From a virus, in IMG/VR virus record IMGVR_UViG_3300033145_001047, positions 22,168 through 86,167 of that record: a DNA stretch of 64,000 nt; one strand, given 5' to 3'. Made by a program: the position numbers and the translations under genes. Under the pieces are notes generated by a model. It did not search any database. It was not told the DNA's origin and saw only the letters and a list, made by a program, of their open reading frames with translations. Shown here one piece after another: positions 1 to 64,000 of this stretch (position 1 is its first letter; every line of letters begins with the position of its first letter).

Positions 1-896
1 TTCGGCTGACTCACCTGTCCGCCGGTCCAGGGGATGGTACAGTCCTTCGAGTCTCCTTTCTCCCCCTTGCAGTACGTGACCTCCTCTATGACAGGATACT
101 CCGCACACCGACAGTTAATGACCTCCTCCGCCGCTCCGCCTGGGTCCAGGGGATGCAGTAGCCCGTTCGAGAATCGCTCTTTGATTCCGATTTCCACCCC
201 GTCCAGGCCCACGTGAGTCGCCCTGGTCGCCCCGTCTATCAGAGCCCTCCAGCCCTTCTTCGTGACGTCGTTCCGGACATACGTCTCGTGCTGCACCGTC
301 TGACTCGCTATGCCGGTCTCCGTCCGGGCTATCGTCCAGGCTCTCTTCGGGTACGTCTTGGCGAACATGCCCTTGATATCCTTCCGAACCTGGTACGGGG
401 ACAATCCCTCTTTCATGTACCCGGTGTAGAGCGTGTTCTGGAACTTCTTGAGCGTAGTCGCGGAGATGTCGCCGGTGATCTTGGTCCCCCGTCTCCGCAG
501 CTCGTCCATGACGCCGGGGTCCTTGAGATGGAAGGCCAGGGAGATACCGAGGTCCTTCAATCCCGCCGCGCCCCCCAGGTTCCCGCCCCTCTCCTCGTAG
601 TGGTGCAGGACGTCCTCCATCTTGTCGTCACCGACGCGCTTGTCCCAGTCCTTGAAGAAGTAGTCGATCACTTCCCGGTCGGCGGTCTCCGACTTCTCGA
701 TCTCCTCCTCGCTCTTTTGAAGGACTAGGCGCTTGTCATAGAGTTCGGGGTGTTCCTTGCGGGAGTATGCGGCCAGCTTCTCCCAGGCGTCCTCGTCGCT
801 GAGCATCTTCATCGTACCGGCGAACTGTTCCTCGAAGACTTTCTTCAAGTCCTTCTGGCAGTCACGGACGGCGACCTCGAAGCCGACCGACTTCAT
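1..896 (-). CDS. MuF/SPP1 gp7-like head morphogenesis (minor capsid) protein, 3' truncated by window edge
   Basis: This reading frame starts at an ATG at 896 (MKSVGFEVAV) and is open to the left edge, so the C-terminus is missing. About 298 residues are visible. Near the edge it carries the MuF signature: LLHPLDPGG, then EEVINCRCAEYP, the His/Asn-Cys-Arg-Cys pattern of SPP1 gp7 and Mu gpF. Family members are minor head proteins injected or needed for procapsid assembly. It lies directly downstream of the portal gene, the usual position. The 52-base gap after the portal stop holds a purine-rich stretch (GAAGGGGAAG) as a weak ribosome binding site. The family call is strong; the exact role is inferred. 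Confidence 0.85.
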   Translation of the reverse strand, partial: MKSVGFEVAVRDCQKDLKKVFEEQFAGTMKMLSDEDAWEKLAAYSRKEHPELYDKRLVLQKSEEEIEKSETADREVIDYFFKDWDKRVGDDKMEDVLHHYEERGGNLGGAAGLKDLGISLAFHLKDPGVMDELRRRGTKITGDISATTLKKFQNTLYTGYMKEGLSPYQVRKDIKGMFAKTYPKRAWTIARTETGIASQTVQHETYVRNDVTKKGWRALIDGATRATHVGLDGVEIGIKERFSNGLLHPLDPGGAAEEVINCRCAEYPVIEEVTYCKGEKGDSKDCTIPWTGGQVSQP

Positions 897-948
897 GGCC
901 GGTAGCTTCCCCTTCGCCTTCCGTGCGAGTACGCTGCAGGAACAGGGT

Positions 949-2430
949 CTACGCCTCGGGACCGTCCTCGTCGAGGTAGTCCGAGGCGTCCGTGTCGCCA
1001 AGTCCCTTTTCGCTACCGAGTTCTCCAGCCTTGAGGCTAGGGTCTGTATCGGAAACTTTTCCAGTGTCACTTTTCTCCACCTTCTCACCTACCGGCACAA
1101 AGTTCGACACGACGTAGTATATGTCACCGCCGTCATACGGCTCCTCGCCTCGCGCTCTCAGTATATCGTTCGGAGTCTTCACCCCCATCCCGACGTCGAT
1201 CTCGTCTATCTCAGACTGCAGCTTCTCGTCAGTGATGTCGATGTCCAGGAACTCAAGTGTGTAGCTGTCGATCTCGAACACGTCCTTGATAATCAGCTCG
1301 TTGAATATCCACTGGAATTGATTCTGCCGAGGAGTGACCACGCTCTCCAGGTATATCTGGTCGACGTCTCGCGCCACGCTGCCGCCGAGCTGCCCCTTAA
1401 TAACGATTCCGGCCCGGTACGGGGGAACGTGGTGGGCCGTGAGGATGTCGTCCTTATTGTCTTGCCGGAACATCCGGAAGGACGCTTCCTTCGTCTCGAC
1501 ACTCAGGCGCTCGAAATGCACCTTGCCGCCGCCCTTGAGCGTGAACACCAGAATCCGGTGGGGGTTCTTCACGAGTTCGGTCTCGAAGTACTTCTGTATC
1601 TCTTCCTTGACACCCTTCCCGAGCTTCGCACCCTCGACGACCACCGCGTACGCCGGGACACCGAAGTGAGTGAAGAACTCCATATTGAACTCTTTCTCTT
1701 TCTGTTCCCCGAACATGGTGAATACAGCCGGGAGCCACTCGGGGGCTCCGTAGTAGTTCGACTTCCAGGTGTACTGGTAGACCTGTATGAGTTCGTGGGC
1801 TTGCTTCTCCGGCGGTGTCGATTCCTTGAACTCGCCGGTCTCCCGGTTCAGTATCCGCTCGTCGCCGAACCGCTTGAAGTACACCTTGTTCATGCCGACC
1901 TTCTGAATCCAGCGTTCCTTGTCGGACATGAGGGCGACCGTCGTCGAGTTCACATGGTAGAGGGTGCACTTCTTCTCCTCGGTGATACCGCGCACGACCT
2001 CGAAGTATCCGTTCCCGCATCCCTCGTAGTCTATGCCGGTCTTCTTGCACAGCTCGGATACGTCGGAGTTCTCGTTCACTCTCTTGAAGAACTCGTTCAA
2101 CTGATTGTACTCGGTGTCGGTCGCGTTCTTCCCCTCGACCTCGACCAGCTTCCAGCCAACACCGAATGAGTCTTGTATCTTCGTCCGGATGCACGAGGCA
2201 TGTGTGACCGATATGTCCATCCACTGCAGCAGCTTCTTCTGGTCGTACGGGGGCTTGATAACCTGCTTGCCCCAGTTCTGCTCCTCGACCTGTTGCGTCT
2301 GAGGCATCTCGAACCGCTTAAGGTCCCGGTCAGAGAACAGCCGACCCCTGTCTGTGATGTACAGGGTCTCCAGCAGTCCTTCCTTTTCGTCTCCGCTCTT
2401 GTCCTTCTTCGTCGTCTTCTTCTTGGCCAT
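949..2430 (-). CDS. Phage portal protein
   Basis: The 493-residue protein resembles PBSX/HK97-type portals. Recognisable stretches are YYGAPEWLPAV followed by FNMEFFTHFGVPAYAVV, and HHVPPYRAGI in the second half, all typical of the Phage_portal family. Portals form the dodecameric ring at one capsid vertex through which DNA is packaged and ejected. The N-terminus is Lys-rich and the C-terminal 60 residues are acidic and low in complexity. It sits one base downstream of the large terminase gene and upstream of the MuF-like gene, the standard packaging-head order. Length matches the family. Confidence 0.92.
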   Translation of the reverse strand: MAKKKTTKKDKSGDEKEGLLETLYITDRGRLFSDRDLKRFEMPQTQQVEEQNWGKQVIKPPYDQKKLLQWMDISVTHASCIRTKIQDSFGVGWKLVEVEGKNATDTEYNQLNEFFKRVNENSDVSELCKKTGIDYEGCGNGYFEVVRGITEEKKCTLYHVNSTTVALMSDKERWIQKVGMNKVYFKRFGDERILNRETGEFKESTPPEKQAHELIQVYQYTWKSNYYGAPEWLPAVFTMFGEQKEKEFNMEFFTHFGVPAYAVVVEGAKLGKGVKEEIQKYFETELVKNPHRILVFTLKGGGKVHFERLSVETKEASFRMFRQDNKDDILTAHHVPPYRAGIVIKGQLGGSVARDVDQIYLESVVTPRQNQFQWIFNELIIKDVFEIDSYTLEFLDIDITDEKLQSEIDEIDVGMGVKTPNDILRARGEEPYDGGDIYYVVSNFVPVGEKVEKSDTGKVSDTDPSLKAGELGSEKGLGDTDASDYLDEDGPEA

Positions 2431-2431
2431 G

Positions 2432-5101
2432 CTACTCGACCTCCATCACGTTCATGATCTCGTTCTCCAGTAAGTGATTGACCACGCCACAGGTCGCGTC
2501 CCATACGTCCTTGCTTCCCGTCGTCGGGTGGTCCACCTTCTTCCCCTTTATCAGTTCCAGGCCACCCATCTCTTTTTCGAGGACGTCGTTCGGATATGTC
2601 CTCACGCGGCCCTGGTATATCTGCTCCTTGTAATTCTCGCAAGCCTCAAGTGATTCTACACTCTGACGGTCGGCTATGAAATCTTTCTTCCTCAACTCCT
2701 GGAGACTACTCGCGGACTGGAACTGGTCGTACGTCACTATCTCTATATCGAAGCCCCTCTTCCGCAGCTCCACGACCGTGTCCCGGATGTCCGCCAAGTC
2801 GATCTCCCCGTCCTCCGGCGCTTCGATGTGGTGCGCCAGGTCGATGATAATGGTCTGACTCTCGGCGTGTCCCATGCCTATCCCGGCCCGGTCCCTCTTG
2901 AGGCCCAGGTCGATGTGGATATAGTAGGACTCGTCCGGGTCGCCGACAAACCAATCGAAGAAGCGACCGTCCTCGTCCACCGGGTCCCGCATCCTGTCGA
3001 CGAAGATGTCCTGCACCAGCTTCCACCGCTTGAGGTATCTCTCCAGCGCCAGGCTCGGACGGGCTCCATAATCTCGCCAGGACTTCTCCGGGTTCTTCTC
3101 GAAGTCCTTCTTGTACTTGTTCGGTATCTTGTGGTCTTTCTCCCCGTCGTTCAGGGTGAAGTAGTCGCCGCGCTCGATATCCTCGATGTCCTCGACCCTG
3201 ACCTCCCATATCGCCCGGCGCTTGCAGAAGATGCTGTCGTCTGTCTCCGCTCCCTTCGCTTGCTTCTCGATGAAGTCGTCGACGTACCTGGGCTGCGATA
3301 TCATGACGAGCAGTCCGTGGAAGTCGAACCGCGTCTTGATACGCCGGTCCAGGGTGTAGAACATATCGGACGCGACGTCGTGTTCTTTCGTGACAGTGTA
3401 GTACGCGGCCTCGTCCATCACCGCCGCTATGAGGTTATATCCTAGCGGGAAGTTCGAGCCAGAGTGTCCGGGTATCATGCAGATATGATTCTCGAATCGC
3501 AGCTCGGACTTAATGTTCGGGTCAGGCTTGTGGTCCTGAAACCACGGACTGTTGTTAATCCTCGACTGGGTTCCACCGAAGACGACCTTCTTCGCCTGTA
3601 TCGCGTTCACGCTCATGTTGAGTATTGCTATCAGGTCGTTCTCGTCTATATGGAAGGACTCGTGCGGGTTCTCCATACATAGGAGATGGTGGATATAGTA
3701 CGCGAGGATGATCGAGGTCTTGTACGAGTTATGGGTGACCGTGAAGTCTCCGAGTAGATATAGGTGTCCCCTATCGACGTTGAATCCGTAGTACTTCCCT
3801 CTCCCCATCTCCGTGACCGAGAACCCGGTAACGAGGACGCTCTTCTTCTGTAATCTTGGTTTCGTTTTCTTCCTGGGTATGCGGACAGGAATTTCGCTGA
3901 CACAACCGGAGATGCTGACCCTGTAACTTCTGAATCTCTTCCCATTGCACGTTGTCGTCCTCTCCTTCACGTAGGCCGCGAATCCAAGGGACCGAGCAAT
4001 GAAGGCAGTGTCTTCACATAGCCGTTTATTCTTGTTCGAGAACTCATAACACCCGCCAGAAAGATGTCCGTCGGTGTCAATGAGTCCAGCCAGAACATCT
4101 AGCCTCACGTTCCGAGAGTTAGTTCGATAAATCTTAGGAACGTGTTTGTTCTTGATTAGATTGTATGCTTTCAGGGCATCGAGCAGTACGTTCGACTGCC
4201 CCCTCACTCCGCTACTTAATATGTATGTCGGGCACGTCTTGTCCTTGTTATGATCGACGTTTATGCTCAGGTCGTATTGCTCGGCAATGTCGTAGAGATA
4301 TTCCTTCATCTCAGGGTCCTTTGTCGTTACCCCCATGTGGTGGGAACTTCCGTCGCCTAGCCACACACCGAGCAGATACGGCTCCATCGTCACGCTCCCT
4401 TCGTTAGGAAAGCGGACGCCTGTCCTCCAGAGCTTGTGATTGTTCTTGAAGTTCTTGCTCTTTGATAGATAGTCTTTGACCGATATATCTACAATCCCTC
4501 CAGCCTGTCCGTCTTGCTTACCGCCGTTCGGTCTGCCGGTATTGATGATCCCCTTGTTCGTCCTCTTCAAACTCAGAATATGGTCACCGTTCACGACAAA
4601 CGGTTCTCCCTTGATGGGAACTATCTCATACATGTCGTCATATCCACGAGAGAGAGACTGCACCCTCCTTGGTTCGCTGTCTGGACCCATCACCATGTCA
4701 CCGACTTGAACATCTTCGACCATTTTGATTTCGCCGTCGTACATCAGAATGGGAGTCCCCTTACCGTGACACTTCCCGCTGCCGACCGCTTCGTCGAACA
4801 CCGCCTTCTCGTATGGACAGTACGCGAAGGCCGACGGGTCACTGAACAGGTCCTTGAGGTCCTGCAGCACGGCGGGTCGGATGCTCTTGGACATGTTCAG
4901 GTAATAGTCGGACAGCACGAACTCCTCGATGATAGCCGGTGCTTCCTTATACCTGAATCCATTCTCGTCAGCTCGGCACATCGACGCGAAGATGTCCTCG
5001 ACGTTGTCTCGCTCGTCTGTCTCAGGTAATGACGGCGACAGCACTGTCTGAGACGGTGACGTCTTCGACGCTTCCCTCAGCTTCAAGTTCAACGACTGCA
5101 T
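2432..5101 (-). CDS. terL: Terminase large subunit interrupted by an intein
   Basis: The 889-residue precursor is a packaging ATPase/nuclease. The N-extein ends in AVGSGK at residue 110 and the C-extein restarts with SYKTS at 459, so splicing restores a Walker A motif GSGKS. Walker B is LIAAVMDEAAYY (D563-E564). The RuvC-like nuclease domain shows HIDLGLKRDRAG (D731), IVTYDQF (D792) and VWDAT (D868) as candidate metal ligands. The spliced protein would be 541 residues, within the usual terminase range. The start at 5101 overlaps the upstream gene by 80 bases and has GCAGGG upstream; a later start is possible but would not change the domains. Confidence 0.93.
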   Translation of the reverse strand: MQSLNLKLREASKTSPSQTVLSPSLPETDERDNVEDIFASMCRADENGFRYKEAPAIIEEFVLSDYYLNMSKSIRPAVLQDLKDLFSDPSAFAYCPYEKAVFDEAVGSGKCHGKGTPILMYDGEIKMVEDVQVGDMVMGPDSEPRRVQSLSRGYDDMYEIVPIKGEPFVVNGDHILSLKRTNKGIINTGRPNGGKQDGQAGGIVDISVKDYLSKSKNFKNNHKLWRTGVRFPNEGSVTMEPYLLGVWLGDGSSHHMGVTTKDPEMKEYLYDIAEQYDLSINVDHNKDKTCPTYILSSGVRGQSNVLLDALKAYNLIKNKHVPKIYRTNSRNVRLDVLAGLIDTDGHLSGGCYEFSNKNKRLCEDTAFIARSLGFAAYVKERTTTCNGKRFRSYRVSISGCVSEIPVRIPRKKTKPRLQKKSVLVTGFSVTEMGRGKYYGFNVDRGHLYLLGDFTVTHNSYKTSIILAYYIHHLLCMENPHESFHIDENDLIAILNMSVNAIQAKKVVFGGTQSRINNSPWFQDHKPDPNIKSELRFENHICMIPGHSGSNFPLGYNLIAAVMDEAAYYTVTKEHDVASDMFYTLDRRIKTRFDFHGLLVMISQPRYVDDFIEKQAKGAETDDSIFCKRRAIWEVRVEDIEDIERGDYFTLNDGEKDHKIPNKYKKDFEKNPEKSWRDYGARPSLALERYLKRWKLVQDIFVDRMRDPVDEDGRFFDWFVGDPDESYYIHIDLGLKRDRAGIGMGHAESQTIIIDLAHHIEAPEDGEIDLADIRDTVVELRKRGFDIEIVTYDQFQSASSLQELRKKDFIADRQSVESLEACENYKEQIYQGRVRTYPNDVLEKEMGGLELIKGKKVDHPTTGSKDVWDATCGVVNHLLENEIMNVMEVE
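3728..4771 (-). mobile_element. Intein with LAGLIDADG homing endonuclease inside terL
   Basis: Residues 111-458 of the terminase precursor (348 residues) form the intein. It starts with Cys (CHGKGTPILMYDG, block A), has a block B-like NGDHILSL, and ends with block F/G, YYGFNVDRGHLYLL then TVTHN, followed by extein Ser. Two LAGLIDADG-type helices are visible: EPYLLGVWLGDG (240-251) and LDVLAGLIDTDG (334-345). All residues needed for splicing (C1, block B His, terminal HN, +1 Ser) are present. Local DNA is visibly AT-richer than the extein, which fits acquisition. Confidence 0.93.
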
Positions 5102-5729
5102 CCTGTATTCCCTGCTCCTGCTTCTTCTTCGCGTCGTACCATTCCAGGTATTGCCTCTTCTGTTCGGGCTCCAGGTCGTCCACCAGCTCCCGGACTATCT
5201 GTTGAGTCGTTCGCTCTGGCGCTTGTATCCCCGGCTGTCCTCCCTGCAGTATCCCGATGTATTGCTGGACAGCGGCCAGCGTCTTGAGCATGTCCATCCA
5301 GCGGTCCATCTCCTGCCCGGCTGGTCTCATGAAGGCCGGGAGCACTGCACTCGGTGCCATTTTCGTCTCGTAGTCCAGGGCACGAGCGACCCGCTGCTTC
5401 TGTATCTCGATAGCGTCGTATATGTCCTGCAGCACATCGACCGTCGGGTTCAGGCCCTTGAGGAACACGTCCTTGATCTTTTTCTCCAGCATGAGCTTCG
5501 ATGGTATGATCTTCTTCAACTTGCGGAAGGTCTCGTGGCATATGTCCTCGTTGAACTGTTGCTTCGCGTAGGCCGTACATTTCCTTAGAGCCCACCCTTC
5601 CCTGAGACACTCTACATAGAATCCAGCGTGAGGACTCTGTCGTATCTTTTCCGGGCATAGCCTGAGAATAGATGACAGGCCCTCTAGTTCTTCCAGGTTC
5701 GACGGCTGTCCGTCTTCGTTCTCGTCCAT
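5022..5729 (-). CDS. Putative terminase small subunit
   Basis: A 235-residue acidic protein directly upstream of and overlapping terL. The first 80 residues are helical and contain a helix-turn-helix-like stretch (GWALRKCTAYAKQQFNED). The middle is rich in Gln, Arg and Met and could mediate oligomerisation; the tail is acidic. I do not recognise a named family by sequence, so the call rests mainly on position and size. Start ATG at 5729 has GGAGAAGGGACAG upstream. It is the first gene after promoter 5908-5935, with a leader of about 170 bases. Confidence 0.5.
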   Translation of the reverse strand: MDENEDGQPSNLEELEGLSSILRLCPEKIRQSPHAGFYVECLREGWALRKCTAYAKQQFNEDICHETFRKLKKIIPSKLMLEKKIKDVFLKGLNPTVDVLQDIYDAIEIQKQRVARALDYETKMAPSAVLPAFMRPAGQEMDRWMDMLKTLAAVQQYIGILQGGQPGIQAPERTTQQIVRELVDDLEPEQKRQYLEWYDAKKKQEQGIQDAVVELEAEGSVEDVTVSDSAVAVIT

Positions 5730-5907
5730 GCTGTCCCTTCTCCGTCGCCCTACGTGGTCGACATAATGAAACGAGTCGCGGACTACTGCAGCAGCCTCGC
5801 AACCCTTGCGTCCTTCTCCACTTTCAGATTGTAGAGCCCTATCACTTCCCGCCCCTCGGCTTCCTCAGTTCTACGAGAAGGCTCAGGACATCCCCAACTA
5901 CTGAAAT

Positions 5908-5935
5908 AGTATACGGCGCTGACAAGGGTTGTCAA
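5908..5935 (-). promoter_or_regulatory. Sigma-70-like promoter for the packaging operon
   Basis: Read on the minus strand: TTGACA (5930-5935), 16 bases, TATACT (5908-5913). It lies between the end of the 5961-6167 gene and the putative small terminase. The leader 5730-5900 holds no gene I can support; a 20-codon GTG frame ending near 5783 is the only candidate. Confidence 0.7.
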
Positions 5936-5960
5936 CTTCTCGGACCTTGTCAACTCGTTC

Positions 5961-6167
5961 CTAGACACTGCGGAGCCGTCGTGTCAATAGCTGAATCCGC
6001 CCACACACCCAGGCCGTCCACTTCCATCGGTGACGGTGCCTCCTGTTGGTCTCCGTGTCGTTGCAGCAAGTCCAGCGGAGGCGTAGCTTACGCTTCTTCT
6101 TCGGGAGCCCCACAGCCTCGTCGTAGAGCCTCAGTATCTCGTTCCGCCGGGCTTCGTCCACGATCAC
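5961..6167 (-). CDS. Small basic hypothetical protein
   Basis: A 68-residue protein beginning MIVDEARRNEILRLYDEAV. Start is the GTG at 6167, which overlaps the TGA of the upstream membrane gene as GTGA. A longer frame up to 6251 would cross that gene. The second half is strongly basic (PKKKRKLRLRW, RRHRHRWKW) with two adjacent Cys, suggesting nucleic-acid contact. Family not recognised. It is the last gene of the rml operon before the packaging promoter. Confidence 0.6.
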   Translation of the reverse strand: MIVDEARRNEILRLYDEAVGLPKKKRKLRLRWTCCNDTETNRRHRHRWKWTAWVCGRIQLLTRRLRSV

Positions 6168-6292
6168 TCCCACCGTAGGTGTGAGAACAGCCACACTAGG
6201 ATGTCGACCAGCTTCCATATGGCTAAGGGTATCGCAGCAATGCCAACCCACAGGAGGGTGCCTATCCCCCGGAACATGTCCCCGCTGACCAT
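6164..6292 (-). CDS. 42-residue single-span membrane protein
   Basis: MVSGDMFRGIGTLLWVGIAA begins a 42-residue protein with one hydrophobic helix over residues 9-36 and a short charged tail (HLRWE). Start ATG at 6292 lies one base after the upstream stop (6294-6296); the stop overlaps the next GTG start. Coupling on both sides supports it as a gene. Function unknown; holin-like or membrane-anchoring roles are possible but unsupported. Confidence 0.6.
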   Translation of the reverse strand: MVSGDMFRGIGTLLWVGIAAIPLAIWKLVDILVWLFSHLRWE

Positions 6293-6293
6293 G

Positions 6294-6524
6294 TCAGACG
6301 TTCTTCATCGTGTGCAGCTCGATATCGACCAGCTCGTTGTCCGGTCCCTCGGTCACGGATACGAACGTGAGGGGGATAGACTGGTCCGCCACGCCGCCGT
6401 TGCAGACTTTCAGCTTCGCGTCGCCGGGGAGTCCCTTGATAACACAGGTCGAGTCTACTCGGTTCCCCGTCCTGAAAAGCTGCTCTATCAGCTCCACGTC
6501 GACCTCGACCCTAATCCTTCTCAC
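6294..6524 (-). CDS. Hypothetical protein
   Basis: 76 residues, MRRIRVEVDVELIEQLFRTG onward. The GTG at 6524 is chosen because AGGAGG lies at 6532-6537, seven bases upstream; an upstream start at 6566 would lie inside the preceding gene and give an implausible Arg-rich leader. Predicted mostly beta. No family recognised. Confidence 0.65.
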   Translation of the reverse strand: MRRIRVEVDVELIEQLFRTGNRVDSTCVIKGLPGDAKLKVCNGGVADQSIPLTFVSVTEGPDNELVDIELHTMKNV

Positions 6525-6903
6525 TGCTTTCCTCCTCCGGTTCGACCGGCATCTTGAGTCCCGCACGTTCCGCCGCCTTCTCCAGGCGGTCCTGAACGCG
6601 CATAATAATCTCGTTCATGGCCATTGGCATCCGCCCGGCCTCCAGGCATTGCATCAAGAACATGAAGTCCCGCTCGTCGAGTGTCGTCCACTTGTCAGCG
6701 ACCTTGAGGTCGTTTGTCATGGACTCGCGCATACTCTGCAGCCGACGCTGCTCACGGATAGTCAGGCCACCCGTCACCGTCTCGTACCCCTTCACCGCTT
6801 GGATGCACATGTCCCGGAACAACATCCTCGGGGTGACGCCGTCAGGTGTGTCGACCAAGCCGTCCAGGTCGATGTCCCAGTCGATGGATACTGTCTTACC
6901 CAT
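6511..6903 (-). CDS. Hypothetical protein
   Basis: 130 residues, starting MGKTVSIDWDIDLDGLVDTP. An acidic N-terminus precedes helical segments; a Met-rich helix (CLEAGRMPMAMNEIIMRVQ) sits near the C-terminus. The start overlaps the end of the RmlD-like gene by 8 bases, so the two are probably coupled. No family recognised. Confidence 0.7.
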   Translation of the reverse strand: MGKTVSIDWDIDLDGLVDTPDGVTPRMLFRDMCIQAVKGYETVTGGLTIREQRRLQSMRESMTNDLKVADKWTTLDERDFMFLMQCLEAGRMPMAMNEIIMRVQDRLEKAAERAGLKMPVEPEEESSEKD

Positions 6904-7738
6904 TCGTACTCCTCCTCGGCAGTGCTTTCATGACCTCGACCAGCCGGTCCTTGATCTCCGGCATATCGAAGCCGTAATTACTCAGCTTGTCGACGGCCAG
7001 GATACAGTTCGATCTCCCGGCCTTTAGCTGCTTCTGAACCTCCTCGACTTCCCCGACCTTGTACTCCAGCGTCGGGTCCACCAGGGCCTTGTACATCTCC
7101 ATGACCTCTATCGCCTCGACCGCGCCACGGTTCACGACGTTCCAGGTGCCGACGTGTCCGTGCTCGGCCAGGAACTCGATGCTCCGCGCCAGGTCGTCGA
7201 GCATGGTCATGGAGTTCTTCATACTGTACAGCGTCTTCCCCTCACTCGCGTACTTGAGCAGCTTCCCGATATAGCTCCGGGCGTGGAGTCCGGGGTCTAT
7301 CGGCATCCGTATCCGGAGGACACAGCACTGATAGAAGTGGGCCAGGATATACTGGGACCATATCTTCGTCCGGGAGTAGTAGCTGTCGAAGAAGTCGGGC
7401 TCGTCCGTTTCTCGATACGTCACGTCGTAGCCGCTGTACACGCATCCGCTGCCGATGTGAAACCACTGACGCTTCATCTCCTCGAACGCTGTACCGAGGA
7501 CCAGGGGGAGCGTGACATTTCCCTCGAACGTCTCCTGCTTGTGGTCCTCGCACCAGTCGACGTTCGGACGCCCGGTGCGTCCCGCGCAGTTAATCACGCA
7601 ATGACTCGGGAAGTGCTCCTGCATCTGGAACTTGAACGTCTCGACATCTGTGACGCGCCCGTCGAAGAACTCCGCGTTAGGGAGAGCGTTCTTGAGATAC
7701 GTCCCGACATACCCCTTCCCGATTATCAAGTACTTCAT
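6896..7738 (-). CDS. RmlD-like NAD(P)-dependent sugar reductase/epimerase (SDR family)
   Basis: 280 residues of extended short-chain dehydrogenase fold. The nucleotide-binding loop is IIGKGYVGTYL (G7, G9, G12), the active-site region has IGSGCVYSG (95-103) and the catalytic pair is Y121-x3-K125 in YYSRTK. The shortened Gly motif and size fit dTDP-4-dehydrorhamnose reductase (RmlD) better than RmlB. With RmlB and RmlA upstream in the same operon it could finish a dTDP-deoxysugar. No RmlC epimerase is visible, so the product may not be rhamnose. Other NAD-dependent epimerase functions remain possible. Confidence 0.75.
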   Translation of the reverse strand: MKYLIIGKGYVGTYLKNALPNAEFFDGRVTDVETFKFQMQEHFPSHCVINCAGRTGRPNVDWCEDHKQETFEGNVTLPLVLGTAFEEMKRQWFHIGSGCVYSGYDVTYRETDEPDFFDSYYSRTKIWSQYILAHFYQCCVLRIRMPIDPGLHARSYIGKLLKYASEGKTLYSMKNSMTMLDDLARSIEFLAEHGHVGTWNVVNRGAVEAIEVMEMYKALVDPTLEYKVGEVEEVQKQLKAGRSNCILAVDKLSNYGFDMPEIKDRLVEVMKALPRRSTNG

Positions 7739-7750
7739 GACGCGGACCCC

Positions 7751-8188
7751 TCAGCTTGCCGGTGCCGGTTCCGTTTCTGTTTCTGCCGGAGCTGCTTCCG
7801 GTTCTCCCGGTCCCTCCTCCGGAGCTGCCGGTCCTTCTCCGCTATCTTCCGACGGCGGGACGACCGCATCTTTCTCGACTTGTTCTTCAACCTTCGGCTC
7901 CTCCCCGGCAACCGCTTCCTTCGTCTCGACGTTGTCCTCGACCGACACGTTCACGGCCTCGCGGGTTTCCAGTGTCTTGAGCAACTGCCGCCGCTTCTTC
8001 CGGCGGTCTTTCTTCCGGCCCTTCCGGCAATCCGGGCAGCGTCGCGGTTCGGCGAACGCTTTCTGGAGGAAGAACTTCTGCTCCCCCACACTGAACACGA
8101 AGTCGTTCCCACAGCCTTCACACGCCAGCTTTCGGTCCTGGAACTGGTCCATCTCCGACCTCCTCATATAGTCTCTGAATTTCGCCAC
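7751..8188 (-). CDS. Zinc-ribbon protein with Pro/Glu-rich tail
   Basis: 145 residues from GTG 8188 (GGAGG four bases upstream); an ATG at 8152 with AGGAGG six bases upstream is an equally good start. The N-terminal 60 residues form a zinc ribbon: LACEGCGNDFVFSVGEQKFF, then RRCPDCRKGRKKDRRKKRR, as in the probable zinc-ribbon domain family found in phages and bacteria. The rest is an acidic, Pro/Ala/Glu-rich, probably disordered tail. Likely nucleic-acid or protein binding; role unknown. Confidence 0.7.
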   Translation of the reverse strand: MAKFRDYMRRSEMDQFQDRKLACEGCGNDFVFSVGEQKFFLQKAFAEPRRCPDCRKGRKKDRRKKRRQLLKTLETREAVNVSVEDNVETKEAVAGEEPKVEEQVEKDAVVPPSEDSGEGPAAPEEGPGEPEAAPAETETEPAPAS

Positions 8189-8199
8189 AATACCTCCGT

Positions 8200-8487
8200 C
8201 TATCTTTTGGGCCGAGGTCGGCCTTTCAGTTTCTTGTTCTTCTTGAGTATTATCATCACCGCGAAACGCTCCTGGACGCTGACGGGTTTCGAGTTCAGCA
8301 TCGGCAGCTTCTCGTCCAGGCCAGCGACGGCGACGAAGTTCCCCTGTCCGCACGGCTTCTTGTGCTCGCGGTCGAAGTATATCTTCCAGTCTATCGTCGC
8401 CTCGATGTCACAGTCGTCCGGTATCAGGTGCGCGAACTTAGGCTCCGACTTCTGTGTCTTCCGCTCTATGTTCTTCCTCTTGGCCAT
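8200..8487 (-). CDS. Hypothetical protein with basic ends
   Basis: 95 residues, MAKRKNIERKTQKSEPKFAH at the start and KKNKKLKGRPRPKR at the end, with a neutral beta-rich core (DIEATIDWKIYFDREH). Its start lies inside the end of rmlA (50-base overlap). No family recognised. Confidence 0.6.
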   Translation of the reverse strand: MAKRKNIERKTQKSEPKFAHLIPDDCDIEATIDWKIYFDREHKKPCGQGNFVAVAGLDEKLPMLNSKPVSVQERFAVMIILKKNKKLKGRPRPKR

Positions 8488-9211
8488 GCTCTTCGTCCTC
8501 CCGTATCATTTCCTCAGCAGCGAGGAGTGTCTCGAACGTACCGCAATCCGTCCAGTGGCCGTTCATCTCAACAACTTCCGCCAGTCCTCTCTTCATGTAG
8601 TGACAGTTCACGTCCGTGATCTCTAGCTCTCCCCGTTCGCTCGGTTGCAGGTCCTTGATAATGCTGAACACTTCGGGACCGTACATATACACTCCGGTGA
8701 CGATTGAGTTGCTCGGTGGCACTTCCGGCTTCTCTATGATGTTCGTCGGCCTCCCATCCTCCCCGAACTCCAGGACGCCGAACCGCTCGGGGGTATTGCT
8801 ATGAATTGAAAATAGTACGGCCTTCTTCTCTTCGGTGGATATCTCGAACCGTTTCACTTCTTCCGAGAGGTCCATGTCGAACATGTTATCTCCGAGGATC
8901 ACAAGCATCTTGTCGTTCCCCACGACTCCTTCTGCCATCCCCAACGCTTCAGCAATTCCGCCCGGTTTATCCTGCACTGAATACGTTACACTGATACCCC
9001 ATCTACTCCCGCTTTCCAAGTAACGAATTATAGGTGGGAACGATTCACCACCAACAACTATATGAACATTTCTGACACCGGCTTGCACCATCCTTCTCAA
9101 CGGATATTCTATCATCGGCAAACGACCGATTCGGAGTAAATGTTTATTTGTAAACCTGGTCAAGGGCATGAGCCTTGTGCCTTCACCACCAGCCAATATT
9201 ATTCCTCGCAT
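8438..9211 (-). CDS. rmlA: Glucose-1-phosphate thymidylyltransferase-like nucleotidyltransferase (RmlA)
   Basis: 257 residues. The N-terminus has the nucleotide-binding signature ILAGGEGTRLMPLTRFTNKH with the activating Lys, followed by LPMIEYPLRRMVQAGVRN. GDNMFD supplies the metal-binding Asp, and FGVLEFGEDGRPTNIIEKPE is the conserved central loop. The enzyme would form dTDP-glucose from dTTP and glucose-1-phosphate. ATG 9211 is preferred over a TTG at 9217 because GGAGG lies eight bases upstream of the ATG. The C-terminal 25 residues are acidic and overlap the next gene. UDP-glucose-type activity cannot be excluded. It has its own promoter just upstream. Confidence 0.85.
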   Translation of the reverse strand: MRGIILAGGEGTRLMPLTRFTNKHLLRIGRLPMIEYPLRRMVQAGVRNVHIVVGGESFPPIIRYLESGSRWGISVTYSVQDKPGGIAEALGMAEGVVGNDKMLVILGDNMFDMDLSEEVKRFEISTEEKKAVLFSIHSNTPERFGVLEFGEDGRPTNIIEKPEVPPSNSIVTGVYMYGPEVFSIIKDLQPSERGELEITDVNCHYMKRGLAEVVEMNGHWTDCGTFETLLAAEEMIREDEEHGQEEEHRAEDTEVGA

Positions 9212-9265
9212 AAACAAAGCCTCCTTTGTATTTCTATGTATTTGACATATTTTCTTTTCATGAAA

Positions 9266-9294
9266 ATCTTAGCATCTTCATATAACCATTTCAA
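9266..9294 (-). promoter_or_regulatory. Candidate promoter for rmlA and downstream genes
   Basis: On the minus strand TTGAAA (9289-9294), 17 bases, TAAGAT (9266-9271), inside a conspicuous AT-rich patch (9225-9310) in otherwise GC-rich DNA. It would start transcription about 48 bases before the rmlA ATG. The gap 9295-9439 holds only a 50-codon frame that I do not accept as a gene. Confidence 0.45.
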
Positions 9295-9439
9295 AATATT
9301 ACCAGCTTGAATATTGCCGACATATCATGACGAAGGGGGCCAAGTTCGGAGCTAATGTGGGGACGGACGGTGGTGCTGTATGCACTCGTGTCACGCGCTC
9401 CCGTTCTGCTCGTTGCTAACCTGACCCCCATGACGTCAA

Positions 9440-10429
9440 TCATCTCAGCCACCACTCACTCTCCACGTACCACATGATCGTCTTCGCCAGCTCGGTGTCG
9501 ACCTCTCGCTTCGGCTCCCATCCCAGGTCGAGCAGCTTCCGGCAGTTTATGTCGTACCGCCGGTCGTGGACGGGCCGTATTTTCGAGTCGTCGATGAACT
9601 CTATCCTGTCGGTCGGTCGCCCGGTCATGACCAGGACCTTCTCCGCCAGCTCCAGGTTCGTCAGCTCTTGACGCGCCCCGATGTTGTAGGTCCCCGGCTC
9701 CGCCCTGTCCACGAGGAACTTGATAGCCTCGCAGTGGTCGAAGACGTGCAGCCACATCCGCGTGTGCTGTCCGTCGCCGTAGACCGGCAGCTTCTCGTCG
9801 TCGAGGGCCTTCCGGATGAACGTCGGGAGGACCTTCTGCTTATGCTGCCAGGGGCCGTAGTTGTTCTCGCACCTGGTGATGATTGCCGGGAAGCCGAAGG
9901 CATTCGACCAGCCCGTCACGAGCTGTTCCGCCGCCGCCTTCGTCGCGCTGTACGGGTTCGTAGGATTCAACAGGCACTCCTCGGTGTACCCGTCTACGAA
10001 GCGCCTGAACCTTTCCCCTTGCGGTGCTATGGGACCATAGACCTCGTCGGTCGAGACATACACGAACACCTTCGGAGGGAAGGCCCGGCACTGCTCCAGG
10101 AGGTTCGCCGTCCCCACTATGTTGTTCTGAACGTGGGACATAGGGCTCCGGAACGAGTGGTCGACGAACGTCTTCGCCGCGAAGTGGACCACCTGGGTCA
10201 CGCCCTCCAGCAGCTCGGAGATATCGCCGGTCAGGTCCGCGTCGACGATTCGCAGCCGCGACGGACTGCAGTGGTGTCCCTTCACGAGCCGCTGCAGCCG
10301 CATAGCTTCCTTGAAGTCTTCCTTGTTGTCGAACGCGACGATAGAGGCGTCTGTCTCCGAGAGCATGATGTCACAGAAGTGGGAGCCAATGAACCCCGAC
10401 GCGCCGGTTACCAGGATGGTCTCGCTCAT
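9440..10429 (-). CDS. rmlB: dTDP-glucose 4,6-dehydratase (RmlB)
   Basis: 329 residues, a full-length extended SDR. The NAD-binding motif is GASGFIG (9-15). The active site has STDEVYG (T127, D128, E129) and Y160-x3-K164 in NPYSATKAAAEQL, exactly the RmlB pattern. FAAKTFVDHSF and RCENNYGPWQH are further family blocks. It would convert dTDP-glucose to dTDP-4-keto-6-deoxyglucose. Its start overlaps the upstream gene as ATGA. It lies upstream of rmlA and the RmlD-like gene, separated by an intergenic promoter. Confidence 0.92.
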   Translation of the reverse strand: MSETILVTGASGFIGSHFCDIMLSETDASIVAFDNKEDFKEAMRLQRLVKGHHCSPSRLRIVDADLTGDISELLEGVTQVVHFAAKTFVDHSFRSPMSHVQNNIVGTANLLEQCRAFPPKVFVYVSTDEVYGPIAPQGERFRRFVDGYTEECLLNPTNPYSATKAAAEQLVTGWSNAFGFPAIITRCENNYGPWQHKQKVLPTFIRKALDDEKLPVYGDGQHTRMWLHVFDHCEAIKFLVDRAEPGTYNIGARQELTNLELAEKVLVMTGRPTDRIEFIDDSKIRPVHDRRYDINCRKLLDLGWEPKREVDTELAKTIMWYVESEWWLR

Positions 10430-10722
10430 GACGCCTTCCCCTTGAAGAGTTCCGGCGTCCTCACCTGAACATGTACTGGATTACCGTGGCGAATCACGGA
10501 CCCGAGCCAGCGGTCGCGTTCATCACGATGGTACTCGATGTTGTTGAGAAGACATATCACGTGCAGCGGACGTATTTCGTCGTCTTCGACCGTCTCGACC
10601 AGTAGCAGTATCGTGTCACCGTCTTCGACCATCCGGAACTCTACCGGCATTCCTTTCACGTGGAACGTCCGGGCCATTGTGCCGCCGACGACCGGGCTGA
10701 TATCGTAGCTGAATATCTTCAC
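10426..10722 (-). CDS. Hypothetical protein
   Basis: 98 residues, MKIFSYDISPVVGGTMARTF onward, predicted beta-rich. Starts at a GTG overlapping the upstream stop as GTGA and ends overlapping rmlB. It was considered as the missing RmlC epimerase but is too short and lacks the RmlC His/Asp/Tyr motifs. Confidence 0.7.
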   Translation of the reverse strand: MKIFSYDISPVVGGTMARTFHVKGMPVEFRMVEDGDTILLLVETVEDDEIRPLHVICLLNNIEYHRDERDRWLGSVIRHGNPVHVQVRTPELFKGKAS

Positions 10723-11009
10723 TTGTTCACCTTCACGAACAGGTGGATGTCGTAGCCGCCTTCGTCCACGAACGTCCCGAGGTACTCGCCCTTCTCTTCC
10801 ATGTCGAAGTTGAAGCCGTCACCGAGGCACGTGAACTCGATGGTGTAGTTTTCATAGTCTTCCGGGTTCCGCAACACGATAACCGTCACCATTCCGTTCT
10901 CGTTCTGCACGACCTTGAGCACTCGCACGAAACCGAAGACATGCTGCCAGGCGTTCGCGCCGAACCCGATAGTGAACGCGGGGGTGCTCTCAATCCTTGA
11001 CTGCATCAT
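10719..11009 (-). CDS. Hypothetical protein
   Basis: 96 residues beginning MMQSRIESTPAFTIGFGANA. The ATG at 11009 overlaps the ParB-like gene stop as ATGA and follows AGGAGG by three bases; the next ATG at 11006 is equally likely. Beta-rich, no family recognised. Confidence 0.68.
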   Translation of the reverse strand: MMQSRIESTPAFTIGFGANAWQHVFGFVRVLKVVQNENGMVTVIVLRNPEDYENYTIEFTCLGDGFNFDMEEKGEYLGTFVDEGGYDIHLFVKVNK

Positions 11010-11788
11010 GCCCCTCCTGTGTCGTTCTCTTCGAGCCACAGCCCGACCGCTTCCTTGAGATACTCGCCGATGTCGCGCTGTTGCACCTTCGACAGGTTCG
11101 TCACCACTTCCATCATTGCGCGAAGGTCGTCGTCCATCGTGATCGTGAGATGCAGCTCACCGCCGTGGGTGAAGTACATGAAGTTCAGGTCCAGGGTGTC
11201 GCCGTAGTCGTCGAACAGCTTCGTAAGAATGCTCCCGAGTTCCTGGACGGTCTGTGCACCTTTCGCCGCCTTCGTGACCTGGGACTTCAACTCCGGGGGG
11301 AGGCCGGTCGTCACCTGTCGAATGACGCCCTTGAGTTCGTCCTCTTCCTGCATGTGCATCATTTTCAGGACGCGCTCTTGCCCGTACTTTTCCTTGAACT
11401 GTTCGTAGTGTTTCGTGAACGTCTCGGGGTCGATGTTGCCGCGTATCAGGTTATCGCTGAATGCGTCGAGGACCGCGTGGTCTCGCGTCTCGTACTCGCC
11501 TATCACACACGGGACGGTCTCCAGCTCCAGGTAGAGGGCCGCGTCGCAGCGGTGATTGCCCTTGATTACTTCGTAGACCTGCTCGTCTTCGTTCCAGTAG
11601 ACCTTGATCTCCTGGTCGAATCCTTTCTCTCGAATCTTCTCGACCAGCTCCTCGAACGCCTGCTCGGTCATGACGTTCGGATTCTCTGGCAGCTTGCGTA
11701 TCTTGGAGAGTTCGATGTCCATGCGTTCCAGCTTCTCGTCAGTGGTGGATTCGGAAGGGACCGGGTCGGCGTCGACGACGGGGCTCAC
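11006..11788 (-). CDS. ParB N-terminal-domain protein
   Basis: 260 residues. Residues 25-110 match the ParB/Sulfiredoxin-like nuclease domain: IRKLPENPNVMTEQAFEELV, then the box VIKGNHRCDAALYLE (GNHR at 77-80), in which GxxR contacts nucleotide. Plasmid-partition ParB proteins use this fold as a CTP switch; phage versions are often nucleases or transcription regulators. The second half is helical with Lys/Glu and lacks the classical ParB helix-turn-helix. No ParA is present, so a partition role is unlikely. Confidence 0.75.
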   Translation of the reverse strand: MSPVVDADPVPSESTTDEKLERMDIELSKIRKLPENPNVMTEQAFEELVEKIREKGFDQEIKVYWNEDEQVYEVIKGNHRCDAALYLELETVPCVIGEYETRDHAVLDAFSDNLIRGNIDPETFTKHYEQFKEKYGQERVLKMMHMQEEDELKGVIRQVTTGLPPELKSQVTKAAKGAQTVQELGSILTKLFDDYGDTLDLNFMYFTHGGELHLTITMDDDLRAMMEVVTNLSKVQQRDIGEYLKEAVGLWLEENDTGGA

Positions 11789-12132
11789 TTCGCTGACTCC
11801 TGTCTCATGATGAACTCGTCGACGTTCTTCGGCCTTCGGCGTCGCGCCTCGCGTTCGATCTTGTCGAACATGGTGTCGATGTCCGGCTCGTCAGGTAGCC
11901 GCGCTTTCTCTTCGCATTCGCCGAACTGCAGGAGATGCTTCAACACGCCGACCTCTATCCGAAGTTCGATCACTTGCTCGTGCACGACCTTGAGACTATT
12001 CCACTGGGCCTTCTCTTGTTCCTGCTTCGATGTGTACAGCCAGCCGAGGGCGGTCAGTAGGATTGCTGTCACGAGTCCGAGGAGATAGGTGGGGGCTTTT
12101 TCTTTTGTGTACCACTTGGTCCGCATTTCCAC
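11785..12132 (-). CDS. Membrane-anchored coiled-coil protein
   Basis: 115 residues from a GTG at 12132. A transmembrane helix covers residues 15-35 (YLLGLVTAILLTALGWLY), followed by a heptad-like helix (KVVHEQVIELRIEVGVLKHL) and an Arg-rich region. This looks like a small inner-membrane protein with a cytoplasmic coiled coil. Similar layouts occur in phage spanins and holins, but it lies far from the lysis genes. Function unknown. Confidence 0.6.
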   Translation of the reverse strand: MEMRTKWYTKEKAPTYLLGLVTAILLTALGWLYTSKQEQEKAQWNSLKVVHEQVIELRIEVGVLKHLLQFGECEEKARLPDEPDIDTMFDKIEREARRRRPKNVDEFIMRQESAK

Positions 12133-12219
12133 CAGCTTTTCCTCTCAATCGCTGTTCGATTCTCGACCCGTTCAGCAGGTCGTGGGGTTCGTGAAGAACT
12201 CGCTGGTGATTTTCTAACA

Positions 12220-12237
12220 CACCACCATGTAGTGGTG
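12220..12237. repeat. Small inverted repeat in intergenic region
   Basis: CACCAC, six-base loop, GTGGTG in the 153-base gap 12133-12285. It could be an operator or an RNA hairpin in the leader of the 11785-12132 gene. A TATTAT at about 12242-12247 (minus strand) might be a -10 element but has no good -35. Confidence 0.4.
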
Positions 12238-12285
12238 CAAGATAATACACACGGCCAGGGAAAGTATTTTTTCGGAGGGGGGTCC

Positions 12286-12525
12286 CTATATCTTGTGGCC
12301 GACCTTCTCTATCAGGGCCGTCAGCTCCTCGGGGTGCTCCCGGACGGCCAGCCCTTCCTTGCTGTCGCGGACGAATATCATGGCCCCCTTGACCAGGACC
12401 GTGACCGGAACTCCATGCTGTTTCTCCTCTTCCTCCCACTGGAACGGGGTGATAACGTCTATCCTGTCCAGCCGGACCAGCGTCGGGTGCCCGGCCTTCT
12501 TCGCGGTAACCTTCAAGAACTGCAT
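12286..12525 (-). CDS. Hypothetical protein
   Basis: 79 residues, MQFLKVTAKKAGHPTLVRLD onward. GGAGG stands five bases before the ATG. Beta strands (VPVTVLVKGAMIFVRDS) precede a C-terminal helix. No family recognised. Last gene before the hairpin-containing gap. Confidence 0.68.
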   Translation of the reverse strand: MQFLKVTAKKAGHPTLVRLDRIDVITPFQWEEEEKQHGVPVTVLVKGAMIFVRDSKEGLAVREHPEELTALIEKVGHKI

Positions 12526-12866
12526 AGCTTCCTCCTGTCTATGTACCTGTATCCCCTGAATCCCTTCATCGGCACCGGCTTGATCTCGTGTATCTCCGGC
12601 TTGAGCACAGCCACCAGGCCGGGGAACAGGACCCTACTGTGGTCGCACCGTCTGTTCTCGTCGAAGCCGAGGATTACGTGATACGCTCTGACCGCTCCCT
12701 CCCACACGAAGTACATCCGGTCGCCGTGTCCGGCGTTCCTCGGCTCGGTGGGGATACTCCAAAAGTACATCCAGTCCTCGCCCTTCTTCATCCCCTCGGC
12801 CACACGTGCCTCCTCTTCCTCCACCAGCTTGAGCCGGGTCTTCGGTATCGTCACGACTATGTCCAT
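12513..12866 (-). CDS. Hypothetical protein, possibly ASCH/PUA-like
   Basis: 117 residues. The centre, GDRMYFVWEGAVRAYHVILG, resembles the strand pair of ASCH/PUA-like RNA-binding domains, but the match is short and by eye. The N-terminus (MDIVVTIPKTRLKLVEEEEA) is amphipathic. Overlaps both neighbours by about 10 bases. Confidence 0.62.
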   Translation of the reverse strand: MDIVVTIPKTRLKLVEEEEARVAEGMKKGEDWMYFWSIPTEPRNAGHGDRMYFVWEGAVRAYHVILGFDENRRCDHSRVLFPGLVAVLKPEIHEIKPVPMKGFRGYRYIDRRKLCSS

Positions 12867-13060
12867 CGTTTTCCCTCCGCCTTCTCTATGACCCGCTTCA
12901 TGTGCTCGGGAGCCTCGTCATACGCGCACCCTGGGACCCAGTGCCCCTCGACATATTTGAAGTAACACTTCGTCGCGTCGCCGTACGGCTCCTCCCCGTA
13001 GGCGTTCGAGACCGCTGTGTTCGTATCGCCTCCGCAGCCGGAACACGTCAACGGTGGCAT
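12857..13060 (-). CDS. Small Cys-rich protein
   Basis: 67 residues from ATG 13060, overlapping the upstream stop (TGATG). MPPLTCSGCGGDTNTAV supplies a CxxC and two more Cys follow, suggesting a metal site. An upstream start at 13165 would lie inside the next gene and is rejected. Confidence 0.6.
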   Translation of the reverse strand: MPPLTCSGCGGDTNTAVSNAYGEEPYGDATKCYFKYVEGHWVPGCAYDEAPEHMKRVIEKAEGKRWT

Positions 13061-13815
13061 CAGTCTCCACCGGCCAGCAGGAGCCCCATGCTCCCGCTCT
13101 TGATTGCCTTGAGTACCTTCTTCTCGTCGGCGAAGAACTTCTTGACACCGGAGTCCAGCTTGCACAGCGACATCATGGACAGGTAGAAAAACTTCGCCGC
13201 CTCTTCCGTGTACGGCATCTCCCGAGAATCGTCCGGGAGCTGTACCTTCTGGAAGCCGTTGAGCAGAAGACCGAACTCACCGAGCACTTCCTCGCCAGCT
13301 CCGAAACACATGAGAATATATTCGACTTTCCTGTGTATCTTCCCCCTCGTGTGGGTCCGCTTCGTGGACAGCTCGGCCATTAACGAGACGGAGTAGTCGT
13401 ACTCACTGTTGAAACTGTCGGAATACTTGCGCCCCATCGTCTTCGCCCAATTGTAATAGCCGACGGCATCTTCCATCACGCTCCCGTTCGGATACACGTT
13501 TCCCTTCTTGTCCTCGCAGTAGTGACACGTCGCTCGGACGTGGTACCGAATGACGATCTCCTCGACCGTCTTGTATGCGAGGTACTGCTCCAGCGCACCA
13601 TCGACCATTCCTTTCAGCTCTATCAGGGACGTCGCGCTGAACCGAACCCCGCCCCGGTAGTAGTGCGCACCGTCAACATTTCGTAGCTCCTCACGGTATT
13701 CCTTCGGAACCATCATATTGAACATGCCGTCGGTCGTTACGGTGACGGGGACCGAGAACTTGATCTCCTCCCCGCTCTTCGCCTCGTGCTGGAACAAAAC
13801 ATTCCGGAGCTTCAT
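13060..13815 (-). CDS. Hypothetical protein
   Basis: 251 residues, MKLRNVLFQHEAKSGEEIKF onward. N-terminal half beta-rich; the middle contains CHYCEDKKGNVYPNGS, a possible single CxxC; the C-terminal part is helical. Composition and length suggest an enzyme or DNA-associated protein, but I recognise no family. Confidence 0.7.
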   Translation of the reverse strand: MKLRNVLFQHEAKSGEEIKFSVPVTVTTDGMFNMMVPKEYREELRNVDGAHYYRGGVRFSATSLIELKGMVDGALEQYLAYKTVEEIVIRYHVRATCHYCEDKKGNVYPNGSVMEDAVGYYNWAKTMGRKYSDSFNSEYDYSVSLMAELSTKRTHTRGKIHRKVEYILMCFGAGEEVLGEFGLLLNGFQKVQLPDDSREMPYTEEAAKFFYLSMMSLCKLDSGVKKFFADEKKVLKAIKSGSMGLLLAGGD

Positions 13816-14027
13816 CGTTTCCCTACACCCTCGAATCCTATGGCCTTACTTGCCCGGACGTGTTCGTCGTGGCCGACCTCCGTCCGCTTCTTCGTCATGA
13901 CCTCCCGATAGTACACGCCGGTCTCCCTATCGAAGAAGGGGGAAGGGCACGGCTCGTTCCTCCACTTCTTCAAGAGCTGCTCGTACGTCGCCTCGTCTAT
14001 CCACTTCTTGATCTTCGGGTCGATCAT
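13812..14027 (-). CDS. Hypothetical protein
   Basis: 71 residues, MIDPKIKKWIDEATYEQLLK onward, helical N-terminus and basic C-terminus. Linked on both sides by ATGA overlaps. The stretch WIDEATYEQLLKKWR recurs in small phage proteins of unknown role. Confidence 0.65.
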   Translation of the reverse strand: MIDPKIKKWIDEATYEQLLKKWRNEPCPSPFFDRETGVYYREVMTKKRTEVGHDEHVRASKAIGFEGVGKR

Positions 14028-14365
14028 TGTGTCGTGATCTCGAAGGTCGCCTCGCGCTCCCCGGTGAAGAACGGCAGCGCCTCTTTCACGAACTCGTCGA
14101 CGTCGTGCCTGATATAGTTACAGCCAGTGCCGGACATGTCTCTCGGGAAGCAATTGGCGAGAGCCTCTACTGTCTTCGGCTGTTCTCTGTCAATCGCCTC
14201 CGCTATCCGTAGCGTCTCCCCCTGATAGTCTCCGGTTATCAGGTGACACGGTCTCCACAGCAGCATCAGCGTCCGCGCCGTCGGATTCCGCCACACGTCG
14301 CTCCACTCGTCGCTGCTCTCGATATCGAACCCAATCTTGACCGGCAATGTCGGAAGTATACTCAC
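14024..14365 (-). CDS. Hypothetical protein
   Basis: 113 residues. The GTG at 14365 overlaps the upstream stop as GTGA; a longer frame to 14515 would cross the preceding gene. Begins MSILPTLPVKIGFDIESSDE. No motif recognised. Confidence 0.62.
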   Translation of the reverse strand: MSILPTLPVKIGFDIESSDEWSDVWRNPTARTLMLLWRPCHLITGDYQGETLRIAEAIDREQPKTVEALANCFPRDMSGTGCNYIRHDVDEFVKEALPFFTGEREATFEITTQ

Positions 14366-14529
14366 GTGATCTCCTCGGACCAGGCGTCCGCTTCGTCGAC
14401 CCCGCGCTTCTTGATCTCCGCCTGGGCCATCTCCTGAATTTCCTCTACCGTGTCGGCCTCGATCACGACGTTGTCCTGGGTTCGGTCGCCGTACTTCCCA
14501 GGGATGTCCCAACATATCCGGACTCTCAT
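14362..14529 (-). CDS. Small hypothetical protein
   Basis: 55 residues from ATG 14529 (AGGAGG six bases upstream, ATGA overlap). MRVRICWDIPGKYGDRTQDN then a helix TVEEIQEMAQAEIKKRG. No family recognised. Confidence 0.62.
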   Translation of the reverse strand: MRVRICWDIPGKYGDRTQDNVVIEADTVEEIQEMAQAEIKKRGVDEADAWSEEIT

Positions 14530-14804
14530 GACAGCCTCCTCCTCAGCTCCTCGACCTCTCTCTTCAATCGCTCGACCTCGTTCGTCAGGGAGAATATCAC
14601 GTTCGGGTACGACAGCTTGTACGCCTCGCGTATCTCGTCCTTCAGCTTCTGCTCCGGGCTCTTCGGTGGCTGGTCGGTTATGATTCCCAGGAAGACCGTG
14701 TGTCCGCAGTTCGGACATCCGCCCACCGTTCTGTACGGCGTAACCGTCACGGTCAGCTCGTCCCCGTCGTACCGTTCATGACATCCCTGACACTCTAGTA
14801 TCAT
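14526..14804 (-). CDS. Zinc ribbon plus coiled coil protein
   Basis: 92 residues. The N-terminus has two CxxC pairs (LECQGCHERY and GGCPNCGHT) forming a zinc ribbon. The C-terminus, VIFSLTNEVERLKREVEELR, is a leucine-zipper-like coiled coil. This layout suggests a dimeric nucleic-acid or protein adaptor. Overlaps the MmcB-like gene by four bases. Confidence 0.68.
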   Translation of the reverse strand: MILECQGCHERYDGDELTVTVTPYRTVGGCPNCGHTVFLGIITDQPPKSPEQKLKDEIREAYKLSYPNVIFSLTNEVERLKREVEELRRRLS

Positions 14805-15628
14805 TTCTTCCCCCTCAGTATGAGTCGCAACTCTTCACGCTTGTCCCGGAGCATGTGCTCCGTTTCCATCAGCAGTTCTAGAGTTTCCTCCATGCCGTTC
14901 CCGCCGTTCTCGATCTCTTCGAGCCGCGCCTTGATAGCATCGTCCATGTTCCAGGAGTGGATGTTCACCCCGAGCGTATCGACGAACGTCTGGACGGCCT
15001 TGAGTTTCTCGACCCGCTTCTCCATCTCGTGTATCTTCGTGTCCGCCCTGTCGACTCGTTCGCTCACCAGCTCGGCGACCTTCCGGCTCACGTTCCATCC
15101 TATCTGTTTCTTCTCGTCCTTGAGCAGGAGCCAGTCCCGCCAGTAGCCGACGTCCTTGCTCCCGATTCTCCCCTCGTATCCTACCTGTGCCCTGGACATC
15201 ATGACGTACATGAACAGGGAGAGCGGGACCTCGATGTTCCGGTAGGGTGCCTTTTTCTTCGTGTACAGTCTGCAGGAGTTCTTCGACGTGACGACCAGCC
15301 CCGCATCCTCCGGTATCTCCTCCGGCTGCAGCACTCCCCAGGGAGCCGCGAAGTAGAACTCGTTGCAGTACGGGAGGTACGACATCCACTTCTTGTCCTG
15401 TATGAAGTCGCGCCGGTTCGACTTGATCTCGTAGACACACGTCCTCGGGTTCGAGTATGACCGGGCCATTGTCCACAGGTCCATCCGCTCGTGCTTCCCG
15501 TACCAGGTGGGTCCTCCCTTGCACTCGGGGACGCACACGTCCGGGCTGTGACGGACCAGCAGCAGGTTGAGTATGCTCTTCGTCGTCGCGGTCTTGTTCA
15601 GCTTCGGATGTTGCTTCTTTTTCGCCAC
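14801..15628 (-). CDS. MmcB-like PD-(D/E)XK nuclease with C-terminal coiled coil
   Basis: 275 residues. Residues 20-150 resemble MmcB-family DNA repair nucleases: RMDLWTMARSYSNPRTCVYE gives D50 and then E67-I-K69, and RRDFIQDKKWMSYLPYCNEF, FYFAAPWGVL and EDAGLVV are family blocks. The core D...ExK fits PD-(D/E)XK endonucleases. The last 90 residues are a charged coiled coil absent from typical MmcB. GTG 15628 has GGGGGA seven bases upstream; an in-frame ATG at 15643 lacks a binding site. Confidence 0.75.
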   Translation of the reverse strand: MAKKKQHPKLNKTATTKSILNLLLVRHSPDVCVPECKGGPTWYGKHERMDLWTMARSYSNPRTCVYEIKSNRRDFIQDKKWMSYLPYCNEFYFAAPWGVLQPEEIPEDAGLVVTSKNSCRLYTKKKAPYRNIEVPLSLFMYVMMSRAQVGYEGRIGSKDVGYWRDWLLLKDEKKQIGWNVSRKVAELVSERVDRADTKIHEMEKRVEKLKAVQTFVDTLGVNIHSWNMDDAIKARLEEIENGGNGMEETLELLMETEHMLRDKREELRLILRGKK

Positions 15629-15825
15629 CTGAGAATCCCCCATACCGCAAGACAAAAATAGACGGCGAAAAGAGCTGCCTGAGCGTACGAGCCGATATAG
15701 AAGTCGTACGCCATCCAGGAAAAGTTGGTCACCGACCAGATATAGAAACACTCACGGCGCTTGTAGATATTCAGCACCACCCCGACAATGCTTAGACATG
15801 CAAGAGTCCATGTTGCTGTTATCAT
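15598..15825 (-). CDS. PnuC-like small membrane protein
   Basis: 75 residues with three hydrophobic helices. The pattern KRRECFYIWSVTNFSWMAYD, then YAQAALFAVYFCLAVWGILRW, matches the short PnuC-like proteins found in phages and bacteria (nicotinamide mononucleotide/riboside transporter fold). It may help import an NAD precursor or only share the fold. ATG 15825 overlaps the upstream stop as ATGA. Confidence 0.65.
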   Translation of the reverse strand: MITATWTLACLSIVGVVLNIYKRRECFYIWSVTNFSWMAYDFYIGSYAQAALFAVYFCLAVWGILRWRKRSNIRS

Positions 15826-18068
15826 TCTTCTTCGCCGTACAGGGTGCGCTGATACTTCTCTGCCCGTTTCAAATTTTTGCAAGCATCCTTCCAGTATGTT
15901 TCTTTCAATTCTATCCCGATGAACTCCCTGCCGAATCTCACAGCCTGATATCCTTCCGACCCTATACCTGCAAAGGGCGAGAATACTACATCGCCAGGTG
16001 CGCTCCACAATTTAATGCACCGCTCAATCACTCCAAGCTGTAACGGGCAGAGATGCTTTTCGTCTTCGATGTCCTTGGCGGGCCTCGATGATAATACATC
16101 CGATTCTTTAATGCCGCCCTTGCCGATTCTGTGCGCTCCGTACCAAACAGCAGACGCCCACTGTATCCAATCCTCTCGCGTAATCCATCCGTCTGCATTT
16201 CGTTTTTTCACGTCCGGGTGGTCTATCAGGGCTCGGATAGGCACCTTATTCTCGCCTCGTTTCTTGAATTGAAGAAGGTAGTCCGGCATCGTTCCTGTCA
16301 ATACTGACGAATCCTTCGCTGCCGTCTTCATGGCAAGTCCATGATCTTTTGTTCTCGCGGCTTTGAGTTGCGGGTCTTTGTCAATCGTGCGCTCACTCGC
16401 ATAGATCCAATCGTGATCCTGCAGTAGCCTGATTATCTCGCCTCGGAAATCCCGCATTCCAGAATATCCCTCATGCCGCTTGAATACGGGTTCTTGCGTC
16501 AGATGAATACAGCATGAACGGCCCGGCATCGTTATCCGGTACAGATCGTCAATAAAGAATGAGAAGTGGGCGATTAGCTGTGCGATGGAATTCACGTTTC
16601 CGATGTCTCGGCGGCTGTTCGAGTAGGCGTACATTCCAGGGAAGGGGGGAGAGAACACTGTCAGGCCGATTGAGTCATCGGCTATCCCCTTCACGGATTC
16701 GATGCAGTCCCCGAGAATCATCTTCCAGCCTTTTCCCTCTTTGATCTTTTCCACATACGCCCCATCATCCCGCTTCGCTCGGTCGCCCTGAATTGTCCGC
16801 ATGTGCGATGTTATCTCATCCATCATCTCCATCGACTGTTTCTCCTTCCTCTCGATATTCCGCCGTACCGCTCCCTCAGTTTCGGCGATAATGATATGCG
16901 CGTCCACATCTGACTTCTGCCCGAATCGCCAACATCGTCGTAATGCCTGGTAAAATTGCTCATACGAATCCGACAATCCGAGGAATGCGATGTTTGAGCA
17001 ATGCTGTAGGTTTAGCCCAAATCCAAAAATAGATGGCTTGCTAATCAAACAGCGAATCTTCCCCTCCGTGAAATCAATAATCGCCTGTTCCTTTTTCTCA
17101 ATACTGTCAGCTCCCTTGATTTCGACTGCGTCCTTGATTGCTTTCGCGGCATCTTCTGATTCGCGGTTCAGGTTGCACCACACAAGCCACTGGTTCTTAT
17201 CGCCGTTTATGATACTCGCCAGCTTTCCAACCCTGTCTCCGATGCTGTTCCTTCGCGCTGCCCTACGTTCGTCCATCGTTCTCGCTTCAATCGAGAACAG
17301 CATCCCCTTGTCAGGTGTGCCTGGATTCACAACATGCTCGTGGAGTCGTAGGGCAGGAAGATTGAACTTATTATCATCATATCCGAGGTCGGATGGCATT
17401 CTCATTGCGATTGACCACGATGCCATCCATTGCCAGAACTCCGACATCGCGTGTCCTTTCAACTTCCACTTGTGCGTTGTGTTACCGTCTTGGACGAAAA
17501 ACATTGCAATGATTTCCTTGTTGCTCATTATGTCGAGGAATTCAGCATGATTCGACAATTCGATTAGATCATTCGGTGCTGGTGTTGCCGTACACGCAAG
17601 ACGAAACGGAATATGGGACGCGAACTTAATAAGGTTCTTACGGTACACACCACCAAATGATTTCAGGATACTCGATTCGTCAAGAACAATCCCCTGATAA
17701 TGCTTTGAGTCAAACTTATCAAGCATTTCATAATTCGTTATCGTAATCTTGCTGTTGACATCATCCTGATTCCGGTGGTAGTCGACATGGATATCGAATT
17801 TCTGCCCCTCCCTAACCGTCTGCTGAGATACCGCAAGAGGCGCACATATAAGAACATTGCCTGGGACATGTTTCGCCCATTCAAGCTGTATAGGCGTCTT
17901 GCCAAGACCGCAATCTGCAAATACCGCCGCACGTCCACGCCGAAGCGCCCACCGAACGATATGCTTCTGAAAATCGAACAGCTTCGGATTGAGGATGACG
18001 CGATTCGTAATCCCTACCGGCTCTGCATCTACCCGTTTTGACTTCAAAAACTCGCCATACTTGTTCAT
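15822..18068 (-). CDS. Fusion of SNF2/DEAD-type helicase and DNA methyltransferase
   Basis: 748 residues. The N-terminal half is a superfamily 2 helicase: Walker A CGLGKT (53-58), motif II LDESS (129-133), motif III TATPAPND (160-167) and motif VI QALRRCWRFGQKSD (374-387). From about 445 follows a beta-type amino-methyltransferase: catalytic SPPF (473-476), then after 200 residues the AdoMet loop VVFSPFAGIGSEG and a terminal IGIELKE. SPPF/SPPY suggests N4-cytosine methylation, though N6-adenine enzymes are related. Such fusions occur in phages and may protect DNA from restriction. The gene is visibly AT-richer than its neighbours, suggesting acquisition. Confidence 0.88.
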   Translation of the reverse strand: MNKYGEFLKSKRVDAEPVGITNRVILNPKLFDFQKHIVRWALRRGRAAVFADCGLGKTPIQLEWAKHVPGNVLICAPLAVSQQTVREGQKFDIHVDYHRNQDDVNSKITITNYEMLDKFDSKHYQGIVLDESSILKSFGGVYRKNLIKFASHIPFRLACTATPAPNDLIELSNHAEFLDIMSNKEIIAMFFVQDGNTTHKWKLKGHAMSEFWQWMASWSIAMRMPSDLGYDDNKFNLPALRLHEHVVNPGTPDKGMLFSIEARTMDERRAARRNSIGDRVGKLASIINGDKNQWLVWCNLNRESEDAAKAIKDAVEIKGADSIEKKEQAIIDFTEGKIRCLISKPSIFGFGLNLQHCSNIAFLGLSDSYEQFYQALRRCWRFGQKSDVDAHIIIAETEGAVRRNIERKEKQSMEMMDEITSHMRTIQGDRAKRDDGAYVEKIKEGKGWKMILGDCIESVKGIADDSIGLTVFSPPFPGMYAYSNSRRDIGNVNSIAQLIAHFSFFIDDLYRITMPGRSCCIHLTQEPVFKRHEGYSGMRDFRGEIIRLLQDHDWIYASERTIDKDPQLKAARTKDHGLAMKTAAKDSSVLTGTMPDYLLQFKKRGENKVPIRALIDHPDVKKRNADGWITREDWIQWASAVWYGAHRIGKGGIKESDVLSSRPAKDIEDEKHLCPLQLGVIERCIKLWSAPGDVVFSPFAGIGSEGYQAVRFGREFIGIELKETYWKDACKNLKRAEKYQRTLYGEEE

Positions 18069-18646
18069 CTCTCGTTCGTCTCCCCGCTATGATTCGGCCA
18101 GTCGTCGGGGAACTCGATCTCCAGGACCCGTCCGTCCGCCAGGATTATGCTGCCCTTGATCTTCTTCCCAGTCTCCGGGTCGACCACTCCGTGTCCGCAG
18201 CAGCAAGCGTCCGTGAAGACTCCCTCCTGAACGAGAGCGGTCACGATATCGGCAACACAGGAGTCCACCGGCTTCACAGACCATCGTTCGTCCCCGGTTC
18301 CACTCAGGTGTGCGGGGACAACGACGGAGACTTTCTTCGTCCCGCACTTGTAGTTCTTCCCCTCGATCACTTTCACGGCCATATGCTCACCGCACCGCAT
18401 AGTTCGCACGTGCCTTTGCTCATCACTCCCCTCCCTCCCTCCCCTCTTGGGGTGTGGGGGATCTATGGACGAACTGCACTGGGACCTGTTCTCAGAATCG
18501 AGACTATGAAAATGCAGAGGTTTTCCCATTGCCTGTGCAACAGCGTCGATCAATGCTGCGTGTCCCTTACAACAGAATGACCGTGCCTTCCCATCCCAGA
18601 CATAACTGAACTCTGCCAGTTCTTCACACCGCGTTGGTTCGCTCAT
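18065..18646 (-). CDS. Apparent fusion of two small Cys-containing proteins through a repeat-induced frameshift
   Basis: The 193-residue frame starts MSEPTRCEELAEFSYVWDGK. Its second half (residues 88-193) has YKCG, VSVVVP, CVADIVTAL, TDACCCGHG and ILADGRVLEIEF, resembling a small phage protein family seen as a separate gene. A separate start is visible: GGGAGGGAGGGG then ATG 18423, giving MSKGTCELCG. That frame would join the second half as CELCGEHMAVKV if one copy of a 5-base duplication at 18389-18398 were absent. As sequenced the two genes are fused. Whether this is natural variation or an assembly error cannot be told here. Confidence 0.6.
   Translation of the reverse strand: MSEPTRCEELAEFSYVWDGKARSFCCKGHAALIDAVAQAMGKPLHFHSLDSENRSQCSSSIDPPHPKRGGREGSDEQRHVRTMRCGEHMAVKVIEGKNYKCGTKKVSVVVPAHLSGTGDERWSVKPVDSCVADIVTALVQEGVFTDACCCGHGVVDPETGKKIKGSIILADGRVLEIEFPDDWPNHSGETNER
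18389..18398. repeat. Tandem 5-bp duplication (ACCGC x2) shifting a gene frame
   Basis: On the minus strand CTATGCGGTGCGGTGAGC. Removing one GCGGT unit places the well-initiated ATG at 18423 in frame with the conserved downstream half of the 18065-18646 gene. A second simple repeat, three GGGA units, lies at 18427-18440 over the ribosome binding site. Confidence 0.6.
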
Positions 18647-19443
18647 CCCTCACCTCCCTTCCTCTTGGGGGCCTGCTGTTCGTTAGCGGTGGTGGGGGTG
18701 GCGTCCTTGTAGTAAAACCCTGCGACGTTTCCATGCAAACGGCTGCAGTTTTCGCGCATCTCAAACTTGTTATCTGCTGGTGTACAGCTCTCTTTGTGGT
18801 TACATCCATCCGCTTTAGGTTCATACCACTTACAATTAGAGCACACCTCTCCATCATCCCCCGCTTCTCCGGCCGGGGCAGCACACTTCTTACACGCAGC
18901 TACAGCATGTTCCTTGCATATCCTTGTTTCTGTGCCTCCGTACTTAACGTCTTTTGCTTCTCCGGTTGGGGTGTCCTGCTTGTCTAGGGTGGCGAGGGCA
19001 TGCGCTGCTATGCGAGCTGCCACACTTACTTCTCGATTGTCGATTTCTTCCAGCGCCTTCCTCGCACTCTCCAGCTTCCCCTCCGCAGCAGCCAGCTTGG
19101 CCTTGTCGAATTTGTGTTCCTCATGATAGGCAATGACTGTATCAACAGACATCATCTCTCCGGTGTATTTTGATACAACTTCTCTGAGTAGATCGTTCTC
19201 CGCCTCCATCTTTGAATACCGAACCTGTATCCTGTCAACCTCACTCCGATACTTTGCCCGAGTCTCCCCGCACTTCTCCCGTAGGCTGGCGTTCTCTGCC
19301 TTGAGGGTGATTACCTCTTCATCCTTATCAGCTACCAACTTGACGACCTTATTGTGTTTCTTTCTTGCGCCCTCCATCACTCCCCTCCCTTCCCCTGTGT
19401 TAGCTTCAACCTCCGGCACGTTCCCCATCGGTTCATCGTTCAT
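18643..19443 (-). CDS. Coiled-coil protein with C-terminal Cys cluster
   Basis: 266 residues. Residues 25-135 form a long charged coiled coil (NASLREKCGETRAKYRSEVD). The C-terminal 90 residues hold about nine Cys (ICKEHAVAACKKCAAP, EVCSNCKWYEPKADGCNHKE), forming likely zinc sites. Composition differs slightly from neighbours (more AT). GGAGGA precedes the ATG. Function unknown. Confidence 0.65.
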   Translation of the reverse strand: MNDEPMGNVPEVEANTGEGRGVMEGARKKHNKVVKLVADKDEEVITLKAENASLREKCGETRAKYRSEVDRIQVRYSKMEAENDLLREVVSKYTGEMMSVDTVIAYHEEHKFDKAKLAAAEGKLESARKALEEIDNREVSVAARIAAHALATLDKQDTPTGEAKDVKYGGTETRICKEHAVAACKKCAAPAGEAGDDGEVCSNCKWYEPKADGCNHKESCTPADNKFEMRENCSRLHGNVAGFYYKDATPTTANEQQAPKRKGGEG

Positions 19444-20143
19444 GGTCGGTCTCCTCCGTCGTGCGGTCTTCGATAAGTATGAACGGAACTTTCCATACCC
19501 ACGGGTTCAGCTTCGAGGGGAGCTTTTTCCCGTTAATGATGTCCCACAATTCCATGAAAGCGGTGATAGGATACGGAGTCATTTTGTCTGACCGAGACGA
19601 CGGAGCATACCAGTCCTTCGTGCCGTCCCATTCTTTGTACAGGCCCTCGGCTCTCGCGCCTTCATCCGTGATCTCCTGCAGCCGCTCCAGGTCGACGACA
19701 CCGTTCTCCAGCATGAGCCGACGACACCAGCGAGGCATGTGGATTGACGGCTTGTATCCCTTGTCCTCGAACGGGTTCCCCGGATACTTGTACTCCGGCG
19801 TACATCCCACCACCTGGGGTTCGATCTTCGGCCACCCCATCCGTCCTCCGGCCTGGTATTCAACGAAGTCCTTGCCGTCTTCCCGTTCCCAAAATGTCCA
19901 GTTCTCTCTGATTCGGAGCCAATCTCCGCGCTCACCGTATGGACACTTGACCTCGGCCAGGATGTCTTCCTTCGTCCAGTCGTCCGGGCGCTCGTTATAT
20001 TTCTTGAGCCCCCTCGTCCGCCTGGTCTCCGTCTTCTCCCGGCGACGTATCGCACCGACTAGGTCGGGCTTGAACAGGATATCCTTCACCCGGCCCTGTC
20101 CGCCCATGACGTCGATCATAGTCTTGTCGAGCTGCTTGACCAT
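19433..20143 (-). CDS. ASCH-domain-like phage protein
   Basis: 236 residues from ATG 20143, with GGAGG five bases upstream; a longer frame to 20227 is rejected. The order ILFKPDLVGAIRRREKTETR, GDWLRIRENW, PSIHMPRWCRRLML, DLERLQEITDEGARAEG, then MELWDIINGK and NPWVWKVPF is that of a common phage ASCH-like family. ASCH domains are PUA-related and may bind RNA. The role in phages is unknown. Confidence 0.8.
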   Translation of the reverse strand: MVKQLDKTMIDVMGGQGRVKDILFKPDLVGAIRRREKTETRRTRGLKKYNERPDDWTKEDILAEVKCPYGERGDWLRIRENWTFWEREDGKDFVEYQAGGRMGWPKIEPQVVGCTPEYKYPGNPFEDKGYKPSIHMPRWCRRLMLENGVVDLERLQEITDEGARAEGLYKEWDGTKDWYAPSSRSDKMTPYPITAFMELWDIINGKKLPSKLNPWVWKVPFILIEDRTTEETDHER

Positions 20144-20144
20144 A

Positions 20145-20555
20145 TCAGCCTCCGGTCTTCTCCGCTTTTTCCTCGTCATGGTTCTTGTGATTCTGGTAGC
20201 ACGTGTTGCATATGTTGGTCTTCCCACAGTGACAGTCGTGCCCGTCGTAGTAGTTCTCGTACTTCTTCCCGCAGTCGGGACACTGGAACGAGCCGTCCCT
20301 CTTCTTCGCTCCGTGTATGACCGCCGTCTCGTATCCCTCCTCGGGGCCGCCGCACTCAGCGCAGGTTACGACATCGTCCGCCCAGGCGTGTCGCTCCTCT
20401 CCCTCGACGACATGCTTCCCGCATCCCTCACACACGGCCTCGACCAGCTTGCCGTCTATGGCCGTGATCTTGTACCCTGGGTGGAGTCGGTTGAACTCCT
20501 CGACGCTCTCGAACTCGCCGTCGATTTCCTGTCTCGCCTCTGCTTCGATTCTCAC
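20145..20555 (-). CDS. Multi-zinc-ribbon protein
   Basis: 136 residues from GTG 20555, one base after the upstream stop. Three CxxC clusters follow one another: AVCEGCGKHVV, VTCAECGG, and FQCPDCGKKY with CHCGKTNICNTCY. Likely structural zinc sites for nucleic-acid or protein binding. Role unknown. Confidence 0.7.
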   Translation of the reverse strand: MRIEAEARQEIDGEFESVEEFNRLHPGYKITAIDGKLVEAVCEGCGKHVVEGEERHAWADDVVTCAECGGPEEGYETAVIHGAKKRDGSFQCPDCGKKYENYYDGHDCHCGKTNICNTCYQNHKNHDEEKAEKTGG

Positions 20556-20556
20556 G

Positions 20557-21003
20557 CTATCCCCCTTTGATTCCGATGGTCGCCGCCGGGTAGTTCTTTC
20601 GTGTCTCTTCCTCAGCACTTTCCCAACAGCTCGGACACAGCGTCGCGTATCCGTGGGCCTCCTCGAACGCTATGCCGCAAGCGAGACACCGACGCCCGTT
20701 CTGCATGTCGGCATCCAGCTCGGAGAGTCTCTTGTCCTTGAGTCGTTGCTCGGACTCGCGGACCTTCTTCCGTATGTTCTGCAGCGCCTTCAACGCCCCG
20801 GTCACGATGTCCTTCTTGAACTCGGGGAACTTCTTAATGATGTCGCGGACGTGCATGTCTGCTTCCGTCGCCGCCTTGTCGAAGTCGTTCGACCGGGCCA
20901 GCTCCGCGAAGTACACGGCCTTCACCGACTCCCGGACCTTCTTCCCGGCCCGTCGTCCCTCAGCTCGTCGCTGCTTCCTGCTCTTGAACTGCAGTTTCAC
21001 CAC
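20557..21003 (-). CDS. HTH-like protein with C-terminal zinc ribbon
   Basis: 148 residues from GTG 21003 (AGGAGG six bases upstream). A basic N-terminus (MVKLQFKSRKQRRAEGRRAG) precedes DFDKAATEADMHVRDIIKKF, which looks like a helix-turn-helix, and a C-terminal RCLACGIAFEE...LCPSCWES zinc ribbon. It may be a DNA-binding regulator or a second small-terminase-like protein. Confidence 0.65.
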   Translation of the reverse strand: MVKLQFKSRKQRRAEGRRAGKKVRESVKAVYFAELARSNDFDKAATEADMHVRDIIKKFPEFKKDIVTGALKALQNIRKKVRESEQRLKDKRLSELDADMQNGRRCLACGIAFEEAHGYATLCPSCWESAEEETRKNYPAATIGIKGG

Positions 21004-21919
21004 CCTGCTCCTCCTCTTTCTTCTCAAGTGCTTCCTCGATTTCCTTCGCCAGCCGTCGGGCGCTATGAAGGTCGTCGACCGCTCTCGCTCTCGCCACGAC
21101 GTCTTGCAGCCTGGACCGCAAGGACCCTATCTTCGAGAGCAACCATGTCCTGTCTGCCGGGCTCACTGGGTCGTTCGTCCGCAGCAGCTCGGACTTCCGG
21201 AAGGCTTCGCGCAATGTCTCCAGGTGTTCCTCCCTCCGCTCCGTGCACTCCTCCAGACTCCCCGCCGAGACTCCACGGAAGTCGGGCTTGTTCTTGTTCC
21301 CGGTCCAGGCGTATTTCCCGTTCATCTTGAGGTATTCGAGGCCGCTGTGAGTGGGGACGCTCCACCGCTTGCCGAGCGTGTTGTCGTTCAGTGTCTTGTC
21401 CTCGACCTGGACGTACCCGAACTCCTGAGCGGCCTCGCCGACAAGCTGGTAGAGTCTCGGCGTGTACTCGAACAGGGGCTTGACTCCTTTCCCGGCCATG
21501 CGGAAGGACTTGATAGATGGGAACGGACTCTCCGGAAACAGCTCCAGCTCGATCTCGTATGCCTCGCGCTCTTCGTAGTCCTCGTTCACTTCTTTCCACT
21601 GTTCGATGAATTTCCGGTACTCGAACTCCTTGTCCAGGTCGTCCCACTTGTACCCGTACTCGCCGGGCTTGACTCCCTCTGTCAGTTTCGCCTTGAGCGT
21701 CTCGTACTGCTCGACGGTCAGGACCACGTCGACCTCGGGGTCGTGGTAGCTGACCAGCCGCTTCTTGAACCATACCCCGACGATCATCTTCGGCTCCTCG
21801 CACAGGCACAACTTGCCAGGGCTGTATCTCTTGCCGTCGATCTCCCACGTGTCCGGTCGACTCGGAAGAGTCACCAGGTACGTCTCCCCTATCTGCTTCA
21901 CCGTCAGCCTGTCAGACAT
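20960..21919 (-). CDS. Hypothetical protein with C-terminal coiled coil
   Basis: 319 residues. ATG 21919 (GGAGG eight bases upstream) is preferred; an ATG at 21925 is too close to the binding site. The N-terminal 70 residues are beta-rich (YLVTLPSRPDTWEIDGKRYS) with a CLCEE, and the last 60 are Glu/Lys/Gln coiled coil. No family recognised. Confidence 0.65.
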   Translation of the reverse strand: MSDRLTVKQIGETYLVTLPSRPDTWEIDGKRYSPGKLCLCEEPKMIVGVWFKKRLVSYHDPEVDVVLTVEQYETLKAKLTEGVKPGEYGYKWDDLDKEFEYRKFIEQWKEVNEDYEEREAYEIELELFPESPFPSIKSFRMAGKGVKPLFEYTPRLYQLVGEAAQEFGYVQVEDKTLNDNTLGKRWSVPTHSGLEYLKMNGKYAWTGNKNKPDFRGVSAGSLEECTERREEHLETLREAFRKSELLRTNDPVSPADRTWLLSKIGSLRSRLQDVVARARAVDDLHSARRLAKEIEEALEKKEEEQGGETAVQEQEAATS

Positions 21920-22109
21920 CGGCATCCCCTCCCAGTTCTTCCTTGAGTTCCTCGACCTCGCCTTCCAGCTCGACCACCTTTTCCTGCAGGTCGTCGATTT
22001 CCTCGGCCTTCTCGTCGATGTCCTCGCGCTTCTCACAGCATGGACACTCCGAGTCGGCGTAGAGGATGTCGCACTCACTGCAATGAGTGTACGTCTCGCC
22101 TATGGACAT
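21912..22109 (-). CDS. Zinc-ribbon plus coiled-coil mini protein
   Basis: 65 residues: HCSECDILYADSECPCCEKR (two CxxC pairs), followed by a pure heptad helix (IDDLQEKVVELEGEVEELKE). Same architecture as the 14526-14804 protein, suggesting a shared adaptor-like design in this phage. Confidence 0.68.
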   Translation of the reverse strand: MSIGETYTHCSECDILYADSECPCCEKREDIDEKAEEIDDLQEKVVELEGEVEELKEELGGDADV

Positions 22110-22324
22110 GCTTTCCTCCTTAATGGGAAACGTATGTACTCAACAACTTCATCTCTACCAAACCCGCCGCGCTCCCCTACGGTGTCGAGACTCTGTCTAT
22201 GTCCGTAACGGTTAGCGTATCCCTCGTACACGATCTCCGCAAGCCACACAGGTATAGTGCTCGGGTCGTGTGCTACGTCACCCTGTACCGGGAACGGCTT
22301 GCAGTCAGCGCCACGTTCACTCAT
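22100..22324 (-). CDS. Hypothetical protein, common phage small-protein family
   Basis: 74 residues from ATG 22324 (ATGA overlap). The centre PVWLAEIVYEGYANRYGHRQ then SLDTVGERGGFGRDEVV matches a short helical family I know from many siphophages, of unknown function. Confidence 0.68.
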   Translation of the reverse strand: MSERGADCKPFPVQGDVAHDPSTIPVWLAEIVYEGYANRYGHRQSLDTVGERGGFGRDEVVEYIRFPLRRKACP

Positions 22325-22557
22325 GGTGTGGCCTTCTTCACTTTGATAGGCACCAATGGGACCCGCCACCGCATCAGCCTCTTGCTCTTCTTCCGCATCT
22401 GATACCGGAGCCCAAAGAATCCCTTCATCCACTGAAAATCAGAAGAGGCCACGACGATAGGGTGGGCGACACCATCAGGAGCATAACCATAAATATAATA
22501 CAGACCGTCCGAGTGGCGGTATATCCAGACGTCATTTTTTTTCATCTGTTTATTCAT
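22321..22557 (-). CDS. Hypothetical basic protein
   Basis: 78 residues, MNKQMKKNDVWIYRHSDGLY onward, beta-rich N-terminus and Lys/Arg-rich C-terminus. ATGA overlaps on both sides. AT-richer than neighbours. No family recognised. Confidence 0.62.
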   Translation of the reverse strand: MNKQMKKNDVWIYRHSDGLYYIYGYAPDGVAHPIVVASSDFQWMKGFFGLRYQMRKKSKRLMRWRVPLVPIKVKKATP

Positions 22558-22886
22558 TCTACCTTCTCCCGTGAGGCTTCCGACGCCCTCATTCGGTACA
22601 CATCCTTCCCGTTAATCTCAATGTCCACCACGCCCGACGGAATGCTGACGTGTCCAGCGAAGATGTACACCGCGCCTCCCTCGGACTTCACGATTGTCTT
22701 GGGAAAGTCGCTCCAGCCGCCCTTCATGTATTCGTGAGATTCGACCGTGATCGTCGTCACATACTCCCAGGTATTCTTTCTCCGATACTCCCGCCTCTCG
22801 GTCGAAACAACAACCGCGACGAGAAGGCTAATGACAACAACGATAAGGACAATAACGAATGCGACCTTCATGTTCTCTTTCGTCAT
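22554..22886 (-). CDS. Single-span membrane protein
   Basis: 110 residues from ATG 22886 (ATGA overlap). One transmembrane helix at residues 7-28 (KVAFVIVLIVVVISLLVAVV), then a charged linker and a beta-rich soluble domain. The N-terminus is probably cytoplasmic. Function unknown. Confidence 0.65.
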   Translation of the reverse strand: MTKENMKVAFVIVLIVVVISLLVAVVVSTERREYRRKNTWEYVTTITVESHEYMKGGWSDFPKTIVKSEGGAVYIFAGHVSIPSGVVDIEINGKDVYRMRASEASREKVE

Positions 22887-23284
22887 GGCTTTCTCCCGTC
22901 CTTGTGAATCCTGTGAGCGACGAACTTCGTCCGCCAGTCCTGGAACGCCATACCCCATACCTCCGCGCACAACATCTTGAGACCCTTCGCCGTGAGTGGG
23001 TTCGGGTCCATGCGGTAGGCCATGATGAACGAGTCGTCCAGGGTGCAGCTCCATTCCTTCATGAGTTCCTTGATTCGTATGGCGTTCGCGCCGAGGGCTA
23101 TCCCTTCGAGCACGATGGTCCAGCCGTTCTCCCGGTTGCTCAGGTCGACCGGCCACACGTGGACGACGAAGGTGCTCTCCCTCTCGGGCTCGAACTTCTT
23201 CCATATCATGTCGCCGTTGGTGTGCAGGTAGTACCAGCCGTCCCGCGCAAACATTCCACGAGCAGCATCGACAAGGCTCGGCAT
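22883..23284 (-). CDS. Hypothetical protein
   Basis: 133 residues, MPSLVDAARGMFARDGWYYL onward, a mixed alpha/beta soluble protein with many Trp. It ends one base into the next gene's start. No family recognised. Confidence 0.65.
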   Translation of the reverse strand: MPSLVDAARGMFARDGWYYLHTNGDMIWKKFEPERESTFVVHVWPVDLSNRENGWTIVLEGIALGANAIRIKELMKEWSCTLDDSFIMAYRMDPNPLTAKGLKMLCAEVWGMAFQDWRTKFVAHRIHKDGRKP

Positions 23285-23496
23285 TATTCCTCCCCCATCC
23301 TGTGGACTGCTCCGGTGTGAGGCCAGTCGACCTTGTGGAAGTATGGCCGCTTCGTGGGACAGTTTCCTCGTTCTACCTGGAGGTCATAACAGCGTCGAGC
23401 TGCTATCTCGTCGTCGAAGAACTCGCGCCCAGTACCGACCCAGGTCGAGCTGTCGCTGACGATGTTATAGAGGACTGTCCACTTCGGGGTCTTCAT
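23284..23496 (-). CDS. Hypothetical protein
   Basis: 70 residues, MKTPKWTVLYNIVSDSSTWV onward. Similar in size and style to small phage proteins that read as X-W-T-V-L-Y...; no family recognised. Second gene after promoter 23811-23838. Confidence 0.62.
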   Translation of the reverse strand: MKTPKWTVLYNIVSDSSTWVGTGREFFDDEIAARRCYDLQVERGNCPTKRPYFHKVDWPHTGAVHRMGEE

Positions 23497-23510
23497 TTTC
23501 TACCTCTCGG

Positions 23511-23762
23511 TCAGTGTTCGTCCGCTTCTTCCGGCTCCTCGCCGGGCTCCCGCTCCACGGACTTCGTCTTCCGTCGCTCTTCCATCTCGACGTATATCAT
23601 GTGCTTGCACGGTCGATTCCCGAACTCCCACGCCTTGCAGCTACACGTTCCCTCGGCCAGGTCGATCACGTACGCCTCCTCGATGTGGCTGAAACTCTTG
23701 ACATGGAATTTTCCATCCTCGGATTGTGTGTAGTCGGCGCGGTTCGGTTCTAACGGGCTCAT
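23511..23762 (-). CDS. SWIM zinc-finger protein
   Basis: 83 residues. C40-x-C42-x9-C52-x-H54 in GTCSCKAWEFGNRPCKHMIY is a canonical SWIM zinc finger, a motif for DNA or protein binding found in transposases and Rad51 partners. The flanks are charged and the tail acidic. It is the first gene after the strong promoter 23811-23838. Confidence 0.8.
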   Translation of the reverse strand: MSPLEPNRADYTQSEDGKFHVKSFSHIEEAYVIDLAEGTCSCKAWEFGNRPCKHMIYVEMEERRKTKSVEREPGEEPEEADEH

Positions 23763-23803
23763 GGTTCCCCCTTTTTTTCTAGCCTCTTCGGGCTGTATTC
23801 TAC

Positions 23804-24649
23804 CTACTCTAGTATATCCTTTGTTTCGCCTTTGTCAAGGCTTTTTTCTGTATCTTCTTCCTCGGGCTCCGGAAGGGGCTCGGACGCCTCCAGCAGCTCC
23901 TCATACCGGCGCTTCGCCATGTTCTGGTCTGGCATCTCATGATATACTTCCCCGGCCAGCTTATTTCCACCCCATTCTCCGTCGATCTTCTTGTATCCGC
24001 CTATCTGTTTGAAAAAGAATGGGACCCCCGCCGTTCGGCACTCGTCCCTGACCTTGAGAGCCCACCACTCGTCCATCTTCCGGGCATGGGGACCTGATTC
24101 GCCTCCTACAATTACAAGGTCGAGGAGAGTCAGCATGTTGTCCGGCATGACGACGCCCTTCCGGTGGAAGGTGATGGGTCCGAGCATGGGTTCAATGCTG
24201 ACGAACTTGACGACCGCCGGGACCGCCGCGAATATTCTCATCCTCGCGTCAAGGTTCACCTGGTCCTCCGCGCTGATTCCGAGCCAGACGTTCGGCAGCG
24301 GCCAGTCCTCGGGAAGCCGCCCCGCAATGTTCTCCGGTCGTTTCGTCAATATCTGGTAAGTTAGGTTCGGCGTCTGTCGGATTATCGCCCAGGCGTCGTC
24401 CCTCCACTTGTCAGCTTCTTCGATAAACCAATCTGACCACGGACACACGAAGACCATCATCTGCTCTTTCCATCCAAGCGGAGCACAGAAGGTCTTATCC
24501 GCAGCACGGACCACGACGTCCGGGTCCCTTCCATAGCGTTTCTGGTCTCTGAAAGCATAGCAGTTTTTGCATCCGCTTGAGACTTTTGAGCACCCCCTCC
24601 AAGCCCCCCAGGAAGCATCCGTCCATGCCACACCAGATTTTATCCCCAT
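23804..24649 (-). CDS. Gp37/Gp68-family (DUF5131) protein, radical-SAM-like
   Basis: 281 residues from ATG 24649 (GGAGG upstream); the frame continues upstream to 24943 only as noise over the neighbouring gene. The start MGIKSGVAWTDASWGAWRGC and the cluster C20-x6-C27-x2-C30 (GCSKVSSGCKNCYAF), QILTKRPENI, WLGISAEDQ, FVSIEPML and VIVGGESG are hallmark blocks of the phage Gp37/Gp68 family. The Cys cluster and barrel-like blocks suggest a radical SAM or queuosine-related enzyme, but the reaction is not established. Its last bases hold the -10 region of the next promoter. Confidence 0.88.
   Translation of the reverse strand: MGIKSGVAWTDASWGAWRGCSKVSSGCKNCYAFRDQKRYGRDPDVVVRAADKTFCAPLGWKEQMMVFVCPWSDWFIEEADKWRDDAWAIIRQTPNLTYQILTKRPENIAGRLPEDWPLPNVWLGISAEDQVNLDARMRIFAAVPAVVKFVSIEPMLGPITFHRKGVVMPDNMLTLLDLVIVGGESGPHARKMDEWWALKVRDECRTAGVPFFFKQIGGYKKIDGEWGGNKLAGEVYHEMPDQNMAKRRYEELLEASEPLPEPEEEDTEKSLDKGETKDILE
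23811..23838 (-). promoter_or_regulatory. Sigma-70-like promoter upstream of the SWIM gene
   Basis: TTGACA (23833-23838), 16 bases, TATACT (23811-23816) on the minus strand. It lies within the 3' end of the Gp37/Gp68-like gene and would start transcription about 40 bases before the SWIM start. Confidence 0.72.
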
Positions 24650-24666
24650 GAGTCGTCCTCCATTCG

Positions 24667-25179
24667 TCAGCCCGACGTCTTGTTCAGATGAGGGAACTCC
24701 ACGTCCGGGGAAGGCGCACCCAGGAACGGGCACAGCCGCTCCCACCCTTCGCCGCCGCATACGTCCATCACCAGAAAATCTTCGTGTCTGTTCTGGAAGT
24801 GTTCCAGCACTTCGTCCTGGTGCTGCAGGAACACGCGACGGAACACGTCGCGGTCGAACTCCAGCATCCCGAACAGGTCCATCCTGTAGTCGTCCCAGTT
24901 CTGTCCGGGAAGTCCAGCCCGTTTCTCCCAGTGCCGCTTGCACGACAGCAGCCAGGCATTCATCTCTCGCGGCGTGTATATGAACTTCGAGCCGGGATAC
25001 TGGACGTCAAGTTCCTTGTACCGTATGGATATCGGGAGGTCGTTGCAGAAGTCCCACTGGTCCAGCTTCGCGTACTCGTACTCAGCCAGGTAGTGCTTCC
25101 CACTGTACCCGAGCATCTCGAACGCCGTGCACAGCGACCGCGTCCCCGTCTTGCTGAGTCCTATCCCGAAGTATTTCAT
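24667..25179 (-). CDS. Sulfotransferase-like protein
   Basis: 170 residues. GIGLSKTGTRSLCTAFEMLG (residues 5-24) matches the 5'-phosphosulfate loop of PAPS-dependent sulfotransferases, and FIYTPREMNAWLLSCKRHWE matches the 3'-phosphate-binding block, as in the Sulfotransfer_4 family. It would move sulfate from PAPS to a sugar or other hydroxyl. It is shorter than most family members, so a compact or partial enzyme is possible. It neighbours no other glycan gene but the phage carries an rml set. Confidence 0.78.
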   Translation of the reverse strand: MKYFGIGLSKTGTRSLCTAFEMLGYSGKHYLAEYEYAKLDQWDFCNDLPISIRYKELDVQYPGSKFIYTPREMNAWLLSCKRHWEKRAGLPGQNWDDYRMDLFGMLEFDRDVFRRVFLQHQDEVLEHFQNRHEDFLVMDVCGGEGWERLCPFLGAPSPDVEFPHLNKTSG

Positions 25180-25448
25180 TTATGCGCGTCTTGCTTGTGG
25201 ATTGTCTCTTGAAACCGTTTCATCTGTTCCTCCAAGAAATCAGCTATGACCTTCTTCGTTTTGTCCTTTAGACCAGCAATTACGTCGTCAGGTATTGCTC
25301 TGAAAAATCCAGCCGTATTATTGATTCCAATAAGCACCATTTCTTCGCGCTCTGTATCTTGACGTATCGCCCGAGTGATGTCGTCAAGGCTTACCTCGAT
25401 TTCAACCTCGACCTCCTTTGATACATCAACCCATTTCGTGACTATCAT
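25176..25448 (-). CDS. Hypothetical protein
   Basis: 90 residues, MIVTKWVDVSKEVEVEIEVS onward. A strand-rich acidic start, then helices; low GC relative to neighbours. Linked to the sulfotransferase gene by ATGA. No family recognised. Confidence 0.62.
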   Translation of the reverse strand: MIVTKWVDVSKEVEVEIEVSLDDITRAIRQDTEREEMVLIGINNTAGFFRAIPDDVIAGLKDKTKKVIADFLEEQMKRFQETIHKQDAHK

Positions 25449-25449
25449 T

Positions 25450-25809
25450 CTATCGACGTTCCCCGAAGGTCTCTATCACCTTCTTACATTCCGCCTCGTT
25501 CAACATCCCGATGTGCGCTTCCTCAATCGGCACGTGCAGAACATTCGCCAGCTTCGCGTAGCACTGGTCCCTCGACATCTTCGCGTTCCTCCACCACCAG
25601 TCCATTGCAGTGTGTGCTTCCTTCCGCAGCGTACGGAGTTCGGCGTTCGCCAGGGTCCCGAGGGGTCTCGTCGTTCCCTTGTGGACACCGACGTAGGTAT
25701 CACAGGCCGGATAGTTCTCGCACAGATAGACCGACCCGTACGATCTCCCTCCATATATCACGGCGCTGTCACTGAGCGACGCCTCGCCTCCGCAGTAGGG
25801 ACACTTCAT
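25450..25809 (-). CDS. DUF3268-like zinc-finger-containing protein
   Basis: 119 residues. MKCPYCGGEASLSDSAVIYG, then CENYPACDTYVGVHKGT, PLGTLANAELRTLRKEAHTA and HIGMLNEAECKKVIE are the diagnostic blocks of the zinc-finger-containing domain DUF3268, common in phages. The CxxC...CxxxxxC array resembles a degenerate topoisomerase zinc ribbon. Role unknown. Start ATG overlaps the upstream stop. Confidence 0.85.
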   Translation of the reverse strand: MKCPYCGGEASLSDSAVIYGGRSYGSVYLCENYPACDTYVGVHKGTTRPLGTLANAELRTLRKEAHTAMDWWWRNAKMSRDQCYAKLANVLHVPIEEAHIGMLNEAECKKVIETFGERR

Positions 25810-26273
25810 CGTTCCGTATCCTCGTAGACCACGACCTTCTTCTTCATGCCGAGCAGTCGTGGAACTTGTGACAGCAACCGCAGTACAGGTGATTGACGTC
25901 GTTCTCGTTGTGACTCGTCATGCCGCACACCAGACACGTTATCGTCGGCCTCCCATCGACGCTCGATATCCGGTACGTCGGGCTCTGTCCAGTTAATGTT
26001 TCGTCGCGCTTCGAGCCACTCGTTGACCTTCCGAACAATGACAGTAAACTCTGCATAACATTCATCACATACCTTTCCATCACGTACCCTCGAACCGTTC
26101 GGGACGAACGACGCCTCCACATCTCTCCCATGCCCCCACCCTCCGAGGGCTCCGTACATTTCCAGCTTGATCTCGGACGCTCTACGGACTGGGGTCTTGG
26201 CGTAGTTGTGACCGTATCCTTTTGACAGCGGTTTCCCGCACAGGTCACAGCACTGTATCGTGAACGTGCTCAC
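25806..26273 (-). CDS. Zinc-binding hypothetical protein with dubious C-terminal extension
   Basis: 155 residues from GTG 26273 (GTGA overlap). The first 95 residues look authentic: FTIQCCDLCGKPLSKGYGHN, then KVCDECYAEFTVIVRKVNEW, forming a CxxC/CxxC zinc site. After residue about 110 the frame runs antiphase to a well-conserved zinc-ribbon frame (25844-25942), so the last 45 residues may not be a natural tail. The final 13 codons (MKKKVVVYEDTER) could be a separate mini gene starting with ATGA after the zinc ribbon. Confidence 0.6.
   Translation of the reverse strand: MSTFTIQCCDLCGKPLSKGYGHNYAKTPVRRASEIKLEMYGALGGWGHGRDVEASFVPNGSRVRDGKVCDECYAEFTVIVRKVNEWLEARRNINWTEPDVPDIERRWEADDNVSGVRHDESQRERRQSPVLRLLSQVPRLLGMKKKVVVYEDTER
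25844..25942 (-). CDS. Overlapping 32-residue zinc ribbon with possible ATA start
   Basis: In a frame different from the surrounding gene, ITCLVCGMTSHNENDVNHLY then CGCCHKFHDCSA gives the CxxC...CxxC...H pattern of a small zinc ribbon that I know as a stand-alone gene in many phages. GGGAGG lies six bases upstream of an ATA codon where an ATG would be expected (ATA ACG TGT). No ATG, GTG or TTG is available nearby in frame; an ATG at 26056 would require 38 overlapping codons. It may use a non-standard start, be reached by frameshift, or have lost its start codon. Confidence 0.45.
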   Translation of the reverse strand: MTCLVCGMTSHNENDVNHLYCGCCHKFHDCSA

Positions 26274-26779
26274 TTCTTCCCCTCCCCCTTCTTCTTCCCT
26301 CGTGCTCTCCGGATGGAGTTCATGAGCCTGACCTTGCTCCTCCACTGCAGGGCCATTATGAACGCCTCGGCCTCGTGGTCGTTCAGGTGCACACCGCACT
26401 CCGAGAACGCCCACGTCTGTATCGTCCGCTTCGGCTTGTTCCCCTTCCAGTCGTCGACGCGGACGAACTCGACGGGGAAACCCTGGGCGAGGATTCCGAC
26501 TATCGCGCCCATCGACATCTCAAGCATTTGAATCGGTCCCACGTTCAAGAGTCCTTTCTTCCCTTTTCTCATAAACGTCCCAGGCTGTTCGACGATAACC
26601 TGACCGATGTCATGGTCCTCGACCAGGTACTTCGAGAAGTGCTCCGTGATCTCGGCGAGTCGTATCGGCATCTCCACCTTCGGGCTCGTTCGGAACGTAT
26701 ACGACCATTCGTAGTATCGTTCGTTCACTAACGCGACTCCGATATTCCCTATACTGGGGTCGACGGAGAGGACCCTCAC
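26270..26779 (-). CDS. RuvC-like Holliday junction resolvase/endonuclease
   Basis: 169 residues of RNase H-like fold. The first strand has LSVDPSIGNIGVAL (D7), the second acidic residue is in QVIVEQPG (E64), and the C-terminal helix has NDHEAEAFIMA (D134, E136, E138). This spacing matches phage RuvC-like resolvases. It would cut branched DNA before packaging or during recombination. The C-terminus is a Lys/Arg tail (RRARGKKKGEGKK). Located within the recombination block. Confidence 0.82.
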   Translation of the reverse strand: MRVLSVDPSIGNIGVALVNERYYEWSYTFRTSPKVEMPIRLAEITEHFSKYLVEDHDIGQVIVEQPGTFMRKGKKGLLNVGPIQMLEMSMGAIVGILAQGFPVEFVRVDDWKGNKPKRTIQTWAFSECGVHLNDHEAEAFIMALQWRSKVRLMNSIRRARGKKKGEGKK

Positions 26780-27060
26780 GACTTCTTCGTCGTCTTCTTC
26801 TTCGCCAGACCTCTCGTCCGCTTCTTCTTCTCGGTCCCGTTCACGACCTCGAAGATGTCGTCGAACTCACACTCCAGGGCTTCGAGCAGCTTCCTCCGAA
26901 CCTGGGGTCCCGGCTTGAACTTGTCCCACTTGCTATTCTTCACGTTCGACAGATACGTGTCGGTGACGCCGACCATCTTGGCCAGCTCTTTCATCGACAG
27001 ACTCCGCCGGGCGACCAGCACGTCGAACGCCTTCTCCCGAATCCTAACCATTAGAGACAT
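26776..27060 (-). CDS. XRE/Cro-like helix-turn-helix protein
   Basis: 94 residues. RSLSMKELAKMVGVTDTYLS is a classical XRE-type helix-turn-helix (residues 19-38), followed by a helix (RRKLLEALECEFDDIFEVV) as in lambda Cro/434 repressors. The C-terminus is Lys/Arg/Thr-rich. Likely a transcription regulator. GGAGG six bases before ATG 27060. Confidence 0.8.
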   Translation of the reverse strand: MSLMVRIREKAFDVLVARRSLSMKELAKMVGVTDTYLSNVKNSKWDKFKPGPQVRRKLLEALECEFDDIFEVVNGTEKKKRTRGLAKKKTTKKS

Positions 27061-28237
27061 TCTTGACCTCCTTCGTCTCTTCCTTCTCCTCTTCCTTCTT
27101 CGGCTCTACATACTTCTTGTCGCCGAACTTTATACTGACCTTCCTCTTCCCCGTCTCCCTGAGCAGCTCGACCATCAGCGATTCGTTCTCCATCCGTTTC
27201 TTGACCGCACTGTTGTCGACCTTGAGACAGTCGTATATGTCTACGCCCAGTTCGTTCGCCTTCACGATGAACGCCTCCACGTCCTTGACCTCCCAGGAAT
27301 GGGAGACGGCGAAGTGCCACAACTGTCCGCCCGAGACGACGTTCCCGAACTTGTCGCAATAGTTCTTGAGGACGCTCTTCGCCACGGAGTTCAGCTTCTT
27401 GTACTTCAATACCTCCAGCGCCAGGGACGCCGCCTTGTCCTTCGTGTCCGGCATCTGGTACACGACATCCTCCGGCTTCATGGCCGGACACCATCTCCAG
27501 CAACCGCACCAGGTGCAAGCCTCTGAGATGGTCGGCTTGTACTTCGTTTCCTTCTCGATCTTCGAGGTTTTTGTCAGTACCTTCCTCTCGATCACAGGGA
27601 GGTCCTCCGCGTGTATCTCGAAGTACTTCTGGTAGTCGAACCGGACGAAGTCCATCTCTATCAGGAAGCGCGTCACCTGGGGGTATATCTTGTTCACCAG
27701 CCAGGCGTATATCTCGAACTGCAGCGGGTCGACGTCGGTCTTGTACCCGCTCTTGTAGTCCGTGATCTTCGCATAGTCCCCCCATATCTGCAGGTAGTCG
27801 AGGACGCCCCGGAACCATACGTCGTCGTCGGTCCACCCGCACTGGGTCCCGTCGCGCCGTATCGCTATCTCTTCCTCGACACCGACCGCGCTCCCCAGGT
27901 CGATCTCGTGGCCGGAGGCGTAGTCCTCCACCATCTTCATGACCTCGGGATAGAACTGGGTCGGGAGGCTTTCCTTCTCCAGCGCCAGGTATGCACACTC
28001 CTCCCACTTCGGGAAGTCCTGGGACACCGCGTTCTTCAAGCAGTGCCGCCAGTACAGACGAATCGCGTCATGCACCACGCGCCCCGCTATCAGAATCGGG
28101 TGGAGTTCCTGAGCCTTCCGGTCGATGCTCACACACTTGAACATGAACGGGCACTGCTCGTACTTCTGAATCTTCGAGAAGCTATGGGAGAGCGGTCGCT
28201 GTCCGACAGTCTCGTCCTTCGTCTTTTCTGCAGCCAC
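27044..28237 (-). CDS. RecB/Cas4-type PD-(D/E)XK exonuclease with probable Fe-S cluster
   Basis: 397 residues from GTG 28237 (GGAGG six bases upstream). SHSFSKIQKYEQCPFMF is the typical RecB-like N-terminus. The catalytic core is WFRGVLDYLQIWGDYAKITD, then YKSG (D147, D160-x-K162), with Q173-FEIYAW. One Cys near the N-terminus (C29) and three or four at the C-terminus (CTWCGCWRWCP) match the Fe-S staple of AddB/Cas4 nucleases. It probably works with the Rad52-like protein encoded upstream as a two-component recombination system. The last 20 residues are Lys/Glu-rich. Confidence 0.85.
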   Translation of the reverse strand: MAAEKTKDETVGQRPLSHSFSKIQKYEQCPFMFKCVSIDRKAQELHPILIAGRVVHDAIRLYWRHCLKNAVSQDFPKWEECAYLALEKESLPTQFYPEVMKMVEDYASGHEIDLGSAVGVEEEIAIRRDGTQCGWTDDDVWFRGVLDYLQIWGDYAKITDYKSGYKTDVDPLQFEIYAWLVNKIYPQVTRFLIEMDFVRFDYQKYFEIHAEDLPVIERKVLTKTSKIEKETKYKPTISEACTWCGCWRWCPAMKPEDVVYQMPDTKDKAASLALEVLKYKKLNSVAKSVLKNYCDKFGNVVSGGQLWHFAVSHSWEVKDVEAFIVKANELGVDIYDCLKVDNSAVKKRMENESLMVELLRETGKRKVSIKFGDKKYVEPKKEEEKEETKEVKNVSNG

Positions 28238-28502
28238 TATTATCCTCCGTGTTCTCGAACATGTCGAGCTGCGTGGGTTCCTGTTCCACTAAGCGGAACA
28301 CCGATACCTTCCTGCTACTCTCCGTCATTCGCACCTTCGGCGCTTCGATGGTGTGACCGTGGAGCCTCGCCTGTCTCACCGCTTCCGGGACGTTCAGGAT
28401 GTTGGGATGCTTCTCCCTCAACTGTCGACCCGTCAATCCGGATGGATACTCTCGCAGCGTTCTCAGCACTTCCGTCCACTGCGGACTCTTTTTCCTCGGC
28501 AC
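28182..28502 (-). CDS. Winged-helix-like protein
   Basis: 106 residues from a GTG at 28502. WTEVLRTLREYPSGLTGRQL then REKHPNILNVPEAVRQARLH looks like a winged helix-turn-helix; RKVSVFRLVEQ completes the wing. Overlaps the nuclease gene by 56 bases and the HNH frame by 188 bases, where this frame has the natural-looking sequence. Confidence 0.65.
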   Translation of the reverse strand: MPRKKSPQWTEVLRTLREYPSGLTGRQLREKHPNILNVPEAVRQARLHGHTIEAPKVRMTESSRKVSVFRLVEQEPTQLDMFENTEDNSGCRKDEGRDCRTATALP

Positions 28503-28911
28503 TTAGTTCACCCCTTTCCTTTCTTTTCCACGCACTTCTTTCGTACACTTCCTTCCACTTCGGGTCCTCTGTGAGCCCGAATTTCGTACAGAAGTCCAGA
28601 AGCCCGATAACGTGAACCCCCTCCGGGCCGATATGGTGCGTCCAGCACAAACTATCGAGGTTTCCGGGTTCGTCGCTTCTGTTCTTTCTGACATCAATAT
28701 GATGGGGGGTCGGCATAGAAAGTTTCCCGCATACCCTGCATCTCGGATTCTCGTCATGATATTCAGCCTGGGCCTTCGTCCGTCGGTACGACTTCGATCT
28801 CAGCCGCGACTTCCCCTGCTTCAACGGTGACCGCTTGAGTTCCTTCGTCCCCCGTTTCAGCTCGGTCCTCTTGAGCTGCTTCGTCCCTCGTTTCAGCGGG
28901 GACCGTTTCAC
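28315..28911 (-). CDS. HNH endonuclease with basic repeat N-terminus
   Basis: 198 residues as an open frame. The N-terminus repeats LKRGTK/LKR (KRSPLKRGTKQLKRTELKRG), a basic tract. The HNH motif is CRVCGKLSMPTPHHIDVRKN, then NLDSLCWTHH, as in phage HNH nucleases linked to packaging or recombination. Beyond residue about 135 the frame overlaps the winged-helix gene and looks like noise, so the true protein is probably shorter; a TAA at 28503-28505 in another frame suggests a frameshift or read-through tail. Confidence 0.7.
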   Translation of the reverse strand: MKRSPLKRGTKQLKRTELKRGTKELKRSPLKQGKSRLRSKSYRRTKAQAEYHDENPRCRVCGKLSMPTPHHIDVRKNRSDEPGNLDSLCWTHHIGPEGVHVIGLLDFCTKFGLTEDPKWKEVYERSAWKRKERGELSAEEKESAVDGSAENAARVSIRIDGSTVEGEASQHPERPGSGETGEAPRSHHRSAEGANDGE

Positions 28912-28914
28912 TCG

Positions 28915-29403
28915 TTACCTCCAACATAGGAATGACTGTCCGACCTGCTCGATGGAGTGAAAGTATCCCTTGAGCATGTCATAGCTGAACACCACCCTCG
29001 GATTCTCCGCCGAGCCGTTCATGAAGGGCACCGTCACGACCAGGTTCGGTATCACCTTGAGCGTGTCGAGCAGTCCGTTCCAGTCCGCGTCCGGGTCAAG
29101 GACGTCGCATACGAGAGCCAGGTCGTACCCGGTCTCCAGGACCTCGTCCCAGTGCTTGTCTTCGTGTACGACGTGCACCTTGTCATAGATACACAGATGG
29201 TGCGGCATCAGCTTCGACTCCGCGAACGCTACGCCGTCGATGGTCGTCGCCCAGGTGCTCCGCCTGAGAGGATTCTCCTCCAGGAACTCGCGGAGCAGGA
29301 GCCCGTACCGTCCGAACTCCAGGCCGACATCGAGAGCCAGGGAGGGACACACCTGTAGCACCCTCCGCATGACAGCCTCAATCGTTTCCAGACTCTTCTT
29401 CAC
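28915..29403 (-). CDS. Class I SAM-dependent methyltransferase-like protein
   Basis: 162 residues. ALDVGLEFGRYGLLLREFLE resembles the AdoMet-binding loop (motif I) of class I methyltransferases, YDLALVCDVLD motif IV and VIPNLVVTVPFMN motif V/VI. The substrate cannot be inferred. Overlaps the upstream Rad52-like gene by 26 bases. Confidence 0.65.
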   Translation of the reverse strand: MKKSLETIEAVMRRVLQVCPSLALDVGLEFGRYGLLLREFLEENPLRRSTWATTIDGVAFAESKLMPHHLCIYDKVHVVHEDKHWDEVLETGYDLALVCDVLDPDADWNGLLDTLKVIPNLVVTVPFMNGSAENPRVVFSYDMLKGYFHSIEQVGQSFLCWR

Positions 29404-30379
29404 CTTTCTCTTCCCCCGCTTTTTCGTTCAGCCTATCCGTCAGCACCTTGTTCAGATTTATCACAAGGTCGTCGAGCTTTTCCTGTTTCTCGTACGCCCT
29501 GAACATGGCCAGCCGTTTCCCGAGCGGCGTCCCGAGCATGGAGAACAGCGCGTCGATGTCCTCCGGTATCGGGTTCTCTTTCTCCACGACCACCGCGACC
29601 CGCTCCTCCAGCTTGGCCATAATCGAGCGGAAGTGTCGCCGCTGTATATCGTCCGCCGTCGAGTAGTCGTACAGCTCGTTCGCCACCTTCGCCAGGCCGC
29701 TCTGTCCTATCTCGGCCTCCTGTGCCAGGACATCCAACCGACGCCGCTGTCCTTCTGATATCAGCCCCTCCGGGTCCTCCGAATCCTCGCGCCGTTTCAC
29801 CGCGCCGGAGTATACGTCCAGGGCGATACCGAACTCCGAGGCGCACTTCTTCACGGAGTCCGAGACCGCGCCCTTGCAGTCGTTGCCGAAGTCCAGCAGG
29901 TCGCCCGGTTCCTTCGCAGTGTCGCGCTTGTACTTGAGGTCGCAGCTCCCGAACTGTTCCTTCGAGACCTCGCGCCCGTCCGCCGTCAACATCCTGAGAC
30001 GGAGCCGGACCACGAACTGATTTATCCGGAGAGCCTCCTCGATGGTCGTGCTCCACAGGACCTCCGAGGACCACGTGTGTCCGGTCAGTATGTTCAACTG
30101 CTCGATCACGTACCCGATGTCCACGTAGTCCCATATCTTCCCGCCCTTGCCCTTCCGTTTTTTGATCTTGTACTTCGGCGTCTCGTTGAGCAGCAGGTTC
30201 CGCTGTGCTTCGCCGAAGAGCTGCGGGACCTTCTCCTGAATCTGCTCTATCAGTTTGTCCCGCTTTGCGAGTTGTTCCTCGATCTCGGCCCCGGTCGCCT
30301 CGGGCTTCGGTTTCTCGACCTGGGGTTCCTTCTTCTCGGTCGCCTCGGGCTTCTTCTTCGCCGTCTTCTTCGCCACCAT
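29378..30379 (-). CDS. Rad52-like single-strand annealing recombinase
   Basis: 333 residues. A Lys/Glu-rich N-terminal tract precedes the Rad52/22-family core: IWDYVDIGYVIEQLNILTGH, WSSEVLW, then the signature DCKGAVSDSVKKCASEFGIA. Family members form rings that anneal complementary single strands in phage recombination and replication. The last 130 residues are helical and charged, probably for partner binding. First gene after the strong promoter 30450-30478; the RecB-type nuclease follows downstream. Confidence 0.88.
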   Translation of the reverse strand: MVAKKTAKKKPEATEKKEPQVEKPKPEATGAEIEEQLAKRDKLIEQIQEKVPQLFGEAQRNLLLNETPKYKIKKRKGKGGKIWDYVDIGYVIEQLNILTGHTWSSEVLWSTTIEEALRINQFVVRLRLRMLTADGREVSKEQFGSCDLKYKRDTAKEPGDLLDFGNDCKGAVSDSVKKCASEFGIALDVYSGAVKRREDSEDPEGLISEGQRRRLDVLAQEAEIGQSGLAKVANELYDYSTADDIQRRHFRSIMAKLEERVAVVVEKENPIPEDIDALFSMLGTPLGKRLAMFRAYEKQEKLDDLVINLNKVLTDRLNEKAGEEKGEEESGND

Positions 30380-30449
30380 GACCTCCCTTTCTAGAGTGTT
30401 CCTCTATCATTCCGCCCGGTATAGTCCAGGCTTTGCTTCTTCTATATAT

Positions 30450-30478
30450 AGTATACGGTTCGTTTTCGTTCCAGTCAA
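30450..30478 (-). promoter_or_regulatory. Strong sigma-70-like promoter for the recombination operon
   Basis: TTGACT (30473-30478), 17 bases, TATACT (30450-30455) on the minus strand, followed by TATATATAG. It fills most of the 119-base gap between the LysM-3D gene and the Rad52-like gene. Confidence 0.78.
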
Positions 30479-30498
30479 GTCCTGTTTTCGTGGTATTT

Positions 30499-31122
30499 TC
30501 AGCGCCCCGCTGCGGCCACTAACGTGTTGAGCCCGCGTTTCTTACGGAGGAGCGTGACCGTCCTTGTCTTTACGCCGTATCTCCGCGCTTCCGCGTAATA
30601 CCTGAATCGAATGTCTATCTGGTAGCGTCCTCGTCTCCATGATCTCCGCATGGCCGCGCCAGTGTCGTCGACTTCTCTGATACCGATACCCGGTATGTCG
30701 ACCAAGGTCCCGTACGGTATCGCCCTCGGGTCGGTTGCACAGCCGTCCATCTTCCAGGCCGACTTTCCGATTGAGGTCTTCCCGTCCGCAAACTTCCCGC
30801 AGCTTCGATAGCCCGGTTCATAGGCTGTCAGCTTCGCGGTGACCTTCTTCCATATCTCGTACCCTTTGGGTACTCTAGACCGGGGCTTCGGCTTCGGAGG
30901 TTTCTTGTCCGGTATGACCAGCTCCAGGCCCGGCTTGATCCTGTTCGCGTTCCGTATCTTCTTACGGTTCGCCCGGTATATCCACGTCCACCTGTTCCCG
31001 TCGCCATACTTCGCCTTCGCTATCTTCCAAAGCGAATCCCCACCGTTCACGGTGTAGGTTTCCTCCGCGCCGAGCCCGGCACAGAATAGGAGCATCGACA
31101 ACGCGACCACCAGCTTCTTCAC
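30499..31122 (-). CDS. Secreted LysM plus 3D-domain muralytic protein
   Basis: 207 residues. A signal peptide covers residues 1-19 (LVVALSMLLFCAGLGA). Residues 22-71 form a LysM peptidoglycan-binding domain (YTVNGGDSLWKIAKAKYGDG ... IKPGLELVIPD). A Pro/Lys linker leads to a 3D domain with the three Asp: D131 in ATDPRAIPYGT, D153 in VDDTGAA, D170 in YQIDIRF. 3D domains resemble the MltA lytic transglycosylase barrel. It could open peptidoglycan for lysis, and is the only clear cell-wall enzyme in the window, although it lies far from the holin-like gene. Confidence 0.85.
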   Translation of the reverse strand: MKKLVVALSMLLFCAGLGAEETYTVNGGDSLWKIAKAKYGDGNRWTWIYRANRKKIRNANRIKPGLELVIPDKKPPKPKPRSRVPKGYEIWKKVTAKLTAYEPGYRSCGKFADGKTSIGKSAWKMDGCATDPRAIPYGTLVDIPGIGIREVDDTGAAMRRSWRRGRYQIDIRFRYYAEARRYGVKTRTVTLLRKKRGLNTLVAAAGR

Positions 31123-31490
31123 TTCGGGAGTCCCTCCTGTTTGTTCAACTTATCCGCCCGTCTCTGAGCCTTCGCCTCGGAGTCGTACATGTTCCTATTT
31201 TCGAGCCACGTCCCGGCGTAGTAGTCGACCCGCTGCTTCCCCCTGGTGAGCCGGACCTCTACCTCCGATATCTTCCTCGACCGCTTCACCCGGTACGCGC
31301 ACACCAGCTTCTTCCTGACCGCTCCCCCGCGTGTGCAGTTCGGACACGGCCAGGACTTTTTCTGCCCCTCGATCTTGACCTTCCGCGTGTTATCACAAAC
31401 GCTGCAGTCAATCGGCTCATGCTTCCTGGAACATACCACCAGCCACACCTTCTCTCTGAGTCCGTACTTCGTCTGTAGTCTAACGTCCAC
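31119..31490 (-). CDS. Zinc-ribbon hypothetical protein
   Basis: 123 residues with two CxxC pairs: DCSVCDNTRKVKIEGQ and WPCPNCTRGG, a DnaJ-like or rubredoxin-knuckle ribbon. The rest is beta-rich and basic. ATGA overlap with the LysM-3D gene. Confidence 0.65.
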   Translation of the reverse strand: MDVRLQTKYGLREKVWLVVCSRKHEPIDCSVCDNTRKVKIEGQKKSWPCPNCTRGGAVRKKLVCAYRVKRSRKISEVEVRLTRGKQRVDYYAGTWLENRNMYDSEAKAQRRADKLNKQEGLPK

Positions 31491-31983
31491 GCTTCCTCCT
31501 CTTCGATTTCTTCGTGGGCTTCGCCACCTTCTCCGCTACCAGCTTGTCCCACTCGTCACAGATTTTCTCCATAGCCTCTATGTCTCCCTCCCACCCCCCG
31601 ACCTTCTCCGTCTTCTTGTACAGTTTCATCCCCGCCGTGATGAACTTCTTCGGGCCGTCGAGGACCTCCTTCGGGTCGCAATCTGCGGGGGTACCCTGCA
31701 CCAGGGCGTCGGCCTTCGGGTAGTGTTCTTTGTACGTGTCCTTCGCAACGTCGATCACGTCGTCCTCCGTATCGAAGCACTCGCTCTCCTCTCCAGGACG
31801 ATGCGTCAACCCTATCCGACCCCAGTCTCGGTCCATTTTGTTCATCTGTGCCGCCGTCTTCCGTGTCAGGGTTTTCGTCATGCGTACGTATTTCTCGTCG
31901 TCACAGGAGAGCGTTCCGTAGACATGAACGGCTCCGACGCTTATGCCGCGCCATGTCGTGATGTTGAGATTCACAAGTACCAC
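31480..31983 (-). CDS. Hypothetical protein
   Basis: 167 residues, MVLVNLNITTWRGISVGAVH onward. Beta N-terminus, acidic centre, basic tail (KPTKKSKRRKRGR). No family recognised. Confidence 0.65.
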   Translation of the reverse strand: MVLVNLNITTWRGISVGAVHVYGTLSCDDEKYVRMTKTLTRKTAAQMNKMDRDWGRIGLTHRPGEESECFDTEDDVIDVAKDTYKEHYPKADALVQGTPADCDPKEVLDGPKKFITAGMKLYKKTEKVGGWEGDIEAMEKICDEWDKLVAEKVAKPTKKSKRRKRGR

Positions 31984-31990
31984 GGTGACC

Positions 31991-32227
31991 TCAGAAGATT
32001 CCAGGGAACTCGACCTCGGCTCCCTCTACTTCTTCCAGGTTAGACATGACGTTCTCCAGCTCGTCGATTGCCGCGTTGAGTTCGTCGGCCTTCGTTGAAG
32101 CCTGGAGGTTCTCCGGCATGTTGTCGCGCCAGCTCTCCAGCTCTTCCTTCAACTCCTCGATCTCGCCCTTGCCTTCGCTGATTTTGTCTTGCGCTTCCTG
32201 GTAACGCTTCGCCCTCGACTTCGACAT
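31991..32227 (-). CDS. Small coiled-coil protein
   Basis: 78 residues, almost entirely helical: ISEGKGEIEELKEELESWRD, then LNAAIDELENVMSNLEEVEG. This is an acidic two-helix bundle of the size of phage anti-host or structural adaptor proteins. No function known. Confidence 0.65.
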   Translation of the reverse strand: MSKSRAKRYQEAQDKISEGKGEIEELKEELESWRDNMPENLQASTKADELNAAIDELENVMSNLEEVEGAEVEFPGIF

Positions 32228-32421
32228 CAGTCAAACCCCTCCTCGTAATCTATTACTTCTTCCCCGCACTCAGGGCAGTAAATGAATTTATCGTCTTCTT
32301 CTAGCTCGGCGTTGCTGTGCAGTTCGTTGCTCCATCCCTGCCACCCACACTCAGGACACTCAACCTCCGGGATATCATTCTCGTCCTCCACGTTCTGATT
32401 CACCTGTCCCTCCTCAGTCAA
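32227..32421 (-). CDS. Acidic zinc-ribbon protein, paralog of 32868-33239
   Basis: 64 residues. VECPECGWQGWSNELHSNAE, then FIYCPECGEEVIDYEEG, is a two-CxxC ribbon. Nearly the same pattern occurs in the 32868-33239 protein (VKCPSCGWQGTSNELHS, FIFCPDCGEEVGDYEE), so they are paralogs. Confidence 0.72.
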   Translation of the reverse strand: MTEEGQVNQNVEDENDIPEVECPECGWQGWSNELHSNAELEEDDKFIYCPECGEEVIDYEEGFD

Positions 32422-32653
32422 GCCCCTCTTCCATTGCCAGCTCTATGAGTTTGTTCCACTGACACACCCACCACTTCCCGCTCTTCATCGACCGGACTAT
32501 CGGTATCTCGTTCGGCTGTCCCGTCGATATCTCGTACACGCTCCCGTCGTCAGCCTTCGCGTGGCCGACGACCTTCCTCTGTATCGGAGCGTTCGCGCCG
32601 ACGATCTCCCCGAACTTGTACTGAGCCTCGCCGGGGACTACTATCTTTCCCAT
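32414..32653 (-). CDS. Hypothetical protein, paralog of 35131-35403
   Basis: 79 residues. The C-terminal PIVRSMKSGKWWVCQWNKLI, ELAMEEGLD block matches PIVRSEKTGKWYVLAWSDII, NLAVGAGID in the 35131-35403 protein. Both pairs of paralogs lie near each other, implying duplication of a small gene block. Function unknown. Confidence 0.7.
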   Translation of the reverse strand: MGKIVVPGEAQYKFGEIVGANAPIQRKVVGHAKADDGSVYEISTGQPNEIPIVRSMKSGKWWVCQWNKLIELAMEEGLD

Positions 32654-32709
32654 CGGTCCTCCTCTTTCATGATGTTACATTCCCGGCGTGTTGAGCCTTG
32701 ATCCACACC

Positions 32710-32868
32710 TCAGAAATCATATTGCCAGTTCTCCTCTCTGCCGCAACGCATACACTTATGCTGACCCCATCGTGACCGCCCTCCGGCATCTAAATTGTGC
32801 ACGTTGAAGAGTTCGATAAAGTCGTGCCCCCGCAAGAAGCAGAAAATACGGACAAGAAACTTTTTCAT
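32710..32868 (-). CDS. Small protein with CxxC
   Basis: 52 residues, MKKFLVRIFCFLRGHDFIEL then HKCMRCGREENWQYDF. Start ATG 32868 overlaps the upstream stop (TGATG). The LRGHDF...C..CG form is that of short phage zinc-ribbon proteins. AT-richer than neighbours. Confidence 0.62.
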   Translation of the reverse strand: MKKFLVRIFCFLRGHDFIELFNVHNLDAGGRSRWGQHKCMRCGREENWQYDF

Positions 32869-33239
32869 CACTCTTCTCCCTTCTCTCCCGGCGCTTCCAG
32901 TCCAACACGATATTCCGGATAATCGTCAAGCCATTTTACGTTAGTGTCCTCCTCGTAATCACCGACTTCTTCTCCACAGTCAGGGCAGAAGATGAACTCG
33001 ACATCGAATTTCAGGCCAGTTTTGCTATGTAATTCGTTGCTCGTTCCCTGCCAGCCGCAGCTCGGACACTTTACCTCCGGCCTCTTCGTCTCGTCCTCAG
33101 ATGTGTGCCGCTCCTTCTTCGGCTCCTCTTCTTGCTGCGGTTCCTGCTCGTCGTCCAGCGTCTTCGTGCCGGGCTCTTGACTCGTTTCTTCGTTCATCCT
33201 CTGCTCCTGTCCTATGTCCTGTTCCACCTTGCCGCTCAT
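32868..33239 (-). CDS. Acidic zinc-ribbon protein
   Basis: 123 residues from ATG 33239; an ATG at 33197 with AGGAG six bases upstream may be the real start. An acidic, Gln/Glu-rich disordered N-terminus leads to VKCPSCGWQGTSNELHSKTG, then FIFCPDCGEEVGDYEED. Paralog of the 32227-32421 gene. Confidence 0.65.
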   Translation of the reverse strand: MSGKVEQDIGQEQRMNEETSQEPGTKTLDDEQEPQQEEEPKKERHTSEDETKRPEVKCPSCGWQGTSNELHSKTGLKFDVEFIFCPDCGEEVGDYEEDTNVKWLDDYPEYRVGLEAPGEKGEE

Positions 33240-33486
33240 ACTCCTGGACCAGCGCCGTCTTCGCGTCGGCGAATAGTCCCTTGTCCAGTATCCTCACCGC
33301 CGAGTAACGGGTGCCGGACTTGAGCGTGACCTCCGGCAGTCGCAGCTTGATACCCTCCTCCTCCTCCGTTCCCTTCAAGAGACGGACGCCGCATATCTTC
33401 ACCTTGCCGTGAAGGTCCACGTCCGCCAGCGCCAGCAGCCGTCCCTTGTCCGCGCCGTATATTACCATTCGGCTAATCGTCACCAT
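33097..33486 (-). CDS. SpoVG-like or beta-rich hypothetical protein with doubtful tail
   Basis: 129 residues. Residues 7-85 (MVIYGADKGRLLALADVDLH, GKVKICGVRLLKG, YSAVRILDKGLFADAKTALV) resemble the SpoVG fold of strand, strand, loop, helix; the similarity is by eye only. The last 45 residues overlap the downstream gene by 143 bases and are Arg/Gly/Ala noise, so the functional protein is shorter than the frame. Start may be 33468 instead of 33486. Confidence 0.5.
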   Translation of the reverse strand: MVTISRMVIYGADKGRLLALADVDLHGKVKICGVRLLKGTEEEEGIKLRLPEVTLKSGTRYSAVRILDKGLFADAKTALVQEYERQGGTGHRTGAEDERRNESRARHEDAGRRAGTAARRGAEEGAAHI

Positions 33487-33796
33487 CTTCTCGTAGCCTT
33501 TCCCGGCAGAAGATAACCCGCGCCCCCCGGTCCTGCAGTCGCTTGACCATGTCCCATCCTTCGATTTTCCCCTCCTCTTCGACGTTCTCGCTCGTCTTGT
33601 TCCACTCGGCCCACATAGGGTCCCCTGGCACGGTCTTCGAGGGGACGACCTCGTTCCCGCAGCCGGGACACTTGTGCAGGTCCGCGACCCATATCCGGTA
33701 GACGTCCTTGTCGTCGTGACACAGCTCGATCACATAGACGCCGACGGTCTCGGGCTTGTACTCGATCTCGCACTTCGGGCAGACGGAATATATCAT
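33473..33796 (-). CDS. Zinc-ribbon hypothetical protein
   Basis: 107 residues. SVCPKCEIEYKPE and HKCPGCGNEVVPS form a two-knuckle ribbon; the C-terminal half, ending in EGWDMVKRLQDRGARVIFCR, is alpha/beta. Role unknown. Confidence 0.65.
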   Translation of the reverse strand: MIYSVCPKCEIEYKPETVGVYVIELCHDDKDVYRIWVADLHKCPGCGNEVVPSKTVPGDPMWAEWNKTSENVEEEGKIEGWDMVKRLQDRGARVIFCRERLREDGDD

Positions 33797-34335
33797 AACT
33801 CCGCCAGCTCCGCCTCGACGTCGATCTCACTCCCCGCGCCCTGCTTCTGGAGGGACTTGGTCTCCTCGTCCTCACACACCAGCTCGTACACCGGCTCCTG
33901 AGTGAAGCCCGTCTTGACGAACCGACACTTCGCGTCGGGCGTTGAGGGGAAGAAGAAGTTGACCCGGATGGTCCGCTTCTTGTCGTCGGCGGTTTTGAGA
34001 CAGTAGCTCCGGCGTCCGGCGATTCCGTAGTCCTCGGGCTCCCCTCCGTTCTGAGAGTAGCCGCGCTTCCCGAACCACCGGAGGACCGGCGCTATCTCAG
34101 CGACGTCCTTGATATCGCAGTGGAGGAGAATACCGTGGAGTGTTCCGACCTCGTAGCCGACGCTCCCGCGCACCTTGCCGAGACATCCGCCCTCGTGTCC
34201 GGACACCAGGTCCATGAGTTCGGGGATTGCCTCCCGAACGACGACGGCCTCGGGTTCCATCTCCTCGACCGTCTTCCGCTTCTTGTCGATCTCCGCTAAC
34301 GTATCCCGGAAAAAATCCTTCTTCTCTTCCGTCAT
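33793..34335 (-). CDS. Hypothetical protein
   Basis: 180 residues. Helical charged start (MTEEKKDFFRDTLAEIDKKR), then a compact alpha/beta domain (GTLHGILLHCDIKDVAEIAP) and an acidic tail. No family recognised. Confidence 0.68.
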   Translation of the reverse strand: MTEEKKDFFRDTLAEIDKKRKTVEEMEPEAVVVREAIPELMDLVSGHEGGCLGKVRGSVGYEVGTLHGILLHCDIKDVAEIAPVLRWFGKRGYSQNGGEPEDYGIAGRRSYCLKTADDKKRTIRVNFFFPSTPDAKCRFVKTGFTQEPVYELVCEDEETKSLQKQGAGSEIDVEAELAEL

Positions 34336-34351
34336 TTCCTGACCTCCTGGG

Positions 34352-34522
34352 TCAATAGATTACCTGGAACGCTCCATGCTCGACGTCCCGGACCAGTTCC
34401 TCCAGCTCGTCCTTGTGTTCCTCGCACACGCGGAGGACGCTCTGATTATCTTGCGGCGGGTTCACCATCACCGTGTACCGTGCCTCCTCTTGACACTCCT
34501 CGGTCGTGATCTCACACCGCAT
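34352..34522 (-). CDS. Small Cys/His protein
   Basis: 56 residues, MRCEITTEECQEEARYTVMV onward. Two Cys near the start and RVCEEHKDELEELV (CxxH) could bind one zinc. Start ATG 34522 follows GAGAAGG and overlaps the upstream gene by 11 bases. Confidence 0.6.
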   Translation of the reverse strand: MRCEITTEECQEEARYTVMVNPPQDNQSVLRVCEEHKDELEELVRDVEHGAFQVIY

Positions 34523-34871
34523 CCTTCTCACCCCCTTCCCGTTTTCTCTCCGCCAGTTTCAACGCGACCAGCTTCATCACCACGTCCGCCGGTGAGATGT
34601 TCGCCTTCACGTTCGGAATGGTCCCGACCGCCTCGCTCTCGTCGGGCTCGTCTTTCCAGCGGACGTACATGCTGACGATGTTCTGAGCATCCACGTCCGC
34701 CGACAGCACCATCTCCCTCGACGCCTGGGCCGTGTCCTCGCTCACGTCGAAGAACAGCTTCCGGCGCTTGCCCTTCGGCCTGACGAACTGAATGACCTCG
34801 ACCTCGGTGGGGCCGGGCCGTCGCTTGAGATTGTCCACGTCGTACTTCTTGCCGTCTGGAGCCAGTGCCAT
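34512..34871 (-). CDS. Hypothetical protein
   Basis: 119 residues, MALAPDGKKYDVDNLKRRPG onward; beta-rich with a C-terminal helix. First gene after candidate promoter 34892-34920. No family recognised. Confidence 0.68.
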   Translation of the reverse strand: MALAPDGKKYDVDNLKRRPGPTEVEVIQFVRPKGKRRKLFFDVSEDTAQASREMVLSADVDAQNIVSMYVRWKDEPDESEAVGTIPNVKANISPADVVMKLVALKLAERKREGGEKDAV

Positions 34872-34891
34872 GTCGTCCTCCTGTGCGAATT

Positions 34892-34920
34892 ATGGTATCC
34901 ACTTACTATTCCAGCGTCAA
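34892..34920 (-). promoter_or_regulatory. Weak candidate promoter
   Basis: TTGACG (34915-34920), 17 bases, TACCAT (34892-34897) on the minus strand. The -35 matches the other promoters here but the -10 is poor. The 95-base gap 34872-34966 is otherwise AT-rich and empty. Confidence 0.4.
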
Positions 34921-34966
34921 GTCTTTTCCTCCTCTTTTCGTTTTCCTTTGGCTGTGATCGCAGCCT

Positions 34967-35134
34967 CTATTGCCGTATGAGCTGCTCCAGGCCCAGTTCT
35001 TCGTTGTGGACCCTGGACCATTTTTTCCCGCACTCGCACCGCTTGAAGTCGGTCACCTTCGTCTGTCGGTCGTCTTCGACGAAGTCGTCCCGGACCTCTT
35101 GCTCCAGGTCTCTCCCACACTTCGGACACTTCAT
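34967..35134 (-). CDS. Small zinc-ribbon protein
   Basis: 55 residues from ATG 35134 (ATGA overlap). MKCPKCGRDLEQEVRDDFVE, then RCECGKKWSRVH, supplies CxxC and CxC knuckles. The competing frame in the same interval is Arg-rich noise. Confidence 0.68.
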   Translation of the reverse strand: MKCPKCGRDLEQEVRDDFVEDDRQTKVTDFKRCECGKKWSRVHNEELGLEQLIRQ

Positions 35135-35403
35135 CCCGGCACCTTCCCCGGCTTGTCGATACCCGCGCCGACCGCCAGGTTAATGATGTCCGACCAGGCG
35201 AGAACGTACCACTTGCCCGTCTTCTCGCTCCGGACTATCGGACTCATGTCGTTCATGGCTGCAGTCATTTCGTACGACCCGCCGTTCGACCCCTCCGCTG
35301 TTCCGACCTGGTGCCGGAGTATCATCGTGTCCTTCGGGAGAATCTTCCCGACGATCTCGACCTTCTCAATCTCCGCTTTTTTCGCCACCTTTTTCTTCGC
35401 CAC
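35131..35403 (-). CDS. Hypothetical protein, paralog of 32414-32653
   Basis: 90 residues from GTG 35403 (AGGAGG upstream). Basic start (MAKKKVAKKAEIEKVEIVGK), then a C-terminal block shared with the 32414-32653 protein (PIVRSEKTGKWYVLAWSDII). Possibly a small beta-barrel adaptor. Function unknown. Confidence 0.7.
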   Translation of the reverse strand: MAKKKVAKKAEIEKVEIVGKILPKDTMILRHQVGTAEGSNGGSYEMTAAMNDMSPIVRSEKTGKWYVLAWSDIINLAVGAGIDKPGKVPG

Positions 35404-35632
35404 TGTCCTCCTCCTCTCCTGGTGCCCGGAGTCTCTCCAGTTCCTTCTCCTGGTCCGCGCACGTCCTCGTCAACTGCTCCATCCTCTCGGCAATCTGTTC
35501 CAGCTCGTACGCCGAGAAGTACCGCCCGTACTGATTCTTTTTTCGGTCGTATCTGAATCCGCACAGCCTCGATATCTTCTCCGCGTTCCGGAGCCTCGCG
35601 CTATTCTTCTCCGCCGACGCCACTGCTATCAC
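35366..35632 (-). CDS. Hypothetical helical protein
   Basis: 88 residues. A SISRLCGF-like short motif is followed by a helix (ELEQIAERMEQLTRTCADQE) and an acidic/Gly tail that overlaps the next gene start. No family recognised. Confidence 0.6.
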   Translation of the reverse strand: MIAVASAEKNSARLRNAEKISRLCGFRYDRKKNQYGRYFSAYELEQIAERMEQLTRTCADQEKELERLRAPGEEEDSGEEKGGEKSGD

Positions 35633-35655
35633 CCCCTTCTAGTCTGAGCCTCAAC

Positions 35656-35898
35656 TCAGAGCGTTGTTTCAGCAAGTTCCTTTTTCCCTAGACAGCCCTC
35701 GCAGAAGTAATGACTGTTTCCATAATCAGCCCCAGGGAATATCGTCCATCTCTTACAGCATTCGCAATAGTATTGCGGTTTTCCTGTTTCGATCAATTCA
35801 CCGCCGCATATATCACATTCGGTCTCGCCTTTTCTCCAGAAGCATTCTTCACCGCAATCCTCACAACGCTTTTCAATACGGTAATAAGTCTGTTTCAT
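35656..35898 (-). CDS. Multi-Cys zinc-binding protein
   Basis: 80 residues from ATG 35898 (ATGA overlap). Four CxxC pairs: RCEDCGEECF, ECDICGGEL, YYCECCKRW, YFCEGCLGK, giving two treble-clef or ribbon sites. AT-richer than neighbours. Role unknown. Confidence 0.68.
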   Translation of the reverse strand: MKQTYYRIEKRCEDCGEECFWRKGETECDICGGELIETGKPQYYCECCKRWTIFPGADYGNSHYFCEGCLGKKELAETTL

Positions 35899-36095
35899 AT
35901 TCCCTTCGCTCCCTCGATCTCGTCCGCCGCTGCCGTCAGTGCTGCAGCTATCTCCCGCGCCTTCTTCGGCGACGCCGCCAGGGTGCACTTGCTCCCGGCC
36001 TTCTTGTTCTTCGCCCCGAGCGTGATCGTCCCACCTTCTCCGGGACCTATCGCCAGCTTGCCGTCGCCCGTCCGTATCATCAGCACGTCAGTCAC
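35895..36095 (-). CDS. Hypothetical protein
   Basis: 66 residues. MTDVLMIRTGDGKLAIGPGE, then SPKKAREIAAALTAAADEIE. Gly/Ala-rich strand pair plus helix; resembles small phage proteins that regulate partner enzymes, but no family recognised. Confidence 0.62.
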   Translation of the reverse strand: MTDVLMIRTGDGKLAIGPGEGGTITLGAKNKKAGSKCTLAASPKKAREIAAALTAAADEIEGAKGI

Positions 36096-36324
36096 CCCCT
36101 TCCTCGGGATTCGCCACTATCTCGCCGTCTGCATTCAGCACATGCAGCCATTTGATGCTCGCCCTCTGTCCGTTATCGTCACTATAGTGGTCAGCAAGAA
36201 TTGCCGCCTTTCCTGCAGCGGACGTCCCACAATCAGCCCATGCCGACTTGATACACTCGCCGTCCCGAATAACGGATACGTCCCATCCGTTTCCTTCATG
36301 CTTGACGTAAACGCCTATGTTCAT
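36088..36324 (-). CDS. Hypothetical protein
   Basis: 78 residues from ATG 36324, overlapping the upstream stop (TGATGA). MNIGVYVKHEGNGWDVSVIR onward; a longer frame to 36759 is noise over the next gene. No family recognised. Confidence 0.65.
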   Translation of the reverse strand: MNIGVYVKHEGNGWDVSVIRDGECIKSAWADCGTSAAGKAAILADHYSDDNGQRASIKWLHVLNADGEIVANPEEGGD

Positions 36325-37517
36325 CACTTCCCCCCTTCTACCAGCTTCACTCGATTGACAAGCGTTTCTTTCCTTCCCTTGTACTCCTCGTGACTCTTGA
36401 CGGTCGCTTTCACCAGGTAGGTCTCGCCCTCGACCAGGTTCGGACCACTGGAGGCGAACCACTTCACCCGGTTCCCCTCGGAGTCCTGGAAGTTGTGCAG
36501 GGCGGTCGTCCCGTAATAACCCTCGATCATAGTCACGCTCTCCAGGGTCAGCGTGAAGTTCTCGCGCTTCTTCACTTCGCCGACGTAGTTCGACTCGCGC
36601 TCCTCGGCCTTCTCCCGAGCTGCCTCGGTCTCGCGCTTCCAGGCTGCAATGATCGAGCAGCCGAACCCGAACGCCTTCCAGGTCAGGTATCCGCCGTCGG
36701 CCAGGACCTTGATGTTCATAAGGTAGCTGCTCCCGTTCGGCTCCAGGCCCTTCGCCCACTCGATAGCAGCAGCAGCAGCCTCTCGGTCCTCGTCCGTCAC
36801 CTTCGGGCCGTCTTCCCAGGCCCCATGAGAATCGTTCAGGTGATTCAGCACACCGTCCGCCGTCGAGCAGCGCCCATCCTCTTCCCGCGCCTTCGTCCGA
36901 CTCAGCCAGCCGTACTCCCGGACGTGGGCGCTGGTCAGCGCCAGCACCGACTTCAACTTGTACTCGGCGTCACAGCCGCCGCTTCCGAAATAGTCCTTGA
37001 AGGTTTCCTCCAGGTCGGCCAGGTCGCCGTAGACCGCGAACCACCCGGCGCTCAGTGCGTGACCCAGGAAATCCTTCAAGCAGGTCGAGCCCACGTGCTT
37101 CCACTCGCCGCTCTCGTTCACCACCAGGTAGGTCTCGTTTCTCCGGCGCTTCGTTCCGCAATGGTCACAGGTCGTGCCGACCTTCCAGTATTTCTCCGGT
37201 ATCTCCGGCGCACCAGGGTGAGCGTAGAGTAGGTTCCCGGTCCCCGCGTGATCGACACGGGCCACGAACTCCCACCCGTTCAGCTTCGGCAGCTCTCCGT
37301 CCACCAGCACCTTGACCAGGGTGCCGTACAGCGGGGTGCGCTCAGGAGCGGACTCCAGAGTCACCGGCCCCTCACCGATAACGACCGTGTCCGTCTCATC
37401 GGTCACTTCGACCGCCAGCTTCGGGAGCCCGAACTTCTTCGCCCGGCGGTTCAGTCGCTCGACCTCGATCTCGAAGCCCTCAACCCTTCCCTTCGGCACC
37501 CAGTATTCAGTCTTCAT
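36324..37517 (-). CDS. Large hypothetical protein with CxxC site
   Basis: 397 residues from ATG 37517 (ATGA overlap). The centre has TTCDHCGTKRRRNETYLVVN, then WKHVGSTCLKDFLG, a Cys4-type zinc site I have seen in long phage and plasmid hypotheticals associated with anti-restriction or single-strand-binding regions. The C-terminal part (VKWFASSGPNLVEGETYLVK, ATVKSHEEYKG) looks like an OB-fold. Function unknown; largest gene of the small-gene region. Confidence 0.7.
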   Translation of the reverse strand: MKTEYWVPKGRVEGFEIEVERLNRRAKKFGLPKLAVEVTDETDTVVIGEGPVTLESAPERTPLYGTLVKVLVDGELPKLNGWEFVARVDHAGTGNLLYAHPGAPEIPEKYWKVGTTCDHCGTKRRRNETYLVVNESGEWKHVGSTCLKDFLGHALSAGWFAVYGDLADLEETFKDYFGSGGCDAEYKLKSVLALTSAHVREYGWLSRTKAREEDGRCSTADGVLNHLNDSHGAWEDGPKVTDEDREAAAAAIEWAKGLEPNGSSYLMNIKVLADGGYLTWKAFGFGCSIIAAWKRETEAAREKAEERESNYVGEVKKRENFTLTLESVTMIEGYYGTTALHNFQDSEGNRVKWFASSGPNLVEGETYLVKATVKSHEEYKGRKETLVNRVKLVEGGK

Positions 37518-37660
37518 TTGACATCCCCGTGATAGACCGAGCACACAACCTCGGCTCCGTATCCTTCTCTGACATCGGCCTTCGCCGACTCCAGGTCACA
37601 GGCCACGACGTCGTGGGCCTTCCCGTTCTCGTCGACCAGGGTCCATTTGCTGTACTTCAT
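37514..37660 (-). CDS. Small hypothetical protein
   Basis: 48 residues, MKYSKWTLVDENGKAHDVVA onward. ATG 37660 is preceded by GGGGGGAG; an upstream ATG at 37711 would leave no leader after promoter 37720-37747. Strand-turn-strand plus helix. No family recognised. Confidence 0.6.
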   Translation of the reverse strand: MKYSKWTLVDENGKAHDVVACDLESAKADVREGYGAEVVCSVYHGDVK

Positions 37661-37719
37661 GTCTCCCCCCGTCTTTCCCTTTCCTTCCCCGTTGTTTCGT
37701 TTCGTACTCATTACACTAT

Positions 37720-37747
37720 AGTATACTATTGGTTTCCTTTTCGTCAA
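37720..37747 (-). promoter_or_regulatory. Sigma-70-like promoter
   Basis: TTGACG (37742-37747), 16 bases, TATACT (37720-37725) on the minus strand, heading the 37517-34352 gene block. The repeat element 37827-37891 lies about 80 bases upstream. Confidence 0.72.
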
Positions 37748-37819
37748 GGTTTCGTGGGAAAATAATCGGGTTTCGGGGTGGTCGTAAGTGTAGCAGTTAC
37801 AAGATGATAGCGGTAGCCT

Positions 37820-37969
37820 TCACTTATTTTCACATTTTTTCACGTCGTCGGGTTGCCATGTCATAAGTCCTTGCGTGACAAGGACCTCGACGCCGGACTC
37901 CTCCTGGTCCTGGTCTGGCTCCTGGAGGTTCTCCTCCTCAATGTCGATCACAGCGTCCAGTCCGGTCAT
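37820..37969 (-). CDS. Small acidic protein
   Basis: 49 residues, MTGLDAVIDIEEENLQEPDQ onward; ATG 37969 overlaps the upstream stop as ATGA. The last codons are laid over the conserved 65-bp element 37827-37891 and read EVLVTQGLMTWQPDDVK. Because the element is conserved as DNA elsewhere, this C-terminus may be incidental. Confidence 0.45.
   Translation of the reverse strand: MTGLDAVIDIEEENLQEPDQDQEESGVEVLVTQGLMTWQPDDVKKCENK
37827..37891. repeat. Conserved 65-bp intergenic element, copy 1
   Basis: Aligns without gaps to 42730-42794 and 44711-44775. Contains TTTTCACATT at its left, a hairpin GTCCTTG-5-CAAGGAC (37867-37885) and ACGTCG. Relative to copy 2 the hairpin has a paired change (GTCGTTG/CAACGAC), which preserves the stem. 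Lies about 80 bases upstream of promoter 37720-37747. Confidence 0.75.
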
Positions 37970-38187
37970 ACGCTTGGCTCCAGCCGTTCCTCTATGACCC
38001 TCTCGTTCTGTCCGGGAGTCCACTTGTCTGGATATTCCTGGGACGTAAGCCGACATGCTCGACTTGTCGGCACCACATCATAGAATGCTCTCGCCTCCCG
38101 GAGCAGCTCGAACCTTTCGCAGTCGTGAAGGTGCGTTCGGTTCGGGCCGTGCTGCACGAAGTACAGCTTCGTGGGTCTCGTGCTCAT
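37966..38187 (-). CDS. Hypothetical protein
   Basis: 73 residues from ATG 38187 (ATGA overlap); a much longer open frame upstream is noise over the neighbouring gene. MSTRPTKLYFVQHGPNRTHL onward. No family recognised. Confidence 0.62.
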   Translation of the reverse strand: MSTRPTKLYFVQHGPNRTHLHDCERFELLREARAFYDVVPTSRACRLTSQEYPDKWTPGQNERVIEERLEPSV

Positions 38188-39029
38188 AGCCACCTTCCCC
38201 ACCGACGCTCCCAGGCCGAGCTGCCGATGTTGTGGAAGAACTCCTCGACGTCCTCGCCGTTGTGTCCACGGCGTCCGCGACGGTACGCCCGGAAGGGTGC
38301 TATCCCTTCCACCCAGTCGGAGGGGAGCTTGTCGATGTTCCGGAGGGTCCCCTCTATCTGTGTGAGCATCGTCTCCTCGGCCCAGGCCATGACCCGGCCC
38401 CGGCGCTTCCGGACGCCCCAGGCCAGCCGCCTCAGCGGGAAGACCTCGGTCGTCCAGGTTATCTCCCCGGTTCCGTACCAGATATCGAGGTACACGAAGT
38501 CGTACTTCACGCCGCACCGCTTCACGTACCAGTGGACGTCTCCGCCGACTATGTTCATCTTCGGCGTGGCCACGTGCTCCCACACCAGGTCGATTATCTT
38601 CGGCTCGATCTCGACGACCGTCACGCTGGTGACGCTCGGCTTGTCGGCTATCATCCGCGCCACGTATCCCAGGCCGAGCCCGGCGACCAGGACGTCGCCC
38701 TTCGCCGCCGCTATCGCGTCGCGCATCATGAACCGCTCCTGGAAGCTGTCGCTCATGAGGAGACCGTGTCCGCGCTCGACGAGGAACTGAATCACCAGCT
38801 CGTGAGGGAGCCGGACCCGCAGCGGGTGGTATCCCATCATAATCGCGTTCCGCATATTCACGACCTCGACCGGCGTGTCCGGCTTCACGCGCTCGTGCTT
38901 GATACTGAACTTCCCGCGCTTGCCCTTCGGTATCCGGACGTCCCACCACAACGAGTTGACCAGCTCCTCGGGGTCGAGCCGCTTCTCCATCGGCTTACTC
39001 TTCGTACTCATGCCCGTCAAGTCCATCAT
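38184..39029 (-). CDS. Spermidine-synthase-like Rossmann methyltransferase fold protein
   Basis: 281 residues from ATG 39029 (AGGAGG six bases upstream). VLVAGLGLGYVARMIADKPS is the AdoMet-type loop, TVVEIEPKIIDLVWEHVATP the acidic strand-2 motif, GGDVHWYV and YDFVYLDIWYGTGEITW the following blocks, as in spermidine synthase-like proteins. Substrate unknown; it may be a methyltransferase or a non-catalytic relative. The N-terminal 60 residues are basic. Confidence 0.7.
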   Translation of the reverse strand: MMDLTGMSTKSKPMEKRLDPEELVNSLWWDVRIPKGKRGKFSIKHERVKPDTPVEVVNMRNAIMMGYHPLRVRLPHELVIQFLVERGHGLLMSDSFQERFMMRDAIAAAKGDVLVAGLGLGYVARMIADKPSVTSVTVVEIEPKIIDLVWEHVATPKMNIVGGDVHWYVKRCGVKYDFVYLDIWYGTGEITWTTEVFPLRRLAWGVRKRRGRVMAWAEETMLTQIEGTLRNIDKLPSDWVEGIAPFRAYRRGRRGHNGEDVEEFFHNIGSSAWERRWGRWL

Positions 39030-39474
39030 CAGCAGCCTCCTCCCGCACCTTCTTCCGGCGCTCCTCGTGCATCTTGAGCCAGGCGTTGACGATCTTCCAG
39101 CTACCCTGACACCTGACCGGCACGTCGTTGTACACATAATTGACGATCTCGAACATGTGGGTCCTGTTCTCGATGTCCGCCCGACCGAAGGCTTCTTTGA
39201 GGTCGTTCGACAGCACGGCCCGGAGGAAGCCGCCCGTCGGTATCCCGTCCTTAACGTATGCGTCTAGTCCAGCCTTCGCGTGGGGTGGTATCTCGCCCGG
39301 TCGGTCGATCTCCATAAGCATCACGCCCACCCGCCTCGCGTATTCCATGAGCCTCTTGGCCATTCCCGGTTCACCAGCCTCCTCCAGGTGTCGAGCTATC
39401 TGCCGAAGACCGTACGGCTTGCCAGGGTTCTCGTTTATCATCTCCACCAGCAGCTCTATGTGTTCGTACTTCAT
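38995..39474 (-). CDS. Hypothetical protein
   Basis: 159 residues. The first 35 residues (MKYEHIELLVEMINENPGKP, YGLRQIARHLEEAGEP) resemble a winged-helix start. C-terminus charged. Overlaps the methyltransferase-fold gene by 35 bases. No family recognised. Confidence 0.65.
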   Translation of the reverse strand: MKYEHIELLVEMINENPGKPYGLRQIARHLEEAGEPGMAKRLMEYARRVGVMLMEIDRPGEIPPHAKAGLDAYVKDGIPTGGFLRAVLSNDLKEAFGRADIENRTHMFEIVNYVYNDVPVRCQGSWKIVNAWLKMHEERRKKVREEAADDGLDGHEYEE

Positions 39475-39722
39475 GCGTCTCCCCTCTCGACCTTCTCCCG
39501 GAACTCGGTCAGCTCGTTAGTGACCACGTCCATGAGCGGCAGTCCCTCTTCTTCGGGCAGTACCGATATCGCCAGCACCCGAGCGAACAGTGCAGCGGCA
39601 CCGGCGAAGAACGCCCGGCGTGTCTCCTGCATCTGCACCCCAGGTATCGGGTCGCTACCGTATCCGGCGCGGAAGTAGTCCGCGTACGCTTTGTCCAGTC
39701 TTTCTATCGTCATGTCACTCAC
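39471..39722 (-). CDS. Hypothetical protein
   Basis: 83 residues from GTG 39722 (GGAGG five bases upstream). RLDKAYADYFRAGYGSDPIP, then FFAGAAALFARVLAISV; a helical protein like small phage proteins with the signature AF.AGAAA. No function known. Confidence 0.62.
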   Translation of the reverse strand: MSDMTIERLDKAYADYFRAGYGSDPIPGVQMQETRRAFFAGAAALFARVLAISVLPEEEGLPLMDVVTNELTEFREKVERGDA

Positions 39723-39749
39723 CAGTTCCTCCTCTCGTTTCCACCCTGG

Positions 39750-39920
39750 TCACGTCGACCACAGGCTGTATCTGCAGAACGTCCCCAGTGCCAAGACAAC
39801 GAACAGGAACACCACGCACCCTATCGCGGTGTACTTCTCCCCCGGTCCTACTGCGCCACAGTGGGGACAGGTCTTCGCAGTCCCCGCCACGTCTCCACCA
39901 CACGTCCCGCACTTCTTCAT
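39750..39920 (-). CDS. Zinc ribbon plus transmembrane helix
   Basis: 56 residues from ATG 39920 (GGAGGGG upstream, ATGA overlap). MKKCGTCGGDVAGTAKTCPH then CGAV form a zinc-ribbon; the last 25 residues (AIGCVVFLFVVLALGTFCRY) are a membrane helix. Probably a tail-anchored membrane protein. Function unknown. Confidence 0.68.
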   Translation of the reverse strand: MKKCGTCGGDVAGTAKTCPHCGAVGPGEKYTAIGCVVFLFVVLALGTFCRYSLWST

Positions 39921-40381
39921 ATTCCCCTCCTTGCCCTTCTTCTCCTCCACCATCTCGGCCTCCAGTCTTTCCTCAGCGTGAACGCCTCGGCCAAGTCGAA
40001 GACGTCCACCAGCTTGATATGCCTCGGCGGTATCGCCGCCCCCACGATGTAGGCGTCCTGGGTCCCGTCATGGTACGGGAACTCCCCGATGGTCCCGCTA
40101 TGGTGTAGCAGCAGCCGGTCCCCACCTGGTCCGATGATATGCTTCGGGTCATAGACCACCTTCAACAGCACCACATGGGAGACGCCCTTCGTGGCCACTT
40201 GCCACAGGACGCTCCCGGCATGAGCTACTCCCGTCTGTTGTTCCTTCCACACCCACACCCCCTCGACCGTCGCGTCCGGATACCAGTGCCCGAGGGTCGG
40301 CTTCGTGATCTTGTACGGGGTCAGCCCCTCGCGCTGTATCCGCCCCCAGTTCGCCAGTGATGTGTAGTGCCAGCCTATCAT
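39917..40381 (-). CDS. Hypothetical protein with ART/DarT-like N-terminus
   Basis: 154 residues. MIGWHYTSLANWGRIQREGL resembles the start of ADP-ribosyltransferase-fold proteins (H-Y-T...L..I..EGL) such as DarT and RNA 2'-phosphotransferases; GVWVWKEQQ and HVVLLKVVYDP could be following strands, and HHSGTIGEFPY follows. A catalytic Glu cannot be assigned by eye. The C-terminus is Arg-rich. Could modify host targets, but the call is tentative. Confidence 0.6.
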   Translation of the reverse strand: MIGWHYTSLANWGRIQREGLTPYKITKPTLGHWYPDATVEGVWVWKEQQTGVAHAGSVLWQVATKGVSHVVLLKVVYDPKHIIGPGGDRLLLHHSGTIGEFPYHDGTQDAYIVGAAIPPRHIKLVDVFDLAEAFTLRKDWRPRWWRRRRARRGI

Positions 40382-40385
40382 TCTT

Positions 40386-40700
40386 CTATCCGGGGTCGTA
40401 CTGACCAGCTCCCTCGTGGGCCGCGTCGAAGTCCGCCTCGTCCACGATCTCCTGCAGGTCGGCTTCGATCTTCTTCCGGAACTCCTCCGGCAGTTCCTCG
40501 TCGAACAGCCGCGCCGTCACGACCTCGCGTTCCTCTTCCCCTTCCGGGGGATAGCAGTCCTCCGGAGGTCCGTACACTCGACCGGGGTCCTCGTACCCGC
40601 TCGACGTGAAGTCTACCTCCAGGATTCCGCCCTCGGAGGCTGTCCCCGTCACCCCGCTCCAGCTTCTCTTTCCGTCCCTTGTGCTTCGATAGTCAGCCAC
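40386..40700 (-). CDS. Acidic hypothetical protein
   Basis: 104 residues from GTG 40700 (GGAGG upstream), MADYRSTRDGKRSWSGVTGT onward, with an acidic helix (FRKKIEADLQEIVDEADFD). No family recognised. Confidence 0.62.
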   Translation of the reverse strand: MADYRSTRDGKRSWSGVTGTASEGGILEVDFTSSGYEDPGRVYGPPEDCYPPEGEEEREVVTARLFDEELPEEFRKKIEADLQEIVDEADFDAAHEGAGQYDPG

Positions 40701-41034
40701 ATTCCCTCCCCTTCAACCGTATCACGTCCGTCCGTGTCAGCGCCACTTTCTTCCCCTTCTTCCCTTCTGCCGTTCCGTCCTCGCGTTTCATCCGAACGAT
40801 TTTTTTGTGATTTTCAGCGCCCCACCCTCCGGAAAAATAGGTCACCGCCGCAAGTTCGGGCTCTACTATCGGATCGCGTTTCCTCCCCGTCTTGTACGTC
40901 ACCACCAGCTTCTCGTCGACCAGGACCTTCGTCGCCAGCTCCCGCGCCACCCGGTCCCCGGTCCCCGCTTGCTTCGCCAGCATCACCAGGCGACCGACCA
41001 CCCGCTCCACTTCCTTCTTGTCTCCCTCGATCAC
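40693..41034 (-). CDS. Hypothetical basic protein
   Basis: 113 residues from the GTG immediately after the upstream stop. Helical N-terminus (VERVVGRLVMLAKQAGTG) and basic C-terminal half (KKIVRMKREDGTAEGKKGKK). No family recognised. Confidence 0.6.
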   Translation of the reverse strand: MIEGDKKEVERVVGRLVMLAKQAGTGDRVARELATKVLVDEKLVVTYKTGRKRDPIVEPELAAVTYFSGGWGAENHKKIVRMKREDGTAEGKKGKKVALTRTDVIRLKGRECG

Positions 41035-41250
41035 CTACGTCTCCGGATACTCGTATATCGGAGTCACGTCCTCGTCCCTCTCCAAGGCCTCCCGGCTTGA
41101 CTCGGCCATGACTTTCAGCCTCGTGGCAGCAGAAATCATCATTGAATTCGTCCTCTCCGCCGCCCTCTTCATCTTCCAAATACACCAGGACTGCAGAAGC
41201 GACATTATCGCTAGTCCGAAACATATCACCATGAGCATTGTCGTTATCAT
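41035..41250 (-). CDS. Single-span membrane protein with helical tail
   Basis: 71 residues; MITTMLMVICFGLAIMSLLQ begins a membrane helix, followed by a charged helix and acidic C-terminus. Function unknown. Confidence 0.6.
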   Translation of the reverse strand: MITTMLMVICFGLAIMSLLQSWCIWKMKRAAERTNSMMISAATRLKVMAESSREALERDEDVTPIYEYPET

Positions 41251-41251
41251 G

Positions 41252-41548
41252 CTATTCCTTTCTCAGGATTCCGTACCCGACTCGATAGGACGTCCCCTTG
41301 TCTGTCACCACCGAGACGGTCACCTTATTGACACGCCTCACTGTCCCGCGAATCGGCACCCCCTTTCTGTCCATGAACACGACCCGGTCGCCCTTCTGGT
41401 ACTTGGTCGACTCCAGGGCCGCTTCCTTCCGCTGAGTCTCCCGGAACTGTTCCTTCACAATGTCGAACGCTTCCTTCAACTCCTCGCGGTTCATCTCTCG
41501 GACCAGGACCCGGAGAGTGTCCAGCTTCTCCTGTGCCACCAGCCTCAC
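41252..41548 (-). CDS. KOW-like beta-barrel protein
   Basis: 98 residues. A helical first half is followed by YQKGDRVVFMDRKGVPIRGT, VRRVNKVTVSVVTDKGT, a KOW/SH3-like barrel known from small phage proteins. Start GTG 41548 overlaps the stop of the putative mini gene upstream; a GTG at 41539 is an alternative. Probably nucleic-acid or protein binding. Confidence 0.68.
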   Translation of the reverse strand: MRLVAQEKLDTLRVLVREMNREELKEAFDIVKEQFRETQRKEAALESTKYQKGDRVVFMDRKGVPIRGTVRRVNKVTVSVVTDKGTSYRVGYGILRKE

Positions 41549-41628
41549 CCCCTTCCATCATAAAGGAACCGGACGCTTTTCAGCCACTCGCCTCCCACCG
41601 CCGTGTTGGGTTTCCCCTCATGCGCCAC
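41545..41628 (-). CDS. Possible 27-residue mini gene
   Basis: GTG 41628, MAHEGKPNTAVGGEWLKSVR onward, ending with a GTGA overlap with the KOW-like gene. The Shine-Dalgarno site is poor (ACAAGG). The frame continues that of the gene ending at 41662, so it could also be read-through or noise. It is the only candidate in the 113-base gap. Confidence 0.3.
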   Translation of the reverse strand: MAHEGKPNTAVGGEWLKSVRFLYDGRG

Positions 41629-41661
41629 AGCCTTGTCCGCTGTGCGTCCGGTTGACCTATC

Positions 41662-41964
41662 CTATATCTTCTGTACGTGCTTCTTCCATAGCTCGTGCGC
41701 CTCGGCGTCCGTCTGCGGGAGATACGTCCCGACATGGTACGACTCTCTGTCCTTCGCCCCCACGAGGACAACGCACGGACCCGTCATGTGGACGTCCTCG
41801 TCCCTGTACCCGAGAGCGTGTACGCCGCTCCCTGTCGGAACGCGAAGGAACACCAGACTCTCCCTCAACTTCTCCGCGACCTCCCTGGGAGTCCAGGCCC
41901 TCGGCATTGCGAAGTCGCTCTTCTTCCCTGCAGCATCGAAAGCTCGATAGCTGTACTTCCTCAT
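41662..41964 (-). CDS. Hypothetical protein
   Basis: 100 residues, MRKYSYRAFDAAGKKSDFAM onward; GAGGAGGG before the ATG. Beta-rich. It belongs to the operon from promoter 42621-42648. No family recognised. Confidence 0.65.
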   Translation of the reverse strand: MRKYSYRAFDAAGKKSDFAMPRAWTPREVAEKLRESLVFLRVPTGSGVHALGYRDEDVHMTGPCVVLVGAKDRESYHVGTYLPQTDAEAHELWKKHVQKI

Positions 41965-42033
41965 GACTCCCTCCTCTCGTTTCGTTCCGTAACCCGGCGG
42001 ACGGTCCCGGAGGACCGCCCAACAGGTCCGGGG

Positions 42034-42561
42034 TTACTTCGTGGTGTTCTCGAACGGCTTGTCCCACTTGCCGACGCCGTAGTGGGCGTAGAAGTTCGTA
42101 TCGAAGTAGTCGATCATGCCGTCACTGTCGTCCCGGCGGTAGCTGCTCACGTACCCGGACACGTACTTCATGATCTCGTAGGCCCTCTCGCTCAGGAGTC
42201 CGCCGCGCTCGTGGTACGTCTCGAAGTTCTCCTCCCAGTGGTATTGATTCACCTGGGTGTATCCCTTCTCTCGGTCGTACTCCAGGCGCTTCACGCGCTC
42301 CTCGACGTCGCGGTCGTCCCGGACGTGGCTCTCGCTTGCCTTCTCGGTGAACGGGTCGAACGGACCCGAGGCCAGCGAGACATATATCGACTGTCCGCCG
42401 GAGTACCGCTCTATCCTGACCGAGAACTTCGAGGCCGGGAACTTGCCCTTGAGTTCTTTCCTGACCAGCTTCGCTATGTCCTTGATGTCCAGGCTCCGGT
42501 CGAACTTCTCGCCCTCCCACCCGTGTCCCGTGTAGTTCCTCGCCGCCGTCTTCTCTTCCAT
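42034..42561 (-). CDS. LPD29-like hypothetical protein
   Basis: 175 residues from ATG 42561 (GGGAGG five bases upstream). DIKDIAKLVRKELKGKFPAS, KFSVRIERYSGGQSIYVSL resembles the large polyvalent protein-associated domain 29 of phages and plasmids. C-terminal DYFDTNFYAHYGVGKWDKPF completes the domain. Function unknown; first gene after the promoter. Confidence 0.7.
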   Translation of the reverse strand: MEEKTAARNYTGHGWEGEKFDRSLDIKDIAKLVRKELKGKFPASKFSVRIERYSGGQSIYVSLASGPFDPFTEKASESHVRDDRDVEERVKRLEYDREKGYTQVNQYHWEENFETYHERGGLLSERAYEIMKYVSGYVSSYRRDDSDGMIDYFDTNFYAHYGVGKWDKPFENTTK

Positions 42562-42620
42562 AGCTTCCTCCCCGTTTTCTCCGTGCCCCAGGTTGTCGGT
42601 TTCGTTCCTCATTCTGTTAT

Positions 42621-42648
42621 AGTATACCCTTTATTTTCTTTTCGTCAA
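42621..42648 (-). promoter_or_regulatory. Sigma-70-like promoter
   Basis: TTGACG (42643-42648), 16 bases, TATACT (42621-42626) on the minus strand. The 65-bp element 42730-42794 is about 80 bases upstream. The region 42649-42729 has no gene. Confidence 0.75.
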
Positions 42649-42729
42649 GGTTTCGGGGGCTTTTTCTTCATGTTCCTGAGTCGCTCTAAGTCCTTGTTCT
42701 GTCATGGGTTCCCTCAGCCGATAGAATTC

Positions 42730-42794
42730 TTTTCACATTATTTTACGTCGCGGGATTGACGTGCTGTAAGTCGTTGCAGCACAACGACCTCGCG
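42730..42794. repeat. Conserved 65-bp intergenic element, copy 2
   Basis: Best-formed copy: TTTTCACATTATTTTACGTC, dyad ACGTC/GACGT about 42744-42762, TGTAAG, then hairpin GTCGTTG-5-CAACGAC (42770-42788). About 70-75 percent identical by hand count to the other copies with no gaps. Confidence 0.8.
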
Positions 42795-42799
42795 GTCGG

Positions 42800-43630
42800 C
42801 TACTCAGCGGCCCCTTTCAGCCTGGGCTCCGCTGCCATTGCGTTCAGCTTCTTGACCAGGTCCAGGCGCTTGAACTCCAGGTGCAGGTTCCCGTTCAGGT
42901 ACGCCTTGAACTTGAAGTACTCGGTCTCGCCTACGCCGCCGGTCTTCCCCGCCTCCGTGACCTCGTCGTGGAGTGGCCCACCGTACGACTTGATAGCTCC
43001 CTTCCCGTCGAGCAGCAGGAAGACATTGTCCAGCGTCCGGTAGCATTGCTCCCTGGAACGATTAGGCTCTACCCCTCCCCCGGTCCACCGCAGCGATACC
43101 ATTCCATCGAGTATCACCTTGCGCCCGACATCGAACTTGCCGTACTTTTCGTTCGTCTTGTATTCCGGCCTCCATGCCGATTGCCTCGCCGCCGGTCGCA
43201 GCATATCAAAGACTTCGCGCACCAGCTCCAGCACGTAGCTGTCCGCGTGTTCCCCGAAGTGTCGGGCCATTCCCTGCATATTCTCTATCGTTAGGTCAGG
43301 GAGTTTCCCCTCCTCCAGTTGCTTACCGAACTCGTTCGCCCTCTTGGTCGAGAGCATCCGCTTGAACTCTGCTATGTCGGCTATCGCCCTCCACGCATCC
43401 CTGGTGATCTCTTTCAGTACGGCCTCGGCCTCGTCGGGACCCACGCCGTAGCTGTTACGTCTCCTGACGTTGAACCCGGCCCTGTCCTGGAACACCGCTT
43501 TCAATCGGTCCTCTGCTTTTTTGAGGAAAGCATAGCCGCGATGGATTTCGCCACACGCCGCCGTGTAGTTCTCGACCATCGTGGTCGCCGTCGACCTCGG
43601 TATCAGTTCCTTCGTCGTCGGCTCGGTCAC
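42800..43630 (-). CDS. DUF4942-like protein
   Basis: 276 residues from GTG 43630 (GGGAGG five bases upstream). TATTMVENYTAACGEIHRGY at the start, NKYGKFDVGRKVILDGM-like centre and the end block EYFKFKAYLNGNLHLEFKRL, DLVKKLNAM match DUF4942, found in phages, plasmids and conjugative elements. The function is unknown; presence next to methyltransferases elsewhere has suggested DNA modification or anti-restriction links. Confidence 0.75.
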   Translation of the reverse strand: MTEPTTKELIPRSTATTMVENYTAACGEIHRGYAFLKKAEDRLKAVFQDRAGFNVRRRNSYGVGPDEAEAVLKEITRDAWRAIADIAEFKRMLSTKRANEFGKQLEEGKLPDLTIENMQGMARHFGEHADSYVLELVREVFDMLRPAARQSAWRPEYKTNEKYGKFDVGRKVILDGMVSLRWTGGGVEPNRSREQCYRTLDNVFLLLDGKGAIKSYGGPLHDEVTEAGKTGGVGETEYFKFKAYLNGNLHLEFKRLDLVKKLNAMAAEPRLKGAAE

Positions 43631-43881
43631 GATCTCCTCCCCTCGTCCAGGTTCCGGCATTCGTCACAGAACAGCGCCGGGTCCTTCATTGCCAGCCGCG
43701 CCTTCGGGACACTGGTCGCCCCGGACGTGGTCCCATGAGCGTCACACACGACCGCGTACTTGCCCTCCACGTCGATCTCCTGGAGAGCCCCTACATATAT
43801 GACCACCTTCGAGCCGGGGACGTACGGGTTCATGCGCTCCGCGACGTATCCCGGCTCCGTGTTGTGCTGCTTCCTCAGCAT
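43627..43881 (-). CDS. Hypothetical protein with CxxC
   Basis: 84 residues, MLRKQHNTEPGYVAERMNPY onward; ATG 43881 with GGAG eight bases upstream. Barrel-like start (PGSKVVIYVGALQEI), Cys pair in ALFCDECRN at the end plus VVCDAHG, giving a possible zinc site. Confidence 0.62.
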   Translation of the reverse strand: MLRKQHNTEPGYVAERMNPYVPGSKVVIYVGALQEIDVEGKYAVVCDAHGTTSGATSVPKARLAMKDPALFCDECRNLDEGRRS

Positions 43882-44024
43882 CCGGTGATCTCCACGGCCC
43901 ACTGGGTCAGGCTGTGGTCGATCTTGTAGGCGATACCCTCGCGCTGCAGCCCGGCCAGGTACGCCGCCAGCAGTCGCGCCCCGTCGTCCGTCTTGTCAAA
44001 GCACACCAGCCTGTCCACGTTCAC
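43875..44024 (-). CDS. Small hypothetical protein
   Basis: 49 residues from GTG 44024 (AGGGGG six bases upstream). MNVDRLVCFDKTDDGARLLA onward, one helix plus strands. No family recognised. Confidence 0.6.
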   Translation of the reverse strand: MNVDRLVCFDKTDDGARLLAAYLAGLQREGIAYKIDHSLTQWAVEITGC

Positions 44025-44038
44025 GTCGGTCCCCCTCT

Positions 44039-44251
44039 CTACAGTTCCCACACCAGGTCGATCTCGACCCACACGCCCCGAGCACCCTCGACCGCTGCCG
44101 GTTTCACCTTGACGTAGTGGGTGAGCAGCTTCGTCCGGGGGTCCTCCTCCGTCTTGCTCTCGTCCATCCATATCCCGACCGCCGCGCCTCCCGTCGGTCG
44201 CTCGTACTTGACCAGGTCGCCCTTCTCGAACTTCGCCGTGGTCTCGTTCAT
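44039..44251 (-). CDS. Small hypothetical protein, KOW/Tudor-like
   Basis: 70 residues from ATG 44251 (ATGA overlap). FEKGDLVKYERPTGGAAVGI is a typical barrel opening; strands continue to GVWVEIDLVWEL. No family recognised. Confidence 0.62.
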   Translation of the reverse strand: MNETTAKFEKGDLVKYERPTGGAAVGIWMDESKTEEDPRTKLLTHYVKVKPAAVEGARGVWVEIDLVWEL

Positions 44252-44571
44252 GCCTTCACCGAACAGGACGCTTCCGCTGAGGTTATCGTTATATGTCCAG
44301 CAGAGGGATGATGCTTGAGAATCCAAATAGCTTCCGCCATGTTCAGCACGTCAGGAAGTCCAGCACTGAAATATCCACAGTCCGCCACGCACACGATCTT
44401 CTTGCCGTCGAGCGCAAAGCCCACACTTGCGCGTTTTCCGAAGTATCCGTCCGGCACGGTGCCGTGAGCGAATACCGCAGCCTTGGCCTCTTCATAGTTC
44501 ATGTTAGCGCCTCCTCCGCCGTAGGAATAGTCCGGCCCGGTTACCATCGGGAAGTTGTCGGTCAGAGCCAT
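44248..44571 (-). CDS. Hypothetical protein
   Basis: 107 residues, MALTDNFPMVTGPDYSYGGG onward; Gly-rich start, then alpha/beta. First gene of its operon behind promoter 44602-44629. No family recognised. Confidence 0.65.
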   Translation of the reverse strand: MALTDNFPMVTGPDYSYGGGGANMNYEEAKAAVFAHGTVPDGYFGKRASVGFALDGKKIVCVADCGYFSAGLPDVLNMAEAIWILKHHPSAGHITITSAEASCSVKA

Positions 44572-44601
44572 GTCTTTCTCCTCTCGTTCTCGTTACATCA
44601 T

Positions 44602-44629
44602 AGTATACTCTTTGTTCTCTTTTAGTCAA
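44602..44629 (-). promoter_or_regulatory. Sigma-70-like promoter
   Basis: TTGACT (44624-44629), 16 bases, TATACT (44602-44607) on the minus strand. The 65-bp element copy 3 lies about 80 bases upstream. Confidence 0.75.
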
Positions 44630-44710
44630 TCCTTTGGGGGTATTTTCTTCGCGTTCAATGGTCGGTATAAGTTCTCCCGTATCAGCATGTTCTGACGGGA
44701 CCTAGAAATA

Positions 44711-44775
44711 TCTTCACATTATTTCACGTCAGGGCCTTGACGTGTTGTAAGCTGTTGGCATGTAAGAACCTTGTG
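44711..44775. repeat. Conserved 65-bp intergenic element, copy 3
   Basis: TCTTCACATTATTTCACGTC, then a perfect dyad: on the minus strand ACGTCA-6-TGACGT (44725-44742), TGTAAG and TTGTG. The hairpin present in copies 1 and 2 is degenerate here. Confidence 0.78.
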
Positions 44776-44863
44776 GGTCGCCTCCGGGCGCGCTCGATTG
44801 CCTTCAATATATAAGGCTCTGCCGGTCGCCGGGTTCCGGGCCGTCAAGTGGGTGTCGGGGACC

Positions 44864-45095
44864 TGTTGGCCGCTGTTGGTGACCTGGGGAGAACGTGGTC
44901 GTCGGTCGCTCCGGTAGTCCTGGGTGTTGGTATGTTGGTAGTTCTCAACAGCTACGCGACAAGTTTCCCACAGCGTCGCGCTGGTCGGTTCCCGCGCCTA
45001 GCCTTCTGGTTGCGTCGACCTGGTGCAAAGTTACCAACATTACCAACATTCTTATAAATACGGATAATATCTTTATAGACTATCTTATTATAAGA
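44864..45095. other. Iteron-like repeats plus AT-rich tract: candidate replication origin or regulatory hub
   Basis: Part of the 529-base gap 44572-45100 without supported genes. TGTTGG occurs at 44864 and 44874; TGTTGGTA is in direct tandem at 44925-44932 and 44933-44940; two inverted copies TACCAACA lie at 45032-45039 and 45041-45048. An AT-rich tract (45046-45095) with the palindrome CTTATTATAAG follows at once. Iterons beside an unwinding tract are typical of origins. Overlapping short frames on both strands look random. Confidence 0.45.
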
Positions 45096-45100
45096 AGCAC

Positions 45101-45355
45101 TCAGGGGGAGCTGGTCGCCCGACGATTTGCCTCGATTTGAAGACGCAACAGCACGCCCGCGTCGATTCCCCATGTGTCACGATCTCTGACCACATCTTGC
45201 AGTGGTCCGTCCTTCGACAGCTTCGCCTTGAACTGGACACCCGCCGGTATGATGTAGAGCTGGTCCCCTTCCGGGAGGACCTCCGGCCCCTTCGTCTCTG
45301 GACATCCGGAGCACAGCAGGGCAACGAACAGACACAGCACCAGGAACTTCTTCAT
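45101..45355 (-). CDS. Small lipoprotein, possible outer-membrane spanin or lysis lipoprotein
   Basis: 84 residues. A signal peptide with lipobox LLCSGC (Cys18) directs lipid attachment. The mature part, PETKGPEVLPEGDQLYIIPA, then VRDRDTWGIDAGVLLRLQIE, resembles small lipoproteins found beside phage holins (Rz1-like), but a partner Rz is not clear. Last gene of the lysis-like cluster. Confidence 0.68.
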   Translation of the reverse strand: MKKFLVLCLFVALLCSGCPETKGPEVLPEGDQLYIIPAGVQFKAKLSKDGPLQDVVRDRDTWGIDAGVLLRLQIEANRRATSSP

Positions 45356-45537
45356 ATTCTCCTCCTATGTGACGTCGACGTAGCGGACCTTCCGCCTCGC
45401 GCCCGACCGTACGCTTGCTCCAGGGTATCCATCTTCCGGAGGAGCGACTGCTTCCTCCGCCGCGCTTTCTCCTCGGGGGTCATGAAGCCGCCGAGGATGT
45501 TCAGTACACTCAGGATTATCTTGAGTATGGTCCCCAC
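45352..45537 (-). CDS. Small membrane-associated protein
   Basis: 61 residues from GTG 45537 (GGAGG five bases upstream; an ATG at 45549 lies over the ribosome binding site). MGTILKIILSVLNILGGFMT is an amphipathic or membrane helix, followed by a strongly basic helix (EEKARRRKQSLLRKMDTLEQ). Could be a small holin or antiholin-like component. Confidence 0.55.
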   Translation of the reverse strand: MGTILKIILSVLNILGGFMTPEEKARRRKQSLLRKMDTLEQAYGRARGGRSATSTSHRRRI

Positions 45538-45551
45538 GTCTACCTCCATAG

Positions 45552-45583
45552 AAAAGGGGCGGAGGTTATTCCCCCCCGCCCCC
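45552..45583 (-). terminator. Rho-independent terminator after the holin-like gene
   Basis: On the minus strand GGGGCGG (45576-45582), loop, CCGCCCC (45556-45562), then TTTT (45552-45555). It directly follows the stop of the 45594-46058 gene and precedes the next gene's ribosome binding site, so it may attenuate expression. Confidence 0.6.
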
Positions 45584-45593
45584 GGTTCGTGAA

Positions 45594-46058
45594 CTAACCG
45601 CCGACGACGTTCGCCAGCTTCCCTTCGATCATTGCCCGGAACTTCGGAAGGTTCGAGACAATCAGCTCTCGCGCTCGTTCCTCCGTCAGGCCCGGCACCT
45701 TCTCGCACAGCTTCTTGACCGCCTTGTGGAATTTCTCCTCCCACGTCAGCTTCGCCTGTCCGAGTTTCAGCTTCTTCGCGCTGTACTCTTCGGCGTACCC
45801 GATAGCATCCAGCGTGAATCCGGATATCATCTTCTTCTGCGATTCCTTCAACTCGATACCGTACTTGTCGGCCAGTTTCGTGAGCAGCTTCAATACGAAC
45901 CCGGCCAAGACAACACCGACACCCTTCCACAGCATAGACCACACCATGTCGATTGTCTTCCCGACCTCGCTCTGCTCTCCTCCTCCCTCGGCTCCGAAGA
46001 GCACCAGGGGAAGGACGACTACCAGCAACAGCACCAACACCCAGGACCACCTACGCAT
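45594..46058 (-). CDS. Holin-like (LLH-type) membrane protein
   Basis: 154 residues: a signal-like first helix (WVLVLLLVVVLPLVLFGAEG), a second membrane helix (WKGVGVVLAGFVLKLLT), then a charged helical domain with LDAIGYAEEYSAKKLKLGQA and VPGLTEERARELIVS. This layout fits the LLH holin superfamily. It neighbours other small membrane proteins and the lipoprotein, together forming a probable lysis cluster. Confidence 0.65.
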   Translation of the reverse strand: MRRWSWVLVLLLVVVLPLVLFGAEGGGEQSEVGKTIDMVWSMLWKGVGVVLAGFVLKLLTKLADKYGIELKESQKKMISGFTLDAIGYAEEYSAKKLKLGQAKLTWEEKFHKAVKKLCEKVPGLTEERARELIVSNLPKFRAMIEGKLANVVGG

Positions 46059-46260
46059 CTACATCACCCCCTTTATCTTCTACTCTCCTCATTCTCACGA
46101 CGTGCCCGTCGATATCTAACTTAACCCCGCTAACGTCTCCCTGGTCGAGCCTGGACATCTCAATCGCCCGGTCGATGATCTCCCCGAGGGTCTCGCCCTC
46201 CAGGGTATCCTCAGCCGTCGTCCCTAAGCCGTGTGTCCATGTCCGGAATGTCAGCCTCAT
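46051..46260 (-). CDS. Hypothetical protein
   Basis: 69 residues, MRLTFRTWTHGLGTTAEDTL onward, soluble alpha/beta. Overlaps both neighbours by a few bases within the lysis-like cluster. No family recognised. Confidence 0.6.
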   Translation of the reverse strand: MRLTFRTWTHGLGTTAEDTLEGETLGEIIDRAIEMSRLDQGDVSGVKLDIDGHVVRMRRVEDKGGDVDA

Positions 46261-46631
46261 CAGTGCTTCCCTCCGCCGTTCAACCCCTGGAGGACCTTTA
46301 TCATTTCCTTGTGCTCTTCGCGCTGGAACTCGTGGGCTTGCTTCACCATCTCATGGAAGGACTTGCTGTTTTCGTGCTGCTTGATACGTTCACCGTGCAT
46401 GACCTTGATCTCTTCATGCCAGGCGGTGCGCTCCGACGACGCCTCGTTCCGCTCGACCGCAGCCTGGGATAATAGGCCAGTCCTCTCAAGGGAGAACTTC
46501 TCCCGCTCCTCGGCCATTTCCTTCGCTATCCGGTCCCAGTGTTTCACCGCCCACTTGAGCAAAACGTAACACAGGAGAAAGAATCCCCCGGCCATGCCTA
46601 GCTGTTGTGCAATCTGTATTCCTGTGCCCAT
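46260..46631 (-). CDS. Membrane-anchored coiled-coil protein
   Basis: 123 residues. A helix GMAGGFFLLCYVLLKWAVKH spans the membrane near the N-terminus, followed by a long charged coiled coil (RIAKEMAEEREKFSLERTGL). It resembles BhlA-type holins or inner-membrane spanins by architecture. Role in lysis is inferred from context only. Confidence 0.6.
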   Translation of the reverse strand: MGTGIQIAQQLGMAGGFFLLCYVLLKWAVKHWDRIAKEMAEEREKFSLERTGLLSQAAVERNEASSERTAWHEEIKVMHGERIKQHENSKSFHEMVKQAHEFQREEHKEMIKVLQGLNGGGKH

Positions 46632-46634
46632 ACG

Positions 46635-46823
46635 TCAGTCTCCCTTCTCGATTACCTGTTCATCCTCCGGCCACTCCATCACCTCCTCCAGTATGGCCAC
46701 CTTTCCCACTGTTTGCTGGTACTCTTTCTCCAGGCTCACAAGGCGCTTCCTCAGCTCCTCGATTTTCATGAACACCATCTTCTTCGTGATCTTCTGTCCC
46801 AGGGCATCCGGCGTCGCCTCCAT
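46635..46823 (-). CDS. Small coiled-coil protein
   Basis: 62 residues from ATG 46823 (GGAGG eight bases upstream). FMKIEELRKRLVSLEKEYQQ, TVGKVAILEEVMEW is a helical heptad. It is read inside the 3' end of the glycosyltransferase frame, where its own frame looks more natural. Confidence 0.6.
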   Translation of the reverse strand: MEATPDALGQKITKKMVFMKIEELRKRLVSLEKEYQQTVGKVAILEEVMEWPEDEQVIEKGD

Positions 46824-47778
46824 TGTCTTCTCCTCCCGCCTCCTCGTCGAAGGCTTTCAAGATTTCCTCAGAACTGTAGTCCATGCAACGGTCGTCGAAT
46901 TGGCACTCCCACATGAACCCAGTCGGTTGTATGTCGAACAAGTAGCTGTTCGGCCTGTGGCACATCGGCGTCGGACACGCCTTTCGCGTCAGGTTCCGGT
47001 GCTCTCCATAGCCGAGCACCTTCGGATTCGTTCCGCCCCACATGCACACGGTCCTCTTCCCGAGAGCCGTGGCTCCGTGGTAGAGGAACGAGTCGATGCA
47101 CAACACGTGCGGGACATGCAGCAGCAGCGCCAGGATAGAACGTACCGGGAAGTTGACTATCTCCGCCTTGCTCGGGTGGAACTGGGTGTCGTGGCCGACG
47201 CTGCCGACCATGAAGCCGCGCTCGACCAGAGCGTCCGTGATCTCGGTGACGACATCCTCCGGAAGCGACCGCCGGTACATGGCCGACTTCGCCGTAATCT
47301 TCGCCTTCTCGCTGCGGTCGTCCGGCTTCTTCCCGCCGTTATGCTGGAAGAGGACCATCTTCCGGTCGAAGCCCTCCAGGTAGACCCGAGCCATGCTTCG
47401 CTCGTTGTCAGTGAAGTACAGCTCCGGGTGGACCCCAGTGCAGGGGACGCCTATCAGGTCACACCAGCACTCGACGAAGTGCTTCCGCCCGTACACGTAG
47501 TTGAACGCCGTGTACGGCTCGACGTTCAGGACCGCCGTCTTCGATTCGAGAATGTAATCCTCGAAGAAGTAGAGCGGGTTCCCGACATTCACGACGCGCC
47601 GGATGTGTGGATTCTTGAGAAAGACATCCGGGCATGTTGCCACGACCGTGAGGTCCTTCTCGGGATATGCTGCCTTGATCGACCGGACGACCGCCGTGGC
47701 CATGATGTTCCGACCGATACCACCCTGGACGACGAGGGCTATCTGCTCGGCGTCCTCCATGTCCTTCGCAATGTCCAT
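46660..47778 (-). CDS. Family 9 (heptosyltransferase-like) glycosyltransferase
   Basis: 372 residues as an open frame; the last 55 run over the coiled-coil gene 46635-46823 and are probably not functional. The start, IALVVQGGIGRNIMATAVVR, and the donor-site block LCIDSFLYHGATALGKRTVC, MWGGTNPKVLGYGEHRNL match ADP-heptose:LPS heptosyltransferase-like (GT9) enzymes. It would transfer a sugar to a surface glycan or virion protein. AGGAGG precedes the ATG. Located between tail tip and lysis genes, so it may serve serotype conversion or virion decoration. Confidence 0.8.
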   Translation of the reverse strand: MDIAKDMEDAEQIALVVQGGIGRNIMATAVVRSIKAAYPEKDLTVVATCPDVFLKNPHIRRVVNVGNPLYFFEDYILESKTAVLNVEPYTAFNYVYGRKHFVECWCDLIGVPCTGVHPELYFTDNERSMARVYLEGFDRKMVLFQHNGGKKPDDRSEKAKITAKSAMYRRSLPEDVVTEITDALVERGFMVGSVGHDTQFHPSKAEIVNFPVRSILALLLHVPHVLCIDSFLYHGATALGKRTVCMWGGTNPKVLGYGEHRNLTRKACPTPMCHRPNSYLFDIQPTGFMWECQFDDRCMDYSSEEILKAFDEEAGGEDNGGDAGCPGTEDHEEDGVHENRGAEEAPCEPGERVPANSGKGGHTGGGDGVAGG

Positions 47779-47831
47779 GCCTTCCTCCTAAGCACTTATA
47801 TCCGGAGCTTCGTCAGCCCCACCTTTTCATT

Positions 47832-50800
47832 CTAAGCGTAGGCGATGGTCAGAAAATTCACCATCCCACCGCTGTCGAGAATCGTCCCCGCCTCCGTTGT
47901 CTCGGTGAGGGAATACATCTTCCGATAGTTGCAGCAGTACGCCGCCCCCACCCAGGTACAATAATAGTATCGACACACACAGTCCACTATATTACAACAC
48001 CAGAAGCAAACCTCCTGGGTAATATTTTTCACACACGCCCGCCCGCCGATGTGCCCCTGCCTGTTCGGGAAGTAGGCGTGGCACTCGATACGGAGAGCCC
48101 AGTGCGCGTCGACGCATACGCAGCACACGTAGTCCGTGATATCCTGACAAGCGGAGGCGTAGAAGTTCTCGCATCCGCTCTGCGCTGCCGGTGGAAACAC
48201 ACAGCACATTGTCGCGCAGTCTCCATAGCATCCGACTATAACTCCCGCCGCCTGGTCATGGTCGTGGGGCAAGCACCAGCACATGCAACCGTAGAGGTCG
48301 TATCGTAGCGTCCCCTCGCACACCATCTTCGTGCACGTGTCCCAGTGTCCGAAGCTGAACCCCTCGGAGTCCGAACAGCAGCACCAATTCCCGAGTGAAT
48401 CGCATCCGGGCAAGTAGTACACGGTCCATATCAGGCAACGGTCGGACCTCGTGATGCAACAGCAGGCCCAGTACGACTCGTCAACCGGGTAGGTGTAGCA
48501 GCACAGGTTCCGCGTATATGCTCCGCTGCAGATTCCGCTGTCCACCCAGGTCAAGCACACCTGATAGAGCTGAATGTTCCAACAGTCCGAGGGCGTGAGC
48601 TGAGTCGAGTCGAGGACCTGACACTCGATATATGTCGTCCCCATTGTTGTGATCGTCGTGTGAGCCTGCTCGTAGGTATGACACTCTCCGCACCACACCC
48701 CGCAGCCAGCCGCCCGGTATCTGACCTCGTAACACAAGAGCCCGTACTTCCAGGTGTCCGGCGCGGTGCTGTGACATGCAAGCTGGAACATTTCCTTGAC
48801 CAGGACCTCGCACGTGCACACGCCGGTCGTGACGGTCTGTCCGAAGTCACAGAGATAGATACACTCGGGCCGCGTCCCACCGGAGATTGAGAGCTTCGCG
48901 TGGACGTCGAACTTCCAGCCGTAGTTCGAGGACACCGTCGGGTCTCCGTACTGGGTGAGATTCGCGTGATAGACACACCACTCCTGACAGTCCGATAAGT
49001 AGCTGCAGTCGTATGATATCATGCTCCGGATTCCGACCATGACCTCCGGCTGCTCGTACCATCCACACAAGCACACCGTCGACCCGGCACAGGCCGAGCC
49101 GCTGCATATCCGCTTCGCGTATGGTATCTCACCCCATCGGTGATGGAACTTGAGGGAGCCGTGGTCGAGGTAACTGTAGCTGCAGCAGCAGTACGAGTCC
49201 GGGTCTATCAGGCACAGCTCCCCGGCCTCCAGCTTCACGACAGCACGTCCGCAGCAGTCGTACGAGTACAGACCGGCGTCGTTGAGTTCCGTCCTCTGAC
49301 AATCTGCCGAGGTCATGATACACGCGCCGATGATCGTCCCGGCGGTCATGCAACCCAGGTCCGCCGACATAGCGGATATCTGTATAATGTTCATCTTCTC
49401 GGCGGTTATCTGATTCGCTCCCAGGTGTGCCGTGAGAATCTGACCCGCTTGTATACTCCGTGCACTGATTGCACCTTCGCCGACATGTACCGAGTTAATC
49501 GCGTTCGGCCCGATGTCCCCCGAGTTCAGGAGGACCGGGTCGGAGCTGACGACGTTCGACCACTCGCCGGGTCCGTACTTGTCGACGGCCCTGATTCTGT
49601 AGTAGCTCGGGTCGTGAGGCATGAGCACCACCGCGCTCGTTCCCTGACTCTTCGCGTAGAGCTGCTCGTGAAGGACACCCTGCGGGTCCTCTTCTCCCTG
49701 GAACTCGGGGATGTCGTTCTTCCATATCTCGTACTCGACCAGGTCCGCGTCCGTGCTGTCATCCCACAACAGCATCACTTTCTGAAACAGAGGGGACAGC
49801 GTGAGCGATATCGCAGCCGGTGCCGGATTGATAGGACTCAGCGTCGCCGCCTGGTCAGAGAACTTGCCGCTGGTGTTGTACGCCTTGATAAGGTACTGAA
49901 TCCCCGACCGCGCTGCAGGTCGCGCCAGATAGAACTTCTCGGCGCGGCCTCTCCATATCAGGTTCGAGTCCGTCGTCCCCCAGTTCAGCTCGTTCGTCCG
50001 TATCTCATACCCGGCCAGGTTCTCGTCGGTGCTCGGTTCCCAGGTGAATTGTATCCCCTCCTCGAACGTGTAGGAGAATCCATCGACCGCCGCCGGTCCC
50101 TTCTGCCAGCCCTCTATCGCCACCGCGACCTGGGGACTGGTCGCCGGGACCTTTTTCTCCCCCTCCTCCGTAACCGAGACAACGGCGAAGTTGTAGGTGC
50201 TGCCAACAGCCAGGGCTCGGCGCACCTGGTGCATGTCCTTGTCGGTCTCGCCGACGAACTCCCAGGAGCCGCCGCTATTGTCGGATACCCATATCTCGAA
50301 CTTGACGACCTTCTTCACCCATCGGCTGCTCGTCGCCGGTTTCGTCCACGCTATGTTCACGACGTCGTCGATGCTGCCGTCCCCGAGCCTTGTGACCTGC
50401 TCTTCCCCGGTGACGTTCGAGGCGTTCGGGATATCGAGCGACAGGTAGCTCCAGTCAGAGTCCGGGAACACGACGCCGCTGTAGTCGTACGCCGTCGCGT
50501 TGTATTCGACGGCCCCGATGAAGACGTTCCCGTTGCTCATTCTCTCGACGGAGGTCACGCGATACAGCTTCGTGACCTGATTCGTTATACCGAAACTCCA
50601 GACGTCGTAGCTCTCCGGCGTGAAGCTGAACGCCGGAGTGACGTTGACCTCGTTGTAAAATCCCGCGCTGTCGGATATCGTCCGCGTCTCCAGGGTATCG
50701 TCCGCGTTGTTCCGGAGTTGTATCTGGTACGTCTTTCCGAGTTCGAGTTCTATCGTCTTGTCCAGTACGACCTTAGTGGTCGTCGAGCCGGCCTGGACCC

Positions 50801-52505
50801 GGCCACCCTCTCCCCACTGCGGAACGTCATGCTGGAACTGAACGACGTCGCCGGGCTGACAGTTCACCGCGTCCCACCCGGTCTCGAAGTCGATGCTCTT
50901 CCGGTTGAGCTTCAACTTGTTCAGGATGATCTTCCCCTCTCGGAGAGCCTGGGACATTCTGGTGCAGCCGATGAACTGGAGGGACTGTTCCCGGAGTTCT
51001 TCACCCGCTGCGATAGATGTCTCGTCCGCGACCTCGATGGTGGTCCGGTTGTAGTTGCTATCCTTGTTCGTGTAATCCAGGCGGACGACGTTCGGGACCC
51101 CTTTCTTCGAGAGATAGCGGAGACTGAACGAATCCTTGACGATGTTCCCCATGTTGAACATCTGGACCGGGTCTTCGGCCTTCTCCACCAGGAGGCGGAC
51201 CATCCCGGACGATACGTTCATGAGCCCCCGGAACGTCGAGCACATCCGATAGATTATATCAAGCGCCGGTTCGTTCGTATCCAGCACCAGGTCGAGCCTC
51301 ATACGTTTCTCGGCCACGCCGTTCAGGTCGTCGATGCCCTCGTCGCAATACTTCGCCGCCGCCAGGAAGGACGCCTCGTCGATGTCGTCCGTTGTGATGT
51401 ACTGACCGAGCCCGGCCCGTTCGTCGAGGAGCAAGTCGCGGACACACCACGCCGGATTCGCACAGAAATCAGTCTTGTACGAGACGCCGTCCCAGGTGCA
51501 CACGCTGTCCGTGCCTATCAGCTTGAAGGTACTCGCCCCCCCGTCCCAGTAGTAGTCCTCCCAGTCGACCGGGTCCCCCAGGCCGTCGTAGACGTCGGGG
51601 ACTCGTACTTTCTTCCCGCTCACGACACAGGTCACGTTCGGGAGTCCGCCCTTGAGCTTCTCACTCGCCAGGAGCCGGAGCCCCAGGAGAGCGGTCCCCG
51701 GATATTGGAGGTCCTCGGTGGTGATCTCGTCCACGGACAGGACCCGGACGGTCCCGAACCTGGTGGAGCCTTCGTCCTCGGATGTCTTCGTGAGTCGTAT
51801 CTGGTATTGTCCGGGCGTCAGGTACTCGCTCTTGAAGTATCGCTTGAACGGAGAGCGGGTGTTCTTCTTCATCTCCATGACGCCGTAGGATATCCACTCC
51901 GGGTCCCCGGCCAGGCGGTACTCTATCCGAATCGCCGCGTACCAGCTCGTCTCGTTCTCGTTCGCGTCGACCTGAAACATCTTGTCGTACTGGAACTCGA
52001 TATTGAAGCACTCGCAGTCCGTCTTCGTCGTCGTGTATTCGTACGGGACGTTCCTGGGAAGCGCCTCGCTCACTGCGACCAGGCCGTGCACGTCGCCGAA
52101 GTTCTCCATAGCCGACTGAGAGGAGGTCCCCTTCCTGACAGTGATCTCCGCGTACTTCCCATAAGGGTCCCCCGCCGCGTCGCCGTAGTAGTCCTCGACC
52201 GGGTTCCCGTCTATCTTGACGTTCGATATTGCCTCGATCTCTCCCTCGCATACGGCAAGCAGCATATTGAGCGTGTCGTGTTCGCCCTCCTCGACATAGA
52301 CGTTCACTACATTCGGTGCGATAAGGTGGCGACCGTAGACGACAGGAAGCGACAGCCCGACATCGGCGTTCATTCTCGCGCCGTTCCATCTGTAGGTCGG
52401 ACTCTCTTCGAGGGGTGCGTCGTCCGCCGGGATAAGAGCCGCGTCGTCGACCGGCAGCGCCAGCCGCGTCGTCGTCAGTGCAGCGAATATTGTGTCGAGT
52501 CCCAT
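47832..52505 (-). CDS. Lambda J-like tail tip/host-specificity protein with Cys-rich C-terminus
   Basis: 1557 residues. Residues 1-650 resemble phage tail tip attachment proteins: LPVVYGRHLIAPNVVNVYVE, CEGEIEAISNVKIDGNPVED, then GLRLLASEKLKGGLPNVTCV. About 700-1000 are fibronectin type III-like modules (PVDEWTK-like starts; YEIWKNDIPEF, YYRIRAVDKYGPGEWS). A helix ISARSIQAGQILTAHLGANQ leads to the terminal domain. From residue 1042 to 1525 there are about 63 Cys, roughly one in eight, in runs such as SYCCCS, WACCC and NWCCC; the preceding 1000 residues have few. The end (TILDSGGMVNFLTIAYA) is Cys-free. It recognises the host receptor; the Cys-rich region is unprecedented to me. Confidence 0.88.
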   Translation of the reverse strand: MGLDTIFAALTTTRLALPVDDAALIPADDAPLEESPTYRWNGARMNADVGLSLPVVYGRHLIAPNVVNVYVEEGEHDTLNMLLAVCEGEIEAISNVKIDGNPVEDYYGDAAGDPYGKYAEITVRKGTSSQSAMENFGDVHGLVAVSEALPRNVPYEYTTTKTDCECFNIEFQYDKMFQVDANENETSWYAAIRIEYRLAGDPEWISYGVMEMKKNTRSPFKRYFKSEYLTPGQYQIRLTKTSEDEGSTRFGTVRVLSVDEITTEDLQYPGTALLGLRLLASEKLKGGLPNVTCVVSGKKVRVPDVYDGLGDPVDWEDYYWDGGASTFKLIGTDSVCTWDGVSYKTDFCANPAWCVRDLLLDERAGLGQYITTDDIDEASFLAAAKYCDEGIDDLNGVAEKRMRLDLVLDTNEPALDIIYRMCSTFRGLMNVSSGMVRLLVEKAEDPVQMFNMGNIVKDSFSLRYLSKKGVPNVVRLDYTNKDSNYNRTTIEVADETSIAAGEELREQSLQFIGCTRMSQALREGKIILNKLKLNRKSIDFETGWDAVNCQPGDVVQFQHDVPQWGEGGRVQAGSTTTKVVLDKTIELELGKTYQIQLRNNADDTLETRTISDSAGFYNEVNVTPAFSFTPESYDVWSFGITNQVTKLYRVTSVERMSNGNVFIGAVEYNATAYDYSGVVFPDSDWSYLSLDIPNASNVTGEEQVTRLGDGSIDDVVNIAWTKPATSSRWVKKVVKFEIWVSDNSGGSWEFVGETDKDMHQVRRALAVGSTYNFAVVSVTEEGEKKVPATSPQVAVAIEGWQKGPAAVDGFSYTFEEGIQFTWEPSTDENLAGYEIRTNELNWGTTDSNLIWRGRAEKFYLARPAARSGIQYLIKAYNTSGKFSDQAATLSPINPAPAAISLTLSPLFQKVMLLWDDSTDADLVEYEIWKNDIPEFQGEEDPQGVLHEQLYAKSQGTSAVVLMPHDPSYYRIRAVDKYGPGEWSNVVSSDPVLLNSGDIGPNAINSVHVGEGAISARSIQAGQILTAHLGANQITAEKMNIIQISAMSADLGCMTAGTIIGACIMTSADCQRTELNDAGLYSYDCCGRAVVKLEAGELCLIDPDSYCCCSYSYLDHGSLKFHHRWGEIPYAKRICSGSACAGSTVCLCGWYEQPEVMVGIRSMISYDCSYLSDCQEWCVYHANLTQYGDPTVSSNYGWKFDVHAKLSISGGTRPECIYLCDFGQTVTTGVCTCEVLVKEMFQLACHSTAPDTWKYGLLCYEVRYRAAGCGVWCGECHTYEQAHTTITTMGTTYIECQVLDSTQLTPSDCWNIQLYQVCLTWVDSGICSGAYTRNLCCYTYPVDESYWACCCITRSDRCLIWTVYYLPGCDSLGNWCCCSDSEGFSFGHWDTCTKMVCEGTLRYDLYGCMCWCLPHDHDQAAGVIVGCYGDCATMCCVFPPAAQSGCENFYASACQDITDYVCCVCVDAHWALRIECHAYFPNRQGHIGGRACVKNITQEVCFWCCNIVDCVCRYYYCTWVGAAYCCNYRKMYSLTETTEAGTILDSGGMVNFLTIAYA

Positions 52506-52506
52506 G

Positions 52507-55428
52507 CTATACCACCGTCATGAATATGGCTTCGGTTATTCCCACGTCGTCCTTCATGCTTCTGTACACGTCGTTGACTTCTCTCCGCGTCGTCACCCTT
52601 ATGTTGTCGTGGTGCCACTGTTGTATATCAGGAGGCGTCCCTTCCTTCAAGAAGTTGAACCTAATCGCACTGCTATATCCTCCGTCGCCTGTTTCGTCAC
52701 ATGCTGTCCCCTGATACTTTCCGTCAACATAGACATCGACTATCAGGAGCCCACCGCTCTCGTAGGTTCCGGCAGCACTCACTCGCAGCTCGATGTCGTG
52801 GTAATTTCCGTCCTGGATGTCTATGTCGAGCAAGATCAAGGTCAGGTTTATCGTGATGTACGGATAGTCGAACCTCACATAGAGTTTCTGTTCTGTCCTC
52901 AAGTACCACTGGACGACCCATGATTGGGTGAAATCTTCCTTGTATCGGAACTTGACTTCGTACAATGCGGGGTTCGTGAACCCGGTGAACGTCTTCACTA
53001 TCTCTATCTTCTTGTACCCACCTGTCCCGTACAGTATCCACCGCCACTCGCCAGCGGGGTTGACATCCGCCACGGCGTTCCCGACCACCGACTTGCTCCA
53101 GGCGTTCGTCGTGTAATCGTCGCACGGTTCCAACATGAACGGGTACGTGTACGTCGGCTGCGTAACATCTTCGGCGACGCTCACGTCCTCGGACACGCTC
53201 ATGGGAATGATACTGAACGTGTACATGGTGACGTCTTCGGTCACGTTCACGTTCTCGACAGGCTGTAGCGCCAACGCGCTCCAGAAGAACTCTACGTCCT
53301 CCGTGATTCCCACAACATCGGCAACGACACCGACCTCGACCACGATGTCCAGGACGGATATCGTCTCCGTTATCAGGACGTCGTCGGAGACGGAAACATA
53401 CAGCCAGTATGGAGCGGTCGCGGCGTATTCGGTGACGGTGATCTCGTCGAAGAACTCCACCGCCAGGGTGTCGAACAGGGCCGCGAAGTTCTCGACCACC
53501 GTGACCGTGTCGTCGATCTCCAGCAGGAACTCCATGAACATGTTCACGGACTCGTCGACCGTGCCCGTCAGGTCCTCGAACACGCTCACGTCGATGGGGA
53601 CCTCCAGGTCGATGTTCTCGACGATGCTCAACAGGTCGACACCGACGATGTCGTCTATCTCGGGAATGACCACGTCGGCCTCGGTGACGCTGACGTCCTC
53701 CTGTGCTGACAGGAATATAATGTCCTGTTGTAGCTGAACATCTTCCAGGACGAATAGCGTCTCGAACTTGTCCACCAGGAATAGCCCCGCCAGGTCAGCC
53801 GACTCCGTAACGGAGACCGTATCGTATACCCCGATGTTCTGCGGGAGTATGAACGGGACCAGCGCGACGTTCTCCTCGACCGTGATGTCTGTCGTCAGGC
53901 TCGTGTCGTTGTCGCGGTGCCACACGTACCGGATGTTCCCCTGCTCCAGGAGCAGCAGCTCGATGTCGTCTATCCGGCCAGAGCCGTCAGTCGTTCCTGT
54001 CGTCGCTATCTGTATCTGTCCATTGCTGACACTCCCGCTCCTCCTGGTGTCGGCGAATCCCCTCGCCGCCCAGTCGCCGTCGATGTAGACGTCGACCAGG
54101 AGACCCTCCCCGTCTTCGCACTCTTCGAGGACCCGCAGCTCGAACTCGACCCAGTTGGACCTCGCGTCGAACAGGTTGAACCACCAGTCCCCCGAGTTCA
54201 GCGCCAGGCTTCCGGACGCGCCCTGATTCTGGTATAGCGTAAACCTGAACCGGAGACGGTCGCTCCCCACCGTTATGACCAGGCTCCCATCGTCGCCGAC
54301 GATCTTGTACTTGAACTTGAGGCTGTAATACCGCTGCAGGTTGACGCCGGTCGTCCGTGTGCGCTGCCCGACGTTGTCCAGGCCGTCGCCGGTTATCAGG
54401 AAGGACCCCGAGTCAGAGACGAATGACCCGGTCCCGGTGGACTGGTCATTCCAGCCGCTCACACTGGAGCAGTCGTCCTCGTACAGCAGGTCCACTACGT
54501 CCAATCCGACCAGGTCCTCGACCGTGATGTCCTCGGTCGCCGGTATCCTCCAGGGTGGTTCCGTCCAGGAGGCAAGCTCCTCGCTCACTGTGACCTCGTC
54601 GCTGACGGCCACGTCGAGGATATCATAGGCCAGGGCGACGATTTCCCACACCCAGGGGCTCTCGTAGACGCTCAGGTGCAGCTCGTCCAACACCAGGGCC
54701 ACGTCCTCGACGACAGGGACCTCCTCGACAGGGGTCCCCACGTTCACCCAGTCCTGCCAGGTCTCGAAGTCCTCGACCACGCTAACGGTCTCAGAGGCTT
54801 CGAGAATGAGCACGACCTCCCCGGCGAAGAACTCCGTCACCGTGAGGACCTCGTCGACCGGCACAGGGTAGTAGACGCCCCAGGTCACCAGCTCCTCGAC
54901 GACGACGAACTCGGTCACCTCCAGGTAGAGGATGTCGGGGGCCAGCGTCACCGACTCGGCGACGAATATCAGCTCGTCCGGTATCGCGCTATTCGGTTCC
55001 CCGAGTCGCATCTTCGCGTCGTACCATAGCTGCTCGTCCGCCGCTATGTTCTCCAGGCTTCCCCCGGAGTAGGCCGTGAACTTCGCGGCGTCCGCTGCCA
55101 CGACCTTGAACTCGTACACCAGCTCGTCACTCTTCCCGAGTTCGACGAACGTGTCCTTGTAGACTCTCGATTCTCCGGAGGTCTCGCGCTCACTGACGAC
55201 CGTGGCGAAGCGTGTCCACGTCGTGTCCCCTGCTTCCCGGAAGTAGCACTGATACCGGCCCTCGTATAAAACGGGGAGGGCGTCGTCGCCGTCCTTCACC
55301 CACCCGTATCCCCGCAGCTTGATACGGAAGTCAACCGACGCCGAGCCCGAGACGATGGTGTTCGTCCACAGCGACTCGGCCTGACTCGCTATCTCCGCAT
55401 CTTTCCACTGTTGGTATCTGTCGTACAT
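52507..55428 (-). CDS. Tail protein with Val/Asp/Glu repeats and two lectin-like domains
   Basis: 973 residues. A conserved start (MYDRYQQWKDAEIASQAESL) is followed by a beta domain. Two jelly-roll-like regions resemble LamG/concanavalin folds: about residues 310-480 (DDCSSVSGWNDQST ... LLVDVYIDGDWAARGF) and 800-940 (TTNAWSKSVVGNAVADVNPA ... LLIVDVYVDGKYQG). Between and around them are acidic strands of the type DVSVTE, DEITVTEY, repeated about every 20-40 residues. Probably a fibre or baseplate-hub ornament binding host glycans. Follows the HNH gene with a TGATG overlap. Confidence 0.72.
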   Translation of the reverse strand: MYDRYQQWKDAEIASQAESLWTNTIVSGSASVDFRIKLRGYGWVKDGDDALPVLYEGRYQCYFREAGDTTWTRFATVVSERETSGESRVYKDTFVELGKSDELVYEFKVVAADAAKFTAYSGGSLENIAADEQLWYDAKMRLGEPNSAIPDELIFVAESVTLAPDILYLEVTEFVVVEELVTWGVYYPVPVDEVLTVTEFFAGEVVLILEASETVSVVEDFETWQDWVNVGTPVEEVPVVEDVALVLDELHLSVYESPWVWEIVALAYDILDVAVSDEVTVSEELASWTEPPWRIPATEDITVEDLVGLDVVDLLYEDDCSSVSGWNDQSTGTGSFVSDSGSFLITGDGLDNVGQRTRTTGVNLQRYYSLKFKYKIVGDDGSLVITVGSDRLRFRFTLYQNQGASGSLALNSGDWWFNLFDARSNWVEFELRVLEECEDGEGLLVDVYIDGDWAARGFADTRRSGSVSNGQIQIATTGTTDGSGRIDDIELLLLEQGNIRYVWHRDNDTSLTTDITVEENVALVPFILPQNIGVYDTVSVTESADLAGLFLVDKFETLFVLEDVQLQQDIIFLSAQEDVSVTEADVVIPEIDDIVGVDLLSIVENIDLEVPIDVSVFEDLTGTVDESVNMFMEFLLEIDDTVTVVENFAALFDTLAVEFFDEITVTEYAATAPYWLYVSVSDDVLITETISVLDIVVEVGVVADVVGITEDVEFFWSALALQPVENVNVTEDVTMYTFSIIPMSVSEDVSVAEDVTQPTYTYPFMLEPCDDYTTNAWSKSVVGNAVADVNPAGEWRWILYGTGGYKKIEIVKTFTGFTNPALYEVKFRYKEDFTQSWVVQWYLRTEQKLYVRFDYPYITINLTLILLDIDIQDGNYHDIELRVSAAGTYESGGLLIVDVYVDGKYQGTACDETGDGGYSSAIRFNFLKEGTPPDIQQWHHDNIRVTTRREVNDVYRSMKDDVGITEAIFMTVV

Positions 55429-56141
55429 CAGCTAATCAGCCCTGTCGTTTTCACTTCATCGTGACAGATATTGCAAACTGTCAGTCCATTACTGACGTCC
55501 CAAAACTCGGGCCATTCATGTAATGCTAATTGCAGCAAAGCCTCTTTATCGTCACTGGGGCTGAGATAATTGTAGTGACATAGAAACTCTGATATCAAAA
55601 CACTAAACGATTTTCTGCGGTGGTGGGCTTCCAGGTTCCCACCCTTATCATCACCACAAATCGTGCATCTATAATTATCACGACTGTAAACACGCTCACG
55701 CCATTCCCGATAGAGCCCGCTGTTTCTAATCATTCCTCGTAGTGGCGTTCTGCCATCAATGTATCGTGGGCTATCTTTGCCACCACTTTTCAATCTTCCC
55801 TCTTTGTAAGCCAGCCTGACTCCTTCGCTAACCTTCTTATTCCAATGGATTGTTCGTCCAGTAAGAGTCTCCGACAATTTATGTCTTGCTTGTGGTGAAT
55901 TCATCGGATTTAATTCTCCTCTTACAGTCATGCAGTAACTACAGGAACAATCATTCTTATGTAGATGCAGTCCGTAATCATTCTTTCTGTCTATAGACCA
56001 TTTCTTCTTTGTCTCTTCAGAGTGTCTTTTCCCTTTGAATCCATTGTTGAACTTTCCCTGCCATTTATTCTGGCATAATCTTGAACAATAGACTCTATGA
56101 GTACTATCCAAGACACCATTACAATATTTGCAGTGTTTCAT
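55428..56141 (-). CDS. HNH homing endonuclease with NUMOD3 motifs
   Basis: 237 residues from ATG 56141 (ATGA overlap with the gpL-like gene). MKHCKYCNGVLDSTHRVYCS is a zinc knuckle; NNGFKGKRHSEETKKKWS and RHKLSETLTG...KVSEGVRLAYKEG are NUMOD3-type DNA-binding repeats; the nuclease core is CTICGDDKGGNLEAHHRRKS, then NGLTVCNICHDEV. The gene is clearly AT-richer than both neighbours, which fits a free-standing homing gene inserted among tail genes. Confidence 0.85.
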   Translation of the reverse strand: MKHCKYCNGVLDSTHRVYCSRLCQNKWQGKFNNGFKGKRHSEETKKKWSIDRKNDYGLHLHKNDCSCSYCMTVRGELNPMNSPQARHKLSETLTGRTIHWNKKVSEGVRLAYKEGRLKSGGKDSPRYIDGRTPLRGMIRNSGLYREWRERVYSRDNYRCTICGDDKGGNLEAHHRRKSFSVLISEFLCHYNYLSPSDDKEALLQLALHEWPEFWDVSNGLTVCNICHDEVKTTGLIS

Positions 56142-56752
56142 CGTATTAGCAATCGTTTCATCGGGATTCCGGGGAAACCTCCGTATCGTTCGGCGTTGTT
56201 CAACTCTCGGCATCTCTGCAGCGTCTTGTTACACGTCGACTCCGCGCCAGCGTATCCGCAGTCCGTCCCCTGGAACTGGAACAGACAGTACCCCCGGAAG
56301 AACGTCCGCCTCGGCAGCTTGATATCGAGCACGTCGAGCGAAGGGGCCAGCGTCAGCTCGACACCCGCTTGGTTTGAGCTGGAGTCTTCGACGTAGAACG
56401 TGTCCTCCATGTAGCAGTTCGGGTTCCCTATCTCGTCGTACCACACTAGCCTTATGACGATCTTCTTCTGACGAAGGCCGTCGTAGTTTTCGAGGTAGGC
56501 TTGAATCTCCCGCGACACGTTGCCGAGCCGCATCGTCACCATGTCGACGCGACCGGCGAGTCCTTCCTTGATAACGTCGTGGCTGACAGTGAAGGGAGTG
56601 TACGTCACGCCGTCGAAGTTGACGGTCGTCGGCCAGCTCGTGTACCTGAGCCACAGGTTGCTCACGGCGTCGTACTGTATCGAGTACAGGAGAATCGGCC
56701 TTATCGTTTCCGCGTTCTTCTGCGCTTTGAACGCATCTATGACGGTCTTCAT
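56138..56752 (-). CDS. Lambda gpL-like minor tail protein with Fe-S Cys motif
   Basis: 204 residues. The N-terminal part has strands typical of the gpL/DUF2163 type (VNFDGVTYTPFTVSHDVIKE). The C-terminal block CLFQFQGTDCGYAGAESTCN, KTLQRCRELNNAERYGGFPG supplies the four Cys that bind a 4Fe-4S cluster in lambda gpL. It initiates tail tip assembly with the J-like protein. Overlaps the HNH gene at ATGA; the last codons (MKRLLIR) run into that overlap. Confidence 0.85.
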   Translation of the reverse strand: MKTVIDAFKAQKNAETIRPILLYSIQYDAVSNLWLRYTSWPTTVNFDGVTYTPFTVSHDVIKEGLAGRVDMVTMRLGNVSREIQAYLENYDGLRQKKIVIRLVWYDEIGNPNCYMEDTFYVEDSSSNQAGVELTLAPSLDVLDIKLPRRTFFRGYCLFQFQGTDCGYAGAESTCNKTLQRCRELNNAERYGGFPGIPMKRLLIR

Positions 56753-56753
56753 T

Positions 56754-58298
56754 TTAGAATACCTCTAGAATTACCACGCTACCGAAGTAAGCGTTAAAGT
56801 ATCGCCTCTCCAGGTCGAAGCTGTCCTCCTCGAACCTCACGGTCCTTGTGATTCCGTCTATCGGATTCGTGAACTCGAACGTATCCAGGGGTCCACTCTT
56901 CGACTCGTAGAAGTCGCGCACATTCTCGGCCTCCGCCTTTCCCATGACGGGGAACGTGATGGTGAACTTCTTCCTGGACCGCCCCCACTTGTCTCGCCGC
57001 TGCTCGACACCGTTCTCGAACTGAGAGACCATGATGCTCCGAATCGTCTGCTCGATGAATGGATACCCTCGGAGGATATCGTTGAAGGCCGCGTCAATTC
57101 CCGCAGCTCTCGCCTCTCCGACCAGGACGTACTCGTTGACCTCCAGGTGAATCACCAGGTCGAGCAGCTCGACGTCCTCCGTGGCGGTGATATCCTCCGA
57201 GACCTCGACGTCTATCCTGGTGTCGAACACGTTCGTGTACTCGGTAACCGTGATCTCGTCATAGACGTCCGGCTCCAGGGTCCCCGGCCCGGCGGTCAGG
57301 TCCTCCACGACGGTCACCGCGTCGAACACATCGACCTCGACGACCTCGTCATGTGTATTGATATTCTCGACCACTGCAACATCGTCGTATACATCGACTT
57401 CCAGCTCAAGGTCGGACGTCGAGGCGTACTCCGTGATCGTCACCACGTCGAACACCGACAGGTCGATATCGAGGTCGAGGATGGTCACCGACTCCGCGAC
57501 GGTGACATCCTCCGCCCCCGACAGTTCGATCACCAGGTCGTTCGTCGAGGCGTACTCTGTAACGATTACGTCCTCCGACGCTTCCAGGTTGAATTCGGCC
57601 ATGCTGACCGTCAGAGACTCATCGACGTCAAGGACGTCTATGATGTGGAAGTAGGCGAACAGTTCAGGGAGGAGGATCACCGGAGCCTCTGAAATTGCCA
57701 CGGCCTCGACCACCACTCCCATCTCTATCATGAGGTCGTTCAGGAGCCCGACATCAGTCACCAGGAAGGTCTCGTGCACGTCGATCTCTACCGGCAGCTC
57801 TATCTCAAAGTCCTCGACCAGTGCCACATCTTCCGAACCATCCAGCTCGACAATCGGGTCAAGGACGTCCGGGCTCTCCGTCGCTTCGATCTCGTCGTTG
57901 ACGGATATCAGGAGGATATCGAGCACGATCTCGGGGACCTCGGCCAGCACGACGTAGTCGATTATCCCGAGATAGGCCACGATGTCGAGGTTGAACTCCG
58001 TCGACTCTTGCACCGTCAGCGTCTCGGCCACCACTCCGACCTCGATCACCAGGTCGTTCAGTATCGAGACATCGGTCACGAGGAGGTCCTGGTATATGTC
58101 GATGTCCAGCGGGAGGTCGAGCTGCAGGTCCTCAGTCAGGGACAGGTCCTCCGAGACCTCAAGTTCGACGACCGGGTCGTGGACGGTAACCGACTCCTCA
58201 GTCGTGATAGCTTCCGCCACGGAGATGTTCAACACGTCGAGGAGCATGTCCGCGTCTTCCTGGGTGCATACACACTGATATACTGAGAAGTCGGCCAT
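56754..58298 (-). CDS. Repeat-rich tail protein with gpM/DUF2460-like C-terminus
   Basis: 514 residues. Residues 20-410 are acidic Val/Asp/Glu repeats. A 106-residue unit is duplicated (residues 25-130 and 131-236; both contain LVTDV, LNDL, IE.GVV and IID). From about 240 come seven shorter units near 21 residues of the form LxLxVxVyDdVtVtEyxxxxD. The C-terminal 110 residues (RDKWGRSRKKFTITFPVMGK, FYESKSGPLDTFEFTNPIDG) look like the distal-tail/gpM-type domain. Follows the tape measure gene, so it is probably the distal tail component with an added stalk. Confidence 0.72.
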   Translation of the reverse strand: MADFSVYQCVCTQEDADMLLDVLNISVAEAITTEESVTVHDPVVELEVSEDLSLTEDLQLDLPLDIDIYQDLLVTDVSILNDLVIEVGVVAETLTVQESTEFNLDIVAYLGIIDYVVLAEVPEIVLDILLISVNDEIEATESPDVLDPIVELDGSEDVALVEDFEIELPVEIDVHETFLVTDVGLLNDLMIEMGVVVEAVAISEAPVILLPELFAYFHIIDVLDVDESLTVSMAEFNLEASEDVIVTEYASTNDLVIELSGAEDVTVAESVTILDLDIDLSVFDVVTITEYASTSDLELEVDVYDDVAVVENINTHDEVVEVDVFDAVTVVEDLTAGPGTLEPDVYDEITVTEYTNVFDTRIDVEVSEDITATEDVELLDLVIHLEVNEYVLVGEARAAGIDAAFNDILRGYPFIEQTIRSIMVSQFENGVEQRRDKWGRSRKKFTITFPVMGKAEAENVRDFYESKSGPLDTFEFTNPIDGITRTVRFEEDSFDLERRYFNAYFGSVVILEVF

Positions 58299-60889
58299 TA
58301 TCTGCTCACCCCCTTGACCACTCTCCGCGTGACTCCTCGCTTGATTATGTCCGCGTTTATCGTGTTAATAATCAAGTTCTTATCCAGCAGCCCGTTCACC
58401 ATGCTCGGGTCGATCACGTTCACGATAGTGACCTCTCCGCTCCCACCCTGTCCTTCGTTCTTTCCCCTTGGCGTCACCGATTCGCCTCGGTGCAACTGGT
58501 ACATGCCGGTCTCGGGGACGAACGGGGTCCCGCGCTGCAGTGTCCCCAGTCCGGTCGGCCACTCCGACGTCATGCTCCCGAACCCGGAGGAGGAGAACGT
58601 CGTGTCGTCGTCAGTAGACGCGCCGTGCAGTGAGCCACTGGTCGCACTCGCTGCCGACCGTACTGAACTCGCCGTCGACAGAACAGTCGAGGCCGCACTC
58701 CGAGGAGTAGAGCGGAGGAACTTGCTCCCGCCGCCCTCGCCAGCCTTCGACACTAGCATCCCGTGCTGTCTCTGCAGTGCAGCAGTCTCTCCATCTATTG
58801 CGGACGTGTTCGCCCGTCGCGCCTTCGCCACCGCTGAGGTCGCGTCCGCCGACGTTTTCGTCAGGTCGGTTAGTTCCTTGAGTTTTCTAGTATATGAGTC
58901 CTGGGACTCCACTCCATCTTCGAGTCGCTTCTTGAGAATCTCCTGGGCCTTCGAGAACGCCTCGGAGCTGAGAGCCGCCTCGTTCATCTTCTTGTTGAGA
59001 ATCCCCTGAGCCTTGCTGCCTATGTCGATCTCTTTCGTCTTCTGCTTGTCGGCCTCTATCGTCTTGTACTTCGCCTTGAGTTCGTTCTCAAGAGCCATCG
59101 ACTCGTCGGCGTACTGGTTCAGCCGGTCGATGGTCATGTTCCGGAGTTTCTTCCCCTGGGCTTCGTCCATCTCGCCGGTCTTTATCCGGGCCTCGATCTC
59201 CTCCCGGTACTTCTGCTCTTTTTCTATTTTCGTATTCAGCAGCTCGATTCGTTTCTTGTCTTCCTCGCTGACACCCTGGAGCGACTTGGCGTACTCGTTG
59301 TTCGCATCGACCAGGCGCTTCGTGTTGGCCTTTTGCTGTTGCGTTCTCTCCGCCGTCGCCGCCGCCAGGTCGTTCTCCGCCTTGCGCCAGTAGTACAGCG
59401 CCTCGGCAATCTTGTATATTGCAGTGACTCCGATTGCGATAGTTGCAATCAGTGCGCCCAAAGTCACACCGAGCACGGCAGCACTCGCTCCGGCTCCGAC
59501 CGTGGCCGGAACGATTGCCGTAATAGCTGCCAGGAGACCACCGCCCCCGAATATCGCCCCGGCGATTGCGGTGATAGCGGGCCACAACGCTCCGAGGGCG
59601 AAGACAAGCTGCCCGGCCACTATAAGGAACGCCCCGCCAGCTACTCCCCCCGCGCCGATTCCTGCGGTCCACCTCACTATCCCCTCGGCGAGTTCCTTGT
59701 TCTCCTCAATCCAGTCCCTAATGCCCACCGTCATTGCCGGGATTATCTCGGTGCCGAGTTCCTTCATCAGCGGGACCAGCGGCATTATCACCGCGTCCTT
59801 CAATTCCCGGAGGCTTTCCTTCGAATGTCCGTACGCCGCCGTCAGCCGGTCCTGTTGTATAGCGAAGTTCTCGTCGACGATACCTGCCCTGGTCTTGAGT
59901 TCTATGGCCGTCTGCATGACGCCGTTCAGGTCGTTCGTGATAGCGGCGAGGCCCTTCGACGCCCGGATGTTCGGTATGAGTTTCGACGCTCTCTCCGCCT
60001 CGACCTCCCCGAGCTTCCCCATTATCTCTATCAGTTTGCCCTGCGCGACGGCTTGCTGCGGGGTCAGGCCGTACCATTCCTTCATCTGGTCTATTAGGTC
60101 TTCGGTCGGACTCTTGAGAGCGTTCAGGATAGCGTTCATGGATGTCGACGCTACGTTCACGTTTCCTATGCCGAGCGTCATTTTTGCGAACGCCGCCATA
60201 GCGTCTTCTGCGGTGACACCCATTTCCTTCGCCGTCGGGATGAACATACCCGATGTCGCGGCCAGCTCCGCGACGCTTGCCCGTGCTTTCACCTGGGTCT
60301 TGAACAGGAGGTCCGCTGCATCCGACGCGCCGTTCAGCGTGTCGCCGTAGTTCTCCATGAGGGTCAGGAGGCCAGCGGTCGAATCGCCGAGCCCCGCGCC
60401 ACCGGCCTCGGCCAGCTTCACCGCCGCCTCGAATATCCCCATAGCTTCGGAGGTGGTGTCTGTTGCAGACTTGACATCGAAGAACGCCTTGACCATATCG
60501 TTCCGGGAGACGCCGGTGGTGACGGCCAGGCTCCGTATCTGTTCCTCGATAGCGGCCATTGCTTGCTCGTCGCCGCCGAGGAGTATCTCTATATTCTTGA
60601 GGCCGTCCTCGAACGAGGCGAAGTCCTTGAGCATGAGGCCGTACGCGCCGGTGATTGCAGCCCCCGCCGTGGCCATGCTTCGGCCAGCTCCGGACATGGC
60701 CGTCCCCGCGCCCTTGAGAGACCCACTGATACGGCTCGACATCTCGGCGAAGGACCGACCGATAGCTGAGGCGTGTTTCCCCGCATCCTGAGCGAACGTC
60801 CTGATTTTCCCGGTTCCGCTTCCTAGCTTATTCGATAGGTCGCGGATGTCCCCGGTGATTTTCAGGTTCATTGCATCGAAGTCCGGCAC
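58298..60889 (-). CDS. Tape measure protein
   Basis: 863 residues. The early part has KHASAIGRSFAEMSSRISGS, AMSGAGRSMATAGAAITGAY and VTTGVSRNDMVKAFFDVKSA, typical of the phage tail tape measure core. A hydrophobic region of several helices spans about 400-500 (GAFLIVAGQLVFALGALWPA), followed by long coiled coils. It sets tail length; by the usual rule of about 0.15 nm per residue a tail near 130 nm is inferred. Overlaps the upstream chaperone frame by 62 bases. Confidence 0.92.
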   Translation of the reverse strand: MPDFDAMNLKITGDIRDLSNKLGSGTGKIRTFAQDAGKHASAIGRSFAEMSSRISGSLKGAGTAMSGAGRSMATAGAAITGAYGLMLKDFASFEDGLKNIEILLGGDEQAMAAIEEQIRSLAVTTGVSRNDMVKAFFDVKSATDTTSEAMGIFEAAVKLAEAGGAGLGDSTAGLLTLMENYGDTLNGASDAADLLFKTQVKARASVAELAATSGMFIPTAKEMGVTAEDAMAAFAKMTLGIGNVNVASTSMNAILNALKSPTEDLIDQMKEWYGLTPQQAVAQGKLIEIMGKLGEVEAERASKLIPNIRASKGLAAITNDLNGVMQTAIELKTRAGIVDENFAIQQDRLTAAYGHSKESLRELKDAVIMPLVPLMKELGTEIIPAMTVGIRDWIEENKELAEGIVRWTAGIGAGGVAGGAFLIVAGQLVFALGALWPAITAIAGAIFGGGGLLAAITAIVPATVGAGASAAVLGVTLGALIATIAIGVTAIYKIAEALYYWRKAENDLAAATAERTQQQKANTKRLVDANNEYAKSLQGVSEEDKKRIELLNTKIEKEQKYREEIEARIKTGEMDEAQGKKLRNMTIDRLNQYADESMALENELKAKYKTIEADKQKTKEIDIGSKAQGILNKKMNEAALSSEAFSKAQEILKKRLEDGVESQDSYTRKLKELTDLTKTSADATSAVAKARRANTSAIDGETAALQRQHGMLVSKAGEGGGSKFLRSTPRSAASTVLSTASSVRSAASATSGSLHGASTDDDTTFSSSGFGSMTSEWPTGLGTLQRGTPFVPETGMYQLHRGESVTPRGKNEGQGGSGEVTIVNVIDPSMVNGLLDKNLIINTINADIIKRGVTRRVVKGVSR

Positions 60890-61145
60890 GTTCTGCTTCC
60901 TCCCGAGTTAGGACCTTCCTGTCAATCTTGTATTCCGCGAACCTCTTGTCCGCCTGGTCCTCGGGCACCGGAGGAGCCTGTCTCACCTGGTGCCCTACGT
61001 GCATCACTGCTTCGTTGAACATGTACTCCCACACGCTCAAGTCCTGCAGTATCTCGGTCGGCAGCTTTCCATAACGCGCCGCCATGAAATCTATCGTGGC
61101 CACCAGGCCGCGATTCTTAAAGAACGCCTCAAAGTCCTGAGACAT
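60828..61145 (-). CDS. Tail assembly chaperone, second part (T-like)
   Basis: 105 residues, MSQDFEAFFKNRGLVATIDF onward, mostly helical (ILQDLSVWEYMFNEAVMHVG). It lies between the G-like chaperone and the tape measure gene, where lambda has gpT. Its ATG is in the same reading frame as the upstream gene, four codons after that gene's UGA, so a fused form by stop readthrough is possible. Confidence 0.75.
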   Translation of the reverse strand: MSQDFEAFFKNRGLVATIDFMAARYGKLPTEILQDLSVWEYMFNEAVMHVGHQVRQAPPVPEDQADKRFAEYKIDRKVLTREEAERAGLRCNEPENHRGHPRPIE

Positions 61146-61157
61146 AATTTCCGCTTT

Positions 61158-61634
61158 TCAGCTTGGTATTCTGCCGGACACCACTCCTATCAGGAAGGAC
61201 TGGTCCTCTTTCTCCAGCTCCCCGTACAACAGGTGCGTGTCCCTCTTCCCTTCTTCGTAGACCATAGCAACCGGAGGGTTGACGATTCCTTTCTCGACCG
61301 TGACCTGGAGGAACTTCCCGAACAGCTCGAAGTTTTCCTTCGCCTCTTTGCTCTCCGTGTCCTCGATCTTGCCCTCGACAAGTTCGCCTATGAATTTGAA
61401 GAACTCGTTCGGGATGTCATTCATGCCTTCGCCGATGTAGTCCAAAGGCGTCAGCCGCTTAATCTCGAACATGAGGCCCGACGGTGCGACCACCTTCCGG
61501 ACCTGTGCCATATTGCGCCGGTACTCTTCGACGCTCGTCACCTTCTTCACTTCCTCGACGGGAGCCTCGGCTACCTTCGGCTCCTCGACTGCTTCTTCCG
61601 TTTTCGTCTCGTCGTTCTCTTGAGACATCGTCAA
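61158..61634 (-). CDS. Tail assembly chaperone, first part (G-like)
   Basis: 158 residues. Acidic N-terminus (MTMSQENDETKTEEAVEEPK), then VAPSGLMFEIKRLTPLDYIG, a pattern of siphophage tail chaperones (gpG). It ends SGRIPS-UGA with the next frame starting in phase. Chaperones of this kind bind the tape measure and recruit tail tube subunits. Confidence 0.8.
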   Translation of the reverse strand: MTMSQENDETKTEEAVEEPKVAEAPVEEVKKVTSVEEYRRNMAQVRKVVAPSGLMFEIKRLTPLDYIGEGMNDIPNEFFKFIGELVEGKIEDTESKEAKENFELFGKFLQVTVEKGIVNPPVAMVYEEGKRDTHLLYGELEKEDQSFLIGVVSGRIPS

Positions 61635-61658
61635 CCCTCCTAGTTTTTTCCTCTCCGC

Positions 61659-62174
61659 TTATTCGGAGATTATATCCACGATTGAACCGTACTCTTTCCC
61701 GGCGTCCTTCGTCGTGTCCGGCAATATCCGGAACGTCGCGGGTACGACAGTCAGAGCATCTTTCTGGTGGACGAGTTCTCCACTCTCCCACATGACCGCC
61801 TTGTAGACGGTATAGATACGGTCGTATCCCTCGGGGGACACGCCACGGAACTCCAGCGTGTGCTCTACCACGTCTTCGTTCATTCCCCAGTCCAGGGTTC
61901 TCGTCCCGGCCTGTACGTCTTCAACGACGTCTCCGGTCTGCTCCCAAATAATCTTGAGATTTTCCAGGGTCGCTTCCGCTATGTTCGTCCTTACCTCGAA
62001 GGACTCCCGAATCTTGTGAACGCGAACCGGCGCGTACGACTGGTCCACTTCCACATCCATCCTGTCCGCCGTCTTCACGATGGTCACGCCTCCCGACGTG
62101 TAACCCATACTCGAAGAGTCGATGGACAGCAGACCTACACCTATGAGAACATTCTGCGGGTCATAATCTGGCAT
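61659..62174 (-). CDS. Major tail (tube) protein
   Basis: 171 residues. MPDYDPQNVLIGVGLLSIDS starts a beta-rich fold typical of tail tube subunits; further blocks are YAPVRVHKIRESFEVRTNIA and EFRGVSPEGYDRIYTVYKAV. Located between tail terminator and tail chaperones, as in other siphophages. Confidence 0.85.
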   Translation of the reverse strand: MPDYDPQNVLIGVGLLSIDSSSMGYTSGGVTIVKTADRMDVEVDQSYAPVRVHKIRESFEVRTNIAEATLENLKIIWEQTGDVVEDVQAGTRTLDWGMNEDVVEHTLEFRGVSPEGYDRIYTVYKAVMWESGELVHQKDALTVVPATFRILPDTTKDAGKEYGSIVDIISE

Positions 62175-62194
62175 CTAAAATTCACCCCCCTCCA

Positions 62195-62614
62195 TTATTC
62201 ATCATTCCGTGCTACGACCATGAACCTGACGACTCTCTCGTATGTTTCGAGGTCGTTGTTCCAGTACAAGGCCAGCAAGTCACCCTGGTATCTGCAGTCG
62301 TAGCAGTGCAGCTTCCCGGTGACCGACAGGTCGGCCTCGTCCAGTAACGTCACGACTCGCTCGATCATATCATCGACGCGAAGGTCGTCCTCTCTATCGT
62401 ATGCCCTGACTATCAGGGGTATGTCTCGAATCTTCGACGTGAAGTCCGTCTTCACCATTTCGTCCTGGGAGTAGAACACGACCAGGCTCTTCCACTTCCC
62501 GCTCGTGTCGTAGCCGCGCTTGATCGTCTTGTTCTTCTCCGTGTACCGGGCCAGTTCTTTCAGCTCCGCGTCGCCCCGGAGGATGTTCGCCGTCGCTTTC
62601 AGTAGTTCCTTCAT
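62195..62614 (-). CDS. Tail terminator/completion protein
   Basis: 139 residues. SLVVFYSQDEMVKTDFTSKI, VDDMIERVVTLLDEADLSVT and LETYERVVRFMVVARNDE fit the gpU/DUF3168-like fold that caps the tail tube. Position between the gp10-like gene and the major tail protein supports the call. Confidence 0.75.
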   Translation of the reverse strand: MKELLKATANILRGDAELKELARYTEKNKTIKRGYDTSGKWKSLVVFYSQDEMVKTDFTSKIRDIPLIVRAYDREDDLRVDDMIERVVTLLDEADLSVTGKLHCYDCRYQGDLLALYWNNDLETYERVVRFMVVARNDE

Positions 62615-62985
62615 ACGAGTGACCTCAGCACAGCGTTCACCTGGGAGACAATGTACAGAATGACCTCGCTCTTCTTCTGCATATACGCCGGTTGCAGGTA
62701 GCCGCCGTCCGGGAGGGCCTCGATGAACGGCCCGTACGGGACGTCGGTCCCGATAACTCCCTCGATCTCATACAGCCCGACCATTCCGGCCTTGCTCTTG
62801 ACGTTCCGCCGGAGGTTTCCGGTCTTCACGTGCTTCTTCTCCGTGAGAATCTCCTGAGCCCTTTCTGCTATGATCGAGGTCCCCCTGAACATGGAAGCCT
62901 TGAGAGAGTCGCGGACGCTGACCCTGGTCAGCTCGAAGATGCTGATAGTCTTCTTCGTCCCCTCGACCTCCATCGTGAACTTCAA
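62611..62985 (-). CDS. HK97 gp10-like neck/tail protein
   Basis: 124 residues. HVKTGNLRRNVKSKAGM, then VIGTDVPYGPFIEALPDGGY, LQPAYMQKKSE is the diagnostic HK97-gp10 pattern (K-T-G-x-L-R...V-x-Y-A/G). ATGA overlap with the next gene. Role in head-tail joining. Confidence 0.85.
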   Translation of the reverse strand: MKFTMEVEGTKKTISIFELTRVSVRDSLKASMFRGTSIIAERAQEILTEKKHVKTGNLRRNVKSKAGMVGLYEIEGVIGTDVPYGPFIEALPDGGYLQPAYMQKKSEVILYIVSQVNAVLRSLV

Positions 62986-63338
62986 TTATCTATCCTCCGG
63001 ACCATTCCCTCGATGTGGTGCGGCATTCGTCCCTTGTGTACCGGGTTCAGGTCGAGCACCAGGTAGACGTCCCGCGTCGTCTCTTCCCTCAGCTTGTCAC
63101 CCACAGCTATGTCGGCGTCGACGGCACAGAACATACGGTGCGAGGGAGTGTACGATTTCCCGGAGAACAGAATCTCCAGGCGACCGACGCCTACCCCCTG
63201 GAACGTCGATATCCTGACGGGGACCTTCCATTCCTTCTTCTCCCGGCTCCGGGTGCTTCCCCCGTAGTCGTCGTCCTCCGACGTCTCACGGAGCACCGTC
63301 ACCGAGTGACTCCAGAATTTGTTCAGTCTCTCGCTCAT
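62982..63338 (-). CDS. Head closure/head-tail joining protein
   Basis: 118 residues, MSERLNKFWSHSVTVLRETS onward, a beta-barrel of the SPP1 gp16/HK97 gp7-like joining family (DKLREETTRDVYLVLDLNPV, then HKGRMPHHIEGMVRRI). Position after the connector supports the role. Confidence 0.78.
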   Translation of the reverse strand: MSERLNKFWSHSVTVLRETSEDDDYGGSTRSREKKEWKVPVRISTFQGVGVGRLEILFSGKSYTPSHRMFCAVDADIAVGDKLREETTRDVYLVLDLNPVHKGRMPHHIEGMVRRIDN

Positions 63339-63339
63339 G

Positions 63340-63981
63340 TTATCGACTCAGCCCTAGCCCCACCTGTTCCGCGTAGTTCTGCACAATCGTGTCCAGCTCC
63401 TCGTCGTTAATGATGTAGCTCTTGAGTTCCCGCGCCTGGTAGCTGTAGTCTCCCATCTTCTCCGACTGCATTGATTTCAACATCTCGCCGTCGTTCATAA
63501 TGCGCTGAATCAATCGGCCCTGCAGATAGATTATCGGCTTCGGGACTGCCGTGAATCCCCACACCCCGAGGACTGCGACGTTCGCCACTCCCTTCGGGAA
63601 GGTGCCGGGCTGCGCTATCACACGGGCCGAGAGGTTGTATCCCCAGTCCTTCCACTGAATCCACCGCTCCTCCACCGCGAACGCCGTCGGCTCGTACTCG
63701 TCGTACGACGTCTCGGTCGAATACAGCCTGACGCTGCTCAGAGAGACCAGCCGCTCGTTGAGCATGAGGGTATCGTGTCCGCTGCCGTTCAGCTCCCGCG
63801 TCGCCGGGCTCTCCTCGGTGCCGTCGCTCTCGAAGTTCTTCTCACAGAGTTCGTCTATGAGTTCCTTCGTCATGTCCTGCAGGAATTCCAGGTACTTGTT
63901 GTCGTCGTCGCCACCCACCAGGTTGAACGGCGGCTCGGCCAACTGTTCCCGCGTTATATACACGTCACCCACTTCGTCCAC
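63340..63981 (-). CDS. Head-tail connector (gp6-like adaptor)
   Basis: 213 residues from GTG 63981 (AGGAGG upstream). Helical start (LAEPPFNLVGGDDDNKYLEF, LQDMTKELIDELCEKNF), central strands and C-terminal helix (IINDEELDTIVQNYAEQVGL) match connector adaptors that bind under the portal. It is the rightmost complete gene; the capsid gene would be expected just beyond the edge. Confidence 0.75.
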   Translation of the reverse strand: MDEVGDVYITREQLAEPPFNLVGGDDDNKYLEFLQDMTKELIDELCEKNFESDGTEESPATRELNGSGHDTLMLNERLVSLSSVRLYSTETSYDEYEPTAFAVEERWIQWKDWGYNLSARVIAQPGTFPKGVANVAVLGVWGFTAVPKPIIYLQGRLIQRIMNDGEMLKSMQSEKMGDYSYQARELKSYIINDEELDTIVQNYAEQVGLGLSR

Positions 63982-64000
63982 CCCCCTCCTAGTAGTTCCT

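What the first reader, a model, noticed from the sequence alone, without database searches (positions are those of the whole stretch)
47931..49382. Extremely cysteine-rich C-terminal domain on a phage tail tip protein
The last third of the J-like protein (residues 1042-1525) has about 63 Cys in about 484 residues, often in runs of two or three, while the rest of the 1557-residue protein has few. The Cys often sit where other tail proteins have Ser, Thr or Asn (for example TAGTIIGACIMTSADCQRTE). No phage receptor-binding domain I know has this density. It could be a disulfide-clamped adhesin, a metal-binding stalk, or a domain evolving under an unusual bias. Both TGC and TGT are used and the frame is intact, so it is not an obvious sequencing artefact.
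Basis: partly seen in the sequence, partly recalled or inferred. Interest (0 to 1): 0.82.

Follow-up and report, generated by a model that had tools for sequence, protein, structure and literature searches.

The report
Cysteine-studded phage tail with partner glycosyltransferase
The tip protein of this phage's tail ends in a domain covered with cysteines, and in every relative examined that domain is made next door to its own sugar-transferring enzyme, so the cysteines are most likely handles for a sugar coat, which would be a new kind of decoration on the part of a virus that grips its host.

Summary
In detail: residues 1041-1525 of the 1557-aa J protein hold 63 Cys (13%), against 11 in the first 1040. 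It is not an error or a mutational bias. Seventeen further homologous J domains, from viral contigs and one Omnitrophota genome, hold 23-66 Cys at GC3 0.16-0.79, while Cys positions turn over and the cores stay at 0.3-1.1% in all but one (truncated) J. The main new finding lies outside the given coordinates. A GT9-like glycosyltransferase gene (46660-47778) directly follows J. It follows every Cys-rich J that extends far enough (10/10 found without using it) and is missing after 47 low-Cys sister J genes. Distant members of this enzyme clade, marked by a four-Cys finger, sit beside Cys-rich tail proteins of unrelated sequence. A prediction written before the last scan held in 3 of 3 new finger-type contigs, one only after inspecting an ORF below my size cut. 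Best explanation: the enzyme glycosylates the exposed cysteines (S-glycosylation), coating the receptor-binding tip. Shown: linkage, covariation, selection. Inferred: Cys as acceptor, the sugar, the role. Disulfides and metal binding are not excluded but explain the enzyme poorly. The likely host group is Omnitrophota.

The parts
47832..52505 (-). J-like tail tip / host specificity protein, 1557 aa (stop included)
   Evidence: ORF; phrog_31 E 8e-147; Phage-tail_3, FNIII-A_GpJ
47835..49379 (-). Cys-rich C-terminal domain, residues 1043-1557 (63 Cys); ends in the motif ILDSGGMVNFLTIAYA
   Evidence: homologs
46660..47778 (-). GT9-like glycosyltransferase, 372 aa, starts 53 bases after the J stop behind a GGAGGA-type ribosome site
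   Evidence: ORF; Pfam PF01075 6.6e-5; linkage; start context
46885..46977 (-). four-Cys finger of the glycosyltransferase, CPTPMCHRPNSYLFDIQPTGFMWECQFDDRC (C-x4-C-x18-C-x5-C)
   Evidence: that it sits where the TibC iron finger sits relative to the GT core is inference, compare PMC4358343
47707..47724 (-). GGIGRN motif; the Asp of the LPS heptosyltransferase G-D motif is Arg/Lys here
   Evidence: alignment to 1psw
56138..56752 (-). minor tail protein L homolog (tail operon context)
   Evidence: PF05100 2.6e-11
58298..60889 (-). tape-measure-like minor tail protein (tail operon context)
   Evidence: PF10145 1.2e-20

Best explanation
The J tail-tip protein of this phage ends in a domain, probably all-beta, whose outward-facing strand positions have been filled with cysteines. 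The GT-B (GT9-like) glycosyltransferase encoded next to it transfers sugar, probably a heptose or other nucleotide-diphosphate sugar from the host's envelope pathway, onto those cysteine thiols before assembly. The finished tail tip then carries a dense S-linked sugar coat. The coat would keep a thiol-packed surface soluble and unreactive, tune or mask receptor binding, and protect the tip. Shown: the domain, its selection and turnover, its strict linkage to a specific GT clade, and recurrence of the pair with unrelated tail proteins. Inferred: that the GT acts on the tail protein, that Cys (not Ser/Thr) is the acceptor, the sugar, and the biological role.
For: (1) The GT gene follows J in 10 of 10 Cys-rich J loci found through J and reaching far enough (window, L082-L088, L094, L117), and in 0 of 47 low-Cys sister J loci with at least 1.5 kb downstream. 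Fisher 2e-11; the 10 loci against the 22 clusters (80% identity) of the 38 viral sister loci 1.6e-8. (2) Of 384 Omnitrophota genomes one (G156) has the domain; of 368 searched for the GT it is the only one with a strong match (one further at 8.7e-9), adjacent to the domain, with host-type kinase/regulator genes downstream. (3) GT relatives fetched by GT alone lie beside Cys-rich proteins, also ones with no detectable similarity to the J domain: L131, L132/L149, L134, L139, L141, L142, L144. (4) A prediction written beforehand held in 3 of 3 new finger-type contigs: L169 (55 Cys in 582 aa), L175 (J, 69 Cys), L200 (30 Cys in 144 aa, directly upstream, found by inspection). (5) Around the wider GT family Cys-rich ORFs are commoner within 3 kb than beyond 4 kb (17/306 v 3/322, p 0.001). 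(6) Cultured Pelagibacter phages HTVC111P/112P: GT overlaps a fibre gene with 1.5-1.9% Cys; fibres from phages without a GT seen nearby have 0.1-0.9%. (7) Cys sits between hydrophobic strand residues (W, I, L, V at -1; Y, L, F at +1) and replaces polar or charged residues, as expected for exposed strand faces. (8) GT members match LPS heptosyltransferase models and, in one member per alignment, the Aah/TibC autotransporter O-heptosyltransferase model (E 0.003, 0.007).
Against: No experiment; neither acceptor residue nor donor sugar is known. Ser and Thr remain common in the domain (6.6% and 7.2%) and could be the acceptors. About 11 columns are Cys in 7 or more sequences, which also fits some disulfides. 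The usual GT9 catalytic Asp is replaced, so activity is not assured. Distant GT relatives without the finger often lack a Cys-rich neighbour (48 of 64 new contigs at the strict threshold). TibC similarity is weak and rests on one member in each set. Structure models were of low confidence (pLDDT 44 and 48) and gave no fold match.
Confidence: 0.6

Rival explanations
1. Disulfide-clamped receptor-binding domain: cysteines form many disulfides in the extracellular virion, and the adjacent glycosyltransferase modifies Ser/Thr of the same domain or is a separate function.
For: About 11 columns are Cys in most homologs (among them 56, 174, 191, 203, 217, 231, 254, 291, 295, 296, 535), as structural disulfides would be. 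Ser/Thr are not depleted. Virions are exposed to oxidising surroundings (general knowledge).
Against: 60 of 129 Cys columns have Cys in a single sequence; runs CC/CCC and odd totals (63, 45, 35); a disulfide need does not explain the one-to-one presence of a GT clade or Cys enrichment in unrelated fibre repeats.
Confidence: 0.17
2. Metal or metal-cluster binding stalk: cysteines ligate Fe, Zn or Cu, perhaps to bind metal-rich host surfaces.
For: Cys density; the GT itself carries a conserved four-Cys finger that probably binds metal; i,i+4 spacing is 1.5 times expectation over all families; CxxC is raised in L082-L084 (4-6 v 1.8-2.0).
Against: CxxC below chance in the window protein (3 v 7.7) and about 1.2 times chance overall; ligand sets are not conserved; no metal-protein family matches at a credible score; no role for the GT.
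Confidence: 0.06
3. The glycosyltransferase alters the host's LPS or surface glycan (superinfection exclusion or receptor change), and the Cys-rich tip is adapted to that surface by free thiols; the two are linked only through the same receptor.
For: GT9 families act on LPS (Pfam/NCBIfam matches); a distant GT relative in cyanophage P-SSM2 (E 1e-5) lies near phosphoheptose isomerase, kinase, nucleotidyltransferase and epimerase genes; J proteins bind host surfaces.
Against: Why a surface-modifying enzyme should require Cys in tail proteins of unrelated sequence and probably different hosts (Omnitrophota, Pelagibacter phages) is unclear; the finger-clade GT always sits with the Cys-rich tail gene, also with a 144-aa Cys-rich ORF.
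Confidence: 0.12
4. Artefact or mutational bias: local sequencing error, frame error or a bias towards TGC/TGT.
For: None found; all source data are metagenome or genome assemblies.
Against: Intact frame in 18 J proteins in 17 clusters at 80% identity; Cys kept while the Cys codon follows GC3 (rho 0.60, p 0.009); the N-terminal parts of the same genes are normal in all but one truncated member.
Confidence: 0.01

Closest known systems
Bacterial autotransporter heptosyltransferases (BAHT: TibC, AAH) with hyperglycosylated adhesins TibA/AIDA-I (PMC4358343, read)
   Same: GT-B (GT9-like) enzyme with a four-Cys finger after the sugar-binding core, encoded beside a surface adhesin of beta structure that would be modified at many sites
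   Different: Acceptor in TibA is Ser; finger spacing differs (TibC Cys339, 342, 358, 370; here C-x4-C-x18-C-x5-C); no N-terminal beta-barrel domain is evident; model match to TIGR04414 is weak (E 0.003-0.007 in one member per set); here a phage tail protein
S-glycosylated bacteriocins (glycocins) and their S-glycosyltransferases (PMC12457901, PMC6405829, seen as abstracts)
   Same: Sugar transferred to Cys thiols by a dedicated enzyme of the same gene cluster
   Different: One or a few sites on a short peptide; their enzymes are GT2-type by my own knowledge, here GT9-like; here dozens of candidate sites on a virion protein
Phage-encoded virion-protein glycosylation (e.g. cluster F mycobacteriophages; Maravista note PMC11256854 suggests capsid glycosylation)
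   Same: Phage glycosyltransferase thought to modify a virion protein
   Different: Those acceptors are not Cys as far as I know; no Cys enrichment is reported
Lambda-like J / PHROG 31 central tail fibre proteins
   Same: Core of the protein (E 8e-147) and place in the tail operon
   Different: C-terminal domain matched no PHROG, Pfam or PDB family at a credible score beyond its linker

Membership tests
J-like tail tip protein (PHROG 31) | J core domains by profile | tested here: met
   E 8e-147; FNIII-A_GpJ 1.9e-12, Phage-tail_3 3e-20
GT9 glycosyltransferase | Pfam PF01075 above its cut-off | tested here: met
   22.8 bits, cut-off 22 (marginal); 5 of 10 members match at E <= 0.1
GT9 glycosyltransferase | Asp at the G-D motif (catalytic base position of LPS heptosyltransferases) | tested here: not met
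   alignment to 1psw: mostly Arg/Lys instead of Asp
BAHT (TibC/AAH) | match to TIGR04414 above its curated cut-off | tested here: not met
   best E 0.003 and 0.0067, one member each
BAHT (TibC/AAH) | four metal-binding Cys inserted after the sugar-binding core | tested here: inconclusive
   four conserved Cys in a similar place, other spacing than TibC; metal not testable
BAHT (TibC/AAH) | adjacent multi-site beta-structured adhesin substrate | tested here: inconclusive
   adjacency met; substrate relation not testable here
S-glycosyltransferase (glycocin type) | transfer of sugar to Cys thiol | not testable with these tools
   needs mass spectrometry
H-type lectin domain | Pfam match | tested here: not met
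   no match; resemblance of the W..P.V.V...W.V...GW.F.V pattern is from memory only

The most novel reading that the evidence does not exclude
A widespread phage system in which tail tips and fibres of unrelated sequence are filled with surface cysteines that a dedicated GT9-like enzyme with a four-Cys finger turns into a dense S-linked glycan coat: a polythiol-glycan receptor-binding surface, the first massively S-glycosylated proteins.
Probability: 0.5. Interest if true: 0.92.

Novelty: new variant of a known kind. Interest (0 to 1): 0.82.

Why it matters
As far as I know, S-glycosylation is so far known from a few small peptides and isolated sites. A phage tail tip with dozens of candidate sites (up to 66 in this family), paired with its enzyme in many phages including relatives in two cultured Pelagibacter phages, would reveal a large hidden class of S-glycoproteins, a new way for phages to shape or shield receptor binding, and a possible tool enzyme for cysteine glycosylation. 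It also gives a genome signature (Cys-rich tail gene plus finger-type GT9) that can be searched at once.

Tried and rejected
Direct search of the domain alone with single-sequence queries in viral contigs and cultured phages gave nothing; relatives came only through the J core and alignments. The genome scan with the domain found nothing; the J-core genome scan gave mainly Omnitrophota loci with ordinary, low-Cys J proteins as nearest cellular relatives. Two AlphaFold jobs were of low confidence and the fold search of the second is uninformative, so no fold is claimed. Pfam, PHROG and PDB searches of the domain: no credible family. Mutational bias: rejected. DGR-type variation was considered and dropped on general grounds (its adenine-directed changes would not make scattered TGC/TGT); no reverse transcriptase search was done. 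A heme c reading (one CGECH) was dropped: a single motif, not tested further. My first Cys-rich filter (>=150 aa) missed the L200 partner; inspection found a 144-aa ORF with 30 Cys directly upstream, a post-hoc step. Literature: no paper on Cys-rich tail fibres or on phage S-glycosylation found.

Full report
Observation. The window is part of an 86,167-base viral record. The J ORF at 47832-52505 (-) encodes 1557 aa with 74 Cys: 11 in residues 1-1040 and 63 in 1041-1525. At the protein's own background this has a probability near 5e-47. The core is a genuine J protein (PHROG 31, E 8e-147; Pfam J domains). No other ORF of the window comes near this density.

Relatives of the domain. A J-core search of IMG/VR gave 80 loci. 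Most have ordinary C-termini with at most 5 Cys per 200 aa, but some of the closest ones (49% identity in the core) carry a homologous Cys-rich end. Iterated profile searches, the GT scans below and a genome search brought the set to 18 homologous domains with a complete C-terminus, window included, in 17 clusters at 80% identity. They hold 23-66 Cys (4.7-13.2%) while the preceding part of the same protein has 0.3-1.1% (one truncated member, L127, 4.5%). No low-Cys version of the domain was found; two partial members (L002, L089) break off early.

Selection rather than bias. The Cys codon follows each phage's GC3 (rho 0.60, p 0.009; GC3 0.16-0.79), yet Cys itself is kept. Positions turn over: of 129 alignment columns with any Cys, 60 have it in a single sequence, while 11 have it in 7 or more. 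Relative to background, the over-represented exchange partners are Thr, Arg, Gln, Asn, Ser and Glu; Trp, Gly, His, Ile, Leu and Pro are under-represented. Compared with the rest of the protein the domain has less Lys, Asn, Glu and Arg but hardly less Ser or Thr. Residues just before Cys are enriched for Trp, Ile, Leu and Val, and just after for Tyr, Leu and Phe. I read this as Cys on the exposed face of beta strands; that is inference, because the structure models were poor and the fold search found nothing.

The neighbour. Directly downstream, 53 bases after the J stop and behind a GGAGGA-type site, lies a 372-aa GT9-like glycosyltransferase. Homologs follow J in all Cys-rich J loci that reach far enough (10 of 10, found through J) and in none of 47 low-Cys sister J loci with at least 1.5 kb downstream. 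The 38 viral sister loci fall into 22 clusters at 80% identity; against these the test gives p 1.6e-8. In Omnitrophota genomes the domain occurs in one of 384 and a strong GT match in one of 368, the same genome (G156), in which the pair is followed by a PAS histidine kinase and a response regulator, so it is probably a prophage.

Reaching out from the enzyme. A scan with the GT alignment gave 39 viral loci. Those with the conserved four-Cys finger (C-x4-C-x18-C-x5-C in the window protein) all lie beside a Cys-rich protein. Some of these partners are J domains recognised by the profile; others are not: L131, L132/L149, L134. In the wider GT family L139, L144, L141 and L142 have Cys-rich partners; L134, L139, L142 and L144 match tail fibre, tail spike or virion structural families. 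I wrote down a prediction before the last scan. Of 64 new contigs three have finger-type GTs, and all three have a Cys-rich partner: L169 (its GT has an in-frame stop), L175 and L200. The L200 partner is 144 aa with 30 Cys, below my preset 150-aa cut, and was found by inspection. In the rest of the family the link is looser: 16 of the 64 contigs have an ORF with at least 14 Cys per 200 aa within 3 kb; near against far ORFs 17/306 v 3/322, p 0.001.

Cultured phages. HTVC111P and HTVC112P of Pelagibacter HTCC7211 carry a homolog annotated 'putative glycosyl transferase' that overlaps the fibre gene. Their fibres have 12 and 14 Cys (1.5-1.9%); fibres alignable to them from phages where no GT is seen nearby have 0.1-0.9%. 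This is a small set.

Mechanism. I favour S-glycosylation of the exposed Cys by the adjacent enzyme. The functional link between enzyme and Cys-rich protein is well supported; Cys as the acceptor is an inference from covariation. The enzyme resembles BAHT proteins such as TibC in having a GT9-like core, a four-Cys finger and an adjacent beta-structured adhesin (PMC4358343), but the match to the family model is weak, the finger spacing differs, and the Asp of the G-D motif is replaced. So it may work like a BAHT; I do not file it as one. A weaker need for a general base with a thiol acceptor would fit the missing Asp, but that is speculation. The sugar is unknown. A distant GT relative in P-SSM2 near heptose-type genes and the GT9 matches make a heptose plausible.

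Rivals. Disulfides would explain the conserved columns but not the turnover or the enzyme. Metal binding lacks a CxxC excess in the window protein. A GT that modifies the host surface is possible but does not explain Cys in unrelated tail proteins. Bias or artefact is refuted.

Host. The nearest cellular J cores are in Omnitrophota genomes, and the one genome with the Cys-rich J lies in the same family as the Velamenicoccus archaeovorus genome used as centre. The window phage's own host is therefore probably, but not certainly, Omnitrophota.

Novelty. Each element has a precedent (virion glycosylation by phage enzymes, BAHT hyperglycosylation, S-glycosylated peptides), but I found no report of Cys-rich tail proteins paired with a glycosyltransferase. 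I rate it a new variant of a known kind, with a chance of being more.

Noticed in passing
window 52507-55428 (-) and 56754-58298 (-): Two tail-operon proteins (973 and 514 aa) carry many degenerate repeats of the type VSVTEDVTVTE; lengths of the homologs differ widely between relatives.
   Followed up: no
window 55428-56213 (-): A NUMOD3/HNH-type endonuclease gene sits inside the tail operon between the tail L protein and the 973-aa protein, probably a homing endonuclease.
   Followed up: no
L153 7245-9018, L154 6889-8046: Phage proteins with repeats YCAHYCARYCAHYC near two or more GT9-like genes; looks like another Cys-rich protein type tied to this enzyme family.
   Followed up: partly
L200 9074-9505 (+): 144-aa ORF with 30 Cys and CYDCS repeats directly upstream of a finger-type GT.
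   Followed up: partly
L166 (P-SSM2 record 235282-240797): GT9-like gene in a cluster with phosphoheptose isomerase, carbohydrate kinase, nucleotidyltransferases and an epimerase, which looks like a phage-borne nucleotide-heptose pathway.
   Followed up: no
L117/L118 (genome G156 contig C55): Apparent prophage with Cys-rich J and GT in an Omnitrophota genome, followed by PAS histidine kinase and response regulator genes.
   Followed up: partly
window 49140-52523 (+): 1127-aa open frame antisense to J, with no sign of being a gene; probably a shadow ORF of the GC-rich third positions.
   Followed up: no
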